Source: Bacteroidota bacterium
Lineage (GTDB): Bacteria; Bacteroidota; Rhodothermia; Balneolales; HLUCCA01
DNA: 64,000 nucleotides
Direction: 5' to 3'
Assembly: GCA_020832235.1 (NCBI GenBank)
Contig: JAFIEZ010000006.1
Coordinates: 233,077 to 297,076, forward strand
The position numbers were made by a program, and so were the translations under genes. Every line of letters starts with the position of its first letter. The first letter of the stretch is position 1. Below are positions 1 to 64,000 of the stretch, one piece after another. The notes below the pieces were generated by a model. That model saw nothing but the letters and a program-made list of their open reading frames with translations. It made no database searches and was not told the origin of the DNA.

Positions 1-2
1 CT

Positions 3-554
3 ATTGCCGAAGAACGGGGTACCGATCCTGTTGAAACCGCTATCGACCTCATTCTGGAAGATGAGAGCATTGTTGGGGTGGTGTATTTCCTGATGTCGGA
101 GGAGAACGTGAAACGGCAGATTGCTTTGCCCTGGATGACTTTCGGCAGTGATTCGGGCACCATGGCCGCCGAAGGAGAGGTCCTGAACCGAAACCCGCAT
201 CCGCGTGCATATGGTAATTTTGCTCGTTTATTGGGTAAATATGTGCGCGATGAGCAGGTGATTCCGCTGGAGGAGGCTATTCATAAGCTCACCGGTATGG
301 CCGCCGAGAATCTGCGTATTACAGAGCGGGGCTTTTTGCGGGAGGGGTATTTTGCCGACGTGGTGGTGTTTGATCCTGCCACCGTTCAGGACCATGCGAC
401 CTTCGAAAATCCGCATCAATATGCCACGGGTGTGTATCACGTGTTTGTTAACGGAGGGCATGTTATTCGAGATGGGGGGCATACGCGTGCAACGCCCGGG
501 CGCTTCGTGAAAGGACCGGGAGCAGCACACAACGCTCCTGCAGCAAGTCGGTAA
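3..554 (+). CDS. N-acyl-D-amino-acid deacylase / D-aminoacylase family amidohydrolase, C-terminal part (5' end outside window)
   Basis: Frame is open from the window edge: IAEERGTDPVETAIDLILEDESIVGVVYFLMSEENVKRQI...KLTGMAAENLRITERGFLREGYFADVVVFDP, typical of the D-aminoacylase C-terminus. Confidence 0.88.
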   Translation: MAEERGTDPVETAIDLILEDESIVGVVYFLMSEENVKRQIALPWMTFGSDSGTMAAEGEVLNRNPHPRAYGNFARLLGKYVRDEQVIPLEEAIHKLTGMAAENLRITERGFLREGYFADVVVFDPATVQDHATFENPHQYATGVYHVFVNGGHVIRDGGHTRATPGRFVKGPGAAHNAPAASR

Positions 555-655
555 CCGTCTGTAACCCGGCTGCTTAGGTACAACTATCAACGGGGATATC
601 ACATAAACGGAATATGATGCAGCTGCTTTTTTCGCAGCGGACTGAACAATGGCAT

Positions 656-690
656 AAAAAAAGCCCGGAACATACAGCCGGGCTTTTTTT
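656..690. terminator. Rho-independent terminator, probably bidirectional between convergent genes
   Basis: aaaaaaagcccgg-N9-ccgggcttttttt; A-tract and T-tract flank the stem between two convergent CDS. Confidence 0.85.
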
Positions 691-710
691 GTAAGCGTTT
701 GCCTGAGCGC

Positions 711-2273
711 CTATTTAATACTTTCCTTCGGGAATACCACTTTTGAGTCGCTGATTTCATTGAAACGAAGCTCATAGAGATCTTTTCGGCGATCGCGCAA
801 CGGCGTAACGGTACCGTAGTGCCGTGCCCTACGAAGCTGCTCAAGGTCAACATCCGCAATGACCACCATCTCGGCGTTCTCTTCCGAAACCGCCGCAACA
901 CCGTCTCGTGCGAAGGGGAAGTCGGAGGGCGTTAAAATCGCAGCCTGACCGTACTGAATATCCATGTTTGGAATCGACGGGATGTTGCCGGTGGTGCCTG
1001 CAATAGCGACATAAATCTGATTTTCAATCGCGCGGGCCTGGGCACACACCCGCACGCGCATATATCCGTGACGTTCATCGGTACAGTACGGCACGAACAG
1101 AATCTGTGCTCCCAGGTCGGTCGCACGTCGGGCCAGTTCGGGAAACTCTACATCGTAGCAGATGTTAATGGCAATCTTGCCCCGATCGGTGTCGAAAACA
1201 CGAGGCTCAGATCCCGGCTGCACTCCCCACCAACGCCGCTCACTGGGCGTAATGTGGATTTTATGCTGACTTTCGGTAGTGCCGTCGCGACGGAATAAAA
1301 ACGAAACGTTGTACACGCGATCGTTCTCCATAATAAAGTGCGACCCGCCGATGATGTTTACGTTGTACTTGATGGCCATGTTGTTGAAGAAATCCATGTA
1401 CTCATCGGTAAAGGTCGTCAGCTCTCGTGCGGCCAGACCCGGGCGCTCCTCCTTCACGAAGCTCAGCAGCTGTACCGTTAAGAGTTCGGGAAGCAGCACA
1501 AAGTCTGACTTATAATCGCTGGCCACATCAATGAAATACTCCACCTGCTCGGCAAACTGCTCGAAATTGGCAATTTTCCGCATTTTATATTGCACACAAC
1601 AAATACGCACCGGCTGCGAGGAAATCTTTCGTTTGGGTGCCTCGTGCCTGTACTCGAGATTCACCCACTCCATTAAGGTCGCAAAACCCAGCGAATCTTC
1701 ATCTTCCCGCAGGTAATTCTTGATAATCCGCTTGATGATGAACTCGTTTTTTAGCTGGAAAGTGAGTACCGGATCATAAATTTTCTTATCCATCACCTCC
1801 CGAACATACTGGTAGATGTCCATCTGGTCGGCATACTTATGGAAGTTTGGTAACCGACCTCCGATGAGAATCCGTTTCAGATTTTTCTTGATGGCCAGAT
1901 CTTTGCGCGCCTCATACAGCCTACGACCGAATTTCATATCGCGGTACTCGGGATCTACCATTACCTCAATGCCGTAGAGGGTGTCGCCTTCGGGATCGTG
2001 ATTGCGGATGTACCCCTTATCGGCGATTTCGTCCCAGGAGTGGGTGTCGGAGTATTCATCCAGATCCAGGATGAGCGAGCTGGAGGCGGCGACCAGTTTG
2101 TCGTCGAAGAAAATTCCCATCTGACCTTCCTGAAATTCGAACAACTGGGACTCGAACTTCTCCCGGGAGGTTATTTCCATGTCGCCAAAGCATCTGCGCT
2201 GCAATGAAATGAGTGCGTCGTGATCGTCAATAGTTAATATGCGCAGGTCGATAGTATGATGCTGATGATCCAT
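711..2273 (-). CDS. Bifunctional GNAT N-acetyltransferase / carbon-nitrogen hydrolase (nitrilase superfamily)
   Basis: N-terminal GNAT (VMVDPEYRDMKFGRRLYEARKDLA) and C-terminal nitrilase fold (LLPELLT, INICYDVEFPELAR). Confidence 0.9.
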   Translation of the reverse strand: MDHQHHTIDLRILTIDDHDALISLQRRCFGDMEITSREKFESQLFEFQEGQMGIFFDDKLVAASSSLILDLDEYSDTHSWDEIADKGYIRNHDPEGDTLYGIEVMVDPEYRDMKFGRRLYEARKDLAIKKNLKRILIGGRLPNFHKYADQMDIYQYVREVMDKKIYDPVLTFQLKNEFIIKRIIKNYLREDEDSLGFATLMEWVNLEYRHEAPKRKISSQPVRICCVQYKMRKIANFEQFAEQVEYFIDVASDYKSDFVLLPELLTVQLLSFVKEERPGLAARELTTFTDEYMDFFNNMAIKYNVNIIGGSHFIMENDRVYNVSFLFRRDGTTESQHKIHITPSERRWWGVQPGSEPRVFDTDRGKIAINICYDVEFPELARRATDLGAQILFVPYCTDERHGYMRVRVCAQARAIENQIYVAIAGTTGNIPSIPNMDIQYGQAAILTPSDFPFARDGVAAVSEENAEMVVIADVDLEQLRRARHYGTVTPLRDRRKDLYELRFNEISDSKVVFPKESIK

Positions 2274-2623
2274 GTAATAGTACGGCTTAATACGGTTTGG
2301 TAAATATTCGGTTAGCGGATGTAGATACTATCCCTTTTCTGTAACGCCCTCATTTTGTGAGCATCCCCGGTACAGGTTTGTCTGAGCTATAAGGTTGCCC
2401 AGAATTTCTTCGGTCTATATCGCGCAACCCTTATCAAACTAATGTGGTTGCTCTGAATAATTGATCAGAAAAATCCTATCAAAGATAATGATAATGTGGA
2501 TAAATCTCTCTAATGCTGTATTTGGACTAATTCTGCCGTATCTTTAATAGATGATGTTGAGTGCCATAACAGCTCTTCCTATACTTTTCAACGATATCCA
2601 GTTATTATTATTACACTATTGCT

Positions 2624-3142
2624 ATGACATCCCGTTATCAAGATTCCAATCCAGTAACTACCGACCCCAGAAAGAAAACGGTTGCGGCCTCGCGGGTACG
2701 CATGAACGAAATGGTGATGCCCAACGATACCAATCAGCTGGGGAATCTGATGGGCGGTCGGTTGCTGCACTTGATGGATATTTGTTCGGCGATTTCAGCT
2801 CAGCGCCATTGTAATCGCAATGTAGTTACCGTATCGGTTGACAGTGTGGAGTTTCGCGAGGCGATTCGCCTCGGAGAGGTTGTGGTTATCGAGGGGGAAA
2901 TAACCCGGGCGTTTAATACGTCGATGGAAGTGGCGATACAGGTCTGGGCCGAAAACCTTCGCGCCGGAACACGCCGTTTGTGTACTACCTCCTATTATAC
3001 CTTTGTAGCGGTGGATGCCGACGGAAATACCGTTCCGGTTCCGCCGATTATTGCCGAGACCGAATTCGAGAAGAAACGCTACGAAGAGGCTGCCGAGCGT
3101 CGTCGTATTCGCCTCGAGCTTTCTAAAAAGTCGGATATCTGA
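2624..3142 (+). CDS. Acyl-CoA thioesterase (hotdog fold, YciA-like)
   Basis: MNEMVMPNDTNQLGNLMGGRLLHLMD...VSVDSVEFREAIRLGEVV. Confidence 0.88.
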   Translation: MTSRYQDSNPVTTDPRKKTVAASRVRMNEMVMPNDTNQLGNLMGGRLLHLMDICSAISAQRHCNRNVVTVSVDSVEFREAIRLGEVVVIEGEITRAFNTSMEVAIQVWAENLRAGTRRLCTTSYYTFVAVDADGNTVPVPPIIAETEFEKKRYEEAAERRRIRLELSKKSDI

Positions 3143-3289
3143 GCTGAAAATCCGCAAGGACAGGCCAAGTCTCCGTTAATTTTAATCCCATGTACCTGTG
3201 AGCCTTGGCCCGTGAGCGGCGTGAGCCTGTGAGGCCCTGAGCCGTGAGGCACTGAAACCCCTCAAACCCCTGAAGCCGTGAATCTATGA

Positions 3290-3449
3290 ACAGCGCGGTG
3301 GTGGTAATGTGGGAACATTTACCTGAACCCCCGAACCTTGGCCCTGAGCTAAGTCCATCGCGGTGGTGGCAATGTGGGAACATTTGCTTGAACCCCCGAA
3401 CCTTGGCCCCGAGCTAAGTCCATCGCGGCGGTGGCAATGTGGGAAGATT
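3290..3449. repeat. 65-bp tandem repeat, about 2.5 copies
   Basis: tgaacccccgaaccttggccc-ygagctaagtccatcgcggyggtggcaatgtgggaa recurs at 3324 and 3389, preceded by a partial copy from about 3290. Confidence 0.9.
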
Positions 3450-3469
3450 GCCTGAGCTTAAGGCCAATC

Positions 3470-6400
3470 CTATTTGATCATCGTCATTTTCAGGGTTTGG
3501 CGCTCCCCGGCTGCCTGCATCACCACCAGGTAAATACCGCTGGAAAGTCGGCTGCCATCAAACACAAATTCGTGCTGCCTTCGGTCCAGCTCGCCCTCAA
3601 ATAACGTAGCTACCCGCCTGCCCAGCATGTCGTACACTTCCAGGGTAACATCCGCCGGTCGGTCGAGGTCGACTAAAATCCGCGTTGAGGGATTAAACGG
3701 ATTCGGAAAGTTGCCCACCAAGGCTATACGTTCAGGTATAAACTCGGGTTGACCTGGTTGCACATCGGTGGGAAACGGATGCTGACCTCTTGCCAAAGTT
3801 ACCTGGCTTAATAGATCATCTTTATCTCTTCCAAACAGATAAGCAAAACCAACGGTTACTTTTTCGAGCGGAGCTAACGTGAACGGTCCACTGGCCGTAA
3901 CCAACGAAATATCGGTGGTGTCGCGCGATGTCATTTCGGTTCCTGCCACCATAGACCATCGTTTGTATTCCTCGGCAAAACCAACATCCGTGCCTCCGCC
4001 GTAATACACGCCAAAGTTGAGGCTATCTACCGGACCCGTCCATGCATTGTCAATGGCCAGCGCCGAGGCCACGTTATTTAGGTGGGCAGTAGCTACAAAA
4101 AGGTTTTGTTGATCCACATTGTAGGCGAAAAGGACGCTGTCGGAGGCCGAAAACCGCACGTTGTTTCGAGCAAAATTACCCACATCCCAGTCGGTGTAGG
4201 TACCGACAAACAGATCGGTGTACGTACGTTGCAGGGGATCGATATTCTGGAGGGTGAAATACACCAGAATTCCCTGATCGGGTCCGGGTTGCTGCATGGC
4301 AAATGTATGCATGGTGACCGAAAGTTCCGGAGCCGTTTCATTGAAAGAAGCATCGAACAGGGCTCTCCCCAGTTGAGCCGTGCCTGTATCGTCCTGACCC
4401 AGTAGAAAAGGCTCGAGCGGACGGAAGTTTAGTGGAGCAACGTCTTTTTCTCGCACATTATCAACAAAAAAGGTGTCTCCCTCCACGGAGTATTTAATCA
4501 TCAGTCCCGACTCGTACAGTACATTCGGCAGTTGAATCAGGCTCCCCTCCTCCTGAATAATCGGTACAAAACCCACGCCGGTACGCTCATCTCCGCCGAC
4601 GCCATAGCCGATTCCCCCGTTGCTTGAGAAGCTCATGCGTACGAAATTGGCATCGTGGGTATCTACGAAGAGGTTCTGATATTCAACATACAGGTAATCG
4701 CGGTAACCGGTGCCGGCATCTTCCAGATGAATAAGAAAAGCAGGATTTTCGCGTGGATCTATGGTTGCGGGCAGCAACAGGGGGATGTCGAAGCTCAGGG
4801 TATCGCCGGTGGCAACCTGACCCAGGGCCCCGCCCGTGGTACCGGGAATGCCATCGCCAGAAACAGTTTCCACTGTATATGTGAGCGCGTTCATTCCCAC
4901 GCCGTTGTTGGCAACGGTCAGGCGGATGAATCCTTCCTCGTTGAGTAGCAGTCGACCGCCCCCGGCGCTTTCAAAGGATGCCGCAGCGAGACGTACTGAA
5001 GGCATGGGTTCGGTGAGCGCCCTGCCGGCGTCCAGGAGTCCGATGCCGAGCTGATTCGGCACATCGGGGTTTGCGGTGTAGATTACCGGATTTGCCGTAC
5101 TGCGGAGCTGGCCATGCAGTCGCTGGGCCGACCAGTCGGGATGCGCGTGTCGGAGCAGGGCCGCAACGCCGGCAACAATGGGTGCGGCCATGGAAGTACC
5201 CGTATTCAGCGTGTATGACTCATTGAAAACAGTGCCCAGAATGGATCTTCCTGTAACACTCACATCGATGCCGTAGTTAAATGTGGTGAAATTCGAACGC
5301 TGACCGGTATTTAGTTCGATGGAAGCTACGGCCAGGGCGTTATCGTAGGAGGCCGGAAAAAACAAATCGAACTGTCGGGTGTTTCCGGCTGCAGCCACAA
5401 CCAGCGATCCCATGGAGGTGACAAAATCAACCACATCCCGTCCGAATTGGGAGTTGAAGGTGGAACCGAAGCTGGCATTGATGATGTGTGCGCCGTTAAC
5501 CGCAGCGTACAGGATGCCTTCGTAGCCGAATCCGATGGAGCGGGGTTCTTCGGAGGTGCCCCCGGCTCTGACGGCCATGAACTGACTATGATAACCCGCT
5601 GCGGCGATGCCGATGCCGTTGTTGGTAGCGGCGGCGGCAATACCAGCTACATGGGTGCCGTGACTTTGGGCAGTTCCACGGGGGTCGGCGTTCTGAACGG
5701 GGTTGAAAATAGGTCCGCTGTCCCAGAAGTTCCATCCTATGGTATCGTTCTCAACGGTGGCAAAGATGGTCGGAAACAGCTCCCGGGCCCGACCAGGCTC
5801 GGGGTTTCGCCAGAGGTTGGGCGCCAGATCGGGATGGGTGTAATCTACGCCCGAATCTACAATAGCAATGACGATATCGGAACTGGAGGTTGTAACCTCC
5901 CAGGCTTGCGGAATGCGCAGGTAGTTGAAATAGTTTTGTCCCGGATCGCCGAAACGAGGGTCGTTGGGTGGGATGGCGGCTGTGGCGAGCTCGTTAACCG
6001 ATTGCGAAGGGATGGGAGCGCTCATTCGTTGAGGTAAAAACACCAGTTCCTGACCCGTCTCCAGCGCGATTTCATGCACAACACGAGGTTCGGCATACGC
6101 CACGCCGGGAATTCGACTGAGTTTTCGGGCCACCATCACAGGATCAACGCCCGGGTCAATGGTTACAAAATAGGTTCGCGTGAGGTCGTCTGGCAGCGAA
6201 GACCCTAAACCGGAGCGTTCATCTGCCGTAGTACCACCTGTCCTGCCGTTGACCGAAGCCCCTCCCACGCTGCGATTGCGAACATCGCCGTGCTGAGAAC
6301 GATCGCGCGCTTGCATCTCATCCTGAAGCCTCCGATGTGACGACTCCGGCATTGCCAGAAGGAGTTCGCTTCCGCCGAAAGCCTGCAATTCAAGTCGGAC

Positions 6401-6733
6401 CATGTCCATAGCCCGGGAGCGCAGTGTAGCCGCGTCTTGTGAAGTACCCGAAGCCTGACCGTTACCCGAACGCGGCAGACGGTTCAACACCGCTTCAGGA
6501 GCAAAACCCATCACCGCGGCGTCTTTGTGCGAGCGATGTAACAATCCGGCATCGTTTTCGAACTTGATCACCAGGCGTCCCGGCACAATTCCGTCGCCCG
6601 AGGGGGCCGCAACACCCCGAACCTGGAACCCGGTCAGCAGCAAAGCCGACATGAACAAAACGCACCAAACCGATGCCAGGCGGCGGCAAGGAGCAGTGAG
6701 TGGGGAAACTATGGCAGAGGAAGGTGTACGCAT
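3470..6733 (-). CDS. Secreted S8 family (subtilisin-like) serine peptidase with T9SS-type C-terminal sorting domain
   Basis: IVDSGVDYTHPDL (Asp), SHGTHVAGIAAA (His), GTSMAAPIVAGVAAL (Ser); C-terminus GNFPNPFNPSTRI...SGIYLVVMQAAGERQTLKMTMIK. Confidence 0.93.
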   Translation of the reverse strand: MRTPSSAIVSPLTAPCRRLASVWCVLFMSALLLTGFQVRGVAAPSGDGIVPGRLVIKFENDAGLLHRSHKDAAVMGFAPEAVLNRLPRSGNGQASGTSQDAATLRSRAMDMVRLELQAFGGSELLLAMPESSHRRLQDEMQARDRSQHGDVRNRSVGGASVNGRTGGTTADERSGLGSSLPDDLTRTYFVTIDPGVDPVMVARKLSRIPGVAYAEPRVVHEIALETGQELVFLPQRMSAPIPSQSVNELATAAIPPNDPRFGDPGQNYFNYLRIPQAWEVTTSSSDIVIAIVDSGVDYTHPDLAPNLWRNPEPGRARELFPTIFATVENDTIGWNFWDSGPIFNPVQNADPRGTAQSHGTHVAGIAAAATNNGIGIAAAGYHSQFMAVRAGGTSEEPRSIGFGYEGILYAAVNGAHIINASFGSTFNSQFGRDVVDFVTSMGSLVVAAAGNTRQFDLFFPASYDNALAVASIELNTGQRSNFTTFNYGIDVSVTGRSILGTVFNESYTLNTGTSMAAPIVAGVAALLRHAHPDWSAQRLHGQLRSTANPVIYTANPDVPNQLGIGLLDAGRALTEPMPSVRLAAASFESAGGGRLLLNEEGFIRLTVANNGVGMNALTYTVETVSGDGIPGTTGGALGQVATGDTLSFDIPLLLPATIDPRENPAFLIHLEDAGTGYRDYLYVEYQNLFVDTHDANFVRMSFSSNGGIGYGVGGDERTGVGFVPIIQEEGSLIQLPNVLYESGLMIKYSVEGDTFFVDNVREKDVAPLNFRPLEPFLLGQDDTGTAQLGRALFDASFNETAPELSVTMHTFAMQQPGPDQGILVYFTLQNIDPLQRTYTDLFVGTYTDWDVGNFARNNVRFSASDSVLFAYNVDQQNLFVATAHLNNVASALAIDNAWTGPVDSLNFGVYYGGGTDVGFAEEYKRWSMVAGTEMTSRDTTDISLVTASGPFTLAPLEKVTVGFAYLFGRDKDDLLSQVTLARGQHPFPTDVQPGQPEFIPERIALVGNFPNPFNPSTRILVDLDRPADVTLEVYDMLGRRVATLFEGELDRRQHEFVFDGSRLSSGIYLVVMQAAGERQTLKMTMIK

Positions 6734-6889
6734 AACACAAGATAATCATAAGCGTGAAAACACGGCACTGCCGTTATGATTCGTGCAGATAATCCTTATT
6801 TTACATGTGTTTAACAGGCGGCAAATTCGTGTTTCTATATAACACGCGACTCTGGCGGCCTGACTATGTCTTAATCATACTTCTATTTC

Positions 6890-8473
6890 ATGCCCGAATC
6901 CAGCACCTCCGTCAATCAGAAACGCCGTATCGCCGCCATCGATATTGGTACCAACTCGTTTCATGCGGTGATTGTGGATATTCGTCCGGATGGTACGTTC
7001 GATACGGTAGATGCCCTTAAGGAAATGGTAACGCTCGGGAAAAGCGGTCTGGGTGGCGATCTGCCGGAGGAAGCCATGCAACGGGGTATTGATGCCTTGC
7101 ATAAAATCAAGACCTTGTGCGACTCCTATCGGGTAGAGCGGATACTGGCTTATGCTACTTCGGCAATTCGGGAGGCGGGTAATGGAGGGGAGTTTATTCA
7201 GCGGGCCATCGACGAGGTTGAAATCAAGATTCTGGCCATTCCGGGAACCACGGAGGCCGAGCTTATTGGTTATGCGGTGCAGCATTCACTGGCGCTGAAC
7301 GGAGAGCGGGCGCTGATTATGGACATTGGCGGGGGGAGTACCGAATTTATTATTGCAGATCATGTTCGTCATTATTACCTGGATTCGCGGAAAATCGGTG
7401 TTTCGCGCATGACGTCGGACTTTGTGAAAGAAGATCCCATCAGCAAGGAGAGTATCCGCAAGCTGGAGGAGGTCTACATAAAGGAGTTATCGGGCGTGGA
7501 TGCGGCGCTGAACGAGTGGGGGGTGACCATGTTGGTGGGCAGCTCGGGAACCATGCAGAATATTGCGGCCATGATTGCGGCTGAGCGTGCTTCGGGCGTT
7601 GCGACGTCTTCTACGCCGTTGATGTTGAATGAGTTTGAGTACACCCGCGCTGAGTTTATCGCATTTTACCGGAAGTTCCTGAAAATGGACCGTAAGCAGC
7701 GTCTGGCCTTGCCGGCGTTGGATGCGAAACGGGTGGATTTCATTGTGGCCGGACTCGTTCTGGTGCATACGGTGCTCACGCGTTTTAACATTGAGCGGAT
7801 TAAAACATCGGTTGAGGCCATGCGGGAGGGCATTATTTTGCGGTATATCAAGCGGGAAATGCAGGATCTTAAACTACTGGAGCGTTATCCCGACACCCGC
7901 ACGCGCAGTGTGTATGAGCTGCTTCGAAAATGCAACTGGCATGAGGAGCACTCTTCACAGGTAACCCGACTGGCGCTGCGCATTTTTGAAGACACCCGTG
8001 CCGTGCATGGCTGCGATGATCACGATCGTCAGTTGCTGGAGTTCGCCTCCCTCATGCACGATATTGGTTATCATATTTCGCACAGAAAGCATCACAAACA
8101 TGCCCTGTATCTCATTTTGAATGCCGATTTAAAAGGATTTACTCAGGAAGAAATCGAGATTATGGCCCATGTGGCCCGATATCATCGTCGATCGGCACCA
8201 AAAACAAGCCATGCCCTGTTTCATGCGCTCACCAAAGAACAGAAGGCTAAAGTTCCGGTTTTGGCGGGCATTTTGCGTGTAGCTGACGGGCTGGACCGCT
8301 CCCATTACCAGAATGTGCGGGACATCCGAACGGTGGTTCGTAAAGGTGTGGTGGAAATTCAAATTCGCACCCAGGGCGATCCGGAGCTGGAAATTTGGGG
8401 CGCGATGCGAAAATGTGAATTGTTTGAGCGACTGATGAAACGGAAGTTGCAGATTGTGCGCGTTCCGGGTTAG
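6890..8473 (+). CDS. Ppx/GppA family phosphatase (exopolyphosphatase) with C-terminal HD domain
   Basis: AAIDIGTNSFHAVIVDI, MDIGGGSTEFII, SLMHDIGYHISHRKHHKHA. Confidence 0.92.
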   Translation: MPESSTSVNQKRRIAAIDIGTNSFHAVIVDIRPDGTFDTVDALKEMVTLGKSGLGGDLPEEAMQRGIDALHKIKTLCDSYRVERILAYATSAIREAGNGGEFIQRAIDEVEIKILAIPGTTEAELIGYAVQHSLALNGERALIMDIGGGSTEFIIADHVRHYYLDSRKIGVSRMTSDFVKEDPISKESIRKLEEVYIKELSGVDAALNEWGVTMLVGSSGTMQNIAAMIAAERASGVATSSTPLMLNEFEYTRAEFIAFYRKFLKMDRKQRLALPALDAKRVDFIVAGLVLVHTVLTRFNIERIKTSVEAMREGIILRYIKREMQDLKLLERYPDTRTRSVYELLRKCNWHEEHSSQVTRLALRIFEDTRAVHGCDDHDRQLLEFASLMHDIGYHISHRKHHKHALYLILNADLKGFTQEEIEIMAHVARYHRRSAPKTSHALFHALTKEQKAKVPVLAGILRVADGLDRSHYQNVRDIRTVVRKGVVEIQIRTQGDPELEIWGAMRKCELFERLMKRKLQIVRVPG

Positions 8474-8480
8474 ACTATTT

Positions 8481-8680
8481 TGCTGCAGGTCTGATTTTGC
8501 TGCAGGTCTGATTTAGCCTGCATTGGGTCTGATTTAGCCTGCATTGGGTCTGATTTTGTTTGCTGCAGGTCTGATTTAGTCTGTATTGGGTCTGATTGCT
8601 TGCTACAGGTCTGATTTAGTCTGTATTGGGTCTGATTTTGCTTGCTACAGGTCTGATTTGTTTGCTGCAGGTCTTGTCTG
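8481..8680. repeat. Degenerate ~21-bp tandem array, about 10 copies of core GGTCTGATTT
   Basis: GGTCTGAT (last copy GGTCTTG) starts at 8488, 8505, 8526, 8547, 8568, 8589, 8608, 8629, 8650, 8670; spacing mostly 21 bp. Confidence 0.92.
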
Positions 8681-8793
8681 CCGGGGCTCCGATTCGGTAA
8701 AAAAATTGCATCACGGAGTTCCGGCTTTGTTGCCGACCACATATTTGTGTACTTTCGTAAATTCAATATTCTAAAAAACCAAAGATAGTTAGC

Positions 8794-11385
8794 ATGATAC
8801 GTTCACGCGGTTTAGCCACGACCCTTATTGCCATGGCAATGATGATGGTCTCTTATTCGTCAAATCTGGCCTATGCTCAGGCCAGCGCCTCCGTTCAATC
8901 TGCCGCCACCGTGCAGTCTGCCTCCTCTGTTCAGTCCCCCGCCGAGTTTCTGGGCTATGAACTGGGCGAGCGCTTCACGTTTCACCATCGGATGGTGGCC
9001 TATTTTGAGCATGTTGCCGCCAACAGCGACTACATCACCCTCGAGCATTACGGCATGAGTATTGAAGGTCGACCCATGATGGTGGCCTATGTTTCCACTC
9101 CTGCCAACCTCAACCGACTCGAAGACATCCGCGTGAATAATCTCCGCCGGGCCGGACTTGCCGAGGGATCGCCCGATGCCAACGACAAAACCGCCATTTT
9201 GTGGATGAGCTACAATATTCACGGGAACGAAGCGGCCAGTATTGAAGGTGCCATGCAGACCGTGTACGAGCTGGCAAATCCGGCCAACCGTGGTCCCAAG
9301 GCCTGGCTGGAAAACACGCTGGTGGTGATGGATCCGGCCCTGAATCCCGACGGCACCGATCGCTATGCTGTTTGGTTCAATCAGGTAGTGGGACGTCACT
9401 TCGATCCCCACCCGCTTTCGCGCGAGCACCGCGAGCCCTCGCCAAATGGTCGACTCAATCACTACCATTTCGACCTGAACCGTGACTGGGCCTGGCAGTC
9501 GCAGCACGAATCGCAGCTCCGCAACGCCATTTATCAGCGATGGTTGCCCCACGTACACGCCGACTTCCATGAAATGGGCGGATACCGGTACTTCTTTGCT
9601 CCCGCCGCCAATCCGTTTCATACCAGCATAACCGACTGGCAGAAAGAATTTCAGACAACGATTGGCGAGAATCATGCTACGCATTTCGACGCCGTTAACC
9701 ACCTGTACTTCACCGGCGAAATCTTCGACCTGTTTTATCCGAGCTATGGCGACACCTGGCCTACGTTTCAGGGCGCGATTGGCATGACCTACGAGCAGGG
9801 CGGCAGCTGGGGCGCAGGACTAGCCGTGACCACCCCTGAAGGCCACCTCCATACCCTTGAGCACCGTCTGGGCAACCAGCACCGTGCCGGGATGTCGACC
9901 GTAGAAGTCGTAGCCCGTCACCACGAGCGCGTAGCAGCCGAATTTCAGCGCTATTTCGAAACCTCGCGAACCAATCCCCAGACCACGTACAAGACCTATA
10001 TTCTGCGTCACGAAGGGAATCGCGATAACATCCGGGCGTTGCTCCAGCTCCTCGAAGACCACCAGATTCAGTTCGGCACGGCACCGGCCCGCCGCAACCT
10101 GAGGGCGTTCAACTACCAGACCGGAGCCACCGAGCAGATCAGCACCTCCGGCGAGGACATCATCATCAGCATGTATCAGCCGAAGTCGGTACTGGCCAAT
10201 GTACTGCTTGAACCCCGAACCACCATTGTGGATTCGCTGACCTACGATATCACGGCATGGTCGCTGCCTTACGTTTACGGCGTGACAGCCTTTGCCACCA
10301 CAGAGCGGTTGAATCCGCAAGGCGATGCCATGGATGTGCTCAATATGATGCAGATTCAGGGTTTCCCGGATCCGGTGTATGCCTACATCTTCCCCTGGCA
10401 GAGCTTTGAAGATGCCCGTTTCCTGGCTCGTCTGCACAAAGAAGAGTTTCGGGTTCGCTTAACATCTGAGCCCATGCGCGTGGGATCCAGCGACGTACCC
10501 CGCGGGTCGATGGTGCTTACCCAGCATAATAACGATCATATTGAGGATTTCGACCAGAAGGTTCGCCGTTTGGCGGAGGAGTACGGTCGTTTGCCGATTG
10601 CTACCGGAACCGGATTGAATCCCGCGAGTATTGATGTGAGTTCGGAGAGTGTGGTGTTTGCCAAGCCTCCCCGGGTACTGACCTTCGCAGGCGACGGTGT
10701 TAACGGCATGAGTATGGGCGAAGTCTGGCACTTTTTCGACTGGCAGCTGGAGTATCCGTTGACGATTGTAGATATGAGTCGGGCCGGTGAGGTGAATTTC
10801 TTTGATTTTGATGTGATTGTGTTGCCGTCTGGTCGCTATAACGGGTTGTTTAGCGGGGCGACGGGTGACAGGATGGCGGATTGGTTGTCTCGTGGAGGAC
10901 GCCTTGTGGCCATGGAGGGTGTGGTGAGTCAGGTGGGGGCGTTGCGCGGGGTGGATGCGCCCGTGGCGAAGTCCGGCAGCGATGATGAGGCTGTGACCCC
11001 CATGGAAGACCGCCTCCGTGTATTTGGCGAGCGCCGTCGCGAGGCGATGAGCGGTTCGCTGGCAGGAGGTATATTCCGTACCCACATCGATGTGACCCAT
11101 CCCCTGGGCTTCGGTATGCCCGAGACCTACTTCTCGCTGAAGCGCCGAACCGATGCGTTTGAGTACCTGAACCGAGGCTGGAATGTAGGACATATTCCGG
11201 CGGATGGATTCACGAGCGGGTTTGTGGGCTATCGCGTGAAACCTGTGGTGGAAGAGTCGCTCAACTTCGGGGTGATCAATGTGGGTCGCGGACAGGTGAT
11301 TCTGATGGTTGACAATCCGTTGTTCCGGGGATTCTGGTACAGCGGCAGGTTGCTGTTCAGTAACGCCGTGCTGCAGAATATGTAG
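8794..11385 (+). CDS. Secreted M14 family zinc carboxypeptidase-like protein
   Basis: Signal peptide; HGNEAASIEGAMQTVYELAN, ALNPDGTDRYAVWFN, HADFHEMG. Confidence 0.9.
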   Translation: MIRSRGLATTLIAMAMMMVSYSSNLAYAQASASVQSAATVQSASSVQSPAEFLGYELGERFTFHHRMVAYFEHVAANSDYITLEHYGMSIEGRPMMVAYVSTPANLNRLEDIRVNNLRRAGLAEGSPDANDKTAILWMSYNIHGNEAASIEGAMQTVYELANPANRGPKAWLENTLVVMDPALNPDGTDRYAVWFNQVVGRHFDPHPLSREHREPSPNGRLNHYHFDLNRDWAWQSQHESQLRNAIYQRWLPHVHADFHEMGGYRYFFAPAANPFHTSITDWQKEFQTTIGENHATHFDAVNHLYFTGEIFDLFYPSYGDTWPTFQGAIGMTYEQGGSWGAGLAVTTPEGHLHTLEHRLGNQHRAGMSTVEVVARHHERVAAEFQRYFETSRTNPQTTYKTYILRHEGNRDNIRALLQLLEDHQIQFGTAPARRNLRAFNYQTGATEQISTSGEDIIISMYQPKSVLANVLLEPRTTIVDSLTYDITAWSLPYVYGVTAFATTERLNPQGDAMDVLNMMQIQGFPDPVYAYIFPWQSFEDARFLARLHKEEFRVRLTSEPMRVGSSDVPRGSMVLTQHNNDHIEDFDQKVRRLAEEYGRLPIATGTGLNPASIDVSSESVVFAKPPRVLTFAGDGVNGMSMGEVWHFFDWQLEYPLTIVDMSRAGEVNFFDFDVIVLPSGRYNGLFSGATGDRMADWLSRGGRLVAMEGVVSQVGALRGVDAPVAKSGSDDEAVTPMEDRLRVFGERRREAMSGSLAGGIFRTHIDVTHPLGFGMPETYFSLKRRTDAFEYLNRGWNVGHIPADGFTSGFVGYRVKPVVEESLNFGVINVGRGQVILMVDNPLFRGFWYSGRLLFSNAVLQNM

Positions 11386-11526
11386 AATGTAGCGTATGCC
11401 GGGTACTGGCAAGTTGCTACTACCCGGCAGCAATTCGCCATTTTATGGTAGGTGGCCCCAAAAAGCTAAACTATTCTTGTGCCAAGCGGACTACTACACA
11501 CTCGTACGGTCTTCAAACCACCGAGA

Positions 11527-12753
11527 TCAATACAGAAAACCCAGAAGCCACAGTGGGATGACATTACCATAACCATGTTCAATGCCATCACGAATAACTA
11601 AACTATGATCCACTTCCGACAACTGTTTCCCTGATTTGCCTGCACCGCCCACCTCCACCGTCCAGTGTTCGTTTACAAGGACATCCCCAGCTTTAGGATA
11701 TCGTAACTGGAGGCCTGCACCGGCAAGTTGAGAAATTGCCCAGGTTTCCCGGAGGTTACCGGTGTCGGGATTCCCCTCTCCAAGCAGATGGATGAGGTTG
11801 GTGTTGTGGAGGTAGAGCTTATCGGGTTTATTCAGGAAGCTCAGGCCTCGGGTATTGGCGTGCAACGAGCGCAGTAGTTGTGCCCGTTCAAGAATGTGCA
11901 ACAATTCCAGTAGTCTTGACCGACTAACATCCAACATTCGGGCCAGTTTGGCGATGTTGGGTGTAAATGGAACCGATTTCGAAATTACACTGAGTAGTTT
12001 TTTGAGCTGCATTCTTGTTGACAGGGTTACAGGTATAACGTCAGGCAGATCATAATCGATGAGAAGGTTGATGAGTTGATTAAGTCGCCGGGGGTAGTCA
12101 AGCTCACCCTCCATGAAAAAAGGATAGGCACCGATTTGGTGATACTCTTTAAGCTTTGCAAGTGGATACGATATATGGGCAACCAGATCATGGCTCAGTG
12201 AGGCGTGTTGAACGATGAGGTCATCCCATGATATGGGCGATAGATTTAAACCGTATTTGAGGTTTAAAAATTCACGTAGTGAAAGTTCGTGTAATTGATA
12301 ATTCAAAACCCTTCTACCCAGATCGGGTAGCGCATCTTGTAGAGCGAGCATGGATGACCCAGACAGAACAATGTTAAGATCGGGGTTGAAATCGTATATG
12401 TTTTTAACAGCTTGTTGCCAGTCAGGGTATTTGTGAACTTCATCGATAAATAGGGATTTACCGCCGAATCTGACAAAATTCGTGGCCGTTTCTATGAGGG
12501 AATGCTCTCTGAAATATAGGTCGTCAAGGCTGACATACAAGGATTGATCGACCGGCAAGGAGGCATGTACTATGCGTTGGAGCATTAAGGTTGATTTACC
12601 CGTTCCACGGGCGCCTTGAATGCTGATTGCCCGGGCCTCCCAGTTCACGCTATTGTATAAACCCCGGATAAACTCCGTGTTGACGGTTGTTAAAAGACGT
12701 CGGTATTTGTCGACCAATTCATCCATATCGTAGTAGTGTTTGTTCGGGTGCAC
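11527..12753 (-). CDS. AAA-family ATPase with DUF4143-like C-terminus
   Basis: GARGTGKSTLMLQ Walker A, LFIDEVHKYPDWQQAVKNIYD, VLSGSSML. Confidence 0.9.
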   Translation of the reverse strand: MHPNKHYYDMDELVDKYRRLLTTVNTEFIRGLYNSVNWEARAISIQGARGTGKSTLMLQRIVHASLPVDQSLYVSLDDLYFREHSLIETATNFVRFGGKSLFIDEVHKYPDWQQAVKNIYDFNPDLNIVLSGSSMLALQDALPDLGRRVLNYQLHELSLREFLNLKYGLNLSPISWDDLIVQHASLSHDLVAHISYPLAKLKEYHQIGAYPFFMEGELDYPRRLNQLINLLIDYDLPDVIPVTLSTRMQLKKLLSVISKSVPFTPNIAKLARMLDVSRSRLLELLHILERAQLLRSLHANTRGLSFLNKPDKLYLHNTNLIHLLGEGNPDTGNLRETWAISQLAGAGLQLRYPKAGDVLVNEHWTVEVGGAGKSGKQLSEVDHSLVIRDGIEHGYGNVIPLWLLGFLY

Positions 12754-12824
12754 ACATTTGAGGGAGCTGCTTTCGTGAAATCTGAATGGTTTCAGTCAAC
12801 GATGCAGGGTGTTGATTAAGATGT

Positions 12825-12923
12825 GTATTATATATAATACGATTATTTGAATAAAGTGTACTATATAAAATACGAATTACGCATTAATATGTACTATGTA
12901 GAAAACGATAGGGTATGTATCAG
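12825..12923. promoter_or_regulatory. Three 33-bp-spaced palindrome-like boxes (GTAYTATATAWAATAC), candidate operators
   Basis: GTATTATATATAATAC at 12825 (perfect palindrome), GTACTATATAAAATAC at 12858, GTACTATGTAGAAAAC at 12891. Confidence 0.5.
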
Positions 12924-13023
12924 GTCGCCTGGCAAATGGCGTTTGCTACGCTCGTTCGTTATGGCGTTGGTTATCCGCGAGCTTCGTAGTAGTGTTCACC
13001 GTAAGCAGACGTACTGGCCTTGG

Positions 13024-14649
13024 CTACGCTTGTTCTTTGTTAGCAAGCGCAATGGCATTCGCTATCCGCTCCCCGTCCAGCGCGGCCGAAACGATGCCCC
13101 CGGCGTAGCCCGCGCCCTCTCCGCAAGGATACAGTCCGCTAATCTGCACATGCTGCAGGCTCTCGGGGTCACGCGGAATCCGCACCGGCGATGAAGTCCG
13201 CGATTCCGGCGCATGAACCACGCCTTCATTCGACACAAATCCCTTCATCGACTTCCCGAACTGCCGGAATCCGCCCTGCAACGCCCGATGGATGAAGTCC
13301 GGCAATACCTCGCCCAGCTCCACCGGCGTAATTCCCGGCGCATAGGAGGTTTTCGGCAACGATGTCGACACTTTCCCGTTCAGAAAATCACTAAGTCGCT
13401 GCGCCGGAGCCGTCTGCGTTTGGCCACCCATCTCCCAGGCCCGCTGCTCCACCGCCTTCTGAAAATACATCGCCGCCAGTGGACCATGCTGCGCATACGC
13501 CTTGAAATCCTCGGGACGCAGCTCCACAACAATACCCGAATTCGCCGTTGATCGTGCCCTCCTCGACGACGACCATCCGTTCGTCACCACCTCGCCCGGA
13601 CTCGTAGCACACGGGGCAATCACCCCGCCCGGACACATACAAAAACTGTACACGCCCCGTCCGCCCACCTGTTTCACAATGCTGTAAGCGGATGCCGGCA
13701 GGTACGGACCCCGCCCGCTAATGCCGCACGAGTACTGAATCTGGTCGATCAGCGCCTGAGGATGCTCCACCCGCACCCCGATGGCCAGGGGTTTCAGCTC
13801 GATGTGAATCTGCTGTCGATGCAGCTGTTCGAAGATGTCCCGCGCCGAATGTCCGGTCGCCAGAATCACCTGATTGCTCCGGTGGATGCCGCCATCCTGC
13901 ACGCGCACGCCCTTAATCGCGCTCCCTTCCACCAGAAACTCCGTCACTCTCGTGTTGAAATGCACCTCCCCGCCGTGGGCAAGAATACATTCGCGCATAT
14001 TCGCGATGATGCCGGGCAACTTGTTCGTGCCGATATGTGGATGCGCCTCCACCAGAATGTCGTTCACGGCCCCGAAACCCACCAGCAGCTCGAGAATGCG
14101 CTGCACATTACCCCGTTTGGTAGCCCGGGTGTACAGTTTCCCGTCGGAGTAGGTACCCGCGCCGCCCTCGCCGAAGCAGTAATTCGAGTCCTCGTTCACG
14201 ATGTGGTTCACGTTGATGGCTTTCAGGTCCTGAATGCGAGCCTTTACATCCTTGCCCCGCTCCAGAATCACGGGTTTGAGTCCGAGCTCGAGCACGCGCA
14301 ACGCCGCGAAGAGTCCGGCCGGACCGGCGCCGATAATGAGCACCTCCGGCTTGCCGGTAACGTTTGGGTAGTCGGGCAATTGAACCGATTGGGGCGCATA
14401 GGCTTCGTTCACATACACATCCACCTTCAGATTAACGCGCACCTGGCGGCCCCGGGCATCGATCGAGCGACGAAGCACCTCCACATGGGTGATTTCATCG
14501 GGCGGGATGTTGCCTTTGCGGGCCACGGCTTCGCGCAGCAGATCGGGTTCGCCGGCGGTTTCGGGAGATACTACAAGTTGGAGGGTTTCAGGCATGAAAA
14601 AAATGGTAATGCGCGGATGCAGACCCATGAACAAAAGCGCATGCGCCAA
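13024..14649 (-). CDS. NAD(P)/FAD-dependent oxidoreductase (FAD-dependent dehydrogenase family)
   Basis: VLIIGAGPAGLFAALRVLELGLKPVILERG; C-terminal GLYPCGEGAGYAGGIVSAALDGERIA. Confidence 0.88.
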   Translation of the reverse strand: MAHALLFMGLHPRITIFFMPETLQLVVSPETAGEPDLLREAVARKGNIPPDEITHVEVLRRSIDARGRQVRVNLKVDVYVNEAYAPQSVQLPDYPNVTGKPEVLIIGAGPAGLFAALRVLELGLKPVILERGKDVKARIQDLKAINVNHIVNEDSNYCFGEGGAGTYSDGKLYTRATKRGNVQRILELLVGFGAVNDILVEAHPHIGTNKLPGIIANMRECILAHGGEVHFNTRVTEFLVEGSAIKGVRVQDGGIHRSNQVILATGHSARDIFEQLHRQQIHIELKPLAIGVRVEHPQALIDQIQYSCGISGRGPYLPASAYSIVKQVGGRGVYSFCMCPGGVIAPCATSPGEVVTNGWSSSRRARSTANSGIVVELRPEDFKAYAQHGPLAAMYFQKAVEQRAWEMGGQTQTAPAQRLSDFLNGKVSTSLPKTSYAPGITPVELGEVLPDFIHRALQGGFRQFGKSMKGFVSNEGVVHAPESRTSSPVRIPRDPESLQHVQISGLYPCGEGAGYAGGIVSAALDGERIANAIALANKEQA

Positions 14650-14657
14650 CAGTCACC

Positions 14658-14685
14658 GGTAATCGGTAATCGGTAATCGGTAATC
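14658..14685. repeat. Heptanucleotide tandem repeat (GGTAATC)4
   Basis: Direct sequence. Confidence 0.97.
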
Positions 14686-14846
14686 AAATAGGTTCTAAAA
14701 TTACGACACTTTTCGCGTTAAGATGGAAAGAATTGAGAGATTGTCCATTGTGCATGATTCCAGGAAACGTTTTCATCTATTCGTGATGTGCTATCATTGC
14801 AAGCAATGACATCGAATAGTAAATTGCAAAGAAAAGATGATAAACC

Positions 14847-15083
14847 ATGGCAAGTATTATGATTCGCAATCTGGATGAAGACGTAAAGCTTCGGCTTAAA
14901 GTTCAGGCTGCGCAAAATAACCGATCAATGGAAGAAGAGGTGCGCGTAATTCTCAGAAATTCTGTTCGCGCGAATCAGGAGCGAGTACCCAGTTTAGTGG
15001 ATATTGCCAGGGATGCCGTCGAGCCCTATGGCGGTTTTGAAATGAAACTCCCCAAACGCGACAACATCCGTTCGGCATTCTGA
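14847..15083 (+). CDS. FitA-like ribbon-helix-helix antitoxin
   Basis: MASIMIRNLDEDVKLRLKVQAAQNNRSMEEEVRVILRNSV. Confidence 0.88.
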   Translation: MASIMIRNLDEDVKLRLKVQAAQNNRSMEEEVRVILRNSVRANQERVPSLVDIARDAVEPYGGFEMKLPKRDNIRSAF

Positions 15084-15093
15084 CAACTGGCCT

Positions 15094-15262
15094 ATGTATA
15101 TTCTCGATACCCATATTGTGTCGGAACTTGTCCGTCCAACACCCAATGGCTGATGCCCAGATTGCCGCTATTTGTCGTGAATACCGCTATACGCTGGTTA
15201 CACGGAACGTATCCGACTTGAGCCATTGCGAAATTGAGCTGGTTAATCCGTTCAGGTTATGA
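15094..15262 (+). pseudogene. FitB/VapC-like PIN-domain toxin remnant with internal deletion
   Basis: N-terminal MYILDTHIVSELVRPTPNG* (15094-15153), then in another frame the C-terminal ADAQIAAICREYRYTLVTRNVSDLSHCEIELVNPFRL* (to 15262); the middle of the PIN domain is missing. Confidence 0.85.
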
Positions 15263-15344
15263 TTGATATAATATCGATTTACGAAAAGTGATGAATATTA
15301 GCGATATTGATTTGCAAGCAAAATCTAATCGCTTTGAATAAATA

Positions 15345-16886
15345 ATGGTAAAAAGTAATCACTTTGAAGAAATTGTAACCGTTTTCCGGAATTACAACCT
15401 GCCGGAAAACGATATGAAACTGGCCGGGTATAGTGCCTTGATCCACAGGTACGAGCTGGACGTTCCTTTACCAGACGTAATTGCTGCAATAAGTGATAAA
15501 CACAGAAATTATTCCGATGGCAAATGGCGTGTTTTCAAAACAGTACAACAGCCACCTCCGACACTGTTAGGTCAACTTACGTTTGCATTCAGGTACGAAG
15601 GGGTTGACCTGCTTATTCTTAAAAAACTTTTTGAGACGCTTCACAAAAGTGAAATTGAAAGTATAATTAAAGATCAGCCTACCGGTCGGTACAGTCGCAG
15701 AATTTGGTTTCTTTATGAGTGGTTATTGGATGAAGTGCTTGATACAGAAGACGCAGCGTCTGGAAATTATGTTGAAGCACTTGATCCGGATTTGCAATAC
15801 CCTGGACCCAAGCGCCGGTCACAACGTCATCGTGTATGGAACAATTTGCCCGGAAACAGAGATTTTTGTCCGCTGGTACGACGCACAGTCAAGCTGGAGG
15901 CCTTGCGTGGTGCTAACCTAAAAAAGGACATTGCTGAGACCATTGGCAACGTGCATCCCGACCTTCTGGCTCGAGCATCTTCATTTTTGTTGCTTAAAGA
16001 TTCCAAGGCATCCTACGCCATTGAAGGCGAAACACCACCAGAAAACCGTGTACAGCGCTGGGGTAACGCCATCGCTCAAGCCGGTCAAAAAGAGCTCAGT
16101 GAGCATGAACTGCTGCGATTACAGGAACTGGTTATTGAAGACCGTCGATTTGTTGAAATGGGGTGGCGAACACAAGGTGGGTTTGTGGGTGTTCACAACA
16201 GGGTTGATGGCAAGCCAATTCCCGACCACATATCGGCCAGGTGGCAGGATGTTCCACAGCTTGTTAATGGCCTGTTATTGGCTACAGAAACACTGATCAA
16301 CACCGAGTATGATGCCGTTCTAGCATCAGCTTGCATTGCCTTTGGCTTTGTATTCATCCATCCCTTTGAAGACGGTAATGGTCGAGTACACCGGTATCTG
16401 TTTCACCATGTACTGGCTCGCAAAGAATTTGCTCCGCCCGGACTGGTTTTTCCGGTTTCTGCCGTAATACTGGATCGAATCAACGACTATCGAAAGGTGC
16501 TGGAATCGTTTTCGAAACCTCGCCTCGATTTCATCCGATGGAAATCAACTCCCGACGGTAATGTTGACGTATTAAACGATACCATCGACATTTACCGTTA
16601 TTTTGATGCAACCACACAAGCGGAGTTTCTATATGAGTGCGTACAGGAAACGGTCCTTAAAACGCTACCTGATGAAGTACAATATTTACAGGCTCACGAT
16701 GAAATGAGGAGCTACCTGCAGCACCACTTTGATATGCCCGATAAGATGATGGAGAACCTGATTGGTTTTTTACGTCAGCATGGCGGAGAATTGTCGAAGC
16801 GGGCTTTAAACAAAGAGTTTAAAATGCTGACAGCTGATGAGGTGAGGCTACTTGAGCAGAAATATCAAGATATTTTTATGGTTTAA
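15345..16886 (+). CDS. Fic family protein
   Basis: Fic motif HPFEDGNGRVHR; upstream SYAIEG matches the [S/T]xxxE[G/N] inhibitory motif. Confidence 0.93.
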   Translation: MVKSNHFEEIVTVFRNYNLPENDMKLAGYSALIHRYELDVPLPDVIAAISDKHRNYSDGKWRVFKTVQQPPPTLLGQLTFAFRYEGVDLLILKKLFETLHKSEIESIIKDQPTGRYSRRIWFLYEWLLDEVLDTEDAASGNYVEALDPDLQYPGPKRRSQRHRVWNNLPGNRDFCPLVRRTVKLEALRGANLKKDIAETIGNVHPDLLARASSFLLLKDSKASYAIEGETPPENRVQRWGNAIAQAGQKELSEHELLRLQELVIEDRRFVEMGWRTQGGFVGVHNRVDGKPIPDHISARWQDVPQLVNGLLLATETLINTEYDAVLASACIAFGFVFIHPFEDGNGRVHRYLFHHVLARKEFAPPGLVFPVSAVILDRINDYRKVLESFSKPRLDFIRWKSTPDGNVDVLNDTIDIYRYFDATTQAEFLYECVQETVLKTLPDEVQYLQAHDEMRSYLQHHFDMPDKMMENLIGFLRQHGGELSKRALNKEFKMLTADEVRLLEQKYQDIFMV

Positions 16887-16900
16887 TAGATTTGCCTTTT

Positions 16901-17067
16901 TGGGAGTGGTTACCTGAAGCGCCTGTTGCTGATGACTGTATCAAGTGCCTATTTGGAGATGGCTGTCGCTAGCCCCAGTTATGGAGTAGCTGTCTGAAGC
17001 GTCTTTTGGGCAATGGCTATCTGGAACGCCAGTTCGTGAGTGCCTGCCGGCAAGCACCTATCGGGGA
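16901..17067. repeat. Degenerate 27-bp tandem repeat, 6 copies
   Basis: Units TGGTTACCTGAAGCGCC / TGACTGTATCAAGTGCC / TGGCTGTCGCTAGCCCC / TAGCTGTCTGAAGCGTC / TGGCTATCTGGAACGCC / TGCCTGCCGGCAAGCAC at 16907, 16933, 16960, 16987, 17014, 17041. Confidence 0.85.
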
Positions 17068-17333
17068 ATCAGGTAAAACTCCGTCCTGCGGCCATCGATA
17101 TACCACACTTTTTCGCCATCAAACAGGGCATTTTCCTCCAGCATGATGCGGATGCTTCGACCCCACTCCGGAATGTACACTTCCGCGTTCAATTCGATGG
17201 AGTGCGCGGTATTTGGATACAACGGATAATCCCCGGCTCCCGGCACACCTCCCTGAGCGTCCCAAAGTCCGATGGTGGTACCCGCCGCATGACCATGATA
17301 CCCAATCGGATGGGTATAAATTGTAGCCTCTAT
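17058..17333 (-). pseudogene. C-terminal fragment of an M24 family metallopeptidase (Xaa-Pro aminopeptidase-like)
   Basis: IYTHPIGYHGHAAGTTIGLWDAQGGVPGAGDYPLYPNTAHSIELNAEVYIPEWGRSIRIMLEENALFDGEKVWYIDGRRTEFYLIPR*; an in-frame stop lies just upstream at 17334-17336 and there is no N-terminus. Confidence 0.82.
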
Positions 17334-17971
17334 CTAACCCAGACATTGGTAACTCTCACATCCGTGGCCGTATTTTGGCGAATATATAGAGAGACGCTAC
17401 CAAATCTTGTTTGTCCTGGTTGTAACTGTGAGCCGGTTACTTGCTGGAAATAATTGATATTATCGGTCACAATCTCGAAAGTTACCTCATACTCGCGTGT
17501 CACTGTTGAACTGCTTGTATTTTCAAATCGATAAGAAATATCTACAAAGTTACTATCGGCACCGGCAACATTTGTCCACGAGGTAACGGAGGCTTCAAAA
17601 AACTCGGGATTTATAATTTCATCTTCCTCACGTTCTTCGAGGTAAATGCGGGCAATTGACGTTCGATTGTTACGTACTGAGACGGCAACACTGTTATTGG
17701 CATACCCTGGTTTCCTTGCCTGGATGGTGTAATTGCCAGTGAGAATGTCCTCTATGAAGAATGAACCATCCGGATTGGTAAATATGGCGTCTGTCGGGGG
17801 CGTTGTTGTGATACTGACGTTTCCTAGCCCGGTGTTGGTTTCACCGTCAACCACCATACCATCAATAGAACCAAATAATTCCGGTTCCATGGTTTCTTTT
17901 GCGCACCCTGCCGTGAATAGTAAAGCGAGTATTAGAAGTGCGGCCCAGGAGCCGGTTCTTGGATTAATCAT
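17330..17971 (-). CDS. Lipoprotein with carboxypeptidase-regulatory-like domain; last gene of the curli locus
   Basis: Lipobox LFTAGC; SIDGMVVDGETNTGLGNVSITTTPPTDAIFTNPDGSFFIEDILTGNYTIQARKPGY. Confidence 0.8.
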   Translation of the reverse strand: MINPRTGSWAALLILALLFTAGCAKETMEPELFGSIDGMVVDGETNTGLGNVSITTTPPTDAIFTNPDGSFFIEDILTGNYTIQARKPGYANNSVAVSVRNNRTSIARIYLEEREEDEIINPEFFEASVTSWTNVAGADSNFVDISYRFENTSSSTVTREYEVTFEIVTDNINYFQQVTGSQLQPGQTRFGSVSLYIRQNTATDVRVTNVWVR

Positions 17972-18010
17972 ACTAAATTTTTAAGTAGGCAAATGTAGCT
18001 CGAAATATAG

Positions 18011-18571
18011 TCAATTTTGTTCAATTACAATTCCGATTCCGTTGCCTCTTTGCTCTATTTGAAGTGGAGTTCGCTGCTCCCCCTGTATCATAATTTGGTT
18101 TGCGTTACCGATTTGTTGTGTGTTGTGCATCAAGCCATTTGAAAAAATGTTCATGTTCAACAAATTGGACCGGCCGTGCTGCAGTGTATTTAATGTGTTG
18201 TTATTACCAATAAGTTGAATTTGAGCTTCGTTTCCACTGCCTCGCTGCGTAATACCCGCTGTGTTTTCATCACCTTCTATGGTGAGGGAAAATAGATTGG
18301 CATTTCCGTTTTGGGAGGCATCTACAAAGTTCATCATGCCAAGAATGTTCAAAAAGCTCATATTACCGGTCATGCCAGACATATTGGCCATGGTGCTTCC
18401 TTGAGCGGAACCAACATTATGTGCGGTTACAAAATCACCGCTGAATGAGCGTACGGCCTCATTATGTTCAATAGATACTTGTTCCGGGAAGACTTCTCTG
18501 GAATTGTTTTGTGCACTTACCAGGTGTGTAACCAGTGTGGCTAGCAGTAGCGTAAATAGCGCAGTCTTCAT
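18011..18571 (-). CDS. Curlin-repeat-related protein (possible minor subunit or nucleator)
   Basis: Signal peptide; ENTAGITQRGSGNEAQIQLIGNNNTLNTLQHG...QQIGNANQIMIQGEQ...IEQRGNGIGIVIEQN; divergent C-terminus. Confidence 0.75.
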   Translation of the reverse strand: MKTALFTLLLATLVTHLVSAQNNSREVFPEQVSIEHNEAVRSFSGDFVTAHNVGSAQGSTMANMSGMTGNMSFLNILGMMNFVDASQNGNANLFSLTIEGDENTAGITQRGSGNEAQIQLIGNNNTLNTLQHGRSNLLNMNIFSNGLMHNTQQIGNANQIMIQGEQRTPLQIEQRGNGIGIVIEQN

Positions 18572-18615
18572 GTTTGTAAAAATAATAGGGTGTGTAGGTC
18601 TGCGTAGTATAATAT

Positions 18616-18675
18616 AAAAAAAGGAGGACTTCCCGGTTGTTGTACCAAGTGAGAGAGCGTATTGGGAAGTCCTCC
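18616..18675 (-). terminator. Rho-independent terminator after the 18685-19803 curlin gene
   Basis: Minus-strand GGAGGACTTCCC ... GGGAAGTCCTCC (12-bp perfect stem) followed by TTTTTTT. Confidence 0.88.
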
Positions 18676-18684
18676 GGGAGAGGT

Positions 18685-19803
18685 TTATTGTGGTAAAAGT
18701 GGATTTAATCCAGAGAAACCATTGGTTTGGGTAATCTGCGCAGAGTTGGCATTACCTGTCTGAATAGCGGTAGCACTATGCATTTCGCCAGACTGGAAGA
18801 TGTCAAGTAAATTGCTATTACCAATAACACGGAATCCATCAGCACTCCAGTTACCTGAACCACCGGTAACGAGGTTGCCATCACCAAATTGCGTGATGAG
18901 TACATCGTTAGATGACCCTTGGATACCACCGCTGATCGTGTTGCTGCTACCATCCTGATTAATTGACAAGGTATTATTATCGATGATACCAACGCCACTG
19001 AATCCGGTTCCGGTTCCTCTTGCATTTACGTAGGCAAAGTTACTGGTACCGGATTGTGTTGCAGAAAAGTCGTTGCTGCTGCCGGTAACTTCAAGTCGTA
19101 TACGGTTGGCGTGACCGTTCTGATCCTGATAAATATCGTTGCTTTCGCCGGAAATCCAAACAGAAGCGTTGTTGTTGGTACCCAGCTGATTGCTGTAGGT
19201 GTCGTTGAGGTTACCCATAGCATTGAGGCTGTATGAATTACCGCTTCCGCCTTGATTGGCAACAGCGGTATTTGCATCACCTGTTTGCGCAGCAGTAACC
19301 GAGTTGGTGCCAGAGCCGAAGCCTGTTGGACGAAGCTGAACAACGCTTATATCGTTGCTGTTGCCTGTTTGCGCAACCGATGCTTCACTGGTAGTACTTG
19401 AACCCTCAACGGACTCAGCGTCTTGTGTGATGCTGGCTGTGTTTAGGTTTCCATCCTGATCCAGTATAATGCTTGCGCCTATACCTGATGCACCCAGAAA
19501 CTGACGACTACGCTGGAAGATGTCGGCCAGGTTACTGTTCCCAAGCTGGAAAATCTCAGCTAAAGTATTGGTATTGTCCTGAATGATATCAACTTCGTTC
19601 ATATTCCCGATTTGTTCGATACTCACATCGTGGAATTGTCCAAATTGTTGTGTTGCATTGGCAACGTTGTTAGCGCCAGACTGTTCAACTGTTGCGTTTG
19701 ATCGGTTGGTATTTTGGGTAACGGTTGCTTCGTTGCTCTGTGCCGAAACGAGTCCGGTACTGAAGATGAGTACCGTTGCGGTTAAAAGAATTCTTTTCAT
19801 CAT
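18685..19803 (-). CDS. Curlin-repeat protein (CsgA/CsgB-like)
   Basis: Signal peptide plus repeated SNxAxVxQxGxxNxAxxxQ motifs, e.g. SNEATVTQNTNRSNATVEQSGANNVANATQQFGQ. Confidence 0.92.
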   Translation of the reverse strand: MMKRILLTATVLIFSTGLVSAQSNEATVTQNTNRSNATVEQSGANNVANATQQFGQFHDVSIEQIGNMNEVDIIQDNTNTLAEIFQLGNSNLADIFQRSRQFLGASGIGASIILDQDGNLNTASITQDAESVEGSSTTSEASVAQTGNSNDISVVQLRPTGFGSGTNSVTAAQTGDANTAVANQGGSGNSYSLNAMGNLNDTYSNQLGTNNNASVWISGESNDIYQDQNGHANRIRLEVTGSSNDFSATQSGTSNFAYVNARGTGTGFSGVGIIDNNTLSINQDGSSNTISGGIQGSSNDVLITQFGDGNLVTGGSGNWSADGFRVIGNSNLLDIFQSGEMHSATAIQTGNANSAQITQTNGFSGLNPLLPQ

Positions 19804-19856
19804 TATGCTCCTATATGTTGAGGCAAGTAAACACGTTACCTGCCCCTAACTAAGAT

Positions 19857-21179
19857 TTAGTTTTGTGTAATTACAGCGGTGTTGCAGTTGCCATTGATTA
19901 TGGCTTGTGCACTGTTCATGGCACCTGACTGAGTGATGTTTAGTGCATTCAGATTACCTGTTATTTGAAATCCTTCTGCATCAAATCGTCCACCGCTACC
20001 CATAATGCGGTTTTGGCTTCCGTTCTGAACGAGGTTCAGTTCATTGCCGTTACCGTTTACAAATCCACTGGCGCTATTACTGTTACCACCTTGTTCAGCA
20101 TTTAGTGTGTTATTTGTAACGTTCAAGCTTCCACCGGAACCCACAAAAAACTCATTGCTGTTTCCAGCTTGCTCAACCAGATAAACGTTATCTGAGCCAA
20201 ACAGGTTAATTCGCTGGAAGTTTAGGTTTCCCAACTGAATTTGCGTGGTTACGTTTGCTGTTCCACCCACATAGGCGGCTGCACGGTTATTATCTCCGCT
20301 TTGCTCAACCAATGCGCTGTTATCTGAACCGGTTTGTGTAATGCTCATTGAGTTGTTTGATCCATTTTGATCAGCGATAACGGACTGCATATCACCTCGT
20401 TGGTCGAATTCAGCAACGTTGCTGTTACCGTTCTGGCTCGCTACAGCTTCGTGATCGGAACCTTCCTGAGTAGCTGTAATGGCATTCCCATCGCCAGTTT
20501 GTGATGTAAAAGCAGCGCTTCCTGTACCCGATACTTGGGTTAATGCCGCACTGTTATCGTTTCCACTCTGGCTTGCACTTGCTGCGTGCTGACCTGAGTT
20601 TTGACTCACCGTCGCATGGTTATCGTTGCCGCTCTGGTTTACAGAGGCGCTGTTTTGCGACTGCGCCTGCAGTACATCGGCATTGTTCCCGTCGCCGGAT
20701 TGTACAATAGAACCGCTGTTATTGCCATTGAAAGAGCGAATACGAGCGTCGTTCATAGATCCATCTTGTGAGATAGAGTGGCTATTACCCGAGCTGTAGG
20801 TGTTGCTTCTTTGCATGATTAAAGCCCTGTTCTGGTCTCCAACCTGCTCAATAACTGCTTCTCCGGACAATTGAACCCATCCTTGTACATTGCCTTGCTG
20901 TACAGTTGCTTCATTCATGTTACCGGTTTGAGAAACCTCAGCGGTATTGTCTTGTCCGTCTTGTTCTGTATTCGCTGTATTGCTGGCACCGGTTTGGGTT
21001 ACATCAGCGTCATTTCCGTCGCCGGTTTGGGTTACATCAGCGGCGTTTGTGGCGCCAGACTGAGTAACGGCGGCATCATTGCTATTGCCGCTTTGCGTAG
21101 TAGTAGCTGTATTGCTCTGCGCGAATGACAAGCTCGTAAATAAGAGCATAGCAATAAAGCCGTTTAAAAGTGGTTTCAT
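19857..21179 (-). CDS. Curlin-repeat protein (CsgA/CsgB-like)
   Basis: SNTATTTQSGNSNDAAVTQSGATNAADVTQTGDGNDADVTQTGASNTANTEQDG... Confidence 0.94.
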   Translation of the reverse strand: MKPLLNGFIAMLLFTSLSFAQSNTATTTQSGNSNDAAVTQSGATNAADVTQTGDGNDADVTQTGASNTANTEQDGQDNTAEVSQTGNMNEATVQQGNVQGWVQLSGEAVIEQVGDQNRALIMQRSNTYSSGNSHSISQDGSMNDARIRSFNGNNSGSIVQSGDGNNADVLQAQSQNSASVNQSGNDNHATVSQNSGQHAASASQSGNDNSAALTQVSGTGSAAFTSQTGDGNAITATQEGSDHEAVASQNGNSNVAEFDQRGDMQSVIADQNGSNNSMSITQTGSDNSALVEQSGDNNRAAAYVGGTANVTTQIQLGNLNFQRINLFGSDNVYLVEQAGNSNEFFVGSGGSLNVTNNTLNAEQGGNSNSASGFVNGNGNELNLVQNGSQNRIMGSGGRFDAEGFQITGNLNALNITQSGAMNSAQAIINGNCNTAVITQN

Positions 21180-21207
21180 AGGTAGTCCTTTTTATTAAAG
21201 ATGTGAT

Positions 21208-22068
21208 TTACTCGCTTTGAGTAATGGTAGCCGTGTTCATGTTGCCAGTTTGTGTAATCACTGCAGACATTCCCATGCCAGACTGAGTAATGGTAGCACT
21301 GTTTAGATCACCATACTGAAATGTGTTTGCCATATCAGCGTTGCGTCCTGATCGAATGAGTGATTCGTTGTCATCACCGTGCTGAATTTGAGTAAAGTCT
21401 CCTCCTAAAGATCCTTCGCCTGCATTTCTAACGATCTGTGCTGAATTACGATCACCAATTTGCTCTTGAAGGATGGTACCTGGATAAACCTGTCCGCTTC
21501 CTGTTCGGTTGATAGCAGCAAGGTTGTCGTTACCAGTTTGAGTTTGCGTGATGTCAAGTAAATTAAAACCACGAAGACGATTAGCGTAAGCTTGATTACG
21601 GTCACCAGTTTGGGTTTGAGTAACCTGAATGTTAGATGATTGTGTCCATCGTTGGGCAACAGCAATGTTGCTATTCCCTAATTGTGTTTGGGTTACTTCA
21701 GAATTATTGCCGAAGTTTTGACTTGTACCTGCAGTTGCACTATTATCGTCACCGATTTGGGTCTGAGTAATCACACCGGAACCCGCAGCCTCAGCATCAG
21801 CTGTGTTTGAGTTTCCACTTTGGAATTGGTCAATAATGCCACTACCTGCATGTGCAGCAGTTGCAGCATTCAATGCGCCGATCTGTTCAATCGTTACTTC
21901 ACTGCCGTTTCCGGTTTGAGTAGAAGTGGCTGTGTTATTTGCACCGGTTTGGGTTACCGTTGCATCGTTGTTGTTACCGTCTTGAGTAACCGTTGCTTCG
22001 TTGCTTTGTGCAAATGCCATTGTGGCACCTAACAAAAGCATGAATGTTAGATTAGCTATCTTTTTCAT
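21208..22068 (-). CDS. Curlin-repeat protein (CsgA/CsgB-like)
   Basis: MKKIANLTFMLLLGATMAFAQSNEATVTQDGNNNDATVTQTGANNTATSTQTGNGSEV; start placed at the internal Met giving a clean signal peptide rather than ORF start 22110. Confidence 0.92.
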   Translation of the reverse strand: MKKIANLTFMLLLGATMAFAQSNEATVTQDGNNNDATVTQTGANNTATSTQTGNGSEVTIEQIGALNAATAAHAGSGIIDQFQSGNSNTADAEAAGSGVITQTQIGDDNSATAGTSQNFGNNSEVTQTQLGNSNIAVAQRWTQSSNIQVTQTQTGDRNQAYANRLRGFNLLDITQTQTGNDNLAAINRTGSGQVYPGTILQEQIGDRNSAQIVRNAGEGSLGGDFTQIQHGDDNESLIRSGRNADMANTFQYGDLNSATITQSGMGMSAVITQTGNMNTATITQSE

Positions 22069-22157
22069 CGTTCTTCCTGTTTTTTTGTTGCTTATTGCGA
22101 ATCCTGCCAATATTCTGGCAGAAACTCACCCCGTTCGGTTGTGAGATGGTTTGAGAG

Positions 22158-22275
22158 AAAAGGCGCAATTAGCTTGCAACAGAAAGAAAATGTATATTTC
22201 CTAAGCAAGGTAACGTTGTGGTGTGCACCCTTTACCGTTACGGTAAAGATCCTCAGCGTTGCTTTGCGCCTTTTT
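22158..22275. promoter_or_regulatory. Intergenic inverted repeats between csgG and the first curlin gene
   Basis: aaaaggcgcaa (22158-22168) pairs with ttgcgcctttt (22264-22274); internal palindrome TTTACCG-TTA-CGGTAAA (22231-22247). Confidence 0.5.
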
Positions 22276-22309
22276 ACTTTCGAATTTCTTTGTTTACGTG
22301 TTCATACTA

Positions 22310-23686
22310 TTATCTTCTAAATCGGTACGTTACACTGACCCTGAACGACCAGTGCTGATCATTAAACCTTCCTAAAGCTACTCCGTCAAGTCCGTCAACC
22401 AACAGATACCTGTAGTTTAGTCCGGCTCGCAAGCCTACATTAGACCTGCTTCGAATATCCAGTCCGGCTTCACCGGCTGCGTATGGAAATACAAAATCGT
22501 CTTGCCCATCAAATCGTGTGTCAAAAACAAACGATCCTCCACCAGCAGACACATAAGGCGTAATGCCACTCCAGTAAAGGAAATAGTGTGAAGCCGTAAA
22601 ATCGAATGCATTTACAGACGCACTAAACGCATTTGGGGCACTGATGCGATTTCTATCTGCATTCAGGCTTAAGGAATACCCGTTGTTAAAGCCACGCTCA
22701 ATCTGCAATCCGCCACCCAGGTTGAAATCGGGATTGGCATAGTTGCCGATAATTGAGCCATACTGCATGCTCGCATGTACATGCCAGCCGCTGCGCAGAT
22801 TCGTTCTATTGGTAAATCCGAAATAGTCACGTTGTTGCTGCAATTCAAGCGCTCTTGCAACAGCAAAGTTGTTTTTAAATGTCTCCACTTCGTTTTGGTC
22901 CTGTGGCAACCATAACCCATCATCTATACCCTCTATAATCAACATTTTAACGGCTTCATCAATAGCTTCTGTAACAGCCATTACAACCGGTTCGTTGTAG
23001 GTGAATCCGGCTTCAGCTTCCAGAAGTCTGTTCTGACTAATAAACCGAAACACCCCGCTGTCGAGCTGTTGTGAAATTACCGATTTGGTTGTGTGTACCG
23101 TTTTCAAAATACGTCCGCTTTGGGTAGAAACGGCCCTCAGATAGATGGTGACCTGATCTTTCCTGTAATTGGTAGATGCGCCAATGCCTAAATATCGGGC
23201 CCCGGCTCCTCCCGTCATGATGTTCGTATCGTAACCGATTATGCCGCCTTCAAGTACTACACCTGCAAATAGCAGCGGTGGAAGAGGCTGTGCGGGCGCG
23301 TTACCGGCGTGCTGCTGACGAATTTGCTGAATAATGTTACGCTCATTGAGCAGGTTTGAAATGTTCTCACGCTCGATTGGAATGAACCATCCGGAGTCTT
23401 CAAGGGATTTTAGCAAAATGGATGTAGCGCCTTGGGTAACGGCTGTAGACCAGCTTGCAATGCGGTCGGAAGCCTTGTATTGCCCGGTTTGATCTCTGAA
23501 ACGATAGACTGCTGCAACGACGGGTTCCTGAGGTGCGGGTAATTCCAATAACTTGTGGTGAGAAGCACTAAGCGTGCCAGGATGTGCGCTTTCAACATAC
23601 ATTGGTCGCGTAGCACCAGCACACCCGGCAACTAGCATCAGTGCTCCGGCTAAGAAAATGGCGGTATGTGTGTTAAGCGGCTTCAT
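22310..23686 (-). CDS. csgG: Curli secretion channel lipoprotein CsgG with extra C-terminal barrel-like domain
   Basis: Lipobox ALMLVAGC; CsgG core ...FTYNEPVVMAVTEAIDEAVKMLIIEGIDDGLW; then about 195 extra residues with alternating pattern ending SFRVSVTYRFRR. Confidence 0.92.
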   Translation of the reverse strand: MKPLNTHTAIFLAGALMLVAGCAGATRPMYVESAHPGTLSASHHKLLELPAPQEPVVAAVYRFRDQTGQYKASDRIASWSTAVTQGATSILLKSLEDSGWFIPIERENISNLLNERNIIQQIRQQHAGNAPAQPLPPLLFAGVVLEGGIIGYDTNIMTGGAGARYLGIGASTNYRKDQVTIYLRAVSTQSGRILKTVHTTKSVISQQLDSGVFRFISQNRLLEAEAGFTYNEPVVMAVTEAIDEAVKMLIIEGIDDGLWLPQDQNEVETFKNNFAVARALELQQQRDYFGFTNRTNLRSGWHVHASMQYGSIIGNYANPDFNLGGGLQIERGFNNGYSLSLNADRNRISAPNAFSASVNAFDFTASHYFLYWSGITPYVSAGGGSFVFDTRFDGQDDFVFPYAAGEAGLDIRSRSNVGLRAGLNYRYLLVDGLDGVALGRFNDQHWSFRVSVTYRFRR

Positions 23687-23689
23687 AGA

Positions 23690-24118
23690 TTAAAACTGCG
23701 GCACGGTGATACTGGTTTCATCGCCAGTTAGAATGTTAAAAATGCGAATGCGTACACCACCGTCAACCGAATTGATCTCAATATTGAACTCGCCGAACTC
23801 GAATGTTGAGTCTGTTTGTCGCGCACCCTCACTGCCAAATTGATTTTGAATAATATCGCGGGTTAGCTGTGAGAGTACTTGTCGCTGCAACGACTGTTGA
23901 AAGTCTTCCAATGGGTCCCGCTGAAAACCGACTGCTCCACGCTGCTCTTGAAAACGATTTTGTGCGTTGGCAGAGCTCAACATCCATGAATAATTCACGG
24001 GGTTACCACCAAAAGCCGGATTTTTTGGCTCATAAACCATCTGTTGGGCCGATAGGGTAGCGCTACCAATGATGAGTGCCGTTACAGAAGAAAGTGCTAT
24101 GTAAAGAATACGTTTCAT
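23690..24118 (-). CDS. csgF: Curli assembly protein CsgF
   Basis: QQMVYEPKNPAFGGNPVNYSWMLSSANAQN...LTRDIIQNQFG...INSVDGGVRIRIFNILTGDETSITVPQF; start set at ATG 24118 (MKRIL) rather than TTG 24124. Confidence 0.93.
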   Translation of the reverse strand: MKRILYIALSSVTALIIGSATLSAQQMVYEPKNPAFGGNPVNYSWMLSSANAQNRFQEQRGAVGFQRDPLEDFQQSLQRQVLSQLTRDIIQNQFGSEGARQTDSTFEFGEFNIEINSVDGGVRIRIFNILTGDETSITVPQF

Positions 24119-24120
24119 GT

Positions 24121-24999
24121 TCAATAAATAACTTGTTGACCTAAGTTGTTCGATAACACAAAGTATGTGTGCCGTACAGCCTCAATGCCGGCTTGCTCAA
24201 TTTCTTCGAATCGAGGCTGTAGCCGGTTTCTGTACACGAGCCGCTCATTCACCTGAATGGAAACGACGGTTCCCAAATTTGGTGAGGGCTGCTCAGAAAT
24301 AGTGATAGAGAAGTTTGAAGCATTGGATGGTGCCTGCCAATTGGCGTAGAAAACATCATAAAAATCACGACCAATTTTCGTAATGGTCTCATCCAACAGC
24401 ATACCATCGAGTTCGAAGAATATTTGCTGTTCCTGCTGTTGCTGCAACTCAGATGGCTGTGCTTGAGGACGTTCTGCCTGTTGGCTTTGTGTTGTGGCAG
24501 AGATTTGTTCTTCCTGAATAAGCGCATTAAAAGCTGCCCGAAACTGTTCCAACGTTTTGTCGTTGGTTAACTCCTGTTCCTCATCATTGGATGTGACTTC
24601 TGCCAGCTGATTTTGATATGACTCTAACAGATTAATGAAGTAACTCGTTAAAAACTCTTTATTCACTTCATTGGCAGGTAGGCTTGTAAAGCTGCATGAC
24701 AAGCTTGATAAAATCGTGAAGAGGTTTTCTGATTGACCTTTTTCCACGATAATTCGAGGTATTTTGATTTCCTGATCAGGGAAGATCCGGTGTGGGTTTT
24801 GCATGGTGTTGGCGTTTACTATGTAGATAGCCTGCCAGAAACGATAGTCACCATAACTCATCGCAATCCGATACAAATTGTCGTTCGGCTGAACAATGTA
24901 TGCAACCGATTCATCAGAACAGTCTGGCGATGAAGCTGATTCAGCTATCGTAAGATTGGATGAACCCAGCATTAATAATATCAGGACGATTGCTTTCAT
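24121..24999 (-). CDS. csgE: LysM domain - CsgE fusion (curli assembly chaperone)
   Basis: LysM AYIVQPNDNLYRIAMSYGDYRFWQAIYIVNANTMQNPHRIFPDQEIKIP; CsgE LDGMLLDETITKIGRDFYDVFYANWQ...NFSITISEQPSPNLGTVVSIQVNERLVYRNRLQP. Confidence 0.9.
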   Translation of the reverse strand: MKAIVLILLMLGSSNLTIAESASSPDCSDESVAYIVQPNDNLYRIAMSYGDYRFWQAIYIVNANTMQNPHRIFPDQEIKIPRIIVEKGQSENLFTILSSLSCSFTSLPANEVNKEFLTSYFINLLESYQNQLAEVTSNDEEQELTNDKTLEQFRAAFNALIQEEQISATTQSQQAERPQAQPSELQQQQEQQIFFELDGMLLDETITKIGRDFYDVFYANWQAPSNASNFSITISEQPSPNLGTVVSIQVNERLVYRNRLQPRFEEIEQAGIEAVRHTYFVLSNNLGQQVIY

Positions 25000-25784
25000 T
25001 TGTAGACTCTAAAAAAACTCCCCTAGGGTGTCGGAATATAATCACTCTTGTATTCGTGTCTGTAAGATGTTTTTGACAATTGGGCTCAAAAAACTGAATC
25101 CCGTATTATCGGGTTTCAGTGTCCCCCAAACCCAATGAATTGACCTTAGAACACTTGACTCCACATAAGAAACGATATAATAAAACTTGATGCAAATTAA
25201 GTCGATGTTACGGTGTTGTTAACCTTGAATGTTAAGTATTTCATAACGTAAAAAACTTGATTTGCTGACGCTAAGTGACGGTTTTTGCAAATAGATAACG
25301 AACGTTAGACTTTCTTAATCAAGTTTGGAGGGCGTTATAGTTTGCTTGTGGCTAATTCATATTAAGTTTAATAATAGTACACAAGTTGTTCGTTTAAATC
25401 ATATATAATCAATTATTTGTGGCTTACTTTTTTTATTGATATGATTTGTTTTTAACTGAATTAGTAAGTTGAATTTAGAGCGTATTGATAAGTTGTTTCC
25501 GTTTATTTTGGGCACAAAAAATGATATTAATATGTAAACGAATGTGAAATTAAAAACAAAATTAGTATAATATTATACTTTATAATTTAACTATTATTGA
25601 TTTGTTGAAATCATTGCTTTGCTTGACAGTAAAGCTAACAATCGGCCTTTTCAAAATATGCGTGATTGGGTCTTTTCTTGTGGGATTTGATATGGTGTTC
25701 GAGTGCGGTAAGTCATTTCGTGAACACCTTTAAATCATTGTTATTTTGTTTCTGCTATGTTCGGGGAATTAGCGATATTGGCCT

Positions 25785-27569
25785 ATGCTTCAAAATGATG
25801 ACCTGAATTCAGCTAACGATAACGACCCTAAAACCACGCGGTCGAAGGAGGAGTTGCGCTCAGGCAACTTGTATGGTTCATCCAACGCTGGTGCGAATTC
25901 CGAAGGTCCATCCAACCTGGAAACACAGTCCGACATCAGCCTGAATTTAAAGTCTAAAACTACTCCGGAGGCTAGTCCGAAGATCACCCTTGAAGCCACC
26001 CCGGAGGCCATACCTGATTCACCCACGGATGCCAGCCATGAAACTACTCCGAAGGCTACACCGGAGGTCACGCCTGAAGCCACCCCGAAGGCCCCCATCC
26101 CACTTCGCGCCACCAATCAATACGACGCCATCGTGGTAGGAAGCGGCCCGAACGGACTCGCCGCCGCGGTGCGACTGGCCCTCGAGGGCCTCAAAGTACT
26201 TGTTTTGGAAGCCGAATCTACCATAGGCGGGGGAACCCGAACCAAAGCGCTCATGGAGCCGGCCCATTATCACGACGTATGTTCAGCGGTACATCCCCTC
26301 GGCGTATCATCACCGTTTTTTAGGAGGTTACCCCTCCACCAGCACGGACTCGAATGGCTGCAACCCGAAATCCCCGTAGCTCACGCCTTCACACCCGACA
26401 AAGCATCGTACCTGCACCGCGACCTGCAACAGACCATCGAAGCCCTCGGTGAAGACGGACATGCCTACTATAAACTCGTACATCAGGTCGTAGAAAACTG
26501 GGGACAGTTCACCATAGATGCGTTAGGTCCACTAGGCATACCCGAAGATCCGGCCCTGCTCGCCTCCTTTGGACTAAACGCAGTGCAATCGGCCCGGCGC
26601 ATCAGCAAGCGATTTAAAAATCCCGAAACCCGGGCGTTGTTCGCCGGCATCGCCGCCCACGGCATCCAACCCCTCGACAAGCCCCTGACCGCCGCCATCG
26701 GCATTGTACTCAGCGCCGCGGCCCACGCCAGCGGATGGCCCGTAGCCAAAGGCGGATCGGCGGCCATCACCAACGCCCTTGCCTCGTATTTACGCACCCT
26801 CGGCGGCGAAATCCGTACCGGAGTGCGCGTTGAAAAGCTGTCCCAATTGCCAAAATCCAAAGCCGTGCTGTTCGACCTCACGCCCCGTCAGGTCGAGAAC
26901 ATCATGGGTGAGCGGCTGCCGGTGTATTATCGCAAGAAACTACTTAAATACCGTTATGGATGGGGATCGTGCAAAGTGGATTACATTTTGAACGAGCCGG
27001 TGCCCTGGCGCAGCGACATCCTCAGGAAAGCCGGAACCGTGCACCTGGGCGGTAGTTTTGAAGACATTGCCGTAGCCGAAAAAGTGGTGGGAATGGGCAA
27101 GCTGCCCGCTGATCCCTATGTTCTGGTGGCACAACCCAGCGTGGTTGATCCCTCCCGTGCACCCGAAGGCAGACACATTCTATGGGCCTACTGCCATGTT
27201 CCCCACGGATCCACATCCAGTATGCGCAGGGCTATTACCAGTCAGATTGAGCGCTTTGCTCCAGGATTTCGCCGTAGCATACTCGACGACCGTGTGATGA
27301 CGGCTGTGCAGCTTCAGGCGTACAATGCCAACTACATCGGCGGCGACATCAACGGAGGCGTGCAAGACTGGAGGCAGTTTTTCAGCAGACCCGTATCGCT
27401 GTTCAATCCGTATGCCATTCCGGTGGATGGATATTATTTCTGCTCCTCATCAACCCCGCCGGGTGGAGGTGTTCACGGGATGTGTGGATTTCATGCGGCA
27501 GAGGCGGCCTTACTGCGAGCGTTCAAGCTCCCCTCCAAAGACCGGAATTTTAGTCTGAAGGTGGAGTGA
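25785..27569 (+). CDS. NAD(P)/FAD-dependent oxidoreductase, phytoene desaturase-like, with low-complexity T/P/E/A-rich N-terminal extension
   Basis: YDAIVVGSGPNGLAAAVRLALEGLKVLVLEAESTIGGGTRT; C-terminal SSSTPPGGGVHGMCGFHAA. Confidence 0.9.
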   Translation: MLQNDDLNSANDNDPKTTRSKEELRSGNLYGSSNAGANSEGPSNLETQSDISLNLKSKTTPEASPKITLEATPEAIPDSPTDASHETTPKATPEVTPEATPKAPIPLRATNQYDAIVVGSGPNGLAAAVRLALEGLKVLVLEAESTIGGGTRTKALMEPAHYHDVCSAVHPLGVSSPFFRRLPLHQHGLEWLQPEIPVAHAFTPDKASYLHRDLQQTIEALGEDGHAYYKLVHQVVENWGQFTIDALGPLGIPEDPALLASFGLNAVQSARRISKRFKNPETRALFAGIAAHGIQPLDKPLTAAIGIVLSAAAHASGWPVAKGGSAAITNALASYLRTLGGEIRTGVRVEKLSQLPKSKAVLFDLTPRQVENIMGERLPVYYRKKLLKYRYGWGSCKVDYILNEPVPWRSDILRKAGTVHLGGSFEDIAVAEKVVGMGKLPADPYVLVAQPSVVDPSRAPEGRHILWAYCHVPHGSTSSMRRAITSQIERFAPGFRRSILDDRVMTAVQLQAYNANYIGGDINGGVQDWRQFFSRPVSLFNPYAIPVDGYYFCSSSTPPGGGVHGMCGFHAAEAALLRAFKLPSKDRNFSLKVE

Positions 27570-27727
27570 TTACTACTCGTTGCTATTGACCTTCAAGGCT
27601 TGGCACTGTCGCACCTATCATTCTTCTTCATCGTTGATTGTATGGCCAGCAAATTTGAACTGATTTTAGCCATATTACCCTAATTTAGAGAAGGTGGCAC
27701 ATTACCGACTGTTGCTTTTCTCCACAC

Positions 27728-29134
27728 TCACCCAAACCCGAACACTATCGGGAATAAAAATACCACAACGACCAACCAAATAATGTACACAGGCAAGTAG
27801 GTGGCGATGCGGGTTTCAACGGCCGAGATATGTGACCGACCTGTCATACTTTGATACAGGCTGACGGTGATGCGCATGAGGTGGATCAAAAACAGTACAT
27901 TTGCTCCCAGTACGGCTATTCTGTTGGGTGTTATGCCCCACTCAACTACCCGATAAACAATGGCCGATAAGGCAATGGCGTTGATGAGCAAAGTTACCAC
28001 CGACAACAGAAACAACACCGTTACACTAAAGCGAATTTTGCCCGAATCCCGATTCGCCAGTTCCGATAGGGAAAACATAATCAGCGCGAGCACACCAATG
28101 AGAACCGTGTTGAAGATGAGCAGGAAGTCACGGTCCTGATACAGGGCCGAAGCGTTCATCAGAATGGCAACGAAATAAAACGCCAGCATAATCAGCGAGG
28201 CGGGTGTGAATACCCGGGCAATAACGGGTGACACCAACGATACCAGTTTCGGGTTCGCCAGCACCAGCCATACCGCAAGCAACGGAATGGAAGGCAATAT
28301 CCATAGCAAGAAATGGTCGCCCAAATACAGGTAAATCTGAATGCCAACCATTTCGAAAAGGGCCACCGTTATGGCGAAAAAGATCATTCCCGTTATGAGT
28401 AACAGCACCCCCATCACCACCAACTCCCCGTTAAATCGAAGAAAGTTGAGTCGTCTCGATGCGTCGCCGGGCTGTTCATGGGCATAGGCATACCCGAATC
28501 CCGACCATAACAACAGCGGTAAATGCATGCAGGCCAATGGAATGCTGTCGCTGGTATCAACGCTGGGTAGCAGGTTGATGTAGGCCAGTGCTACGAGGGT
28601 CGCTCCGCCCAGTATCCAGCCTTTTTGCGCTGGCATAGCATATTTCCAGGCCATATAGGCCGTGAGGAAGGGGAAGACTACAAAACCGAGGTTGCGGGGA
28701 TAAAACTCGTCGCCTTCCAACCCAAAGAGGTTCGGTATGTTGGCAATGAATCCGGCGATGAGCGCCGCAATGGCTATGAACATCCAGTCTTTCCGGGTGC
28801 CCCATGACAGGTTTTCGAAGTAGGAGGCGGTGCGGGATGGGGACTTTTCAGCGGCTTTTGCCAGGGTATGGCTCACCGCGGTGCCACTCGCTTTAGCGCC
28901 ACTTGCCTCAGCGCCACCCGCTTTAGCGCCGCCCACCTCAGTGCTGTTCACCTCAGCGCTGTTCACCTGAGGGAGCTCGTTTTTCAGCCGTTCATGCCAG
29001 ACCTGCGCCACAATATGATGCTCAATTTCAGGATAAATCGCACGAAATGCCTCCAGAAAGGCGGCTTTGTCGGCACGATATAGGGATTCCAGCTCAGCCG
29101 GATGTTCAAGACCGGAACGAATGAGTTTTTCCAT
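27728..29134 (-). CDS. DUF4153-like multi-pass membrane protein
   Basis: WGTRKDWMFIAIAALIAGFIANIPNLFGL...FLTAYMAWKYAM and multiple hydrophobic segments; 5-residue degenerate repeat (AEVNS/TEVGG/AKAGG/AEASG/AKASG) near the N-terminus. Confidence 0.75.
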   Translation of the reverse strand: MEKLIRSGLEHPAELESLYRADKAAFLEAFRAIYPEIEHHIVAQVWHERLKNELPQVNSAEVNSTEVGGAKAGGAEASGAKASGTAVSHTLAKAAEKSPSRTASYFENLSWGTRKDWMFIAIAALIAGFIANIPNLFGLEGDEFYPRNLGFVVFPFLTAYMAWKYAMPAQKGWILGGATLVALAYINLLPSVDTSDSIPLACMHLPLLLWSGFGYAYAHEQPGDASRRLNFLRFNGELVVMGVLLLITGMIFFAITVALFEMVGIQIYLYLGDHFLLWILPSIPLLAVWLVLANPKLVSLVSPVIARVFTPASLIMLAFYFVAILMNASALYQDRDFLLIFNTVLIGVLALIMFSLSELANRDSGKIRFSVTVLFLLSVVTLLINAIALSAIVYRVVEWGITPNRIAVLGANVLFLIHLMRITVSLYQSMTGRSHISAVETRIATYLPVYIIWLVVVVFLFPIVFGFG

Positions 29135-29484
29135 AGACAGCTACAAGAGAAGAAGGTGCAGGTTAAATAGGTACAGAACAAGGTAACAAACGATTCTGTA
29201 GAAATCCTATTGCTCACAGAACTCCTTGCATAACAATCTATTTATGCCTTGTCTGTCATCGGATCCGAGGCTTCCAATTATGAGTGCGGGCCTTTTTTGG
29301 TTGTTTTCAGCTCGCTGAATGGAAATGAAACCAAAACCATATCCCATTTTCTATAGGTCATCATAAATGGAATCTTCTTCGTTTAACCACGCTTCAAACG
29401 CTGTCTCGGACGCTTTCATTGTCTCGTAGATATCGCTGCCTATTGCACCTTTATCCTCATCGCGATCACGATTCTTATTAATCT

Positions 29485-30957
29485 CTATTGCTCATCATCC
29501 CTCGACTCGTTAATCCACATCTCAAGCGGCAAGAGTTTGGCCGGCTGATCAGAAAAGTGGGTTATCGCATAATTGAAGATGGAGTTGGTTAGGGCCGACC
29601 AGCTGGCGTGAGGCTGATGGGTGTGTACCGCAATGGCAATGTCGTGTCCCGGTACATACATCAGAATGTTACGGTAATCCATCAGATTACCGGTATGACC
29701 ATAATGACGGATGCCACCGATGTTCCAGATGCGCGTGCCATAGCCGTAGTTTTGTCCACCTAGAGCAGCGCCAAAGTTAATGGACAGGCGGTTTGTAAGT
29801 TCCTCCGAGACGAAGCGACCTCCGTACAGGTTCCATCCAAATACCGCTACATCCCCGGCACTGGCCGCAACCGCTCCGGCCGCACACGCCGATGTGAGGT
29901 GATATTGATACGACCGACCGTTGATTGCCAGGTTTGGAATAGGATTACTTTCGTTGCTGAAATCATCATAAACGCTGTTTTCAAGTCCCAACGGTACAAA
30001 TAATTGCTGATCAAAAGCCTGACGCAAACCAGCATCAAACTCCTGCTCTATTACAGCTCCCAGTGCACAGAAACCCGTATTGGAGTAGCCGTACCGAGTA
30101 CCGGGTTCAAAAATAGCTCCGCGCTGTGCAGCCAGACCGATAATCTGGTCGGTTGTCCAGACGCGCCCGAGGGGAAAGTTACTCCAGAATGCACTGTCGT
30201 TGAGGTGATCGTAAATTCCCGCCGTATGGGTGAGCATCTGGTGGATGGTGACACGGTCAGCGTTGGGAAGCGGGGATGGATACAGGTTTTCAAAAAAATC
30301 GGTAAGTGAAATCTTGCCTTCATCCACCAGCTTAAGAATGAGTGCGGCCGTCATGGGTTTGGTTACGCTGGCAACCCGGTATTTGCTGTTCGCCTGTAAT
30401 TCGGGAAAGCCCGCGCTGGTGCCCATATTTCCGGAGAATGCCCGGTGCAGCTCACCGTTTGCATCCACAATGGCAACGGAGACGCCCAGCAGGCCGGAAG
30501 TGATGTCGCGCATAGATTGTTCCAGGTGATTCTGGAGCCCCAACTCTTGCTGGGTGGCAAACACGCGTAATTGAGTGGTTACATTTCGACCTGTGACTTG
30601 ATTTTCGGCGCGAATGTTGAGCGGTGTACGTCCTACGTCTTCAGCCGTGGGAGTACCTTGAAGGATTTTCCCGGTGGGATTGTACTCTAACCAGGCGGGA
30701 AGGCCCTCAAATAGGATGTCAACGTCTAGTCCCTGGGGATCTTCAACATTTAACTCATGTGTAAACGGTTCGCCGGCTACGGCATTGAGGCGCTGAGGTA
30801 CCTGAATATCAGGGGGAATAGCTTCTGGGCCGGTTGGACTGCTGCTGCAGCCGGAAACGATAAGAATGGCAATGATTCCCGCCAAAAACGGTGTTAAGCG
30901 GGAGGAGAATGCTGTAAACATGTAAGCTGTAGATGTGTAAGCTGTAGATGTACTCAT
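29485..30957 (-). CDS. Serine hydrolase (beta-lactamase/DD-peptidase family) lipoprotein with putative Ig-like N-terminal domain
   Basis: Lipobox LIVSGC; YRVASVTKPMTAALILKLVDEGKI (SxxK), YGYSNTGFCALGAVIE (YxN), HTG near C-terminus. Confidence 0.9.
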   Translation of the reverse strand: MSTSTAYTSTAYMFTAFSSRLTPFLAGIIAILIVSGCSSSPTGPEAIPPDIQVPQRLNAVAGEPFTHELNVEDPQGLDVDILFEGLPAWLEYNPTGKILQGTPTAEDVGRTPLNIRAENQVTGRNVTTQLRVFATQQELGLQNHLEQSMRDITSGLLGVSVAIVDANGELHRAFSGNMGTSAGFPELQANSKYRVASVTKPMTAALILKLVDEGKISLTDFFENLYPSPLPNADRVTIHQMLTHTAGIYDHLNDSAFWSNFPLGRVWTTDQIIGLAAQRGAIFEPGTRYGYSNTGFCALGAVIEQEFDAGLRQAFDQQLFVPLGLENSVYDDFSNESNPIPNLAINGRSYQYHLTSACAAGAVAASAGDVAVFGWNLYGGRFVSEELTNRLSINFGAALGGQNYGYGTRIWNIGGIRHYGHTGNLMDYRNILMYVPGHDIAIAVHTHQPHASWSALTNSIFNYAITHFSDQPAKLLPLEMWINESRDDEQ

Positions 30958-31465
30958 GGCTAGAGCGTAAATAAAATATGTGGATGTATCAGATCGCGTT
31001 AAACAGTCGGTTTACGGCTAAAACCGGATTGTTTTGGCACGTGCGGTTCTGGTGTACGGGTTCAATGGTAGCAGATGATAGTACCAAACTTTTCAAAATA
31101 TAGCTTTCCTGTAATTAAACAGTTAGTACTGCCGTGTAAAGTAAGACATCCCGCTGTTATCTGAAAATGTAGTACCTTTAATTTTCGATTTTATTGGCAG
31201 TTTTGAGGCAATGGTAATCTGAACAACGTACACGCTCAGCAACCGGGACTCCCATCATGGTTCGGCAGATTCATAATCCGGGTAGGTTAGCGAATATGTA
31301 TGCAATACCTGCTGAGTACGTTTAGGGTAGTTTAAATTCTATTCCATGATACAGCGGAGTATCAACCGTTTTAAGCGATAAGTCCAGTAACTTGTGCTGC
31401 TCTAGATTATTTAACCCAACAGTGCTGCCTAAAGCCAAACCTATTTATAACGTATACCGCATTCC

Positions 31466-33538
31466 ATGACTTACCTTTCCGTCGACAAGCTCTCCAAGAA
31501 TTACGGACTCAAAACACTGTTCGAGAACCTCACGTTCGGTCTACAGAAAGGCGACAAAACCGCCTTGATTGCGCCCAATGGTACCGGGAAGTCGACCCTC
31601 ATGCGCATCATTGCCGGCGAAGAGTCGGCCGACTCCGGTGAAGTTATGGTGCGAAACGGCATCCGAATCGGATTCTTACCCCAGGAACCTGAACTGAATC
31701 CGGCCCTCACCATCAGCCGCTATATCTCGGGCGGGCATTCCGAACTCGCACGCGTTGCCCTGGCCTATGAAAAAGCAGTGACCGAACAGTCACTCGACTA
31801 CAACGATCAAACTGCCGCGGCATTCGAGCGGGCCACAGCGGCCATGGATGCGGCCAATGCCTGGGATTTTGAGCAACGCCTGGTGCAGATCCTCGGCAAG
31901 TTGAACATCCACGACCTCGAGCAGTCCATCAGCACCCTCAGCGGTGGCGAACGCAAGCGTGTAGCCCTGGCTTTTGTATTGCTGGAAGAACCCGATGTGC
32001 TCATTCTGGATGAGCCTACCAACCACCTCGACGTGGATATGATTGAGTGGCTGGAGGCCTTTTTGTCGCGCAGTACCATGACCCTGCTGATGGTTACGCA
32101 CGACCGATACTTCCTGGATCGTGTGTGCAACAGCATCCTCGAAATGTCGGATGGGACCCTGTATCACCACAAGGGCAACTACGGTTACTACCTCGAAAAG
32201 CGCGCCGAACGCGAAGAAGTTTTTGCCACCGAGACTGCCAAAGCCGGACAGCTATTCAAAAAAGAGCTCGACTGGATGCGCCGTCAGCCCAAAGCCCGAA
32301 CAACAAAGTCGAAGTCCCGCATCGAGGCCTTTTACGAAACCGAAAAGAAAGCCAAGGGCAAGAAAGAAGAGGGAGAAGTTCGTCTCGAGGTGAATATGGC
32401 GCGCATGGGCAACAAAATTCTGGAGCTTGAAGGCGTATCGAAGTCCTTCGGAGAGAAGGTGATTCTGGATGGATTTGAATACACCTTCAGCAAAGGCGAA
32501 CGGATAGGCATCATTGGCAAAAACGGGGTGGGAAAGAGTACTTTTCTGAAAATCCTCACCGGAGAAGAGCCCATCGACTCCGGCAACATCGACACCGGAA
32601 CCACCATCGTTTTCGGTCATTATCGTCAGCAACACAAGCCGTTACCCGAGAATATGCGCGTTATTGACGTAATTAAAGAAGTGGCGGAGGTCATTCAGCT
32701 GGCCGATGGATCGCGCATTTCGGTCACCCAGTTTCTGGAGCATTTCATGTTTCCGGCCGCCATGCAGTATGCCCCGGTATCCAAGCTGAGTGGCGGGGAG
32801 CGCAGGAGGCTGGCGCTGATGATGGTGCTCATCAAGAATCCTAATTTCCTCATATTGGATGAGCCGACCAACGACCTGGATCTGGTGACGTTGAACAAGC
32901 TGGAGGACTTCCTGTTGGGGTTTGGCGGCTGTTTGATACTCGTTTCTCACGACCGGTTTTTCATGGACAAGCTGGTGCAGCACTATTTTGCTTTTGAGGG
33001 TGATGGGAAGATTCGTGACTTCAATGGTCGCTATACGGAGTATCGGGAGTTGCTTTTGGAGGAGGAAACGGCGCGAAAAGAGCAGCTGGAGCTGGGCAAG
33101 AAGGGGGCGGGACGTGCGTCAGGATCGGGTTCCGGTTCAGGCTCGGGCTCGGGATTGGGCGCCGGCGGCTCGGGGTCGGGAGGCGATGTCGCCACCGGAG
33201 CGTCCCGAAGCGGTGGTTCGGGTGGGGCGGTTTCGGGAGCTGGCGGGGGGATGGATGCCGGGCGCGCGAGTGGGACGGGAGCAGGGGCTGCCTCGTCCAA
33301 GTCGGCACAAAAATCTTCGGAAATGCCCAAATTGACGTATAAAGAGCGCAAGGAATTCAGTAAGCTTGAGGCCGAAATCGCGAAATTGGAGGCCGAAAAG
33401 GCGGAAATCGAGGCGGCATTGAGCGGGGGCGGATTGGCCCTGGATGTACTCACGGAGAAATCGAACCGGTATGCGGAGCTTACTGCCATACTGGAGGAAA
33501 AAACGCTGATCTGGCTGGAAATGGCCGAACGGGCTTGA
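31466..33538 (+). CDS. ABC-F family ATP-binding protein with Gly/Ser-rich linker before C-terminal coiled coil
   Basis: Two Walker A (GTGKST, GVGKST) and two LSGGE signatures; linker GSGSGSGSGLGAGGSGSGG... Confidence 0.95.
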   Translation: MTYLSVDKLSKNYGLKTLFENLTFGLQKGDKTALIAPNGTGKSTLMRIIAGEESADSGEVMVRNGIRIGFLPQEPELNPALTISRYISGGHSELARVALAYEKAVTEQSLDYNDQTAAAFERATAAMDAANAWDFEQRLVQILGKLNIHDLEQSISTLSGGERKRVALAFVLLEEPDVLILDEPTNHLDVDMIEWLEAFLSRSTMTLLMVTHDRYFLDRVCNSILEMSDGTLYHHKGNYGYYLEKRAEREEVFATETAKAGQLFKKELDWMRRQPKARTTKSKSRIEAFYETEKKAKGKKEEGEVRLEVNMARMGNKILELEGVSKSFGEKVILDGFEYTFSKGERIGIIGKNGVGKSTFLKILTGEEPIDSGNIDTGTTIVFGHYRQQHKPLPENMRVIDVIKEVAEVIQLADGSRISVTQFLEHFMFPAAMQYAPVSKLSGGERRRLALMMVLIKNPNFLILDEPTNDLDLVTLNKLEDFLLGFGGCLILVSHDRFFMDKLVQHYFAFEGDGKIRDFNGRYTEYRELLLEEETARKEQLELGKKGAGRASGSGSGSGSGSGLGAGGSGSGGDVATGASRSGGSGGAVSGAGGGMDAGRASGTGAGAASSKSAQKSSEMPKLTYKERKEFSKLEAEIAKLEAEKAEIEAALSGGGLALDVLTEKSNRYAELTAILEEKTLIWLEMAERA

Positions 33539-33811
33539 TTGGTTGGTCGTAATGGATTTATCGCACGAAGGCTGTTCGTGTTTGCAAGAGCTCATGTTAA
33601 CCAGTTAAATAAATTTTGTAAAACGATTTATAAATAGTCACGTTTTTTGTACTATTTGTTTAGTCAGTTTGGGGGAACTGCCTACTAGCATTGAACATCT
33701 ACGACTCGGCGTGCATCAAGATTGTTATATGCTACAACAATTTTTAAGTGCTTGTATTTAAGCACATTTGCTGGTGCGGTTTTTATACAAGAGTTTCTTA
33801 ACGATCAAATA

Positions 33812-35101
33812 GTGAATGATAATCGGGATAATAATTTTTCTTTGAACTACTCCTTGCTTACGGAGTATTCTTCTGATGTGGTCTGGTTGCTGGATATTGA
33901 AACGCAACGATTTTTGTATGTTAGTCCGGCCGTTGAACGGCTGCGTGGCATAACGGTTGAGGAGGCGTTGAAGGAGTCTATGGAAGACACGATGACAGAT
34001 GAGTCATTCAAACGTGTTATGATTAGGCTTAATGCCGCTTTCGACCATCTCAAATTCCACCCCGACGACCCGTATTATGCTACAATGGATATTCAGCAAT
34101 ATCATAAGGATGGGTCGTTGGTTTGGGTAGAAGTGGCTACCCGGTTTAAACGTGATGAACAGGGTAGGCTTCAGATTATCGGTGTGAGCAGAAATGCGCA
34201 TGAGCGTAAGAAAACGGAGGAGAGGCTGAAGGAGACGCTGACTCAGATGGAAATGCTGATTGAAGAAGTTAAGGCGGCTAACGAGAATCTGGAGGTCGCC
34301 AACCGCAGGCTTGAGAAGAAAAATATATCGATTGAAGCTATAAATGAGCAGTTGCTGGAGGCGAACAGGGAGCTCGCTAACGCCAATGAGGAGCTGGAGG
34401 TGGCTAATGCAGAGAAGAATAGGTTTTTTTCAATCATTTCGCACGATCTCAGGAGTCCGATGGCTACCATTGTGGGTTTTGCTGAACTGATGCTTGATAA
34501 ACAGGCGAATGTTGACGAAGGTCAGTGCATGCAGTATGTGAAGCATATCCGCGATACGGGTATGCGTAGTATGGATATGCTGGAGGGAATGGTAACCTGG
34601 GCCAGAGCCGCTTCCGGCCGGTTGATTCCTTCTCCTGCCGAAGTTCGTATGGAGTGTCTGCTGAGGGATATCGCATTGTTTTATGAGCCGATTGCTGCCC
34701 GTAAGGAGATTCAGATTCAGTTCACAGCTATGGCAGACGGATGCGAGGTGTATGCCGATCATGCCATGCTGCGCACCTTGTTTGGCAATCTGATATCGAA
34801 TGCAATTAAGTTTAGTAATACCAATGGAAAGATTGAGGTAACCCTTGAGTGTGACAGCAGTTGGGTAACGGTACGGGTGAAAGACAACGGTATTGGTATG
34901 CCGTCTGCTATTCTTGAAAACTTGTTTAAAGTTGATAATACTACGAAACGCGAGGGTACAGGAAAAGAACCGAGCAGCGGTCTGGGACTGCTGATTTGCA
35001 TGGAATTTGCCGATTTACATGATGGGGAAATTGAGGTTCGATCTGTTGAGGGTGAGGGCTCTGTGTTTACGGTGCATTTGCCTGTCCATAAAAAAGCGTA
35101 A
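33812..35101 (+). CDS. PAS-domain sensor histidine kinase
   Basis: PAS (YSSDVVWLLDIETQRFLYVSPAVERLRG), coiled coil, HisKA (FFSIISHDLRSPMATIVGFAELML), HATPase (NLISNAIKFSN, SSGLGLLIC); start uncertain (TTG 33722 or GTG 33812). Confidence 0.9.
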   Translation: MNDNRDNNFSLNYSLLTEYSSDVVWLLDIETQRFLYVSPAVERLRGITVEEALKESMEDTMTDESFKRVMIRLNAAFDHLKFHPDDPYYATMDIQQYHKDGSLVWVEVATRFKRDEQGRLQIIGVSRNAHERKKTEERLKETLTQMEMLIEEVKAANENLEVANRRLEKKNISIEAINEQLLEANRELANANEELEVANAEKNRFFSIISHDLRSPMATIVGFAELMLDKQANVDEGQCMQYVKHIRDTGMRSMDMLEGMVTWARAASGRLIPSPAEVRMECLLRDIALFYEPIAARKEIQIQFTAMADGCEVYADHAMLRTLFGNLISNAIKFSNTNGKIEVTLECDSSWVTVRVKDNGIGMPSAILENLFKVDNTTKREGTGKEPSSGLGLLICMEFADLHDGEIEVRSVEGEGSVFTVHLPVHKKA

Positions 35102-35144
35102 ATTTACGATCTTCTGAAATCGCTTAATTTATCGGCACAATTCT

Positions 35145-36071
35145 ATGGGTAAGTATGCTGTTTGGGCGCGGTTTACTGTTCGCTCCAGCTGGTTTAACAA
35201 TTTTATTATGGGGGTCATTTTGCTGGCCGGCGTCATCGTGGGTATACAAACCTATGGTGAGCAGGTTGCTGAATGGAAAACCTTGCTGTATCGCATCGAT
35301 AAGGCTATTTTAGCCATTTTCGTGATAGAGGTTTTCATTCGGATGATGGCTGAAGATCGCCGTCCATGGAGGTATTTCAGTGATCCCTGGAATGTGTTCG
35401 ATTTTGTGATTGTATCGGTGGGGCTTATGGCATTGGTGATGCCCGATATAAACGGTGCTTTTGTGGCGGTATTTCGACTTGCGCGGGTGCTGAGGGTATT
35501 CCGTTTGGTGCGCACCATTCCGCGTTTGCAGCTATTGGTAAATGTGCTGCTTAAGTCAATCCCTTCTATAGGTCATGTAGCCATATTGATGAGTATTATT
35601 TTCTACATCTACGCGACCATGGGGGTTTTCCTGTTTGGGGTAAACGATCCGGTGCACTTCGGTAATTTGCAGTTATCTTTGTTGTCGTTGTTTCGTGTAG
35701 TTACCCTTGAAGACTGGACCGACATCATGTATATCAATATGTATGGATGTGATCATGAAATCTGGGGGTATGCGGCTTCTGCTGGGTGTTTATCGCCCGA
35801 ACCAGCGGGCTGGGTAGCATCCTTCTTTTTTGTTTCGTTTGTTTTGGTAGGTACCATGGTGATGCTGAATCTGTTTATCGGAGTTATCATTAACAGCATG
35901 GAGGAGGCAAAGCTGGATGTGCAGCGCGATCGGGAGATGCGTCGCTCGGCAAAACCTGCTCTTTCTGCCGAAGATGAACTCGCACGATTAAATGCACGTC
36001 TGGTTGAAATGCAAAAAGAGCTGGAGTATACCATGTATCGGCTCAGCAAAACGAACAAAGAGAAAGAGTAG
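35145..36071 (+). CDS. Voltage-gated cation channel (single-domain BacNav/BacCav-like ion transporter)
   Basis: S4 VAVFRLARVLRVFRLVRTIPRLQLL; pore TLEDWTD; S6 FVSFVLVGTMVMLNLFIGVIINSMEEA; C-terminal coiled coil. Confidence 0.92.
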   Translation: MGKYAVWARFTVRSSWFNNFIMGVILLAGVIVGIQTYGEQVAEWKTLLYRIDKAILAIFVIEVFIRMMAEDRRPWRYFSDPWNVFDFVIVSVGLMALVMPDINGAFVAVFRLARVLRVFRLVRTIPRLQLLVNVLLKSIPSIGHVAILMSIIFYIYATMGVFLFGVNDPVHFGNLQLSLLSLFRVVTLEDWTDIMYINMYGCDHEIWGYAASAGCLSPEPAGWVASFFFVSFVLVGTMVMLNLFIGVIINSMEEAKLDVQRDREMRRSAKPALSAEDELARLNARLVEMQKELEYTMYRLSKTNKEKE

Positions 36072-36380
36072 CGCTCTATATACTCATTTGGTAACTTCCG
36101 GGAATTTTGACTCCGGTCGAACCGTCGGTTTACCTTTTATCATCGATCGAATGACATGCTCTTTTATTCCGCATAACCTGTATGTGTAAAAAATGTTGGT
36201 TTATGGCCGCTGTGTCGGGATGATGGAGCGAATTTTTAGAGAATGATTGTATTGCACCACAATAGGTTAATCGATTTTACGCCGATTTTACACACTATTC
36301 AGACTAATTAAAAATAATGATGCGTTTTAAGATATGTCGGCTGTACGCCGGGAATGTTAAAATAAACAAATCATTATCCC

Positions 36381-36944
36381 ATGAAAACTGTAAATATTTT
36401 GTCGTATGCCTTTGTTGGCTTATTTATGTTAAGCGCTACTGCTTGCGCTTCTAACTCGAATGCGAATAGCTATGGAACTGACCGAAATGAAATTACGCGA
36501 GCCATGATTGAACAGGCTCAGGAAGGCTGGATAGCTGCACTTGTATCGGTAGGAGCGGCAGAAGATCCGTCTGCCCGAGCATACGAAGTGTTGACCAACT
36601 ACTACGATTTTTCTGGTAGTGGTGTGCTATTCAAGCCAACGCTTACGCACGGTGAGCAAACATTTCGTATGACCAAAGATGGGGCACTGAGCTATTTCGT
36701 TGGTGGAAATGCGGCGTTTGCTCAAGATGATGGATTTGCTCTGCGTCCTTATGTCTCTGGTGTTGCCGATATCAAAGACGTTGTTATTGTTGGTAAAGCT
36801 GCCATTGCCATGGGCAATATCACGTTAACAGCGTATGATGGATCAACCGTAATGGTAGACAAGACGTTTGGTTACCGCATGGATGAAAATGGTAATCTTC
36901 GCATTATCACACACCATTCATCGTTGCCGTTTTCACCAAATTAA
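36381..36944 (+). CDS. Putative lipoprotein, SnoaL/NTF2-like
   Basis: Signal with Cys (LSATACAS); EITRAMIEQAQEGWIAALVSVG...VDKTFGYRMDENGNLRIITHHSSLPF. Confidence 0.6.
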   Translation: MKTVNILSYAFVGLFMLSATACASNSNANSYGTDRNEITRAMIEQAQEGWIAALVSVGAAEDPSARAYEVLTNYYDFSGSGVLFKPTLTHGEQTFRMTKDGALSYFVGGNAAFAQDDGFALRPYVSGVADIKDVVIVGKAAIAMGNITLTAYDGSTVMVDKTFGYRMDENGNLRIITHHSSLPFSPN

Positions 36945-37031
36945 TGAATGCAGCAATGCATGGGAATCGGCAGTTGGCGCCGGCATTAATGCCGGTGTCC
37001 TGCTGATATTCTCACGATTACGGACTTGTGT

Positions 37032-37076
37032 AGCCCCGGTTTAGCATGTCGTTATGCTCCGGGGCTTTTTTTGTTT
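37032..37076 (+). terminator. Rho-independent terminator
   Basis: agccccgg-N19-ccggggcttttttt. Confidence 0.85.
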
Positions 37077-37224
37077 TTGGAATCGCTAAAACCTTTCGTG
37101 TGTATTTTTCGTATGGTATGAAATAAACTAAAAAGCAACCGAACGAAGTGTTTCAGAACCAATTTTGATGTACGGAAGGTAATTTTGAGTTCAGCACGAT
37201 GTTCACTGAACTGTTGAAAAACAT

Positions 37225-37704
37225 ATGTATACAATTGAACCGGAAAACACCTGGGCTACCCGATTCCGTATTGAAAAAGACGGAGAGGCAATTGGCACAA
37301 TTAAATCCAATGGCTGGTCAACAAGTTATACTGTTCATGTATCGGACGATGAGGTTAAACTGAGTTCAGTTAAGTGGTACTCATCTGACTTAAATATTGT
37401 ACGTAACGATCAGATTGTTGGAGTTACAACCAGCGTAGCTTTTTCTTTTAGTCCGGAAATCCAGATTCAATACAAGGGCAAAACATTTCGGATTCAAGGC
37501 AAGTCAATGATGTCCCGGGATTTCGTAATTATGTTGGATGATGGCTCTGATGGTCGTGAGATAGGTACCGCGAGTAAAACCGGTGCCTTTAAAACGACAT
37601 ACCATATTCAGTTGCCAGACTTCATTGAACCCTGGTTCGTGGGCGTTATTGGCGCCTTGTTGATAAAGCAAACAAATGCTGCCGCAGCCACTGCTGCCAG
37701 CTAG
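37225..37704 (+). CDS. Hypothetical beta-rich protein (possibly LURP-one/Tubby-like)
   Basis: Intact ORF, beta-rich, no signature motif recognised. Confidence 0.5.
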   Translation: MYTIEPENTWATRFRIEKDGEAIGTIKSNGWSTSYTVHVSDDEVKLSSVKWYSSDLNIVRNDQIVGVTTSVAFSFSPEIQIQYKGKTFRIQGKSMMSRDFVIMLDDGSDGREIGTASKTGAFKTTYHIQLPDFIEPWFVGVIGALLIKQTNAAAATAAS

Positions 37705-37790
37705 CAACAAATCACCACGGTTGTAGCGGGCGGTTTTTTTAGCTGCTCAACAGCCGTTGGTTCAGTGGCAATAAGCAATGTAGAACATTT

Positions 37791-39542
37791 TCAATAACCG
37801 GCTGCCTGGCCATCAACTCGCGACTCGCTTGCTCCAAAATAGACGCCTTTTTCACGGTCGAATAAGATGCCCTGATAGCGTCCATAAAATCCACCGCCTA
37901 TCTGTACCGTATGACCACGTTGCCGGAGTGCCCGAACGACCTGGTAGTCGATGTTCGACTCAATCTGAACCCTTCCTCCATCCGTCAGGAAGTCTTCGGC
38001 CCCATCGGTAGGCTCGGTTGAACCCGTATGCAGCCAGCGAAGTGCATCCCCCGCCTCCTGAATGTTCATTCCGAAATCAATGACATTGGTGAGCACGCTT
38101 ACATGTCCCATAGGCTGATATTCGCCACCCATCACGCCGAAGGTAAACCATCCCTCCCCGTCTTTGGTAGCCAATCCGGGAATTATCGTATGAAATGGCC
38201 GCTTCCCTGGTGCATATACATTGGGATGATTGGGATCCATGGAGAACAGTTCACCACGATTTTGAAGGCTAAACCCTGTTCCCGGTACCACAAATCCGGT
38301 TCCCATCCCGCGAAAATTGCTCTGAATAAGTGAAACCATGTTGCCATGCTTGTCGGCTGTAGTAAGGAATATCGTACCTCCGTCCCGGAGTCCTTCAACG
38401 CCGGAAGTAACCCTGCGCGCTGCCCGATCGCCAATAAGTGCTCTTCTTTCTGCAGCATACTCTTTTGAAATCAGCGTTTCCATCGGGATGTTGTAGAAAT
38501 CAGGATCAGCGTAATGTTTGGCGCGGTCTTCGAAGGCCAGTTTCTTGGCTTCTACCATGACGTGAAGCATATCCGCGCTCATGAAACCCATGGAGGCCAG
38601 ATCGAAGCCCTCTAATATGTTGAGCATCTGTAATACGGCCGTACCCTGATTGTTTTCACCAATTTGATAGATTTCGTAGCCACGGTAGTTGGTGCTGATA
38701 GGGTCTATCCATTCGGAAGTGTGTGTGGCAAAATCGTCGTAGGTTAAATATCCGCCGTGCTCACGCATAAATGCATCGGTATTTCGGGCGATTTCACCTT
38801 TGTAGAACCCGTCTCTGCCTTGTTCAACCAATATGCGGAATGTATTACCCAAATCTGGATTGGCAAAAATATCTCCCTTTTCGGGAGCTCTACCGTCGAT
38901 GGTGAAGGTTTCGCGGAATGCGCCTGGCTGGGTTATGAGTCTTGGTACGCTGCGATTCCACCCCATAGCGATGGATTCGGTGACGGGAAAACCATTTTCC
39001 GCGTAATGAATAGGTGCGGCCAGGATGTCGGCCATGCTCGCTTCACCGAATCGTTCGTGGAGCTCAAACCAACCGTCAACGGCACCCGGAACCGATACGG
39101 AAAGCAGACTCAGGGGGTGAATGCGGTTTCGACCCTCTTCTTCGAGGATGGAGAGCACCTGCTCGTGACGTAGTCCGCGTGGGGAACGTCCGCTGGCATT
39201 CAGGGCATAGACCTGTTTTGTTTCCGCGTGCCAGATCAGGGCGTATAAATCGCCACCAATACCGTTTCCGGTGGGTTCCATAAGGCCCATAGCGGCGTTG
39301 GCAGCAATAGCCGCATCAATGGCGTTGCCTCCGTTTTTGAGAACATCCAGCCCGATTTGGGTGGCCAGAGGATGGGATGTGGCCACCATCCCGTTTTGAC
39401 CAATTACTTCAGACCGGGAAGCGAAGGGCAGTCCCGACTCACGGTCGCCCTGTGCGTTGGCAGATTTCATATCCGTTAACAGAATTGTGCAGGCTGCTAG
39501 AAGCAGGCAAGTTGATTTAAGTAAATTCATCATGTAGACCAA
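37791..39542 (-). CDS. ggt: Gamma-glutamyltransferase
   Basis: MVATSHPLATQIGLDVLKNGGNAIDAAIAANAAMGLMEPTGNGIGGDLYALI; DKHGNMVSLIQSNFRGMGTGFVVPGTGF. Confidence 0.93.
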   Translation of the reverse strand: MVYMMNLLKSTCLLLAACTILLTDMKSANAQGDRESGLPFASRSEVIGQNGMVATSHPLATQIGLDVLKNGGNAIDAAIAANAAMGLMEPTGNGIGGDLYALIWHAETKQVYALNASGRSPRGLRHEQVLSILEEEGRNRIHPLSLLSVSVPGAVDGWFELHERFGEASMADILAAPIHYAENGFPVTESIAMGWNRSVPRLITQPGAFRETFTIDGRAPEKGDIFANPDLGNTFRILVEQGRDGFYKGEIARNTDAFMREHGGYLTYDDFATHTSEWIDPISTNYRGYEIYQIGENNQGTAVLQMLNILEGFDLASMGFMSADMLHVMVEAKKLAFEDRAKHYADPDFYNIPMETLISKEYAAERRALIGDRAARRVTSGVEGLRDGGTIFLTTADKHGNMVSLIQSNFRGMGTGFVVPGTGFSLQNRGELFSMDPNHPNVYAPGKRPFHTIIPGLATKDGEGWFTFGVMGGEYQPMGHVSVLTNVIDFGMNIQEAGDALRWLHTGSTEPTDGAEDFLTDGGRVQIESNIDYQVVRALRQRGHTVQIGGGFYGRYQGILFDREKGVYFGASESRVDGQAAGY

Positions 39543-39667
39543 GACGGGTTAGGTTATACATCACGTATGTTGATGCATATTGAGATTAAGCTATGACATA
39601 GACATCTACAATAATCGGTATTCTAAGCGTAGTGTTCCGTTATTTTTTGCAAAAAGAATATTTCTTG

Positions 39668-39786
39668 TTTAATCCGCCAGCTTGTTTTATTTCGCTGGCC
39701 CATTTACATCGCTGATTGTTTACATCATAGTCTTGTTTACACCGTTGATTTGTTGATATATCGGGCTTTTTACATTGCTCGTTCAC
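39668..39786. repeat. Degenerate 16-18-bp tandem repeat, about 7 copies, in a divergent promoter region
   Basis: TTTA-start units at 39668, 39686, 39703, 39719, 39736, 39753 (TTGATATATCGGG), 39769; best unit TTTACATCGCTGATTG. Confidence 0.7.
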
Positions 39787-39903
39787 CATTGGTTAACGAT
39801 GTGACGTAGTGTTGTTCCCAAGATAAATGAATATGAATCGTCGAATGATTCCTTCGAAGCGCGGGTTTGTTTAGTATATACCATTCACACGCAATAAGAT
39901 ACC

Positions 39904-40935
39904 ATGTCACAAACCGTAATGATTACTGGGGGCACCGGATATATCGGAGCCTGGCTTACCAAAATGCTGCTAGAAGCAGGACACACCGTTCGACTAACCG
40001 TAAGAGATGCCGGCAGAACCGAAAAAATTGCGCCGTTACAGCAGATAGCTGAACAGTGCAAGGGTTCGCTGGAACTATTTGAGGCCGATTTACTCTCAGA
40101 AGGATCTTTCGATGAGGCCGCAAGAGGCGCAGATGTCATCATGCACGTGGCATCTCCCTTTAAACTGAAGGTGAACGACCCCTGGGCTGATCTGATTGAT
40201 CCCGCGGTAAAAGGAACCCGGAATGTACTGGAAGCCGCCAATAAATCCGGTTCGGTCAAGAAAGTGGTGCTTACATCCAGTATTGTGGCCATAGCTGGCG
40301 ATAACCTCGAAACCGTTGAAAAAGGCCTCTCCGAAGTAGAAGAAAGTCAATTCAACACCAGTAGTACGCCGAAGTCTTCTCCATATCCATATTCAAAAGT
40401 TATGGCCGAAAAAGAAGCCTGGAAGATACACGACGCCCAGTCGGACTGGAAATTGGTGGTTATTAATCCCTCGTTCGTAATGGGTCCTACATTGGAAAAT
40501 ATCCCAACCGAGTCGGAGAGTATCACCTTCATGAAAAACCTCATTTCTGGTCAGTTCGCCACCGGTGCGCCGGACCTTACCTTCGGTTTTGTTGACGTTC
40601 GCGATGTGGCTAAAGCCCACATGTTGGCGATGGATAATTCCGATGTTGCCGGACGTTTCTTGCTTGTAGAACGCACCGCTACCCTACTGGAGGTTTCAGA
40701 TCATCTACGCGATTCTTTTGGCGACCAATATAAACTGCCGACCAAAACGGCGCCTAAGTTTCTACTGTATCTGATAGGATGGATGTTTGGTGTAAAACCC
40801 TCCTTTGTTCGAAGAAATGTAGGTATTCCGTTGAAAGTGAATGCATCCAGAAGCCGGGATATACTCAAGCTCACATACACACCATTGCCGCAGACATTAA
40901 CCGATATGGTAAACCAGATTGAAAACGCGCGTTAA
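39904..40935 (+). CDS. Extended SDR NAD-dependent epimerase/dehydratase (aldehyde/dihydroflavonol reductase-like)
   Basis: MITGGTGYIGAWLTKMLLEAGHTV; YPYSKVMAEKEAW; NPSFVMGP. Confidence 0.9.
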   Translation: MSQTVMITGGTGYIGAWLTKMLLEAGHTVRLTVRDAGRTEKIAPLQQIAEQCKGSLELFEADLLSEGSFDEAARGADVIMHVASPFKLKVNDPWADLIDPAVKGTRNVLEAANKSGSVKKVVLTSSIVAIAGDNLETVEKGLSEVEESQFNTSSTPKSSPYPYSKVMAEKEAWKIHDAQSDWKLVVINPSFVMGPTLENIPTESESITFMKNLISGQFATGAPDLTFGFVDVRDVAKAHMLAMDNSDVAGRFLLVERTATLLEVSDHLRDSFGDQYKLPTKTAPKFLLYLIGWMFGVKPSFVRRNVGIPLKVNASRSRDILKLTYTPLPQTLTDMVNQIENAR

Positions 40936-40968
40936 ACGGATTACCCGACGGGGAAGTTGAGTTGCCAA

Positions 40969-41205
40969 TTAGCGAGTACGAACATGCATACGGCTTGTTC
41001 CTCTGCTTATGTTGTCAGAGGGTTTGCCATCTGAAACCACCGGCTTAGCTCTGTATGCAACTTCGCGTTGCATGAACAATTCGGGCCAATCGACACATGA
41101 CTCAAGGTCATCGGGAGTAAGTCCCTGAAGAATCAATTTCGCCAGTTCAGATCTTTCTCTGGTTGATAAGGTAGACAATGCATGCTGAAGCTCTTTTCTG
41201 TTCAT
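40969..41205 (-). CDS. Small hypothetical protein
   Basis: Intact 78-aa ORF without overlapping gene; no family recognised. Confidence 0.4.
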   Translation of the reverse strand: MNRKELQHALSTLSTRERSELAKLILQGLTPDDLESCVDWPELFMQREVAYRAKPVVSDGKPSDNISRGTSRMHVRTR

Positions 41206-41360
41206 ATGGTATGGTGATCATATTATGTTGTGTTTGTTCTTTGTTTACTCCCCGATGATTACAATGAGTAGACAGCTATGAAAATCTTTCACATGTATAC
41301 ACAAAACTCACAGTAAAACTTCCGTCACCCCCGTATTTCGCGTAAAAACCGTACATTTAC

Positions 41361-41388
41361 ACATGCTACATGCTACATGCTACATGCT
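41361..41388. repeat. Heptanucleotide tandem repeat (ACATGCT)4
   Basis: Direct sequence. Confidence 0.97.
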
Positions 41389-41491
41389 ACTTGACACATG
41401 ATGCAGCATCTAGCATACATTGAATCCGTAAAAATAATCTTCCTTCGATTATCCATCGGCAAAACAGCCATCTCAAAACGCCACACATCAA

Positions 41492-42931
41492 ATGACCTAC
41501 TTTGCAGCTGTTTACGGTGCCGGACTTGCCGGATGTGCTATTGCGAATAAGCTCCTCGATGCAGGCAAATCTGTACTGCTAATTGATCCGTCGTTAGAGA
41601 TAAACCAAGATATGACCTACCGGTCACAAGTCGCTGATAGCTCCCGCAGCGGGCACGCTTCCTCTCACATAGTTGACCCCGTCCCAGTGCTCTCAACATC
41701 AACGGCTTCTGATACCGAGCCTGATAATCCAGGCCTTTCCGCTTCCGTTCGCCAGACCGCCACTCCCGCAGCCCTTGTGAATCCCGCCATGGGCAGATAT
41801 GCCAAACTTAGTTGGGAGGCTGAAGCCTGCTATCACGCCGTCTTGAATCGAGCCCACGAACTGACCCGGTTTTCCGGCAGCGAGAATCTTTTCGCCGAAA
41901 CCGGGGTGCTTCGACCTGCCATAAACACCGATCTTGCCGAAAATTTTCGTGGCGCCCTCGACGCTCATGATTGGCCGGAGGGATGGATCACCTGGATTGA
42001 TGCCGATGCCGCCGCATCCCGCGTTCCCTATCTGGGCAAGCAACACGGCGCGCTGCTGCTGAACAAAGGCTTTACCGTCTACCTCGACCGGTATCTCAAA
42101 ACCTATCACCGCTATCTCGAACACAAAGGAGCAGAGCTTCAGAAAGAGGTGGTTTCTTATAGGCGACTGAGTGGTCACATAGCTGATATAAGTGAACAGG
42201 CGAATAACAAAAAAGTCACAAAACGTGAACTTTTGGATGATAATGACCGTTGGAAAAGTGCTGCAGGCTCCGCGCATACATCCTCCGATAGTGTCCGTGA
42301 TAGCCATGCAACGTATTCATCACCTGCGCATACATCCTCCGATAGTGATTCTGGTAAAGCAGGGAAGATTACACGTTCCGATAATGCCTCCTCCGACACA
42401 CCTCGGTTTCAGGTCGGTGAGCACCTCGTAGCCCACATCATCGTAGCTGCCGGCTCCGCCACCCTGGACTTCCCCGAGTTTGAAGGCGTTCCATTGCACC
42501 GTGTTAAAGGTCAGACGGCCACGTTCGAGGCCGACCACGACCTCCCGTGGGACACGGCCATTTCCGCCATGGGATACATCCTGCGCGAAGGCAAACGCGG
42601 AATCATCGCCGGATCCACCTACGAGCATAATCAGAACAATACCATACCCACCGAACAGGCCTACCAGCAAATTATTCACAAATTATTTAGTATTGTGCCC
42701 GAGCTTTCAGGGAGAATTGTGAAAACGGGTCAATGGGCCGGCATTAGAGTCACCACACCAAATAAATTACCGGTAATTGGTGCACCTGCAGCCCATCTCG
42801 GGTTTCATATGTACACGGCATTAGGGTCCAAAGGCTTACTTTTCTCCGAGCATGTAGCCGGAATTTTAGCCGGGCATATACTTCACGATATACCCTTGCC
42901 TCACGACCTCGACGTAAATCGATTCCTATGA
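41492..42931 (+). CDS. FAD-dependent amino-acid oxidase-like protein (DAO family) with low-complexity internal insertion
   Basis: AAVYGAGLAGCAIANKLLDAGKSVLLID; C-terminal TGQWAGIRVTTPNKLPVIGA; insert SAHTSSDSVRDSHATYSSPAHTSSDSDSGKAG. Confidence 0.85.
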   Translation: MTYFAAVYGAGLAGCAIANKLLDAGKSVLLIDPSLEINQDMTYRSQVADSSRSGHASSHIVDPVPVLSTSTASDTEPDNPGLSASVRQTATPAALVNPAMGRYAKLSWEAEACYHAVLNRAHELTRFSGSENLFAETGVLRPAINTDLAENFRGALDAHDWPEGWITWIDADAAASRVPYLGKQHGALLLNKGFTVYLDRYLKTYHRYLEHKGAELQKEVVSYRRLSGHIADISEQANNKKVTKRELLDDNDRWKSAAGSAHTSSDSVRDSHATYSSPAHTSSDSDSGKAGKITRSDNASSDTPRFQVGEHLVAHIIVAAGSATLDFPEFEGVPLHRVKGQTATFEADHDLPWDTAISAMGYILREGKRGIIAGSTYEHNQNNTIPTEQAYQQIIHKLFSIVPELSGRIVKTGQWAGIRVTTPNKLPVIGAPAAHLGFHMYTALGSKGLLFSEHVAGILAGHILHDIPLPHDLDVNRFL

Positions 42932-42965
42932 ACACCGAGCAATTCGAAATCATCAGGCAAAACCT

Positions 42966-43391
42966 ATGCACATCAAGCAATACGAAATCATCCTTCGTTC
43001 ACGTCCGCGTGGATTTCATCTCATAACCCGTGAAATATTGGATGTAATCGGGGATGACCTCAGTGGGTTCACCCGAGGACTCTGCCATGTTTTCATCCAG
43101 CACACCAGCGCCGGGCTTGCCATCAACGAAAATGCGGATCCCGATGTGCGCCTCGATTTCGAGACCCATTTTAACCGGATGGTGCCCGAAGATACCTCCC
43201 TGTATCGACACACCCTCGAGGGCACCGACGACATGACCTCCCACATCAAAAGTTCCATTTTAGGTCATGAACTCACCATACCCGTAACCCGAGGCAGGCT
43301 TAATCTGGGTACCTGGCAGGGCATTTATCTGTGCGAACACCGTAATGCCGCCGGAGGCAGAAGGCTGGTTGTTACGATAACCGGTAATTAA
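42966..43391 (+). CDS. YjbQ family secondary thiamine-phosphate synthase enzyme
   Basis: GLCHVFIQHTSAGLAINENADPDVRLDFE...HIKSSILGHELTIPVTRGRLNLGTWQGIYLCEHRN. Confidence 0.93.
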   Translation: MHIKQYEIILRSRPRGFHLITREILDVIGDDLSGFTRGLCHVFIQHTSAGLAINENADPDVRLDFETHFNRMVPEDTSLYRHTLEGTDDMTSHIKSSILGHELTIPVTRGRLNLGTWQGIYLCEHRNAAGGRRLVVTITGN

Positions 43392-43412
43392 AAAAAATTT
43401 GCCATTACAGCG

Positions 43413-46400
43413 TTAAAGAATTTTAAATTCAGCCAGTACTTCTTTGATATGGTCAATTTCCACAGGTTTGGCTAGAAAATAATCCATTCCGGCTTCGAAG
43501 CATTTATCCTTTTCTTCTTTGAGGGTTCCCGCCGTAAGTGCGATAATAGGAGTTCGTTTACCTTGAGCGGCCTCAATGTTACGAATAGTAACGGTGGACT
43601 GAAGTCCATCCATCTCGGGCATATGCACATCCATAAATACCAGGTCGGGCTTTAGTTCAGTAAAAAGTTCTACAGCTTTGCTGCCGTTCTCCGCTTCAAA
43701 TACGATGGCTTCCGGACAGGTATTTTTAATAATGGCTTTGAGCAAAAGCATATTCATGTAAACGTCTTCAGCGATTAAGATTTTGGGCACCCATGCGTTT
43801 GCCTTGCTAGTATCAAGTTCATGAATGCGATCGGTATCAATCTTCGAATCGGGCGCCTCCACACTTAAACTGACACCGCTGTCGTGGTTAGCTAAAGGTC
43901 TGGTAATTGAGCTTGATTCCGGAGATTCGGCAGTATGGCTTGCATCTTTGACACCCAGGTTATGCGTACTTGACCGTTCATCAATACTATCTGAAAGTGG
44001 ATCACCACAGAATTTTCCATCGCTTAGTTTTTCCAAGCATTCAGTTAAGTGACGTTGTTTAACTGGCTTGATTAGCAAGCATCGCACACCTAGAACATCA
44101 CACTCCTCATAAAAATGTTCATCAACAGTTGAGGTATGTAGCATCACAATCGGAGGGATTTCATTTTGGTTTTTTAACTGATCCTTAAGTAATCGAACGG
44201 TCTCCGGACCGTTAACAGGGCCGTTGGTATGATCGCACAATATTATATCGGCCCTCTGTAAAAGCATAAGATGTTCAATAGCGTTTGCCGTACTTTCAAA
44301 CGACGTATATGAAATGCCTATTCGGGTAAGTTTTTTCTCCAATATCGACCTGGCCGCAGCATGCTCTTGAATGATTACCGCGTCATACGAGAATCGGGAC
44401 TCTTTTGCGAATTTATCTTGAGTTGCTTCTACGGGAAGGGTCAAGGTAAAGAAAAAAGTGGTTTCTACTCCGGGTCGACTGGTAAAGTCGATTTTCCCTC
44501 CCATTTTGTTCACAATCATTTCAGAGATGGCAAGACCCAGACCCGTACCGCCAAATCGTCGTGTAGTGGAAGTATCGGCCTGCGAAAATGCATTAAAGAG
44601 TCTGTCTCGCTGCACCTCCGTTATACCAATGCCCGTATCTCTCACGGTAAAGCGGAGCCGGGCTACGTTTTCATCCAGCAGTTCGCCATCTACACTTAAT
44701 TCTACTTCTCCTCTCTCTGTAAATTTAACTGCATTACTGAGCAGGTTGGCCAGAACTTGTTTAAGCCTTACCGAGTCGGTATACACAAGTTCCGGCACGG
44801 TATCCCCTATATAAAGCAGCAACTCGAGCCCTTTCTTTTCAGCATGAAACCGAACCACATCGATGCTGTCTTCCAGCAGTTCAGGTAAATTCGTTTTGCG
44901 CGACTCTAATTCCAGCTTACCCGCTTCAATTTTTGAAAAGTCGAGGATGTCGCTGATGACGCTGAGTAGTGTGTGCCCGGAAACATGAGCATTGTTCACG
45001 TACTGCTGTTGTACGGCACTCAGCGGAGTATTCTTGAGGAGGTCGGTAAATCCGATGAGTCCGTTTAGTGGAGTGCGGATTTCGTGACTCATATTTGCCA
45101 GGAACTGACTTTTGGCTACATTGGCAGCCTCAGCATTTTCTTTTTCTTGAATCAACTGTTCTTCCAGCTGCTTCTGATCAGTGATGTCGGTTAAAACACC
45201 TTCCCAAACGGTGGAACCGTCTGGAAGCGAGCGTGGACGTGATTCAGCTTTCACCCATCGTATTTCTCCGTTTACAATGATGCGGGTCTCCCCAAAAAAC
45301 GCCTTCTTTTCGGCAAATGATTCAGCATTTAAGGCTATCCAGTCATCAAAGTCGTCAGGATGTGAACATGCGAACGCCTTTATCGGATCTTGCAATGCAT
45401 CTTCTCTGCGAAGACCCGTCAACTCCAGAAACCGGCGGCTCAGAAACGCAAATTTACCCAGGCCACCTTCGGGAGGCTGTACCATAGTATATGTGCCCAC
45501 CGGGATATTTTCAGTGAGTTCATAGGCTGTTTTTTGGAGGCGATTTTCGGCATCTAGCAACGCTGTAATGGCATCCTGCCGAGTGATGGTAAGACGAATT
45601 ACCAATGCCGTGAAACCGAGCAGTATAACTACGCCAATATAGTAGGCCCACAGTAGTGGAGTAAAAATATCGTTTCCGCTAACCAGCCACCGGCTGGAAC
45701 AGCAGCAATTTGCCAGCTGCCATAGGGGAGCTCAATATTTTGCTGAAGAGGAGAGCTCTCAAAAACAGAAGGATCTCCCATAAAAACATCACCGTCAGGA
45801 CCCAGAGCATCCTTGCCTCTTATGGCGATTAAAAGACCGTCAACTTCCGGCACAATACCCGCAGCGTTAAAAAGGCTGTCTGCATAAAGAACTGATGAAG
45901 ATAGCCCCCATAATATATCTTCTCCGGTAACAGGATTACTTACGTAAATAGGGTTACGTGCAATAATACCTTCCCCTCCTTGCACCAACGCTACAGGACC
46001 GGCAATCACAAGTTCATTTTGCTGTATGGCCTTTTCAACAGATTCAATCTGGTCTGGAATGGTAGTGTAGTCTAAACCAACGACGGTTTCATTGCCTTCT
46101 AACGGATAAACAAATTGAACGATCATGTCACGTGCAATAGCAATGTTACGAAAGTCGTGTTCCTCTGTGAATTGAACCTTAATAGCCCGGGTGAAATCTT
46201 CCTGTGTTAGCTCCGTATTCATGGCAATAATGGAGTTAACAGCCGGTATTCTATAAATATTCATATAGATGCGGCTGCTAAGCGACGCTCTTAAAGTATA
46301 GAGCGTTTCCATGGTCTGGTCGCGCTGAATCTGCTCTTATTTCTGGGTTTCAAAGCGAACTAACAGGGCGCCAATGGAGATAAATATGACCACTAGCGTC

Positions 46401-46468
46401 ACAAATAACACAAAACCAAGAGATTTGATACTGCCTCGAACCGCTAAACCAGAAGATGTGACGCCCAT
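43413..46468 (-). pseudogene. CHASE-like sensor / PAS / hybrid histidine kinase / receiver gene interrupted by an in-frame stop and a frameshift; 3' part (43413-45605) is a long intact ORF
   Basis: N-terminal TM MGVTSSGLAVRGSIKSLGFVLFVTLVVIFISIGALLVRFETQK then TAA (46337-46339), continuing EQIQRDQTMETLYTLRAS...; sensor ORF ends at 45629 but the TM segment RWLVSGNDIFTPLLWAYYIGVVILLGFTALVIRLTITRQD continues in another frame into HisKA/HATPase/REC. Confidence 0.82.
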
Positions 46469-46806
46469 CTTGCTTTAATTTTTGCCAGCTATTCAGAACC
46501 CAAGTTGAAAAAAGCTGCATGCACATTAGATGTATACATAAGATACCATGCTGTGTTTTAAAAAGTATCTTCTGAATTACATAGGCTATAGCCTACAACC
46601 AAGTTACTATTGGTGTTACGAAAGATATTAGACATCGATAGCTCAAAGAACTAATGAGGATATTTTAATATACATACGTGATATTCCGATTGCATAACCA
46701 TCTACTCGTTAACAATAGGGAAATATTGGCTTAACAATAAGGTAATATACCTGCCGTAAGTTTTTGCATCCATATAAAAACAACAGCTTAGCTTTTTTGC
46801 TTTGTT

Positions 46807-47045
46807 GTGGATAACCAAAAACAAAACCAATCTAACGGTTATCTGTTAGCCAAAGTAAGAGGTATCTTCGTTTTGTCGGTTCTATTCCTCGGAGCAACGT
46901 TCTCTACGGTACTATCAAAAAATCCTGCAATAGAACCTGTTCGTGGAACAGTTTTGGGTGTTGTTACGGATGCCAATACTGGTGAGCCGCTGCCGGGAGC
47001 TACCATTTTGGTGAGAGGCACCAGTCTAATGGATGCCACCGACCT
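46807..47045 (+). pseudogene. N-terminal fragment of a TonB-dependent receptor / carboxypeptidase-regulatory-like protein
   Basis: Signal peptide, then VRGTVLGVVTDANTGEPLPGATILVRGTSLMDATDL; homology stops abruptly before the adjacent convergent gene. Confidence 0.7.
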
Positions 47046-47068
47046 ACCGGTTGGTAACCAATATGTTT

Positions 47069-50000
47069 TTAGCGCTTATCTATCAAGTACAGCCTCAACA
47101 TTGTTGGAGCCGGCCAGGGCTCAGGTACCGGTCTGTCGCGATTCGCGCCCCCGTGCTCCCATCGTAAAAACCAGCTTCCTTGTGTGAGAAGATGGGTTGG
47201 TAACATGTTGCTTGCATCTCGTGCGTTTTTGTTTGATTGTGCATCGCTGTCTTGGTTGTGATTGCGCCCTTCTCTTAGTACGATATCTGACCTCATGCCA
47301 CTGCCTTCTCGCGTATGGTTATCTGCTCGCGCATCGTCGCCTCTTGTGGAGCCAACTTCTGCCCGGCTATTCCCTTCGGTATCGGGAATGATTTCAACCA
47401 GCATAGGTCCGCCGACCCTGCGAAGATCTGGAATGGGTTCAACCTGAAAATCCGATTCGGGCACACGCAGCTCCTTGCGCCACATCACGGGGCGGGGCTC
47501 TTCCAGTCGCAGTGGCCGGAGAGTAGCCTCATCCAGCACGACTACAGTTTCCGAAATCTCTCGATTCCACACCGTTTGACGCAATTCTCCAGTCTGGTTG
47601 TCACCGCGGGCTACAACCGGACCAACAGCATGGTAAGTATCACGGCTGGTACCCTGGCCGCTATTCACTCTGGTATTACCGTAAGCACTCCGGCCTGCAT
47701 CCCTGTTGGCACCCTGGCCGCTATTCACGCGGCTATTACCGTTAGCACTCCGGCTAGCATCCCTGTTGACATTGACGTCCGATCCCGCAACCCGGCCTGC
47801 ATCCCCGCTCACCTCCACTCCACTCAATCGCACCGTGCCAAAAATGTTAAGGGCTCCGGTGCCGGAGTAGGAATCGCCCCATATGAAATCCCAGTCCGTA
47901 GCGGGCACGATATTCCATTTGCCGTTTTCGAAGCGGGCATTGTAAATCTGACTTGCTCCCGCCTCATCAAAACGATGATAACTCATAACTGCGCGGTGGG
48001 ATGCATCCCAGCTGAGGGCCATAAGCGGATTACTGAGTCCGCCTCCCGCGGGGGAAGGATCTACCAGAAGCTCGGTGTTGTCTATGGTGAAGGGAGGCTG
48101 AACCGGAACGCCGGCGGCCGACTCCCATCGGGTGAGGTCATTGCCAACGGTGCGCGCATACGAAAGGGAATGATTGGTGGCATGGTCGGGACTATCGCGC
48201 CACATCCACAACAGATGCCAGCGTCCGTCGGGACCAAACGCCGGCAAGCCGCCACCGTAGGTGTAGGCACTCATCTGACCGCGGCCATCGAGCAGGGGTG
48301 TATCGAACAGGCGGGACCATTGCCGCGTGCCGGTGTCGTAGCGGTAGAAATGCTGATCGCCCTGACCGCTTCCCCCATCACGAAATGTGAAGTACAGGGC
48401 ATGGTCGGTGTTGGCGAATGTAGGATAATCGGTGCGCTCATTCTCCGAAACCATGTAAAGCTGCTCAAATTCATCAATGGAGTGCGGGGCGAGGGACCGG
48501 TAATAAATGGGCCTCGGGGGCGCAGTAGGCTCTTGTTGCAGGCGACGACGGTAGGCGGTGATGTGGATGTAATTGTCGCTGTCGAGGGCGAGGGATAGCT
48601 TGGCGTGACTTCCGGTTTGCCAGAGCATCTGTACCGGAAACCGATGGAAGTTCCATTCGCGGGACTCGAGTCGGCGCTGGGCGAGGGTGAGATAGCGGTC
48701 TTCGTCGTAGAAGGCCACGTATTGCCAGCCGTCGCGGGTGAGCAGTTCGGGCGGACCTGTACGGTGCACCGACCAGACGGGGGCTACGTCGAGGGAGTCG
48801 AGTATGGTGACTTCGGGAAGGTTCGCGATGCTGTGTCGAGTGTCGATTGCGCGAATGGTGAGCTCGTTTTGGGTACCGATAGCTGTTTGGGCTGCAACGC
48901 GGTGGCTCGCTGTTGTGGCATTACCGCTTTGGTAGTTTGCAGATGTTCCGAGGCTTTGGTTGAGTTGGTTCGAGGTGCTGTGTCGAGGGTTGCGGTGGCT
49001 CGCGGCTCCGATCGTCCCATCGGTGTGACGCTCGTTAAACTGCTGCAGGTACAGACTCGCCGGCTCAACCCGGGCGCCGAACGACTCAATAAAACCGTGA
49101 CTATACCCAAATTGTTCGATGTTCCAATCATGAAACGGTCCTTCCCGGAGCTCGCCGATATGTCCGATGGCCCAATTCTGCGCCGTTGGCGGTTGCTGCA
49201 CCACGAGCGGACCTTCGGTATTCCAGGCCACATAATTCGCCCCCGCCCATCCGTGACCTGTTCCATATCGCAGGCGGTTCATCATGCTGATCATGTCGCT
49301 CACGTTGTCGAAAAGTCCCGCTGTTGACCAGCGGTGATGCGGCGCGCTCCACGTAAGACTCTGCTCGGCATAGCTGTTCAGAAACACATTCGGACCGCTG
49401 ACCCAGGCCCCCACGAAAAAAGCATGACGATTATTGATGCCGTAACTGTCGCGCACCAGTCCGTTTTGTCCTTCGAGGTGGAACCCGTATCGCCCGACGT
49501 ACACCCCGGTTTCATCGTAGTATCGTCCCGAATCATCGTACCCCTCGCCCAGATACCACTCCCGCGCGGCCACCAGGTTCGACGACTCCTGAATCGTGAT
49601 GCCGAGGGTGTTTTTGCCGGTCATAATGCCCGACCTACCGTAAAAATGCTCCATCGTGATGTTCCGGGCCCAGCCATCGCGCACGTTGTTCATGTGCAGA
49701 AACATATCGGCGTGGCGGGTGTCATCCACCCCGTGTTCGTTCTGCTGCCAAAAGGAAATCGCGCGCAGGTGCTCCACGCCCGACTGGGTGATGCGATTGC
49801 GGTCGTGATAGCGGTAGATGCGACCTCCGCCGAAGGCTTTTTCGATGGCGTTGGGGAGTCCGGAGTTGATGGTGATTTCATTGCCGTGGATGGCGGTGAT
49901 GATGAATTCGAAGTCGTGACTGAATGGGGACCATTGCGTGGTGCCTCGTTCGTCTCCGCGCGAGGGGATGCGGTCCATGCCGATTTCATGAATCCACTGT

Positions 50001-51427
50001 TCGTTGCCGCGGCGTTCTACAATGATGCTGTCGCCTACGCTGAAATGCCGGGCATCCGTAACGGTGAAGGTGCGGGCGCCGACGGGCACGTAGTTATCGA
50101 TGATTTCGGTGGCGGATTGCATGTCGCCTTCGATGGCGCCTGGTCCTTCCATGCGGATGATCCAGCGGAAGTCGGGTCCGGTCGCGATGAGGACGGTGGC
50201 GTATTTGGATGTGTCGTGAACATTGGTTTCGTTCACAGAGGTGCTAACGGGCTGGTTTTGTGTTCTGTTTTGGGATTGTTGCTGGACTCTGTTTTGTGAT
50301 TCGCGTTGGGTTTCAATGCCCGAAGCGTTTTGGCTATCGCCCCCTGCCTGGCCATGAGGGGTTTGCTGTTCCGATTGATTTTCGTGCAGGATGGAGCGCA
50401 GTGTCTCGCGGAATTCATCGAGGGACTCATTCCGGGCCGGATCCAGCCAGAACTCCTTGAAGTCGCCTTGTCCTTCGCCGCGGAGCACTACACCGCTGGC
50501 GCGTATGTGGAGGGTGCCGGCGATTTCATAGATGCCACTTTTGAGCAGCACCGCGCCACGGAATCCGTTTTCATCGAGCGGGAGGGACGAAACGGCGTCG
50601 ATGGCGGCCTGAATGCGTTCGGTATCATCGCCATGGGGGGAGGTCACATTTCCCGCCTCGTAAAGGGCTGACCGGGACTCGACCACCATCATCACCGGCA
50701 CTTCTGGAAGGTCCATCCCGTTTCGATAACCCACCAGCGAGAAGTCCGGCAGCCGGTTCCCGCGGAAATCGGGAGTATAGCGCATCCGTCCGTCGGGACC
50801 GGGATGGGCAATCACGCTGAAATTCGATGGAAGGCGTGTGGTATCGAGTACCGTAAAGGCATAGGCATCGCGAAAGAGCAGCTCCGAGGCTTCGTTTCGC
50901 AAGTCGATGCGGACGGTATAACGAGTATGGGTAGCGATGGTGGATGAAGCTCTATTTTCAGACGTAGCGGAATCCGGGATACGTGCTCCGTCAGAGTCCT
51001 CCTCCCACAGGGAAGCCGGAAAACTGACGGTATGACTTCTGCCAGAGCGAATCAGCACAGGTTCCGCCTCGTACACCACTTCGCCGGTTTCGTAACGCAT
51101 CAGACTTACAAAAAGCGCACCACGTGACCGTGCAGTCACCTCGACTGAAGGAAACGCTTCTCCCGGAGCGATGACAGCGGGATATCCGATCCGTTGTTCC
51201 ATGCTATCGTGATGCAGTTGCACCTGGATCGGATTCGAGGGGGACTGGGTGGGCGTAACGTTCGTCAACGTGCGAGCATTATTTGCTGCGACCCCCTCCG
51301 CAGAGCTGCCCGAAGCCGATGCCTGTGTTGCTTCTTGATTTGTCGTTTTGCACCCAACACTAAGCAAAACGGTTATTAAAAGTGTCGAAAAAAGGGTGTT
51401 TGTAGAAAGTCGGAAATACGTGTGCAT
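47069..51427 (-). CDS. Giant lipoprotein: right-handed beta-helix (pectate-lyase-like) region plus BNR_4-like beta-propeller domain
   Basis: Lipobox LLSVGC; GAVLLKSGIYEIAGTLHIRASGVVLRGEGQG; propeller segments KLSLALDSDNYIHITAYRRR, TYGGGLPAFGPDGRWHLLWMWRDS. Confidence 0.8.
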   Translation of the reverse strand: MHTYFRLSTNTLFSTLLITVLLSVGCKTTNQEATQASASGSSAEGVAANNARTLTNVTPTQSPSNPIQVQLHHDSMEQRIGYPAVIAPGEAFPSVEVTARSRGALFVSLMRYETGEVVYEAEPVLIRSGRSHTVSFPASLWEEDSDGARIPDSATSENRASSTIATHTRYTVRIDLRNEASELLFRDAYAFTVLDTTRLPSNFSVIAHPGPDGRMRYTPDFRGNRLPDFSLVGYRNGMDLPEVPVMMVVESRSALYEAGNVTSPHGDDTERIQAAIDAVSSLPLDENGFRGAVLLKSGIYEIAGTLHIRASGVVLRGEGQGDFKEFWLDPARNESLDEFRETLRSILHENQSEQQTPHGQAGGDSQNASGIETQRESQNRVQQQSQNRTQNQPVSTSVNETNVHDTSKYATVLIATGPDFRWIIRMEGPGAIEGDMQSATEIIDNYVPVGARTFTVTDARHFSVGDSIIVERRGNEQWIHEIGMDRIPSRGDERGTTQWSPFSHDFEFIITAIHGNEITINSGLPNAIEKAFGGGRIYRYHDRNRITQSGVEHLRAISFWQQNEHGVDDTRHADMFLHMNNVRDGWARNITMEHFYGRSGIMTGKNTLGITIQESSNLVAAREWYLGEGYDDSGRYYDETGVYVGRYGFHLEGQNGLVRDSYGINNRHAFFVGAWVSGPNVFLNSYAEQSLTWSAPHHRWSTAGLFDNVSDMISMMNRLRYGTGHGWAGANYVAWNTEGPLVVQQPPTAQNWAIGHIGELREGPFHDWNIEQFGYSHGFIESFGARVEPASLYLQQFNERHTDGTIGAASHRNPRHSTSNQLNQSLGTSANYQSGNATTASHRVAAQTAIGTQNELTIRAIDTRHSIANLPEVTILDSLDVAPVWSVHRTGPPELLTRDGWQYVAFYDEDRYLTLAQRRLESREWNFHRFPVQMLWQTGSHAKLSLALDSDNYIHITAYRRRLQQEPTAPPRPIYYRSLAPHSIDEFEQLYMVSENERTDYPTFANTDHALYFTFRDGGSGQGDQHFYRYDTGTRQWSRLFDTPLLDGRGQMSAYTYGGGLPAFGPDGRWHLLWMWRDSPDHATNHSLSYARTVGNDLTRWESAAGVPVQPPFTIDNTELLVDPSPAGGGLSNPLMALSWDASHRAVMSYHRFDEAGASQIYNARFENGKWNIVPATDWDFIWGDSYSGTGALNIFGTVRLSGVEVSGDAGRVAGSDVNVNRDASRSANGNSRVNSGQGANRDAGRSAYGNTRVNSGQGTSRDTYHAVGPVVARGDNQTGELRQTVWNREISETVVVLDEATLRPLRLEEPRPVMWRKELRVPESDFQVEPIPDLRRVGGPMLVEIIPDTEGNSRAEVGSTRGDDARADNHTREGSGMRSDIVLREGRNHNQDSDAQSNKNARDASNMLPTHLLTQGSWFLRWEHGGANRDRPVPEPWPAPTMLRLYLIDKR
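47646..47770. repeat. 60-bp in-frame tandem repeat (20 aa), about 2 copies
   Basis: accctggccgctattcac...gcactccggc at 47651 and 47711; encodes (N)SRVNSGQGANRDAGRSAYGNTRVNSGQG. Confidence 0.85.
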
Positions 51428-51645
51428 AAAATTCTGACTATGGGGCGATGACCGCCATAACGGGCCATTAGTGGAACCCTGAGCGGATATTAGTTAACAC
51501 GTCGCATCGCGACACGGTTAAACTAAGACGCACATCGCTCCCGGTTACGTTACCGAAAGTTTACCCATTGGTACAACAGAACCGTGCTGATCTCAACCTT
51601 GTGACTTCTCCAATTCGTGCATCAATATGCCGGCACTTCGAAAAC

Positions 51646-52473
51646 CTACTCGTACATTGCGTCCCGATCCAAGGCACAGATCTCAACCATGATCTGACCA
51701 ATTTTGTTACTCACATCCCGAAAAAACCGTTCGCCTTTTGCAGCAGTGGCGGCTTTCGGATTGCCAATACCGGTATCTTCGCTAACTTGCGACCACTTCC
51801 GCTCTGTCCACAACCATCCTTCAGAGAACGCTTTTACTTTATGGCGCTTCTCCGGTCCTGAGCCCCAATCCTCCCTCGGCAAAACCAGATCCGGCCTGAG
51901 ATGTAGCATTACACTTGTTTCCACCTCGTCGGCGTGATCGCCTGGCGCATCAAAATAGGCCTCACGTTCGAGCGCCTGAAACCAGTTGCAGGTACTCAGG
52001 AACATGGAAGGGAATTTCAGGCCCAGCTCCCGCAAAATGGCTTTGAAATCGTTGCCTCCATGACTGTTCAGAATCAGCAACTTGTGAATGTGCTGGCGGT
52101 TCAGCACCTCTATCACATCGCTCAAAATGGCCATCTGGGTGGATGGATTCAGGTTTATGTCGAGGTAGATATCGCTCTGACCGGTATTCACTCCGAAGGG
52201 AATGGTTGGAAGCACCACCACCCGGGCACCCTCAGACCAGGCAATTTCCGCCGATGCCGCGGCTACATGGTCGGCCTCGATGATATCGGTTCCGTAGGGA
52301 AGGTGGTAGTTATGGGCTTCCGTTGCTCCCCAGGGAAGCACGGCCAGTTCTATGTTCGCATCCTTCAGATGCTTCCAGTTTGTTTCAGCCAGAATGTAGG
52401 GTCGCATGGGCGGAAATTGGGTAATAGGTGAGGTGTAGATAGGGCGGATTGATGAGGTGTTACCAATACACAC
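51646..52473 (-). CDS. Creatininase family protein
   Basis: ELAVLPWGATEAHNYHLPYGTDIIEADHVA; LILNSHGGNDFKAILREL; GDHADEVETSVMLHL. Confidence 0.92.
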   Translation of the reverse strand: MCIGNTSSIRPIYTSPITQFPPMRPYILAETNWKHLKDANIELAVLPWGATEAHNYHLPYGTDIIEADHVAAASAEIAWSEGARVVVLPTIPFGVNTGQSDIYLDINLNPSTQMAILSDVIEVLNRQHIHKLLILNSHGGNDFKAILRELGLKFPSMFLSTCNWFQALEREAYFDAPGDHADEVETSVMLHLRPDLVLPREDWGSGPEKRHKVKAFSEGWLWTERKWSQVSEDTGIGNPKAATAAKGERFFRDVSNKIGQIMVEICALDRDAMYE

Positions 52474-53167
52474 TCACCGTACGGATGCCCAGCTGAAACG
52501 GTCCTTCCTGACCGTCTTTGATCATGAATCCGAGTTCAATCAACGCATCGGTGTTGAGCGGCGGATTCTCCCGCAGGTACGATCCTCTGTAAACGGCTCT
52601 GAAATCGCTGAAAGGAAGGGTATGGGTTTCCCACACGCCGGGCGTGGTTGAAAAGCGGGACTCGTAGGCATACCAGGTCACGCGACCGTTTTTCACGGTT
52701 TTGAGTCGGAGGGAGTACGTTTTTCCATCGCCAAGCACCCGAACCGTGATGCCCTCGAACCCCGATAAATCGGCCGGGTTCCGCGCCTGTGTGCGCATCG
52801 ATGCGAATCCGCCGTTATTCCGTAGCGAAACCATCCCTCTGAAAACGGCAAATCCGTCGGCGTGCATCTCCATCGCACTTCGCGACACCCCTCCCATTAC
52901 ATTATCGTTCAAAATTTGCCAGAAAGCGGGCTCCGTGTTGCTGAAATCAATCAGCGTTACTTCGGCGGGAGCGGCATTTTCTGAGGATGGATGGTTGTTA
53001 CTGTCCGATGTTGGGACGGAGGCGTTGCCGGGCGTTGATCCGGTCTCGCTGGATGCGGATTTGATCTCGCTGGATGCTGCTTTGGCCTCGCCGGATGTTG
53101 ACCCGAATTCCGAAAATGTGCTGCCAAAGGACATAGCTAATACAATTAATGCGATGAAACTATTCAT
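52460..53167 (-). CDS. CIA30 family protein
   Basis: FWQILNDNVMGGVSRSAMEMHADGFAVFRGMVSLRNNGGFASMRTQ...LPFSDFRAVYRG; low-complexity S/A/E N-terminus. Confidence 0.88.
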   Translation of the reverse strand: MNSFIALIVLAMSFGSTFSEFGSTSGEAKAASSEIKSASSETGSTPGNASVPTSDSNNHPSSENAAPAEVTLIDFSNTEPAFWQILNDNVMGGVSRSAMEMHADGFAVFRGMVSLRNNGGFASMRTQARNPADLSGFEGITVRVLGDGKTYSLRLKTVKNGRVTWYAYESRFSTTPGVWETHTLPFSDFRAVYRGSYLRENPPLNTDALIELGFMIKDGQEGPFQLGIRTVSVYW

Positions 53168-53419
53168 AGGGATGAAAGCGTGTTGATGTTATACAGCGCA
53201 TAACACAAGGTTCGCCGGATTCATTCAGCGAGCGTTTACATCAACAACATTTTTCGACTGTGGTGTCTCGAGAACCGGATTCACCCACCCGCTAGAAATA
53301 ACTACATTAGATGCACTACAACATTCTCCCAGCACCGAGGGATGCCTGGCAGACTCAATCTGCGACTAACCATGCCCCCAACCGATTCAATGCACAGATT
53401 AGACTGATTGCGCTCCCCC

Positions 53420-54364
53420 TCAGTTTCCCAGCAAAAAGCGTAACGGAATATGCAGTCGGTTACGCCAGGCCGTCTCGCTATGGTCAGCGCCGACATCATA
53501 AAAGGTCATCCAATTCTGTTCATCAAAACCGAGCCTGCGCATGAGCTCATCTATCTCTTGCTGCAACGGCGGATACAACGCGTCCAGCGTCTGGTCGCCA
53601 TAATCGAAATAGATTCGATTTCCATTCGCCAAACCCGGTAACGTCCCCTCCAGATAGCTCAAAAATGCGGCCGGAATCGGATTATTATCGATGTCAAAAA
53701 TGCCCGGCCAGTGGGTCGACAAGCATGCGGCCCCACCGAAAATATCAGGATATTGTGTGATGGCATACATAGAAATGAGTCCGCCCATACTGCTGCCCAT
53801 GATAAACGTATCGCCCCGCCCCGGTGACGTGGCAAAGCGGCCATCAATGTATGGTTTGAGTTCCTCCGTGAGAAATTTCAGGTACAAGTCTGATGTTGGC
53901 TGAAACGGTCCTTCCGTACGACCGAGCTCGTTCAACGTATTGCTCACGGTTTCTTTTTCATCTTCGGTGAGCAGGTCAAATGCCGTTTTTGGAAAGTACT
54001 CCGGATGTCGATTGATACCCCCGTTCCAGATGGCTGCCACAATAAACGGCCGCAAGTCTTCATCCGCCATCATCTGACTGGCAATACCATCCACATCCCA
54101 CGCCTGACCATTCCATGTGACCGTAGAGTCATATACCATCTGACCATCATGCATATACAGCACGGCGTAGGGAGCATCCTGAGGATAGTCCTCCGGCAAC
54201 CAGATATCAACATGCCGCGCTGGAACATGAACAGAAGGAAAATGCTCCAGCCTGATAATCTCACCGCTGGAGACATTCGGTATCGGATCTCCTGCTGGTT
54301 GTTCAGATGAACAAGCCATGGAAATGAGGACCAGCAGAACTATTGTCAAATTGTACGCTTTCAT
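53420..54364 (-). CDS. Alpha/beta-hydrolase-fold esterase lipoprotein (enterochelin-esterase-like)
   Basis: Lipobox LISMACS; YAVLYMHDGQMVYD; FIMGSSMGGLISMYAITQYPDIFGGAACLSTHWPG. Confidence 0.9.
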   Translation of the reverse strand: MKAYNLTIVLLVLISMACSSEQPAGDPIPNVSSGEIIRLEHFPSVHVPARHVDIWLPEDYPQDAPYAVLYMHDGQMVYDSTVTWNGQAWDVDGIASQMMADEDLRPFIVAAIWNGGINRHPEYFPKTAFDLLTEDEKETVSNTLNELGRTEGPFQPTSDLYLKFLTEELKPYIDGRFATSPGRGDTFIMGSSMGGLISMYAITQYPDIFGGAACLSTHWPGIFDIDNNPIPAAFLSYLEGTLPGLANGNRIYFDYGDQTLDALYPPLQQEIDELMRRLGFDEQNWMTFYDVGADHSETAWRNRLHIPLRFLLGN

Positions 54365-54461
54365 CTGTGAGAGACACTGTTTATTAATGATTTAGTATCG
54401 ACAAGTATATTTCGCAATCTGAATCTAAACTACTTCTTTCTAATCTCATTAAAAAACCTCT

Positions 54462-54610
54462 GACACCCTTCGTTTTGGCGATTTGAAAAAGAAAATCAAA
54501 GAGAAAATGCTGTCCATGAGTTAAAAACATCTGGAGCGGGATGGATTTTTAGTCAGGACGGTTTTTCCTGTAGTGCCGCTTAGGGTCGAATACCACCTGA
54601 CCGATTAGGA
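54462..54610 (+). pseudogene. Degenerate duplicate of the hxlR-type regulator fragment (paralog of 56794-56950)
   Basis: acacccttcgttttggcgatttgaaaaagaaaatcaa...catctggagcRggatggatttttagtcagRacggtttttcctg..gtgccgcttagggtcgaataccacctga matches the intact gene, with indels. Confidence 0.92.
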
Positions 54611-54961
54611 TTGTCTGCCATGAAACTCAGCGAGTACCTTTTGAAGCCACGCAATTAATTCGTCAAGGTAGGATTCTATGATAGACCAGACAATTTCGTA
54701 GTCGATACCAAAGTATTCGTGAACAATTCTATTTCTGAACCCCCTGATTCTATTCCATTCGATTTCAGGATAACGTTCTCTTGTAACTGAATCAAAACGA
54801 TTGCCTGCTTCGCCAATGATTTCAAAATTACGGACAACAGCATCCATAGTCTTATCGTCCGACACAAAAGCCTCGAAATCCATACCTTTTGTGTATCGTT
54901 TTATCTTTTGAGCGGCCTCGAGCATGTCTTCAAAAAGTAGTATGTCGTCGCGCTTAGACAT
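54605..54961 (-). CDS. HepT-like HEPN toxin (DUF86)
   Basis: RNRIVHEYFGIDYEIVWSII HEPN motif (Rx4H). Confidence 0.9.
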   Translation of the reverse strand: MSKRDDILLFEDMLEAAQKIKRYTKGMDFEAFVSDDKTMDAVVRNFEIIGEAGNRFDSVTRERYPEIEWNRIRGFRNRIVHEYFGIDYEIVWSIIESYLDELIAWLQKVLAEFHGRQS

Positions 54962-55244
54962 AAATCAAATCCCGGTCTATTGCTTCACGATATTTATCTT
55001 TTAATCCGTTCTTCGAGACAAGATCAACCTTGATGCCAACAATTTTTTCGAGTTCATCAGCAAGATCAATAAATCGGATTCCTATCGTACCATTAAACTC
55101 AACAAGCACATCCAGGTCGCTAAGCTCGTTGTTTTCCTGCCTTGAAAAAGAACCAAATATTGCAATCGACTTTAATGGGTAATCATTAAACAAATGGTTC
55201 TTATGATTGCGTAGTGCAGCATGTATGTCGTTTAAGGATCGCAT
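54954..55244 (-). CDS. MntA-like nucleotidyltransferase antitoxin
   Basis: IAIFGSFSRQENNELSDLDVLVEF (GSx10DxD); overlaps hepT-like gene. Confidence 0.92.
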   Translation of the reverse strand: MRSLNDIHAALRNHKNHLFNDYPLKSIAIFGSFSRQENNELSDLDVLVEFNGTIGIRFIDLADELEKIVGIKVDLVSKNGLKDKYREAIDRDLIYV

Positions 55245-55424
55245 ATTGTAAAAGATAATGTATTACTCATCAACTTAACGAAATGAAAATCACAAACATA
55301 TATGGGTTTTATCATCAAAATCCGAAATCGAACACAGATGCTCCGCATTTCGAATCAGACGATTAAATAAAACGTGTAATCTTAGTTAGTTCAGGTTAAA
55401 GAATTTACCCAGCAAATGGATTCT

Positions 55425-55579
55425 TTATGACATATTCCGGATTTTATGTCCATGCTGTAGGTCCTCCGAGTAGAGTACTGCGCAACCAGAGCTTAGTGCG
55501 CTCGCGATAATCAGGCTGTCATAATAGGAGTAGCCGTAACGATGATGTTGGTGTCAATAAAATATCGGGGGGCCTTCAT
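55425..55579 (-). pseudogene. PIN-domain (VapC-like) toxin remnant with internal deletion
   Basis: MKAPRYFIDTNIIV joined, with frameshift, to RYGYSYYDSLIIASALSSGCAVLYSEDLQHGHKIRNMS*. Confidence 0.88.
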
Positions 55580-55584
55580 ACAGA

Positions 55585-55812
55585 TTACCGACGCTCATTC
55601 ATTTCATCACGGGTGAACGTTTGACCAGAATCCACGTAATCCATTGTCTTCATCAGGGACAAAAACGTTGATTTTTTTGATGTCTCGGCAATATAGCGCT
55701 CCATCCACTCATTTACGCGGTTGTTAAGTGTCGTAGATTCACTGCGTGCCTTCTCACGAGCGCGTTCAATGAGCCGTTCATCAGCGGTAAAAGTGACATT
55801 CTTTGATTTCAT
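55585..55812 (-). CDS. Antitoxin, DUF6364/RHH-like, partner of the PIN remnant
   Basis: MKSKNVTFTADERLIERAREKARSESTTLNNRVNEWMERYIAE. Confidence 0.75.
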   Translation of the reverse strand: MKSKNVTFTADERLIERAREKARSESTTLNNRVNEWMERYIAETSKKSTFLSLMKTMDYVDSGQTFTRDEMNERR

Positions 55813-55908
55813 ATCGGAAATTACACGAAACCCGTGTAAAAATGAAGCACTTAATCAACCACATTACCCATCCAAAACCGGATTTTACGCTTTATTGCCG
55901 TACTGGAA

Positions 55909-56526
55909 TTACTTATTCCTCATTCCATTAAATAGCGTTCTGATAACTTTGAAGCTTTTCCATTCCCTTACCCTGAATGCAGCGTCCAGCTCCGTATGAA
56001 AAACGTGATTGGTATAGTTGCTGATTGTTTTGATGGATATGGCAAGAATAATATCCAGAATGTGTTTTTCACTATAGCCATTTTCGAAAAACTGCTGCAC
56101 ATCTTCTTCATCAGGATTCCCTCGCTTGTTTACCATAATAGCGGTAAACGCAGCCAAGCTTTTCAATTTGGGATCATCGATTTCTGTTCCGTTACGTATC
56201 GCATCGGTTACATTTGGAGGCACCTTCGACACCATATCTGCCACGAGACTATGGGCGGCCATGCAGTAACTGCAATTGTTCTCAACACTGATGGTTAGGA
56301 AAACCACCTCATGTTCCGAAGGACTAAAACTGCTGTTTTGCCGAAATTCATTATAGCCGGCCATGTAGCTTTTCAGCAGAATCGGACTATTCGCCATGGC
56401 TTTATACATATTGGGAATCATCCTGTACTCCTTCTTGGCAGCATTCAGTAATTTCTTTTGTGTCTCGGTCGAGTGTTCAAGCTGCACGAGTGGCATCTGC
56501 ATTTTGTACATCAATTCAGTATTCAT
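55909..56526 (-). CDS. Carboxymuconolactone decarboxylase (AhpD-like) family protein
   Basis: VVFLTISVENNCSYCMAAHSLVADM (CxxC...H); GYSEKHILDIILAISIKTISNYTNHVF. Confidence 0.9.
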   Translation of the reverse strand: MNTELMYKMQMPLVQLEHSTETQKKLLNAAKKEYRMIPNMYKAMANSPILLKSYMAGYNEFRQNSSFSPSEHEVVFLTISVENNCSYCMAAHSLVADMVSKVPPNVTDAIRNGTEIDDPKLKSLAAFTAIMVNKRGNPDEEDVQQFFENGYSEKHILDIILAISIKTISNYTNHVFHTELDAAFRVREWKSFKVIRTLFNGMRNK

Positions 56527-56607
56527 GGTATTCGCTTAATTGATTCATGTTATCTTTTGCATAGCTAATATATATTAGATACCAACTATAAAAAATAAGT
56601 TACAGCC

Positions 56608-57051
56608 ATGAAACAAAGTAACCGGGATGAAACTGTTGTTGGCGGACATGCAGTTACGGACAAAAAAAAGATGGAAAAAATTTTCGCCCGTATTGATTTG
56701 GAGAACCCTCCCCCCATTTGTCCTATCCGAGACGTATTGGCCAAAGCCTTAGATAAGTGGTCAATGCTGATAATTTTGATGTTGGGCTACAACGACACCC
56801 TTCGTTTTGGCGATTTGAAAAAGAAAATCAAGGGAATATCACCGAAGATGCTCTCCATCAGTTTAAAACATCTGGAGCAGGATGGATTTTTAGTCAGAAC
56901 GGTTTTTCCTGAAGTGCCGCTTAGGGTCGAATACCACCTGACTGATCAGGGGAAGAGTTTTTGCAATAAAATATTGGACTTGTCGGAATGGATAAATGAT
57001 CACTTCCCGGAAATCGTGAAGAGAAGGTATAAAGTGGATGAGATTATGTAA
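56608..57051 (+). CDS. HxlR family winged-helix transcriptional regulator
   Basis: CPIRDVLAKALDKWSMLIILMLGYNDTLRFGDLKKKIKGISPKMLSISLKHLEQDGFLVRTVFPEVPLRVEYHLTDQG. Confidence 0.95.
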   Translation: MKQSNRDETVVGGHAVTDKKKMEKIFARIDLENPPPICPIRDVLAKALDKWSMLIILMLGYNDTLRFGDLKKKIKGISPKMLSISLKHLEQDGFLVRTVFPEVPLRVEYHLTDQGKSFCNKILDLSEWINDHFPEIVKRRYKVDEIM

Positions 57052-57102
57052 TGGAGAATCACATCCAGCTAAAAACTAATGCTTAAACTCTATGGTGATA
57101 AT

Positions 57103-57216
57103 TTATGCGTGTGCGCGGAGATAGATAATGATGCTGTCATAATAGGAGTAGCCGTAAACAATGATGGTGGTGTCAATAAAGTAACGGGGGGCTTCATACA
57201 GACTACCGACGCTTAA
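57103..57216 (-). pseudogene. Second copy of the internally deleted PIN-toxin remnant
   Basis: YEAPRYFIDTTIIVYGYSYYDSIIIYLRAHA*; same deletion junction (RYFIDTxIIV|YGYSYYDS) as 55425-55579. Confidence 0.85.
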
Positions 57217-57614
57217 TTAAACTGATTCGCTGCATCAATTTCATACGCCTCGTACAGATATGTCATCAGCATCTCCGGGTCTATTTCATCCACCGAATGA
57301 AACGTTTTTGAGTATATCTGCTTTCTTTTACCCTTTTCCAGGTAGTTGGAGGTATCCGTAAGCAAATGCCCGCGGCAAAATCCCAGCGATACCCCCGAGG
57401 TTACACCGCCCCATGGAACCGATGCCGGCCAAATGTAGCAAATCCGGGATTTCCGGTAATAAAACGGAACATTGTAAGAGAGCTTCTCAACACACTCGGG
57501 CAATGACTGCATGATGATGGACTGCAATGCTTCAACGATCTCGCGCTCATGTTCAGGGAGATAATCGAGAAACGCGCCAACGGACTTGAATCGGGTGTGC
57601 TGAAATTTAGGCAT
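57213..57614 (-). CDS. DUF1801 domain-containing protein
   Basis: IVEALQSIIMQSLPECVEKLSYNVPFYYRKSRICYIWPA...VSLGFCRGHLL. Confidence 0.85.
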   Translation of the reverse strand: MPKFQHTRFKSVGAFLDYLPEHEREIVEALQSIIMQSLPECVEKLSYNVPFYYRKSRICYIWPASVPWGGVTSGVSLGFCRGHLLTDTSNYLEKGKRKQIYSKTFHSVDEIDPEMLMTYLYEAYEIDAANQFN

Positions 57615-57751
57615 TCCGTGTAGAGTGTTGGCTTATGGAGCTTAGGTATTTATTTAAGGAGTTCGGCATGGAGCATTAAGTTGCTAAAATTTAGTTATTT
57701 ACCTAAAGGTGTCAACTTATCGGTTTACATTTCGGCAACTAAGGCAATCCT

Positions 57752-58022
57752 TTAAGGAAACCGGCTTATGGGCTTAAAGTGATGAAATTCCATGGTCTGC
57801 TCATCAATCACCCGGAATGCTGTCTGCGCAGCCTCCAGCTTCATAATTTCCTCAGCGGCAGCTTGAGCATCCTCCATCGACTCCCAAAACACCAGATCCA
57901 TCCATTTACCTTCCCCATTTTGAGCTAATGCTGAACCGATCGGCAATTTCCTGAGCAACTACAATCCTTTTGGATTGCAATTGCGTTAATATGGCGATAA
58001 GTCTGCTTAGTCGTTTTGTCAT
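57752..58022 (-). pseudogene. Deletion chimera: N-terminus of a YafY/WYL-type HTH regulator (57906-58022) fused out of frame to the C-terminus of a small ABM/EthD-like protein (57752-57958)
   Basis: MTKRLSRLIAILTQLQSKRIVVAQEIADRFSIS, then in another frame ALAQNGEGKWMDLVFWESMEDAQAAAEEIMKLEAAQTAFRVIDEQTMEFHHFKP. Confidence 0.78.
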
Positions 58023-58507
58023 GGGTTTTTCAGTGCCTCAATACTCTGCTTCACCGCCACCGCGTTCGGGGTAGGACTATACTCAAAATACCGGTTAAAT
58101 TTCGAGCTGTCGAAGTAGTAATCGCGGTCGAACTGGTAGTTCATCTCGGCCAACTCCTTCATCACAGGCACAAAAAATCCGATAGCCTTAATCATCCAAC
58201 CCGGCAAAACGGTGTACCCGTTATCGGTCTGCATTTCCTTGGCAAACAGGTTAATCCAGTCCTCACCCGTAATTTTTGCCGGATCCACAGGCAGGTTCCA
58301 GATCTGACGATATGCTTCGGGTGTGTTACCGAGCATCGCGGTGCCCTTGGCAAGATCCGGAACATAGCCCATCGTGTGATTCACCTTCTTGGGATTTCGG
58401 CTCACCAATCGAATGTCGGTAGTATAGGCTGCAAGAGCCTTTGTAAGTTCAATTCCGATGGCGCCGCCGGCGCCCAGTACGGTTTGGGTTCGATGTTCGC
58501 GTTGCAT
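58019..58507 (-). pseudogene. NAD(P)-dependent epimerase/oxidoreductase with in-frame internal deletion (still an open ORF)
   Basis: TQTVLGAGGAIGIELTKALAAYTTDIRLVSRNPKKVN followed directly by the C-terminal region VPDLAKGTAMLGNTPEAYRQIWNLPVDPAKITGEDW; catalytic YxxxK region absent. Confidence 0.78.
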
Positions 58508-58708
58508 GATAGTTTCGCGGCAAAATTAGGATTAAAGATGCACAACCTCGATCGATTCTACGGATGGGCTCGTGTTTTGGAGACACACGCTGAAGCGATT
58601 TTTGCATTATACGTAACGAGGGCGAAAAAAGCTTCAAGCAAACCCGCCGCAGAAACGTGACCGATAGCACGAAACGGCTGAAATCACAAAACATCCACGC
58701 ACTACTTC

Positions 58709-59173
58709 TTACTGAGCAAGCCAGATTTTAATTTTTTGCTGTATTTCGGGGTAGTGTCCTTCGTCGGGCATATGTTTACAGTTTTGGATAACATAAGCCT
58801 CCTTGAAATGCTTAAACAATGATTTTGCTCTGTCTATAGCCTGCAAACCCGGGAAAAAAACATCATCATCTGCAACAATCATATAGGTTGGATTATCAAA
58901 ATCACGCACATCGTTTTCTTTGAGTAAAGCGGGTCTTCTGTAATCCATGTTCAATCCCAAAAGGAGTGCTTTTTGCAATCGCAGCATGAACTCATCCCCG
59001 TCGGGTACAAAGGCTTTGGAGAATTTTAGCAAGTCTGTGTCTTTCTTGGTGATAAGGAACCTGACCAAAGGAAAATTCAAGCGAATCATTGATTCCATAA
59101 ACTTCCCGTTTACAATGCCACCGGGAACAACAAAAACACATTTGCTTACCAGATCAGGTCTGTGGGTAATTAG
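58709..59173 (-). pseudogene. Alpha/beta hydrolase, N-terminally truncated at the hipA 3' end
   Basis: Open frame LITHRPDLVSKCVFVVPGGIVNGKFMESMIRLNFPLVRFL...NPTYMIVADDDVFFPG...NCKHMPDEGHYPEI begins right at the hipA stop; nucleophile region missing. Confidence 0.78.
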
Positions 59174-60442
59174 CTAAGGCAGAAATGCCGACGACATTTT
59201 TTCGATTTCTCTTCTGTCTATACGTAATTTTTCAGCCTCCGTTTTCCAGTCCTTTACAACCTGTTCAATCTCCGCGGCGATCTGAATGGCTTTGGTTTGG
59301 GATAACCTGAATAAAGGTGCAACGCTGAGCGCTATGTCCTTTTGCAGCCTGTTATCCTGCTCATCAATATTCAGAGAAAGCCCGTAGCCATTAGGATTTG
59401 GATTAATGTCGTAAGCCGGACTCAAGATCAACCCTTTCTTCGTAAGAATAAACCCGTGATTTCTTAAATGATCATCGGTATTGGATACACAAATACTGAA
59501 CAAAATCCGTCTCCACAGCTGCTCTAAATCATACGTGATGTTAGCACCTCGGGCTTGCAGCAGTTCAACCAGTTCAAGATAGCTAACCCCGGCCTGAGCG
59601 TCAGCTCCATCCTGATAACCAAGAAGAGTCATCGCAGAGAAAAAATGATAACGATTTCCGTTCTCATCTCTGTCAAAACGCTTTGTAAGAAATGTAGTCT
59701 GATTGGAGTAAAACATTGCAGCTCTTGATATTGCCATATCGACCCTGCATTTTAAAGCAAGTTTATAAATCAAATACTCCCATGCCCCGACATCAAACAC
59801 ATCATGTTTACTGGGAAATTTGGCAATCCAAAGATCACCATCTTCAGATAAGACGCTTGCCTTTGGTCTGGCTCCACCCAGAGATGAACCCGGTGCGATT
59901 AAAAGGGATAGCCTCTTCAAATATGCTTCGTCATCCGGTGATTTGTCTTCTTCAAACTCATTCGCAGCGTGCTCTAATTCTCTGAGTGATGTCATTGGAG
60001 GTGTTGAGTGTGCCGAATCATTATCTAAAAAGGGTCCGTCACGATCTGTTTTAAATCGCAATGCACCCATTCTCGATTCGTCAAAGACACCGAGTAGGTA
60101 ATCCGATTCCACCAGCCTTCGTCTTGGTCTGTCTTCTAACCGGGCTTTAACAGCTTCACGCCTGTCCATTAGTACTCGTCCCCATCGGTCGGGTGAGGAG
60201 TCCAGAAAAATCCCAAAGTTTCGTTCCTCTTCGTTCAGGTATTGCGGGCCTTTGTATAGCTTCAGATTGGGGTCTATTTCAAACGCTGATTCAGATTCTA
60301 AAAAATCGATGCTGTACTCAAAAGCAAAGATCTCATTTCCTCTGACAATGGCAGCACTTAAGGTCCCCATCAATACCGGTTCCTGCAAATGGGATGGATG
60401 AGAGTAGACCAGTATTTCTTTTCTTTGCTGATTCGTCGCCAT
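59174..60442 (-). CDS. hipA: HipA family Ser/Thr kinase toxin
   Basis: APGSSLGGARPKASVLSEDGDLWIAKFPS; CVSNTDDHLRNHGFI; LSPAYDINPN. Confidence 0.93.
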   Translation of the reverse strand: MATNQQRKEILVYSHPSHLQEPVLMGTLSAAIVRGNEIFAFEYSIDFLESESAFEIDPNLKLYKGPQYLNEEERNFGIFLDSSPDRWGRVLMDRREAVKARLEDRPRRRLVESDYLLGVFDESRMGALRFKTDRDGPFLDNDSAHSTPPMTSLRELEHAANEFEEDKSPDDEAYLKRLSLLIAPGSSLGGARPKASVLSEDGDLWIAKFPSKHDVFDVGAWEYLIYKLALKCRVDMAISRAAMFYSNQTTFLTKRFDRDENGNRYHFFSAMTLLGYQDGADAQAGVSYLELVELLQARGANITYDLEQLWRRILFSICVSNTDDHLRNHGFILTKKGLILSPAYDINPNPNGYGLSLNIDEQDNRLQKDIALSVAPLFRLSQTKAIQIAAEIEQVVKDWKTEAEKLRIDRREIEKMSSAFLP

Positions 60443-60762
60443 CAGGAATCACCTTTTTTCGGTGCTCTTTTTTTAGAGATTAGCCCTGCATCCTGAATTT
60501 TTCTGCCTAATTCATCATCTGAGGCCAGTTTCAAGATGTCCTGGTTAAGTCCCAAAGCAATAAGAACCTGAAAATAGTTGCCAATCGCTACACCAGGGTC
60601 TCCTTTTTCTATCCGCCAAAGTGTTGATGTGCCAATATTCGCTCGCTCAGAGACTTGTTCAGCGCTCAGCTTTCTTCGCAGACGAGCCAATTTGAACTGT
60701 TCTCCAACTTGCTGAAGCATTCGTTCCTGGCGGGGAAGCAATAGGGGGCGTTTTTTATTCAT
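60442..60762 (-). CDS. HipB-like HTH antitoxin
   Basis: LARLRRKLSAEQVSERANIGTSTLWRIEKGDPGVAIGNYFQVLIALGL; overlaps hipA. Confidence 0.9.
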   Translation of the reverse strand: MNKKRPLLLPRQERMLQQVGEQFKLARLRRKLSAEQVSERANIGTSTLWRIEKGDPGVAIGNYFQVLIALGLNQDILKLASDDELGRKIQDAGLISKKRAPKKGDS

Positions 60763-61163
60763 AGTATTTCAAATTTGAAATGAAATATACCATTTACATG
60801 CCATATATGAAATGTTATAATAGCACCATCAATACCCTTTGTCAAACAAAAGTGGATTACATCTCAAAGGCATACAGGCCAAGTACCACAATGGTAAGTA
60901 GCACAAACAACAGATGTACATGAAACAAACCCGAACGAGATACAGAATAGCATATCAAACCCGAACGAGCATCGCTCTATCCTTTGGGCCTTTTCGCTGT
61001 GATAAAACGACTTGCATTCAAGTAAACGCTACAAAATTTGACAGGTAATTATGCCAGTGCCTGGCTTGAGTGCATCACCTACCCGATAAAATAATGGCCG
61101 GTAAGGTATTTCACTTACAGGCCATGTAGCATTTCCTTCAGAGAAAAGGGGGATCAGTTTTGT

Positions 61164-61667
61164 TTAGTTGCTACTCTTAGCACTAAACTCGCTAATTTTC
61201 GCCCACTCGTCACTGGTAAACATAACAACAAAAATGTCGCTTTCATCGCCATCCAGGTCTGCTGGAACTAAGTTCATACTTTGCAGTGCAGACATATTAG
61301 CTTCCAGATCGGCCGGAGTTAATGTGTAGGCTGCACCAGTGGCAACATCTACAATTATACCTATGATGCCCCAGGAGAAAATATTACCAACAACTGCTGT
61401 AGCAATATCAAATTTTCGATCGACATTGAACCTTACCGATTCATAGCCATCTCTTGAAAACTCTATTTGATGAGTTTGATTTCGTTTCAATGAGAGCGTT
61501 TGCGGCGTTAGTCCAGAGTTTACTCCATTAACAGAAATGGTTGCCCCAGCAGGCGATGAGTTAACCCTAACATCGGCTTCTGAGCCTTTGAATATAGTAG
61601 CGCACCCTGATATAAAAACAGCGAGAAAAAGAATTCCCACCAGTTTTGTATAGCTTCTTGATTTCAT
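61164..61667 (-). CDS. PEGA-domain lipoprotein
   Basis: Lipobox LAVFISGC; VNSSPAGATISVNGVNSGLTPQTLSLKRNQTHQIEFSRDGYESV. Confidence 0.9.
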   Translation of the reverse strand: MKSRSYTKLVGILFLAVFISGCATIFKGSEADVRVNSSPAGATISVNGVNSGLTPQTLSLKRNQTHQIEFSRDGYESVRFNVDRKFDIATAVVGNIFSWGIIGIIVDVATGAAYTLTPADLEANMSALQSMNLVPADLDGDESDIFVVMFTSDEWAKISEFSAKSSN

Positions 61668-62256
61668 TTGATTTTTCCTTGATTAGTTATTCCTAGTGAT
61701 CACACATAGTATTGATGTATTGACGAGTATTCATTAATCCCAGTAAATTATTGTTTTAAAATAACTTATATGGTAAATGAACACGTGCCATTATAGTGTA
61801 AAAAATAGCTAAATCAAAAAAATAATTGACATAGCACAGATGCCCCCGACGATAGATGAAAATCGCATCATGACGACAAAATTAAACCTTTTAGATGGGT
61901 CTTGTTCAACGAGAAGGCCGTGCTGAATGAAACGTTGAGGGATGTTGCAAAACAATTGAACAACAGCTACGGAGACATTCCCCTATCACGCTACGACCAA
62001 AGAAGACGTGCTTTTTAAATTGCTGGATAACCTGAATGAGGAGTTACTTGCGCTACAGCATAAAAGTAACCTATCTCCAAACGTAGAAACCCGCTAAATA
62101 CAATAAGAGGTGCGATTCAATCATTGTAAATACATTAATCAAGTCGTATTTAAGTAAAAAAGGTTGAAACTTTATGATGTATGGTCTGCGTCAGCGTGGG
62201 TATGGGAAAGTGCAAAGGCATTTACCGCATGATGGATGCCGATCTGGTTGCTACGA

Positions 62257-62570
62257 CTATTCTGCGAGGTAGGACATGATTTCGGAATTAGATAATCCAG
62301 TTGCGCTGGCGATGTCTTCTATGGTGAATCCGTTTTTATTCAAGGTCTGTACAAGGTTTCTACGCTCGGTTTTGCGACCCTGTTCCATCCCCAGCTCATA
62401 ACTCGATATTTCCCCGCTTTTGATATCGCGGTACGATTTGATGCTGCGTTGATAAGCGATGTATTCCTGTGTATCCATGGCGCTGATTTTAGCTATGGTG
62501 AATATTTTCTCGAAGATGCGCCCTTGCAGGGCTTTGGGTTTGCGGGTGAGTCGACCCAGGTGGCGTACTC
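62257..62570 (-). pseudogene. 3' fragment of an Rpn-family (PD-(D/E)XK, recombination-promoting nuclease/transposase-like) gene
   Basis: VRHLGRLTRKPKALQGRIFEKIFTIAKISAMDTQEYIAYQRSIKSYRDIKSGEISSYELGMEQGRKTE; N-terminus absent. Confidence 0.8.
62383..62545. repeat. 163-bp direct repeat, copy 1
   Basis: Matches 63838-64000 with two observed mismatches. Confidence 0.95.
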
Positions 62571-62577
62571 ATATAAA

Positions 62578-63132
62578 TTATCCGATATCTTCCAAAAGCG
62601 CATTTGCGAATTTTGGGAGTGATTTGCCGAAATCAATAACCGTTGTTTCTAAATCTTGCTTGCGATTGATAGCGATATCTGTTAAACGAGCAAATACTAC
62701 GCCTTTATTTAACTCCAAAAGCGTAATCAAATAATCTTGGGGATGAATTGCTATGACACGCCAGTGCTCAAGATGTACTGGTTTAAAATCTTTTAGGTTA
62801 AAGGTGATTATCGTATCTATTTGATCTCGTACAGCTGCTGCAAGTACATGCCGGTCTTTTTCATGATTTTGCATGACCGGAATCAAATTGTCGTAATCCT
62901 GTACCTCGGCTTCGGGAAAGTTATCTTGTAACGCATTTTGAAAACTATCAGCAATGGAATCAGTCCATCCTAACTTTTCTGTATGTGTTCTCCTTACCTC
63001 TATCAATATTTTTTTAGACCACCTGGGTAAAATGAGTCTTGGCTTCTCAGCGAGGCGAAGAAACAGATCACAAACTGCAAAGTTTGCCAATACGCAGGAA
63101 TCAAGCAGAATTTTATGTTCTGCAACCATCAT
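62578..63132 (-). CDS. PIN-domain toxin
   Basis: KILLDSCVLANFAVCDLFLRLAEKPRLILPRWSKKILIEVRRT...DRHVLAAAVRDQIDTIITFNLKDF. Confidence 0.88.
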   Translation of the reverse strand: MMVAEHKILLDSCVLANFAVCDLFLRLAEKPRLILPRWSKKILIEVRRTHTEKLGWTDSIADSFQNALQDNFPEAEVQDYDNLIPVMQNHEKDRHVLAAAVRDQIDTIITFNLKDFKPVHLEHWRVIAIHPQDYLITLLELNKGVVFARLTDIAINRKQDLETTVIDFGKSLPKFANALLEDIG

Positions 63133-63566
63133 CCTGTATAGCCCGAATCGTATTTTCCTGCCGCATTAACAACATCAAAGAGTTCATCCAGAGCTGTGCG
63201 ACGTTTTTTATCACGTTGATCGGCGAAAGCTAAAATGTCTCGCAGATAAACGCGTCGATGGGTTCCCACCTTATGAAATGGGATGCGTCCAGCTTCAAGG
63301 TGATCGATTAGATGTTGACGGGACACGCCAATCATATTCGCTGCAGCTTGGGTTGTCAGCGTTTCATTCTCTGGCATTAAGACGATTGAATGCCCTCGTT
63401 TCATTTGATTCAGGATGTGCACCAGTAATTGAAAAATGGCTTCGGGTAACGCTGTCTGGTTTCCGTTGGCATCTACTAAGGCTGGATGTTGATCAGGATT
63501 CATCACTAAATCCAATGCTTCCATTTCCGAAGGAAGTATTGCATTTGCGTCAATTCTGTGCTTCAT
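63129..63566 (-). CDS. HTH (excisionase-type) DNA-binding antitoxin, partner of PIN toxin
   Basis: LTTQAAANMIGVSRQHLIDHLEAGRIPFHKVGTHRRVYLRDILAF; 4-nt overlap with the toxin gene. Confidence 0.88.
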   Translation of the reverse strand: MKHRIDANAILPSEMEALDLVMNPDQHPALVDANGNQTALPEAIFQLLVHILNQMKRGHSIVLMPENETLTTQAAANMIGVSRQHLIDHLEAGRIPFHKVGTHRRVYLRDILAFADQRDKKRRTALDELFDVVNAAGKYDSGYTG

Positions 63567-63675
63567 GGCTTTGACCTCATGTTTAAGCTTTGCGTTTGTA
63601 TAATAGTATACAACATAAGCGCTATAACCGCTAAAATAGTTTGCTTAATGATAATGGATACCAATCTGGTTGATA

Positions 63676-64000
63676 CTATTTTGAGAGTATCGATTTGATT
63701 TTTGTCACCTCAATGCCGGTCATGGTGGATATGGTTTCAGCACTGGATCCGTTGATGTGCATTTTCTTGACTATGGACTCGATGCCTTTCTCATGTCCAA
63801 GTTTTTCGCCTTTCTCAAGTCCCAATTTCTCACCCTCTTCCATCCCCAGCTCATAACTCGATATTTCCCCGCTTTTGATATCGCGGTACGACTTGATGCT
63901 GCGTTGATAAGCGATGTATTCTTGTGTATCCATGGCGCTGATTTTAGCTATGGTGAATATTTTCTCGAAGATGCGCCCTTGCAGGGCTTTGGGTTTGCGG
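63676..64000 (-). CDS. Rpn-family recombination-promoting nuclease/putative transposase, C-terminal part (continues beyond window)
   Basis: RKPKALQGRIFEKIFTIAKISAMDTQEYIAYQRSIKSYRDIKSGEISSYELGMEEGEKLGLEKGEKLGHEKG. Confidence 0.8.
   Translation of the reverse strand, partial: RKPKALQGRIFEKIFTIAKISAMDTQEYIAYQRSIKSYRDIKSGEISSYELGMEEGEKLGLEKGEKLGHEKGIESIVKKMHINGSSAETISTMTGIEVTKIKSILSK
63838..64000. repeat. 163-bp direct repeat, copy 2 (may extend beyond window)
   Basis: Matches 62383-62545. Confidence 0.95.

Follow-up and report, generated by a model that had tools for sequence, protein, structure and literature searches.

The curli locus analysed here encodes a CsgE protein that carries an N-terminal LysM module, and this fusion, which is real, is a lineage trait of Balneolales and not general to the CsgE proteins of Bacteroidota. 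The locus lies in a 64,000-nucleotide stretch of DNA from a Balneolales genome (the window, by which the whole of that stretch is meant). Its csgE-like gene had been placed correctly, at positions 24121-24999, by a first-pass annotation made from the sequence alone; the coding strand is the minus strand, read from 24999 to 24121, and the plus strand is riddled with stop codons over the same interval (Table 1).

Architecture of the protein and its locus

The first-pass annotation had recognized a LysM module at about residues 33-83 and a CsgE domain at about residues 193-292, and both are borne out. Against a Pfam cut-off of 20.9, LysM (PF01476) scores 32.7 bits (E 7e-8) over residues 34-81; CsgE (PF10627) scores 79.1 bits (E 4e-22) over residues 197-278, where the cut-off is 25. 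Among PDB sequences, the protein matches E. coli CsgE over residues 195-284 (2na4; E 1e-9) and also the LysM of SafA (E 0.003). The best NCBIfam matches are to the E. coli CsgE family and to a Kbp-type LysM, both under their equivalog cut-offs. In an AlphaFold2 model built from 22 sequences, the pLDDT of LysM is about 88-96 over residues 31-90, with strands at 31-35 and 77-81 and helices at 42-48 and 54-61 making up a beta-alpha-alpha-beta fold, and the confidence of the CsgE domain is 90-97 over residues 201-280. Confidence is low around residues 170-196 (pLDDT under 50 for linker residues 176-196), and, as the overall pTM is 0.37, the model does not predict how the domains are placed relative to each other. 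Foldseek aligns the C-terminal part of the model with 2na4 at a TM-score of 0.72 on the target (E 9e-6). For the N-terminal part it gives the LysM of Kbp (rmsd 1.2 Å over 53 columns; E 0.02) and also LysM domains of phage baseplates.

Table 1. Features of the LysM–CsgE gene and of the surrounding curli locus (positions in the window)
Feature	Position	Strand	Basis
csgE-like gene, LysM–CsgE fusion, 292 aa	24121..24999	-	open reading frame; Pfam LysM and CsgE
Predicted Sec signal peptide, about residues 1-19	24943..24999	-	sequence inspection; predicted cleavage site
Cys27, predicted disulfide partner of Cys102	24919..24921	-	conserved spacing
LysM module, residues 34-82	24754..24900	-	Pfam PF01476; conservation in relatives; model pLDDT; Foldseek to Kbp LysM
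Cys102, predicted disulfide partner of Cys27	24694..24696	-	conserved spacing
Conserved linker helix LxxFRxAFxxL, residues 149-165	24505..24555	-	40% mean identity
CsgE domain, residues 196-292	24124..24414	-	PF10627; PDB 2na4
csgF	23690..24124	-	PF10614 E 4e-41; start overlaps csgE stop by 4 bp
csgG, 458 aa: CsgG lipoprotein pore subunit and C-terminal extension	22310..23686	-	PF03783 E 1e-66
CsgG C-terminal extension, modelled eight-stranded beta-barrel	22310-22879	-	AlphaFold2 strands 300-455; Foldseek to NspA, OmpA
Curlin-repeat protein 1 (CsgA/B-like)	21208..22110	-	PF07012, 5 repeats
Curlin-repeat protein 2	19857..21179	-	PF07012, 13 repeats
Curlin-repeat protein 3	18685..19803	-	PF07012, 11 repeats
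Curlin-repeat protein 4 (degenerate)	18011..18571	-	PF07012, 2 repeats
Curli-linked lipoprotein, carboxypeptidase-regulatory-like domain	17330..17971	-	PF13620 E 4e-11

The two domains had been described as joined by a Q/E-rich linker of about 110 residues. The length holds (114 residues, 83-196), but only the last 35 or so residues are Q-rich; before them the linker is predicted to be helical (109-136 and 142-173). The LxxFRxAFxxL helix is found also in CsgE proteins of Balneolales that lack LysM (L003, L044), and so belongs to the CsgE side of the protein. Among 21 clear LysM–CsgE proteins, mean pairwise identity is 55% for CsgE, 48% for LysM and 40% for this helix (residues 149-165), and 16-20% for the remaining linker. 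Since the identity of LysM is near that of CsgE and far above that of the linkers, the module is probably functional, as judged from conservation. Most members retain the motifs GD-L and N-D-I-NP-I-PGQ-L-IP, from which the LysM of the window departs twice (ND for GD, PDQ for PGQ).

A pair of cysteines flanking LysM, 75-76 residues apart, occurs in 11 Balneolales CsgE proteins, not in every member; from this conserved spacing, Cys27 and Cys102 probably form a disulfide. The 11 proteins include three (L011, L043 and L048) in which the LysM motif is so decayed as to be barely detectable. By inspection, the signal peptide has no lipobox, so that a soluble periplasmic protein is to be expected, with its LysM in the compartment of the usual LysM ligand. 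Anchoring as a lipoprotein was considered and rejected, Cys27 having no lipobox and pairing by its spacing with Cys102.

The csgE gene heads a compact minus-strand locus, in which csgE, csgF and csgG are succeeded by four curlin genes and then a lipoprotein gene. The locus belongs to the curli (type VIII) secretion system, the CsgG pore, CsgF, CsgE and curlin-repeat subunits all being encoded, and the genome (in 20 contigs) has a single copy of each of csgE, csgF and csgG. All three genes are absent from a genus-mate (G223), and CsgE is absent from another genome of the same genus (G449), so the curli system is patchy. The C-terminal extension of CsgG, as modelled by AlphaFold2, resembles NspA and OmpA (Foldseek TM-scores of 0.83 and 0.79, respectively, on the targets). 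A similar extension of about 190 residues is present in nearly every complete Bacteroidota CsgG read (loci L061-L122) and absent from enterobacterial CsgG (277 aa); if CsgG is nonameric here, the pore would be ringed by nine satellite barrels.

Distribution of LysM among CsgE proteins

Across 395 sampled Bacteroidota genomes, Pfam found LysM in 10 of the 42 CsgE proteins that were read. CsgE occurs in 27/129 genomes of the order Balneolales, and 23 of the 34 Balneolales CsgE proteins scanned have LysM (Pfam, E up to 0.05). A LysM profile built from clear cases was run on 148 non-redundant CsgE proteins: it matched 29 of them below E 0.02, all from Balneolales (including the three eroded examples L011, L043 and L048), and none of about 120 from elsewhere (other Bacteroidota, enterobacteria and one thermodesulfobacterium). 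LysM is absent from the CsgE of sister lineages in the same class as Balneolales, and from further CsgE of the class of G354 and of the large class that holds G166. The possibility that most Bacteroidota CsgE proteins are LysM fusions, which the first-pass annotation had named as grounds for refuting its proposal, was tested by these counts and came out negative. Enterobacterial CsgE, at 129-138 aa, has no room for LysM. Phyla beyond Bacteroidota were represented by 18 enterobacterial loci, the one thermodesulfobacterium and plasmid matches, which (n=24) extended over the CsgE part only, at most 33% of the query; CsgE was not found in phage records or viral contigs, and a single-protein search of genome contigs gave no relative.

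In a tree of the CsgE domain (about 100 residues), the LysM label clusters strongly, a pattern that does not separate one gain with subsequent losses from several gains. Within Balneolales, no LysM is detectable in L003, L031, L044 and L154. In G400, a strong LysM in the CsgE frame (L045, upstream of 1336) is split off by an in-frame TAG, which may denote a pseudogene, an assembly error or a split gene. There is also a second type of Balneolales CsgE (L055, L056, L057, L152 and L153), in which the N-terminus is long and helical and LysM lies internally; these proteins are mostly of 444-511 aa (L152, near a contig end, reads 336 aa). One record titled Ectothiorhodospiraceae (L093) has a CsgE identical to that of G605, from the Bacteroidota class search, and is probably a mislabelled MAG. 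Each of the two families, CsgE and LysM, is well known; in the open-access literature searched, no paper was found to mention the two together, and the combination appears to be undescribed there.

Genes for csgF, csgG and curlins adjoin the LysM–CsgE gene in other Balneolales (L159, L160, L161, L164 and L171), csgF and then csgG coming after it, as in the window, in L159, L160 and L164. G211 encodes a single CsgF and a single CsgG but three CsgE proteins, of which two have LysM. The third, which lacks it, is beside csgF and csgG (L158); the two LysM–CsgE genes adjoin curlin clusters, with neither csgF nor csgG there (L156, L157). This arrangement points to CsgE adaptors that go in pairs with subunits and use a common channel. 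Because the LysM-less CsgE of G211 is the one accompanied by csgF and csgG, LysM is not needed for CsgE to be maintained, and because CsgE proteins of both kinds coexist with a single CsgG, LysM is dispensable to the channel. With LysM also eroded or lost in several Balneolales, CsgE function cannot depend on a tether.

Comparison with known CsgE and LysM proteins

The window protein shares with E. coli CsgE (PF10627; PDB 2na4) the CsgE domain and its fold, a periplasmic signal and csgF/csgG neighbours, and differs from it in the added LysM and linker, the E. coli protein being of 129 aa with no extra domain. E. coli CsgE does not function without R47, a residue reported to be 100% conserved in a set of 397 sequences close to E. 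coli (PMC6050966). The window protein does not have this residue: by alignment the position is Asn241, and all 27 aligned Balneolales CsgE have Ser, Asn, Gly or Thr there; other non-enterobacterial CsgE mostly have Gly, and the residue is nearly always other than Arg in other Bacteroidota. R47 therefore does not define the wider family, and the window protein remains a member by its domain, fold and locus. Arg259 and Arg/Lys263, close to the beta3-alpha2 head loop, are each present in 27/27 Balneolales CsgE, and the alignment is consistent with the idea that the positive head of CsgE may have been rebuilt from other residues. Enterobacterial rules such as the essential R47 or the 277-residue CsgG thus fail across Bacteroidota.

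As a LysM (PF01476), the module has in common with the nearest named families, Kbp/YgaU (PRK11198), SafA and LipL71, the beta-alpha-alpha-beta fold and the GD-L and PGQ-L-IP motifs; it is unlike them in being fused to CsgE, flanked by cysteines and altered at two motif residues. Kbp has been described as a potassium-binding protein (PMC5681659), and the likeness to neither Kbp nor SafA is evidence of wall binding.

A second lineage-specific periplasmic module is found at the N-terminus of CsgE in Flavobacteriia and in a Saprospiraceae MAG (L028, L029, L033, L120, L122, L103 and others; alignment A6). These fusions resemble the window protein in that respect, but the flavobacterial module has an amyloid-inhibitor fold, not that of LysM: it is CsgC/CsgH-like, with PF10610 in 10/15, a profile match to PDB CsgC (E 1e-5) and NCBIfam CsgH (NF041112) on the N-terminal part, above the cut-off in one protein, L120. 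In the survey by Dueholm (2012; PMC3521004), the curli systems of Bacteroidota have several curlins and no csgC, and csgD is generally absent. The window locus shares with the systems described there the curli genes, several curlins and the lack of csgC, and LysM is not mentioned in the main text of the survey, as searched, nor did the passages found there deal with extensions of CsgE. The CsgC/CsgH-like domain fused to CsgE may account for the csgC reported there as missing from Bacteroidota. In a Balneolales MAG (G467), a free-standing CsgC/CsgH-like gene (L174:1471-1899, minus strand) is clustered with a CsgE gene in which no LysM is detectable.

Possible roles of the LysM module

The binding of glycans by LysM domains is established, several GlcNAc glycans being bound by them, and anchoring to peptidoglycan by the LysM of CsgE is plausible. 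In E. coli, nine CsgE molecules form a cap over the periplasmic opening of CsgG and engage the amyloid repeats of CsgA (PMC6957492, PMC6050966), and by analogy in domain, locus and fold the core role of the window protein is likely to be the same. We see about an even chance that in Balneolales this adaptor is, in addition, tethered to the wall by contact between LysM and peptidoglycan. After Sec export, the C-terminal CsgE domain would bind unfolded curlin and cap the underside of the CsgG pore, and the N-terminal LysM, held by the predicted Cys27–Cys102 disulfide, would bind glycan strands of peptidoglycan. A nine-copy cap would offer up to nine weak LysM contacts, adding up to a multivalent whole, and the 114-residue linker should be long enough to span the distance from cap to wall; CsgE and its curlin cargo would then be retained beneath the outer membrane, at export sites anchored to the wall, rather than being free to diffuse in the periplasm. 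Here the capping of CsgG, the nine-copy state and the peptidoglycan ligand are taken from knowledge of the families, and we infer the tethering effect ourselves. Wall tethering is favoured by the presence of LysM in the periplasm, where the ligand usual for such domains is found, together with the multivalency of a nine-copy cap and the long linker; the ND and PDQ changes in the window, the erosion or loss of LysM in relatives, and Kbp and SafA as the nearest named families would all argue against it.

Some of the same evidence leaves room for a module that binds no peptidoglycan and serves for structure or protein docking, on CsgE itself, on CsgG (for example on its extra barrel) or on curlin. 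In Kbp, LysM and the BON domain have been described as interacting when K+ is present (PMC5681659), phage baseplate LysM domains are among the closest neighbours, and the three relatives with an eroded glycan-type motif keep the flanking cysteines and their spacing, as if the fold outweighed the groove. Yet most members retain canonical LysM motifs, the low-confidence linker (residues 176-196) speaks against tight packing on CsgE, and there is no known partner, so that docking is to our minds possible but rather doubtful. It seems improbable that LysM is a passenger, an ancestral Balneolales fusion now decaying with little effect, with function left entirely to the CsgE domain. Several lineages have indeed lost or eroded it, an intact-looking LysM is parted from CsgE in G400, and LysM-less CsgE has its own csgF and csgG in G211, G203 and G404; but the conservation of LysM relative to CsgE and the linkers in the 21 members points to purifying selection. 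The known range of GlcNAc ligands would allow binding to sugars other than peptidoglycan, such as a matrix polysaccharide, were CsgE to reach the outside; this is very unlikely, as CsgE is a periplasmic cap in the system studied (PMC6957492), and a second export signal was not seen in LysM–CsgE. A mis-joined or mis-called gene is already refuted by the recurrence of the architecture in many independent Balneolales genomes of different families.

A broader and more tentative picture may also be drawn, in which Bacteroidota curli export would be a modular, envelope-anchored machine and CsgE an exchangeable adaptor, furnished with LysM in Balneolales or with a CsgC/CsgH-like inhibitor in Flavobacteriia. 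A multivalent LysM cap would pin the Balneolales pore to peptidoglycan, and several CsgE adaptors for different curlin clusters would share one CsgG, each of whose subunits would have an extra eight-stranded outer-membrane barrel. In E. coli, CsgE is small and acts as a free cap in the periplasm, and a conserved LysM that is frequent across an order makes the fixation of amyloid export sites to the wall a testable idea; the adaptors with LysM, with a CsgC/H-like domain or with neither also constitute a natural domain-swap series with which to probe what the cap requires.

Lastly, we draw attention to the lipoprotein gene at the end of the window locus. Similar lipoproteins with a carboxypeptidase-regulatory-like domain adjoin curli genes in eight other Balneolales loci (L159, L161, L162, L165, L167, L171, L172 and L174), and it is possible that they represent a new curli accessory gene.
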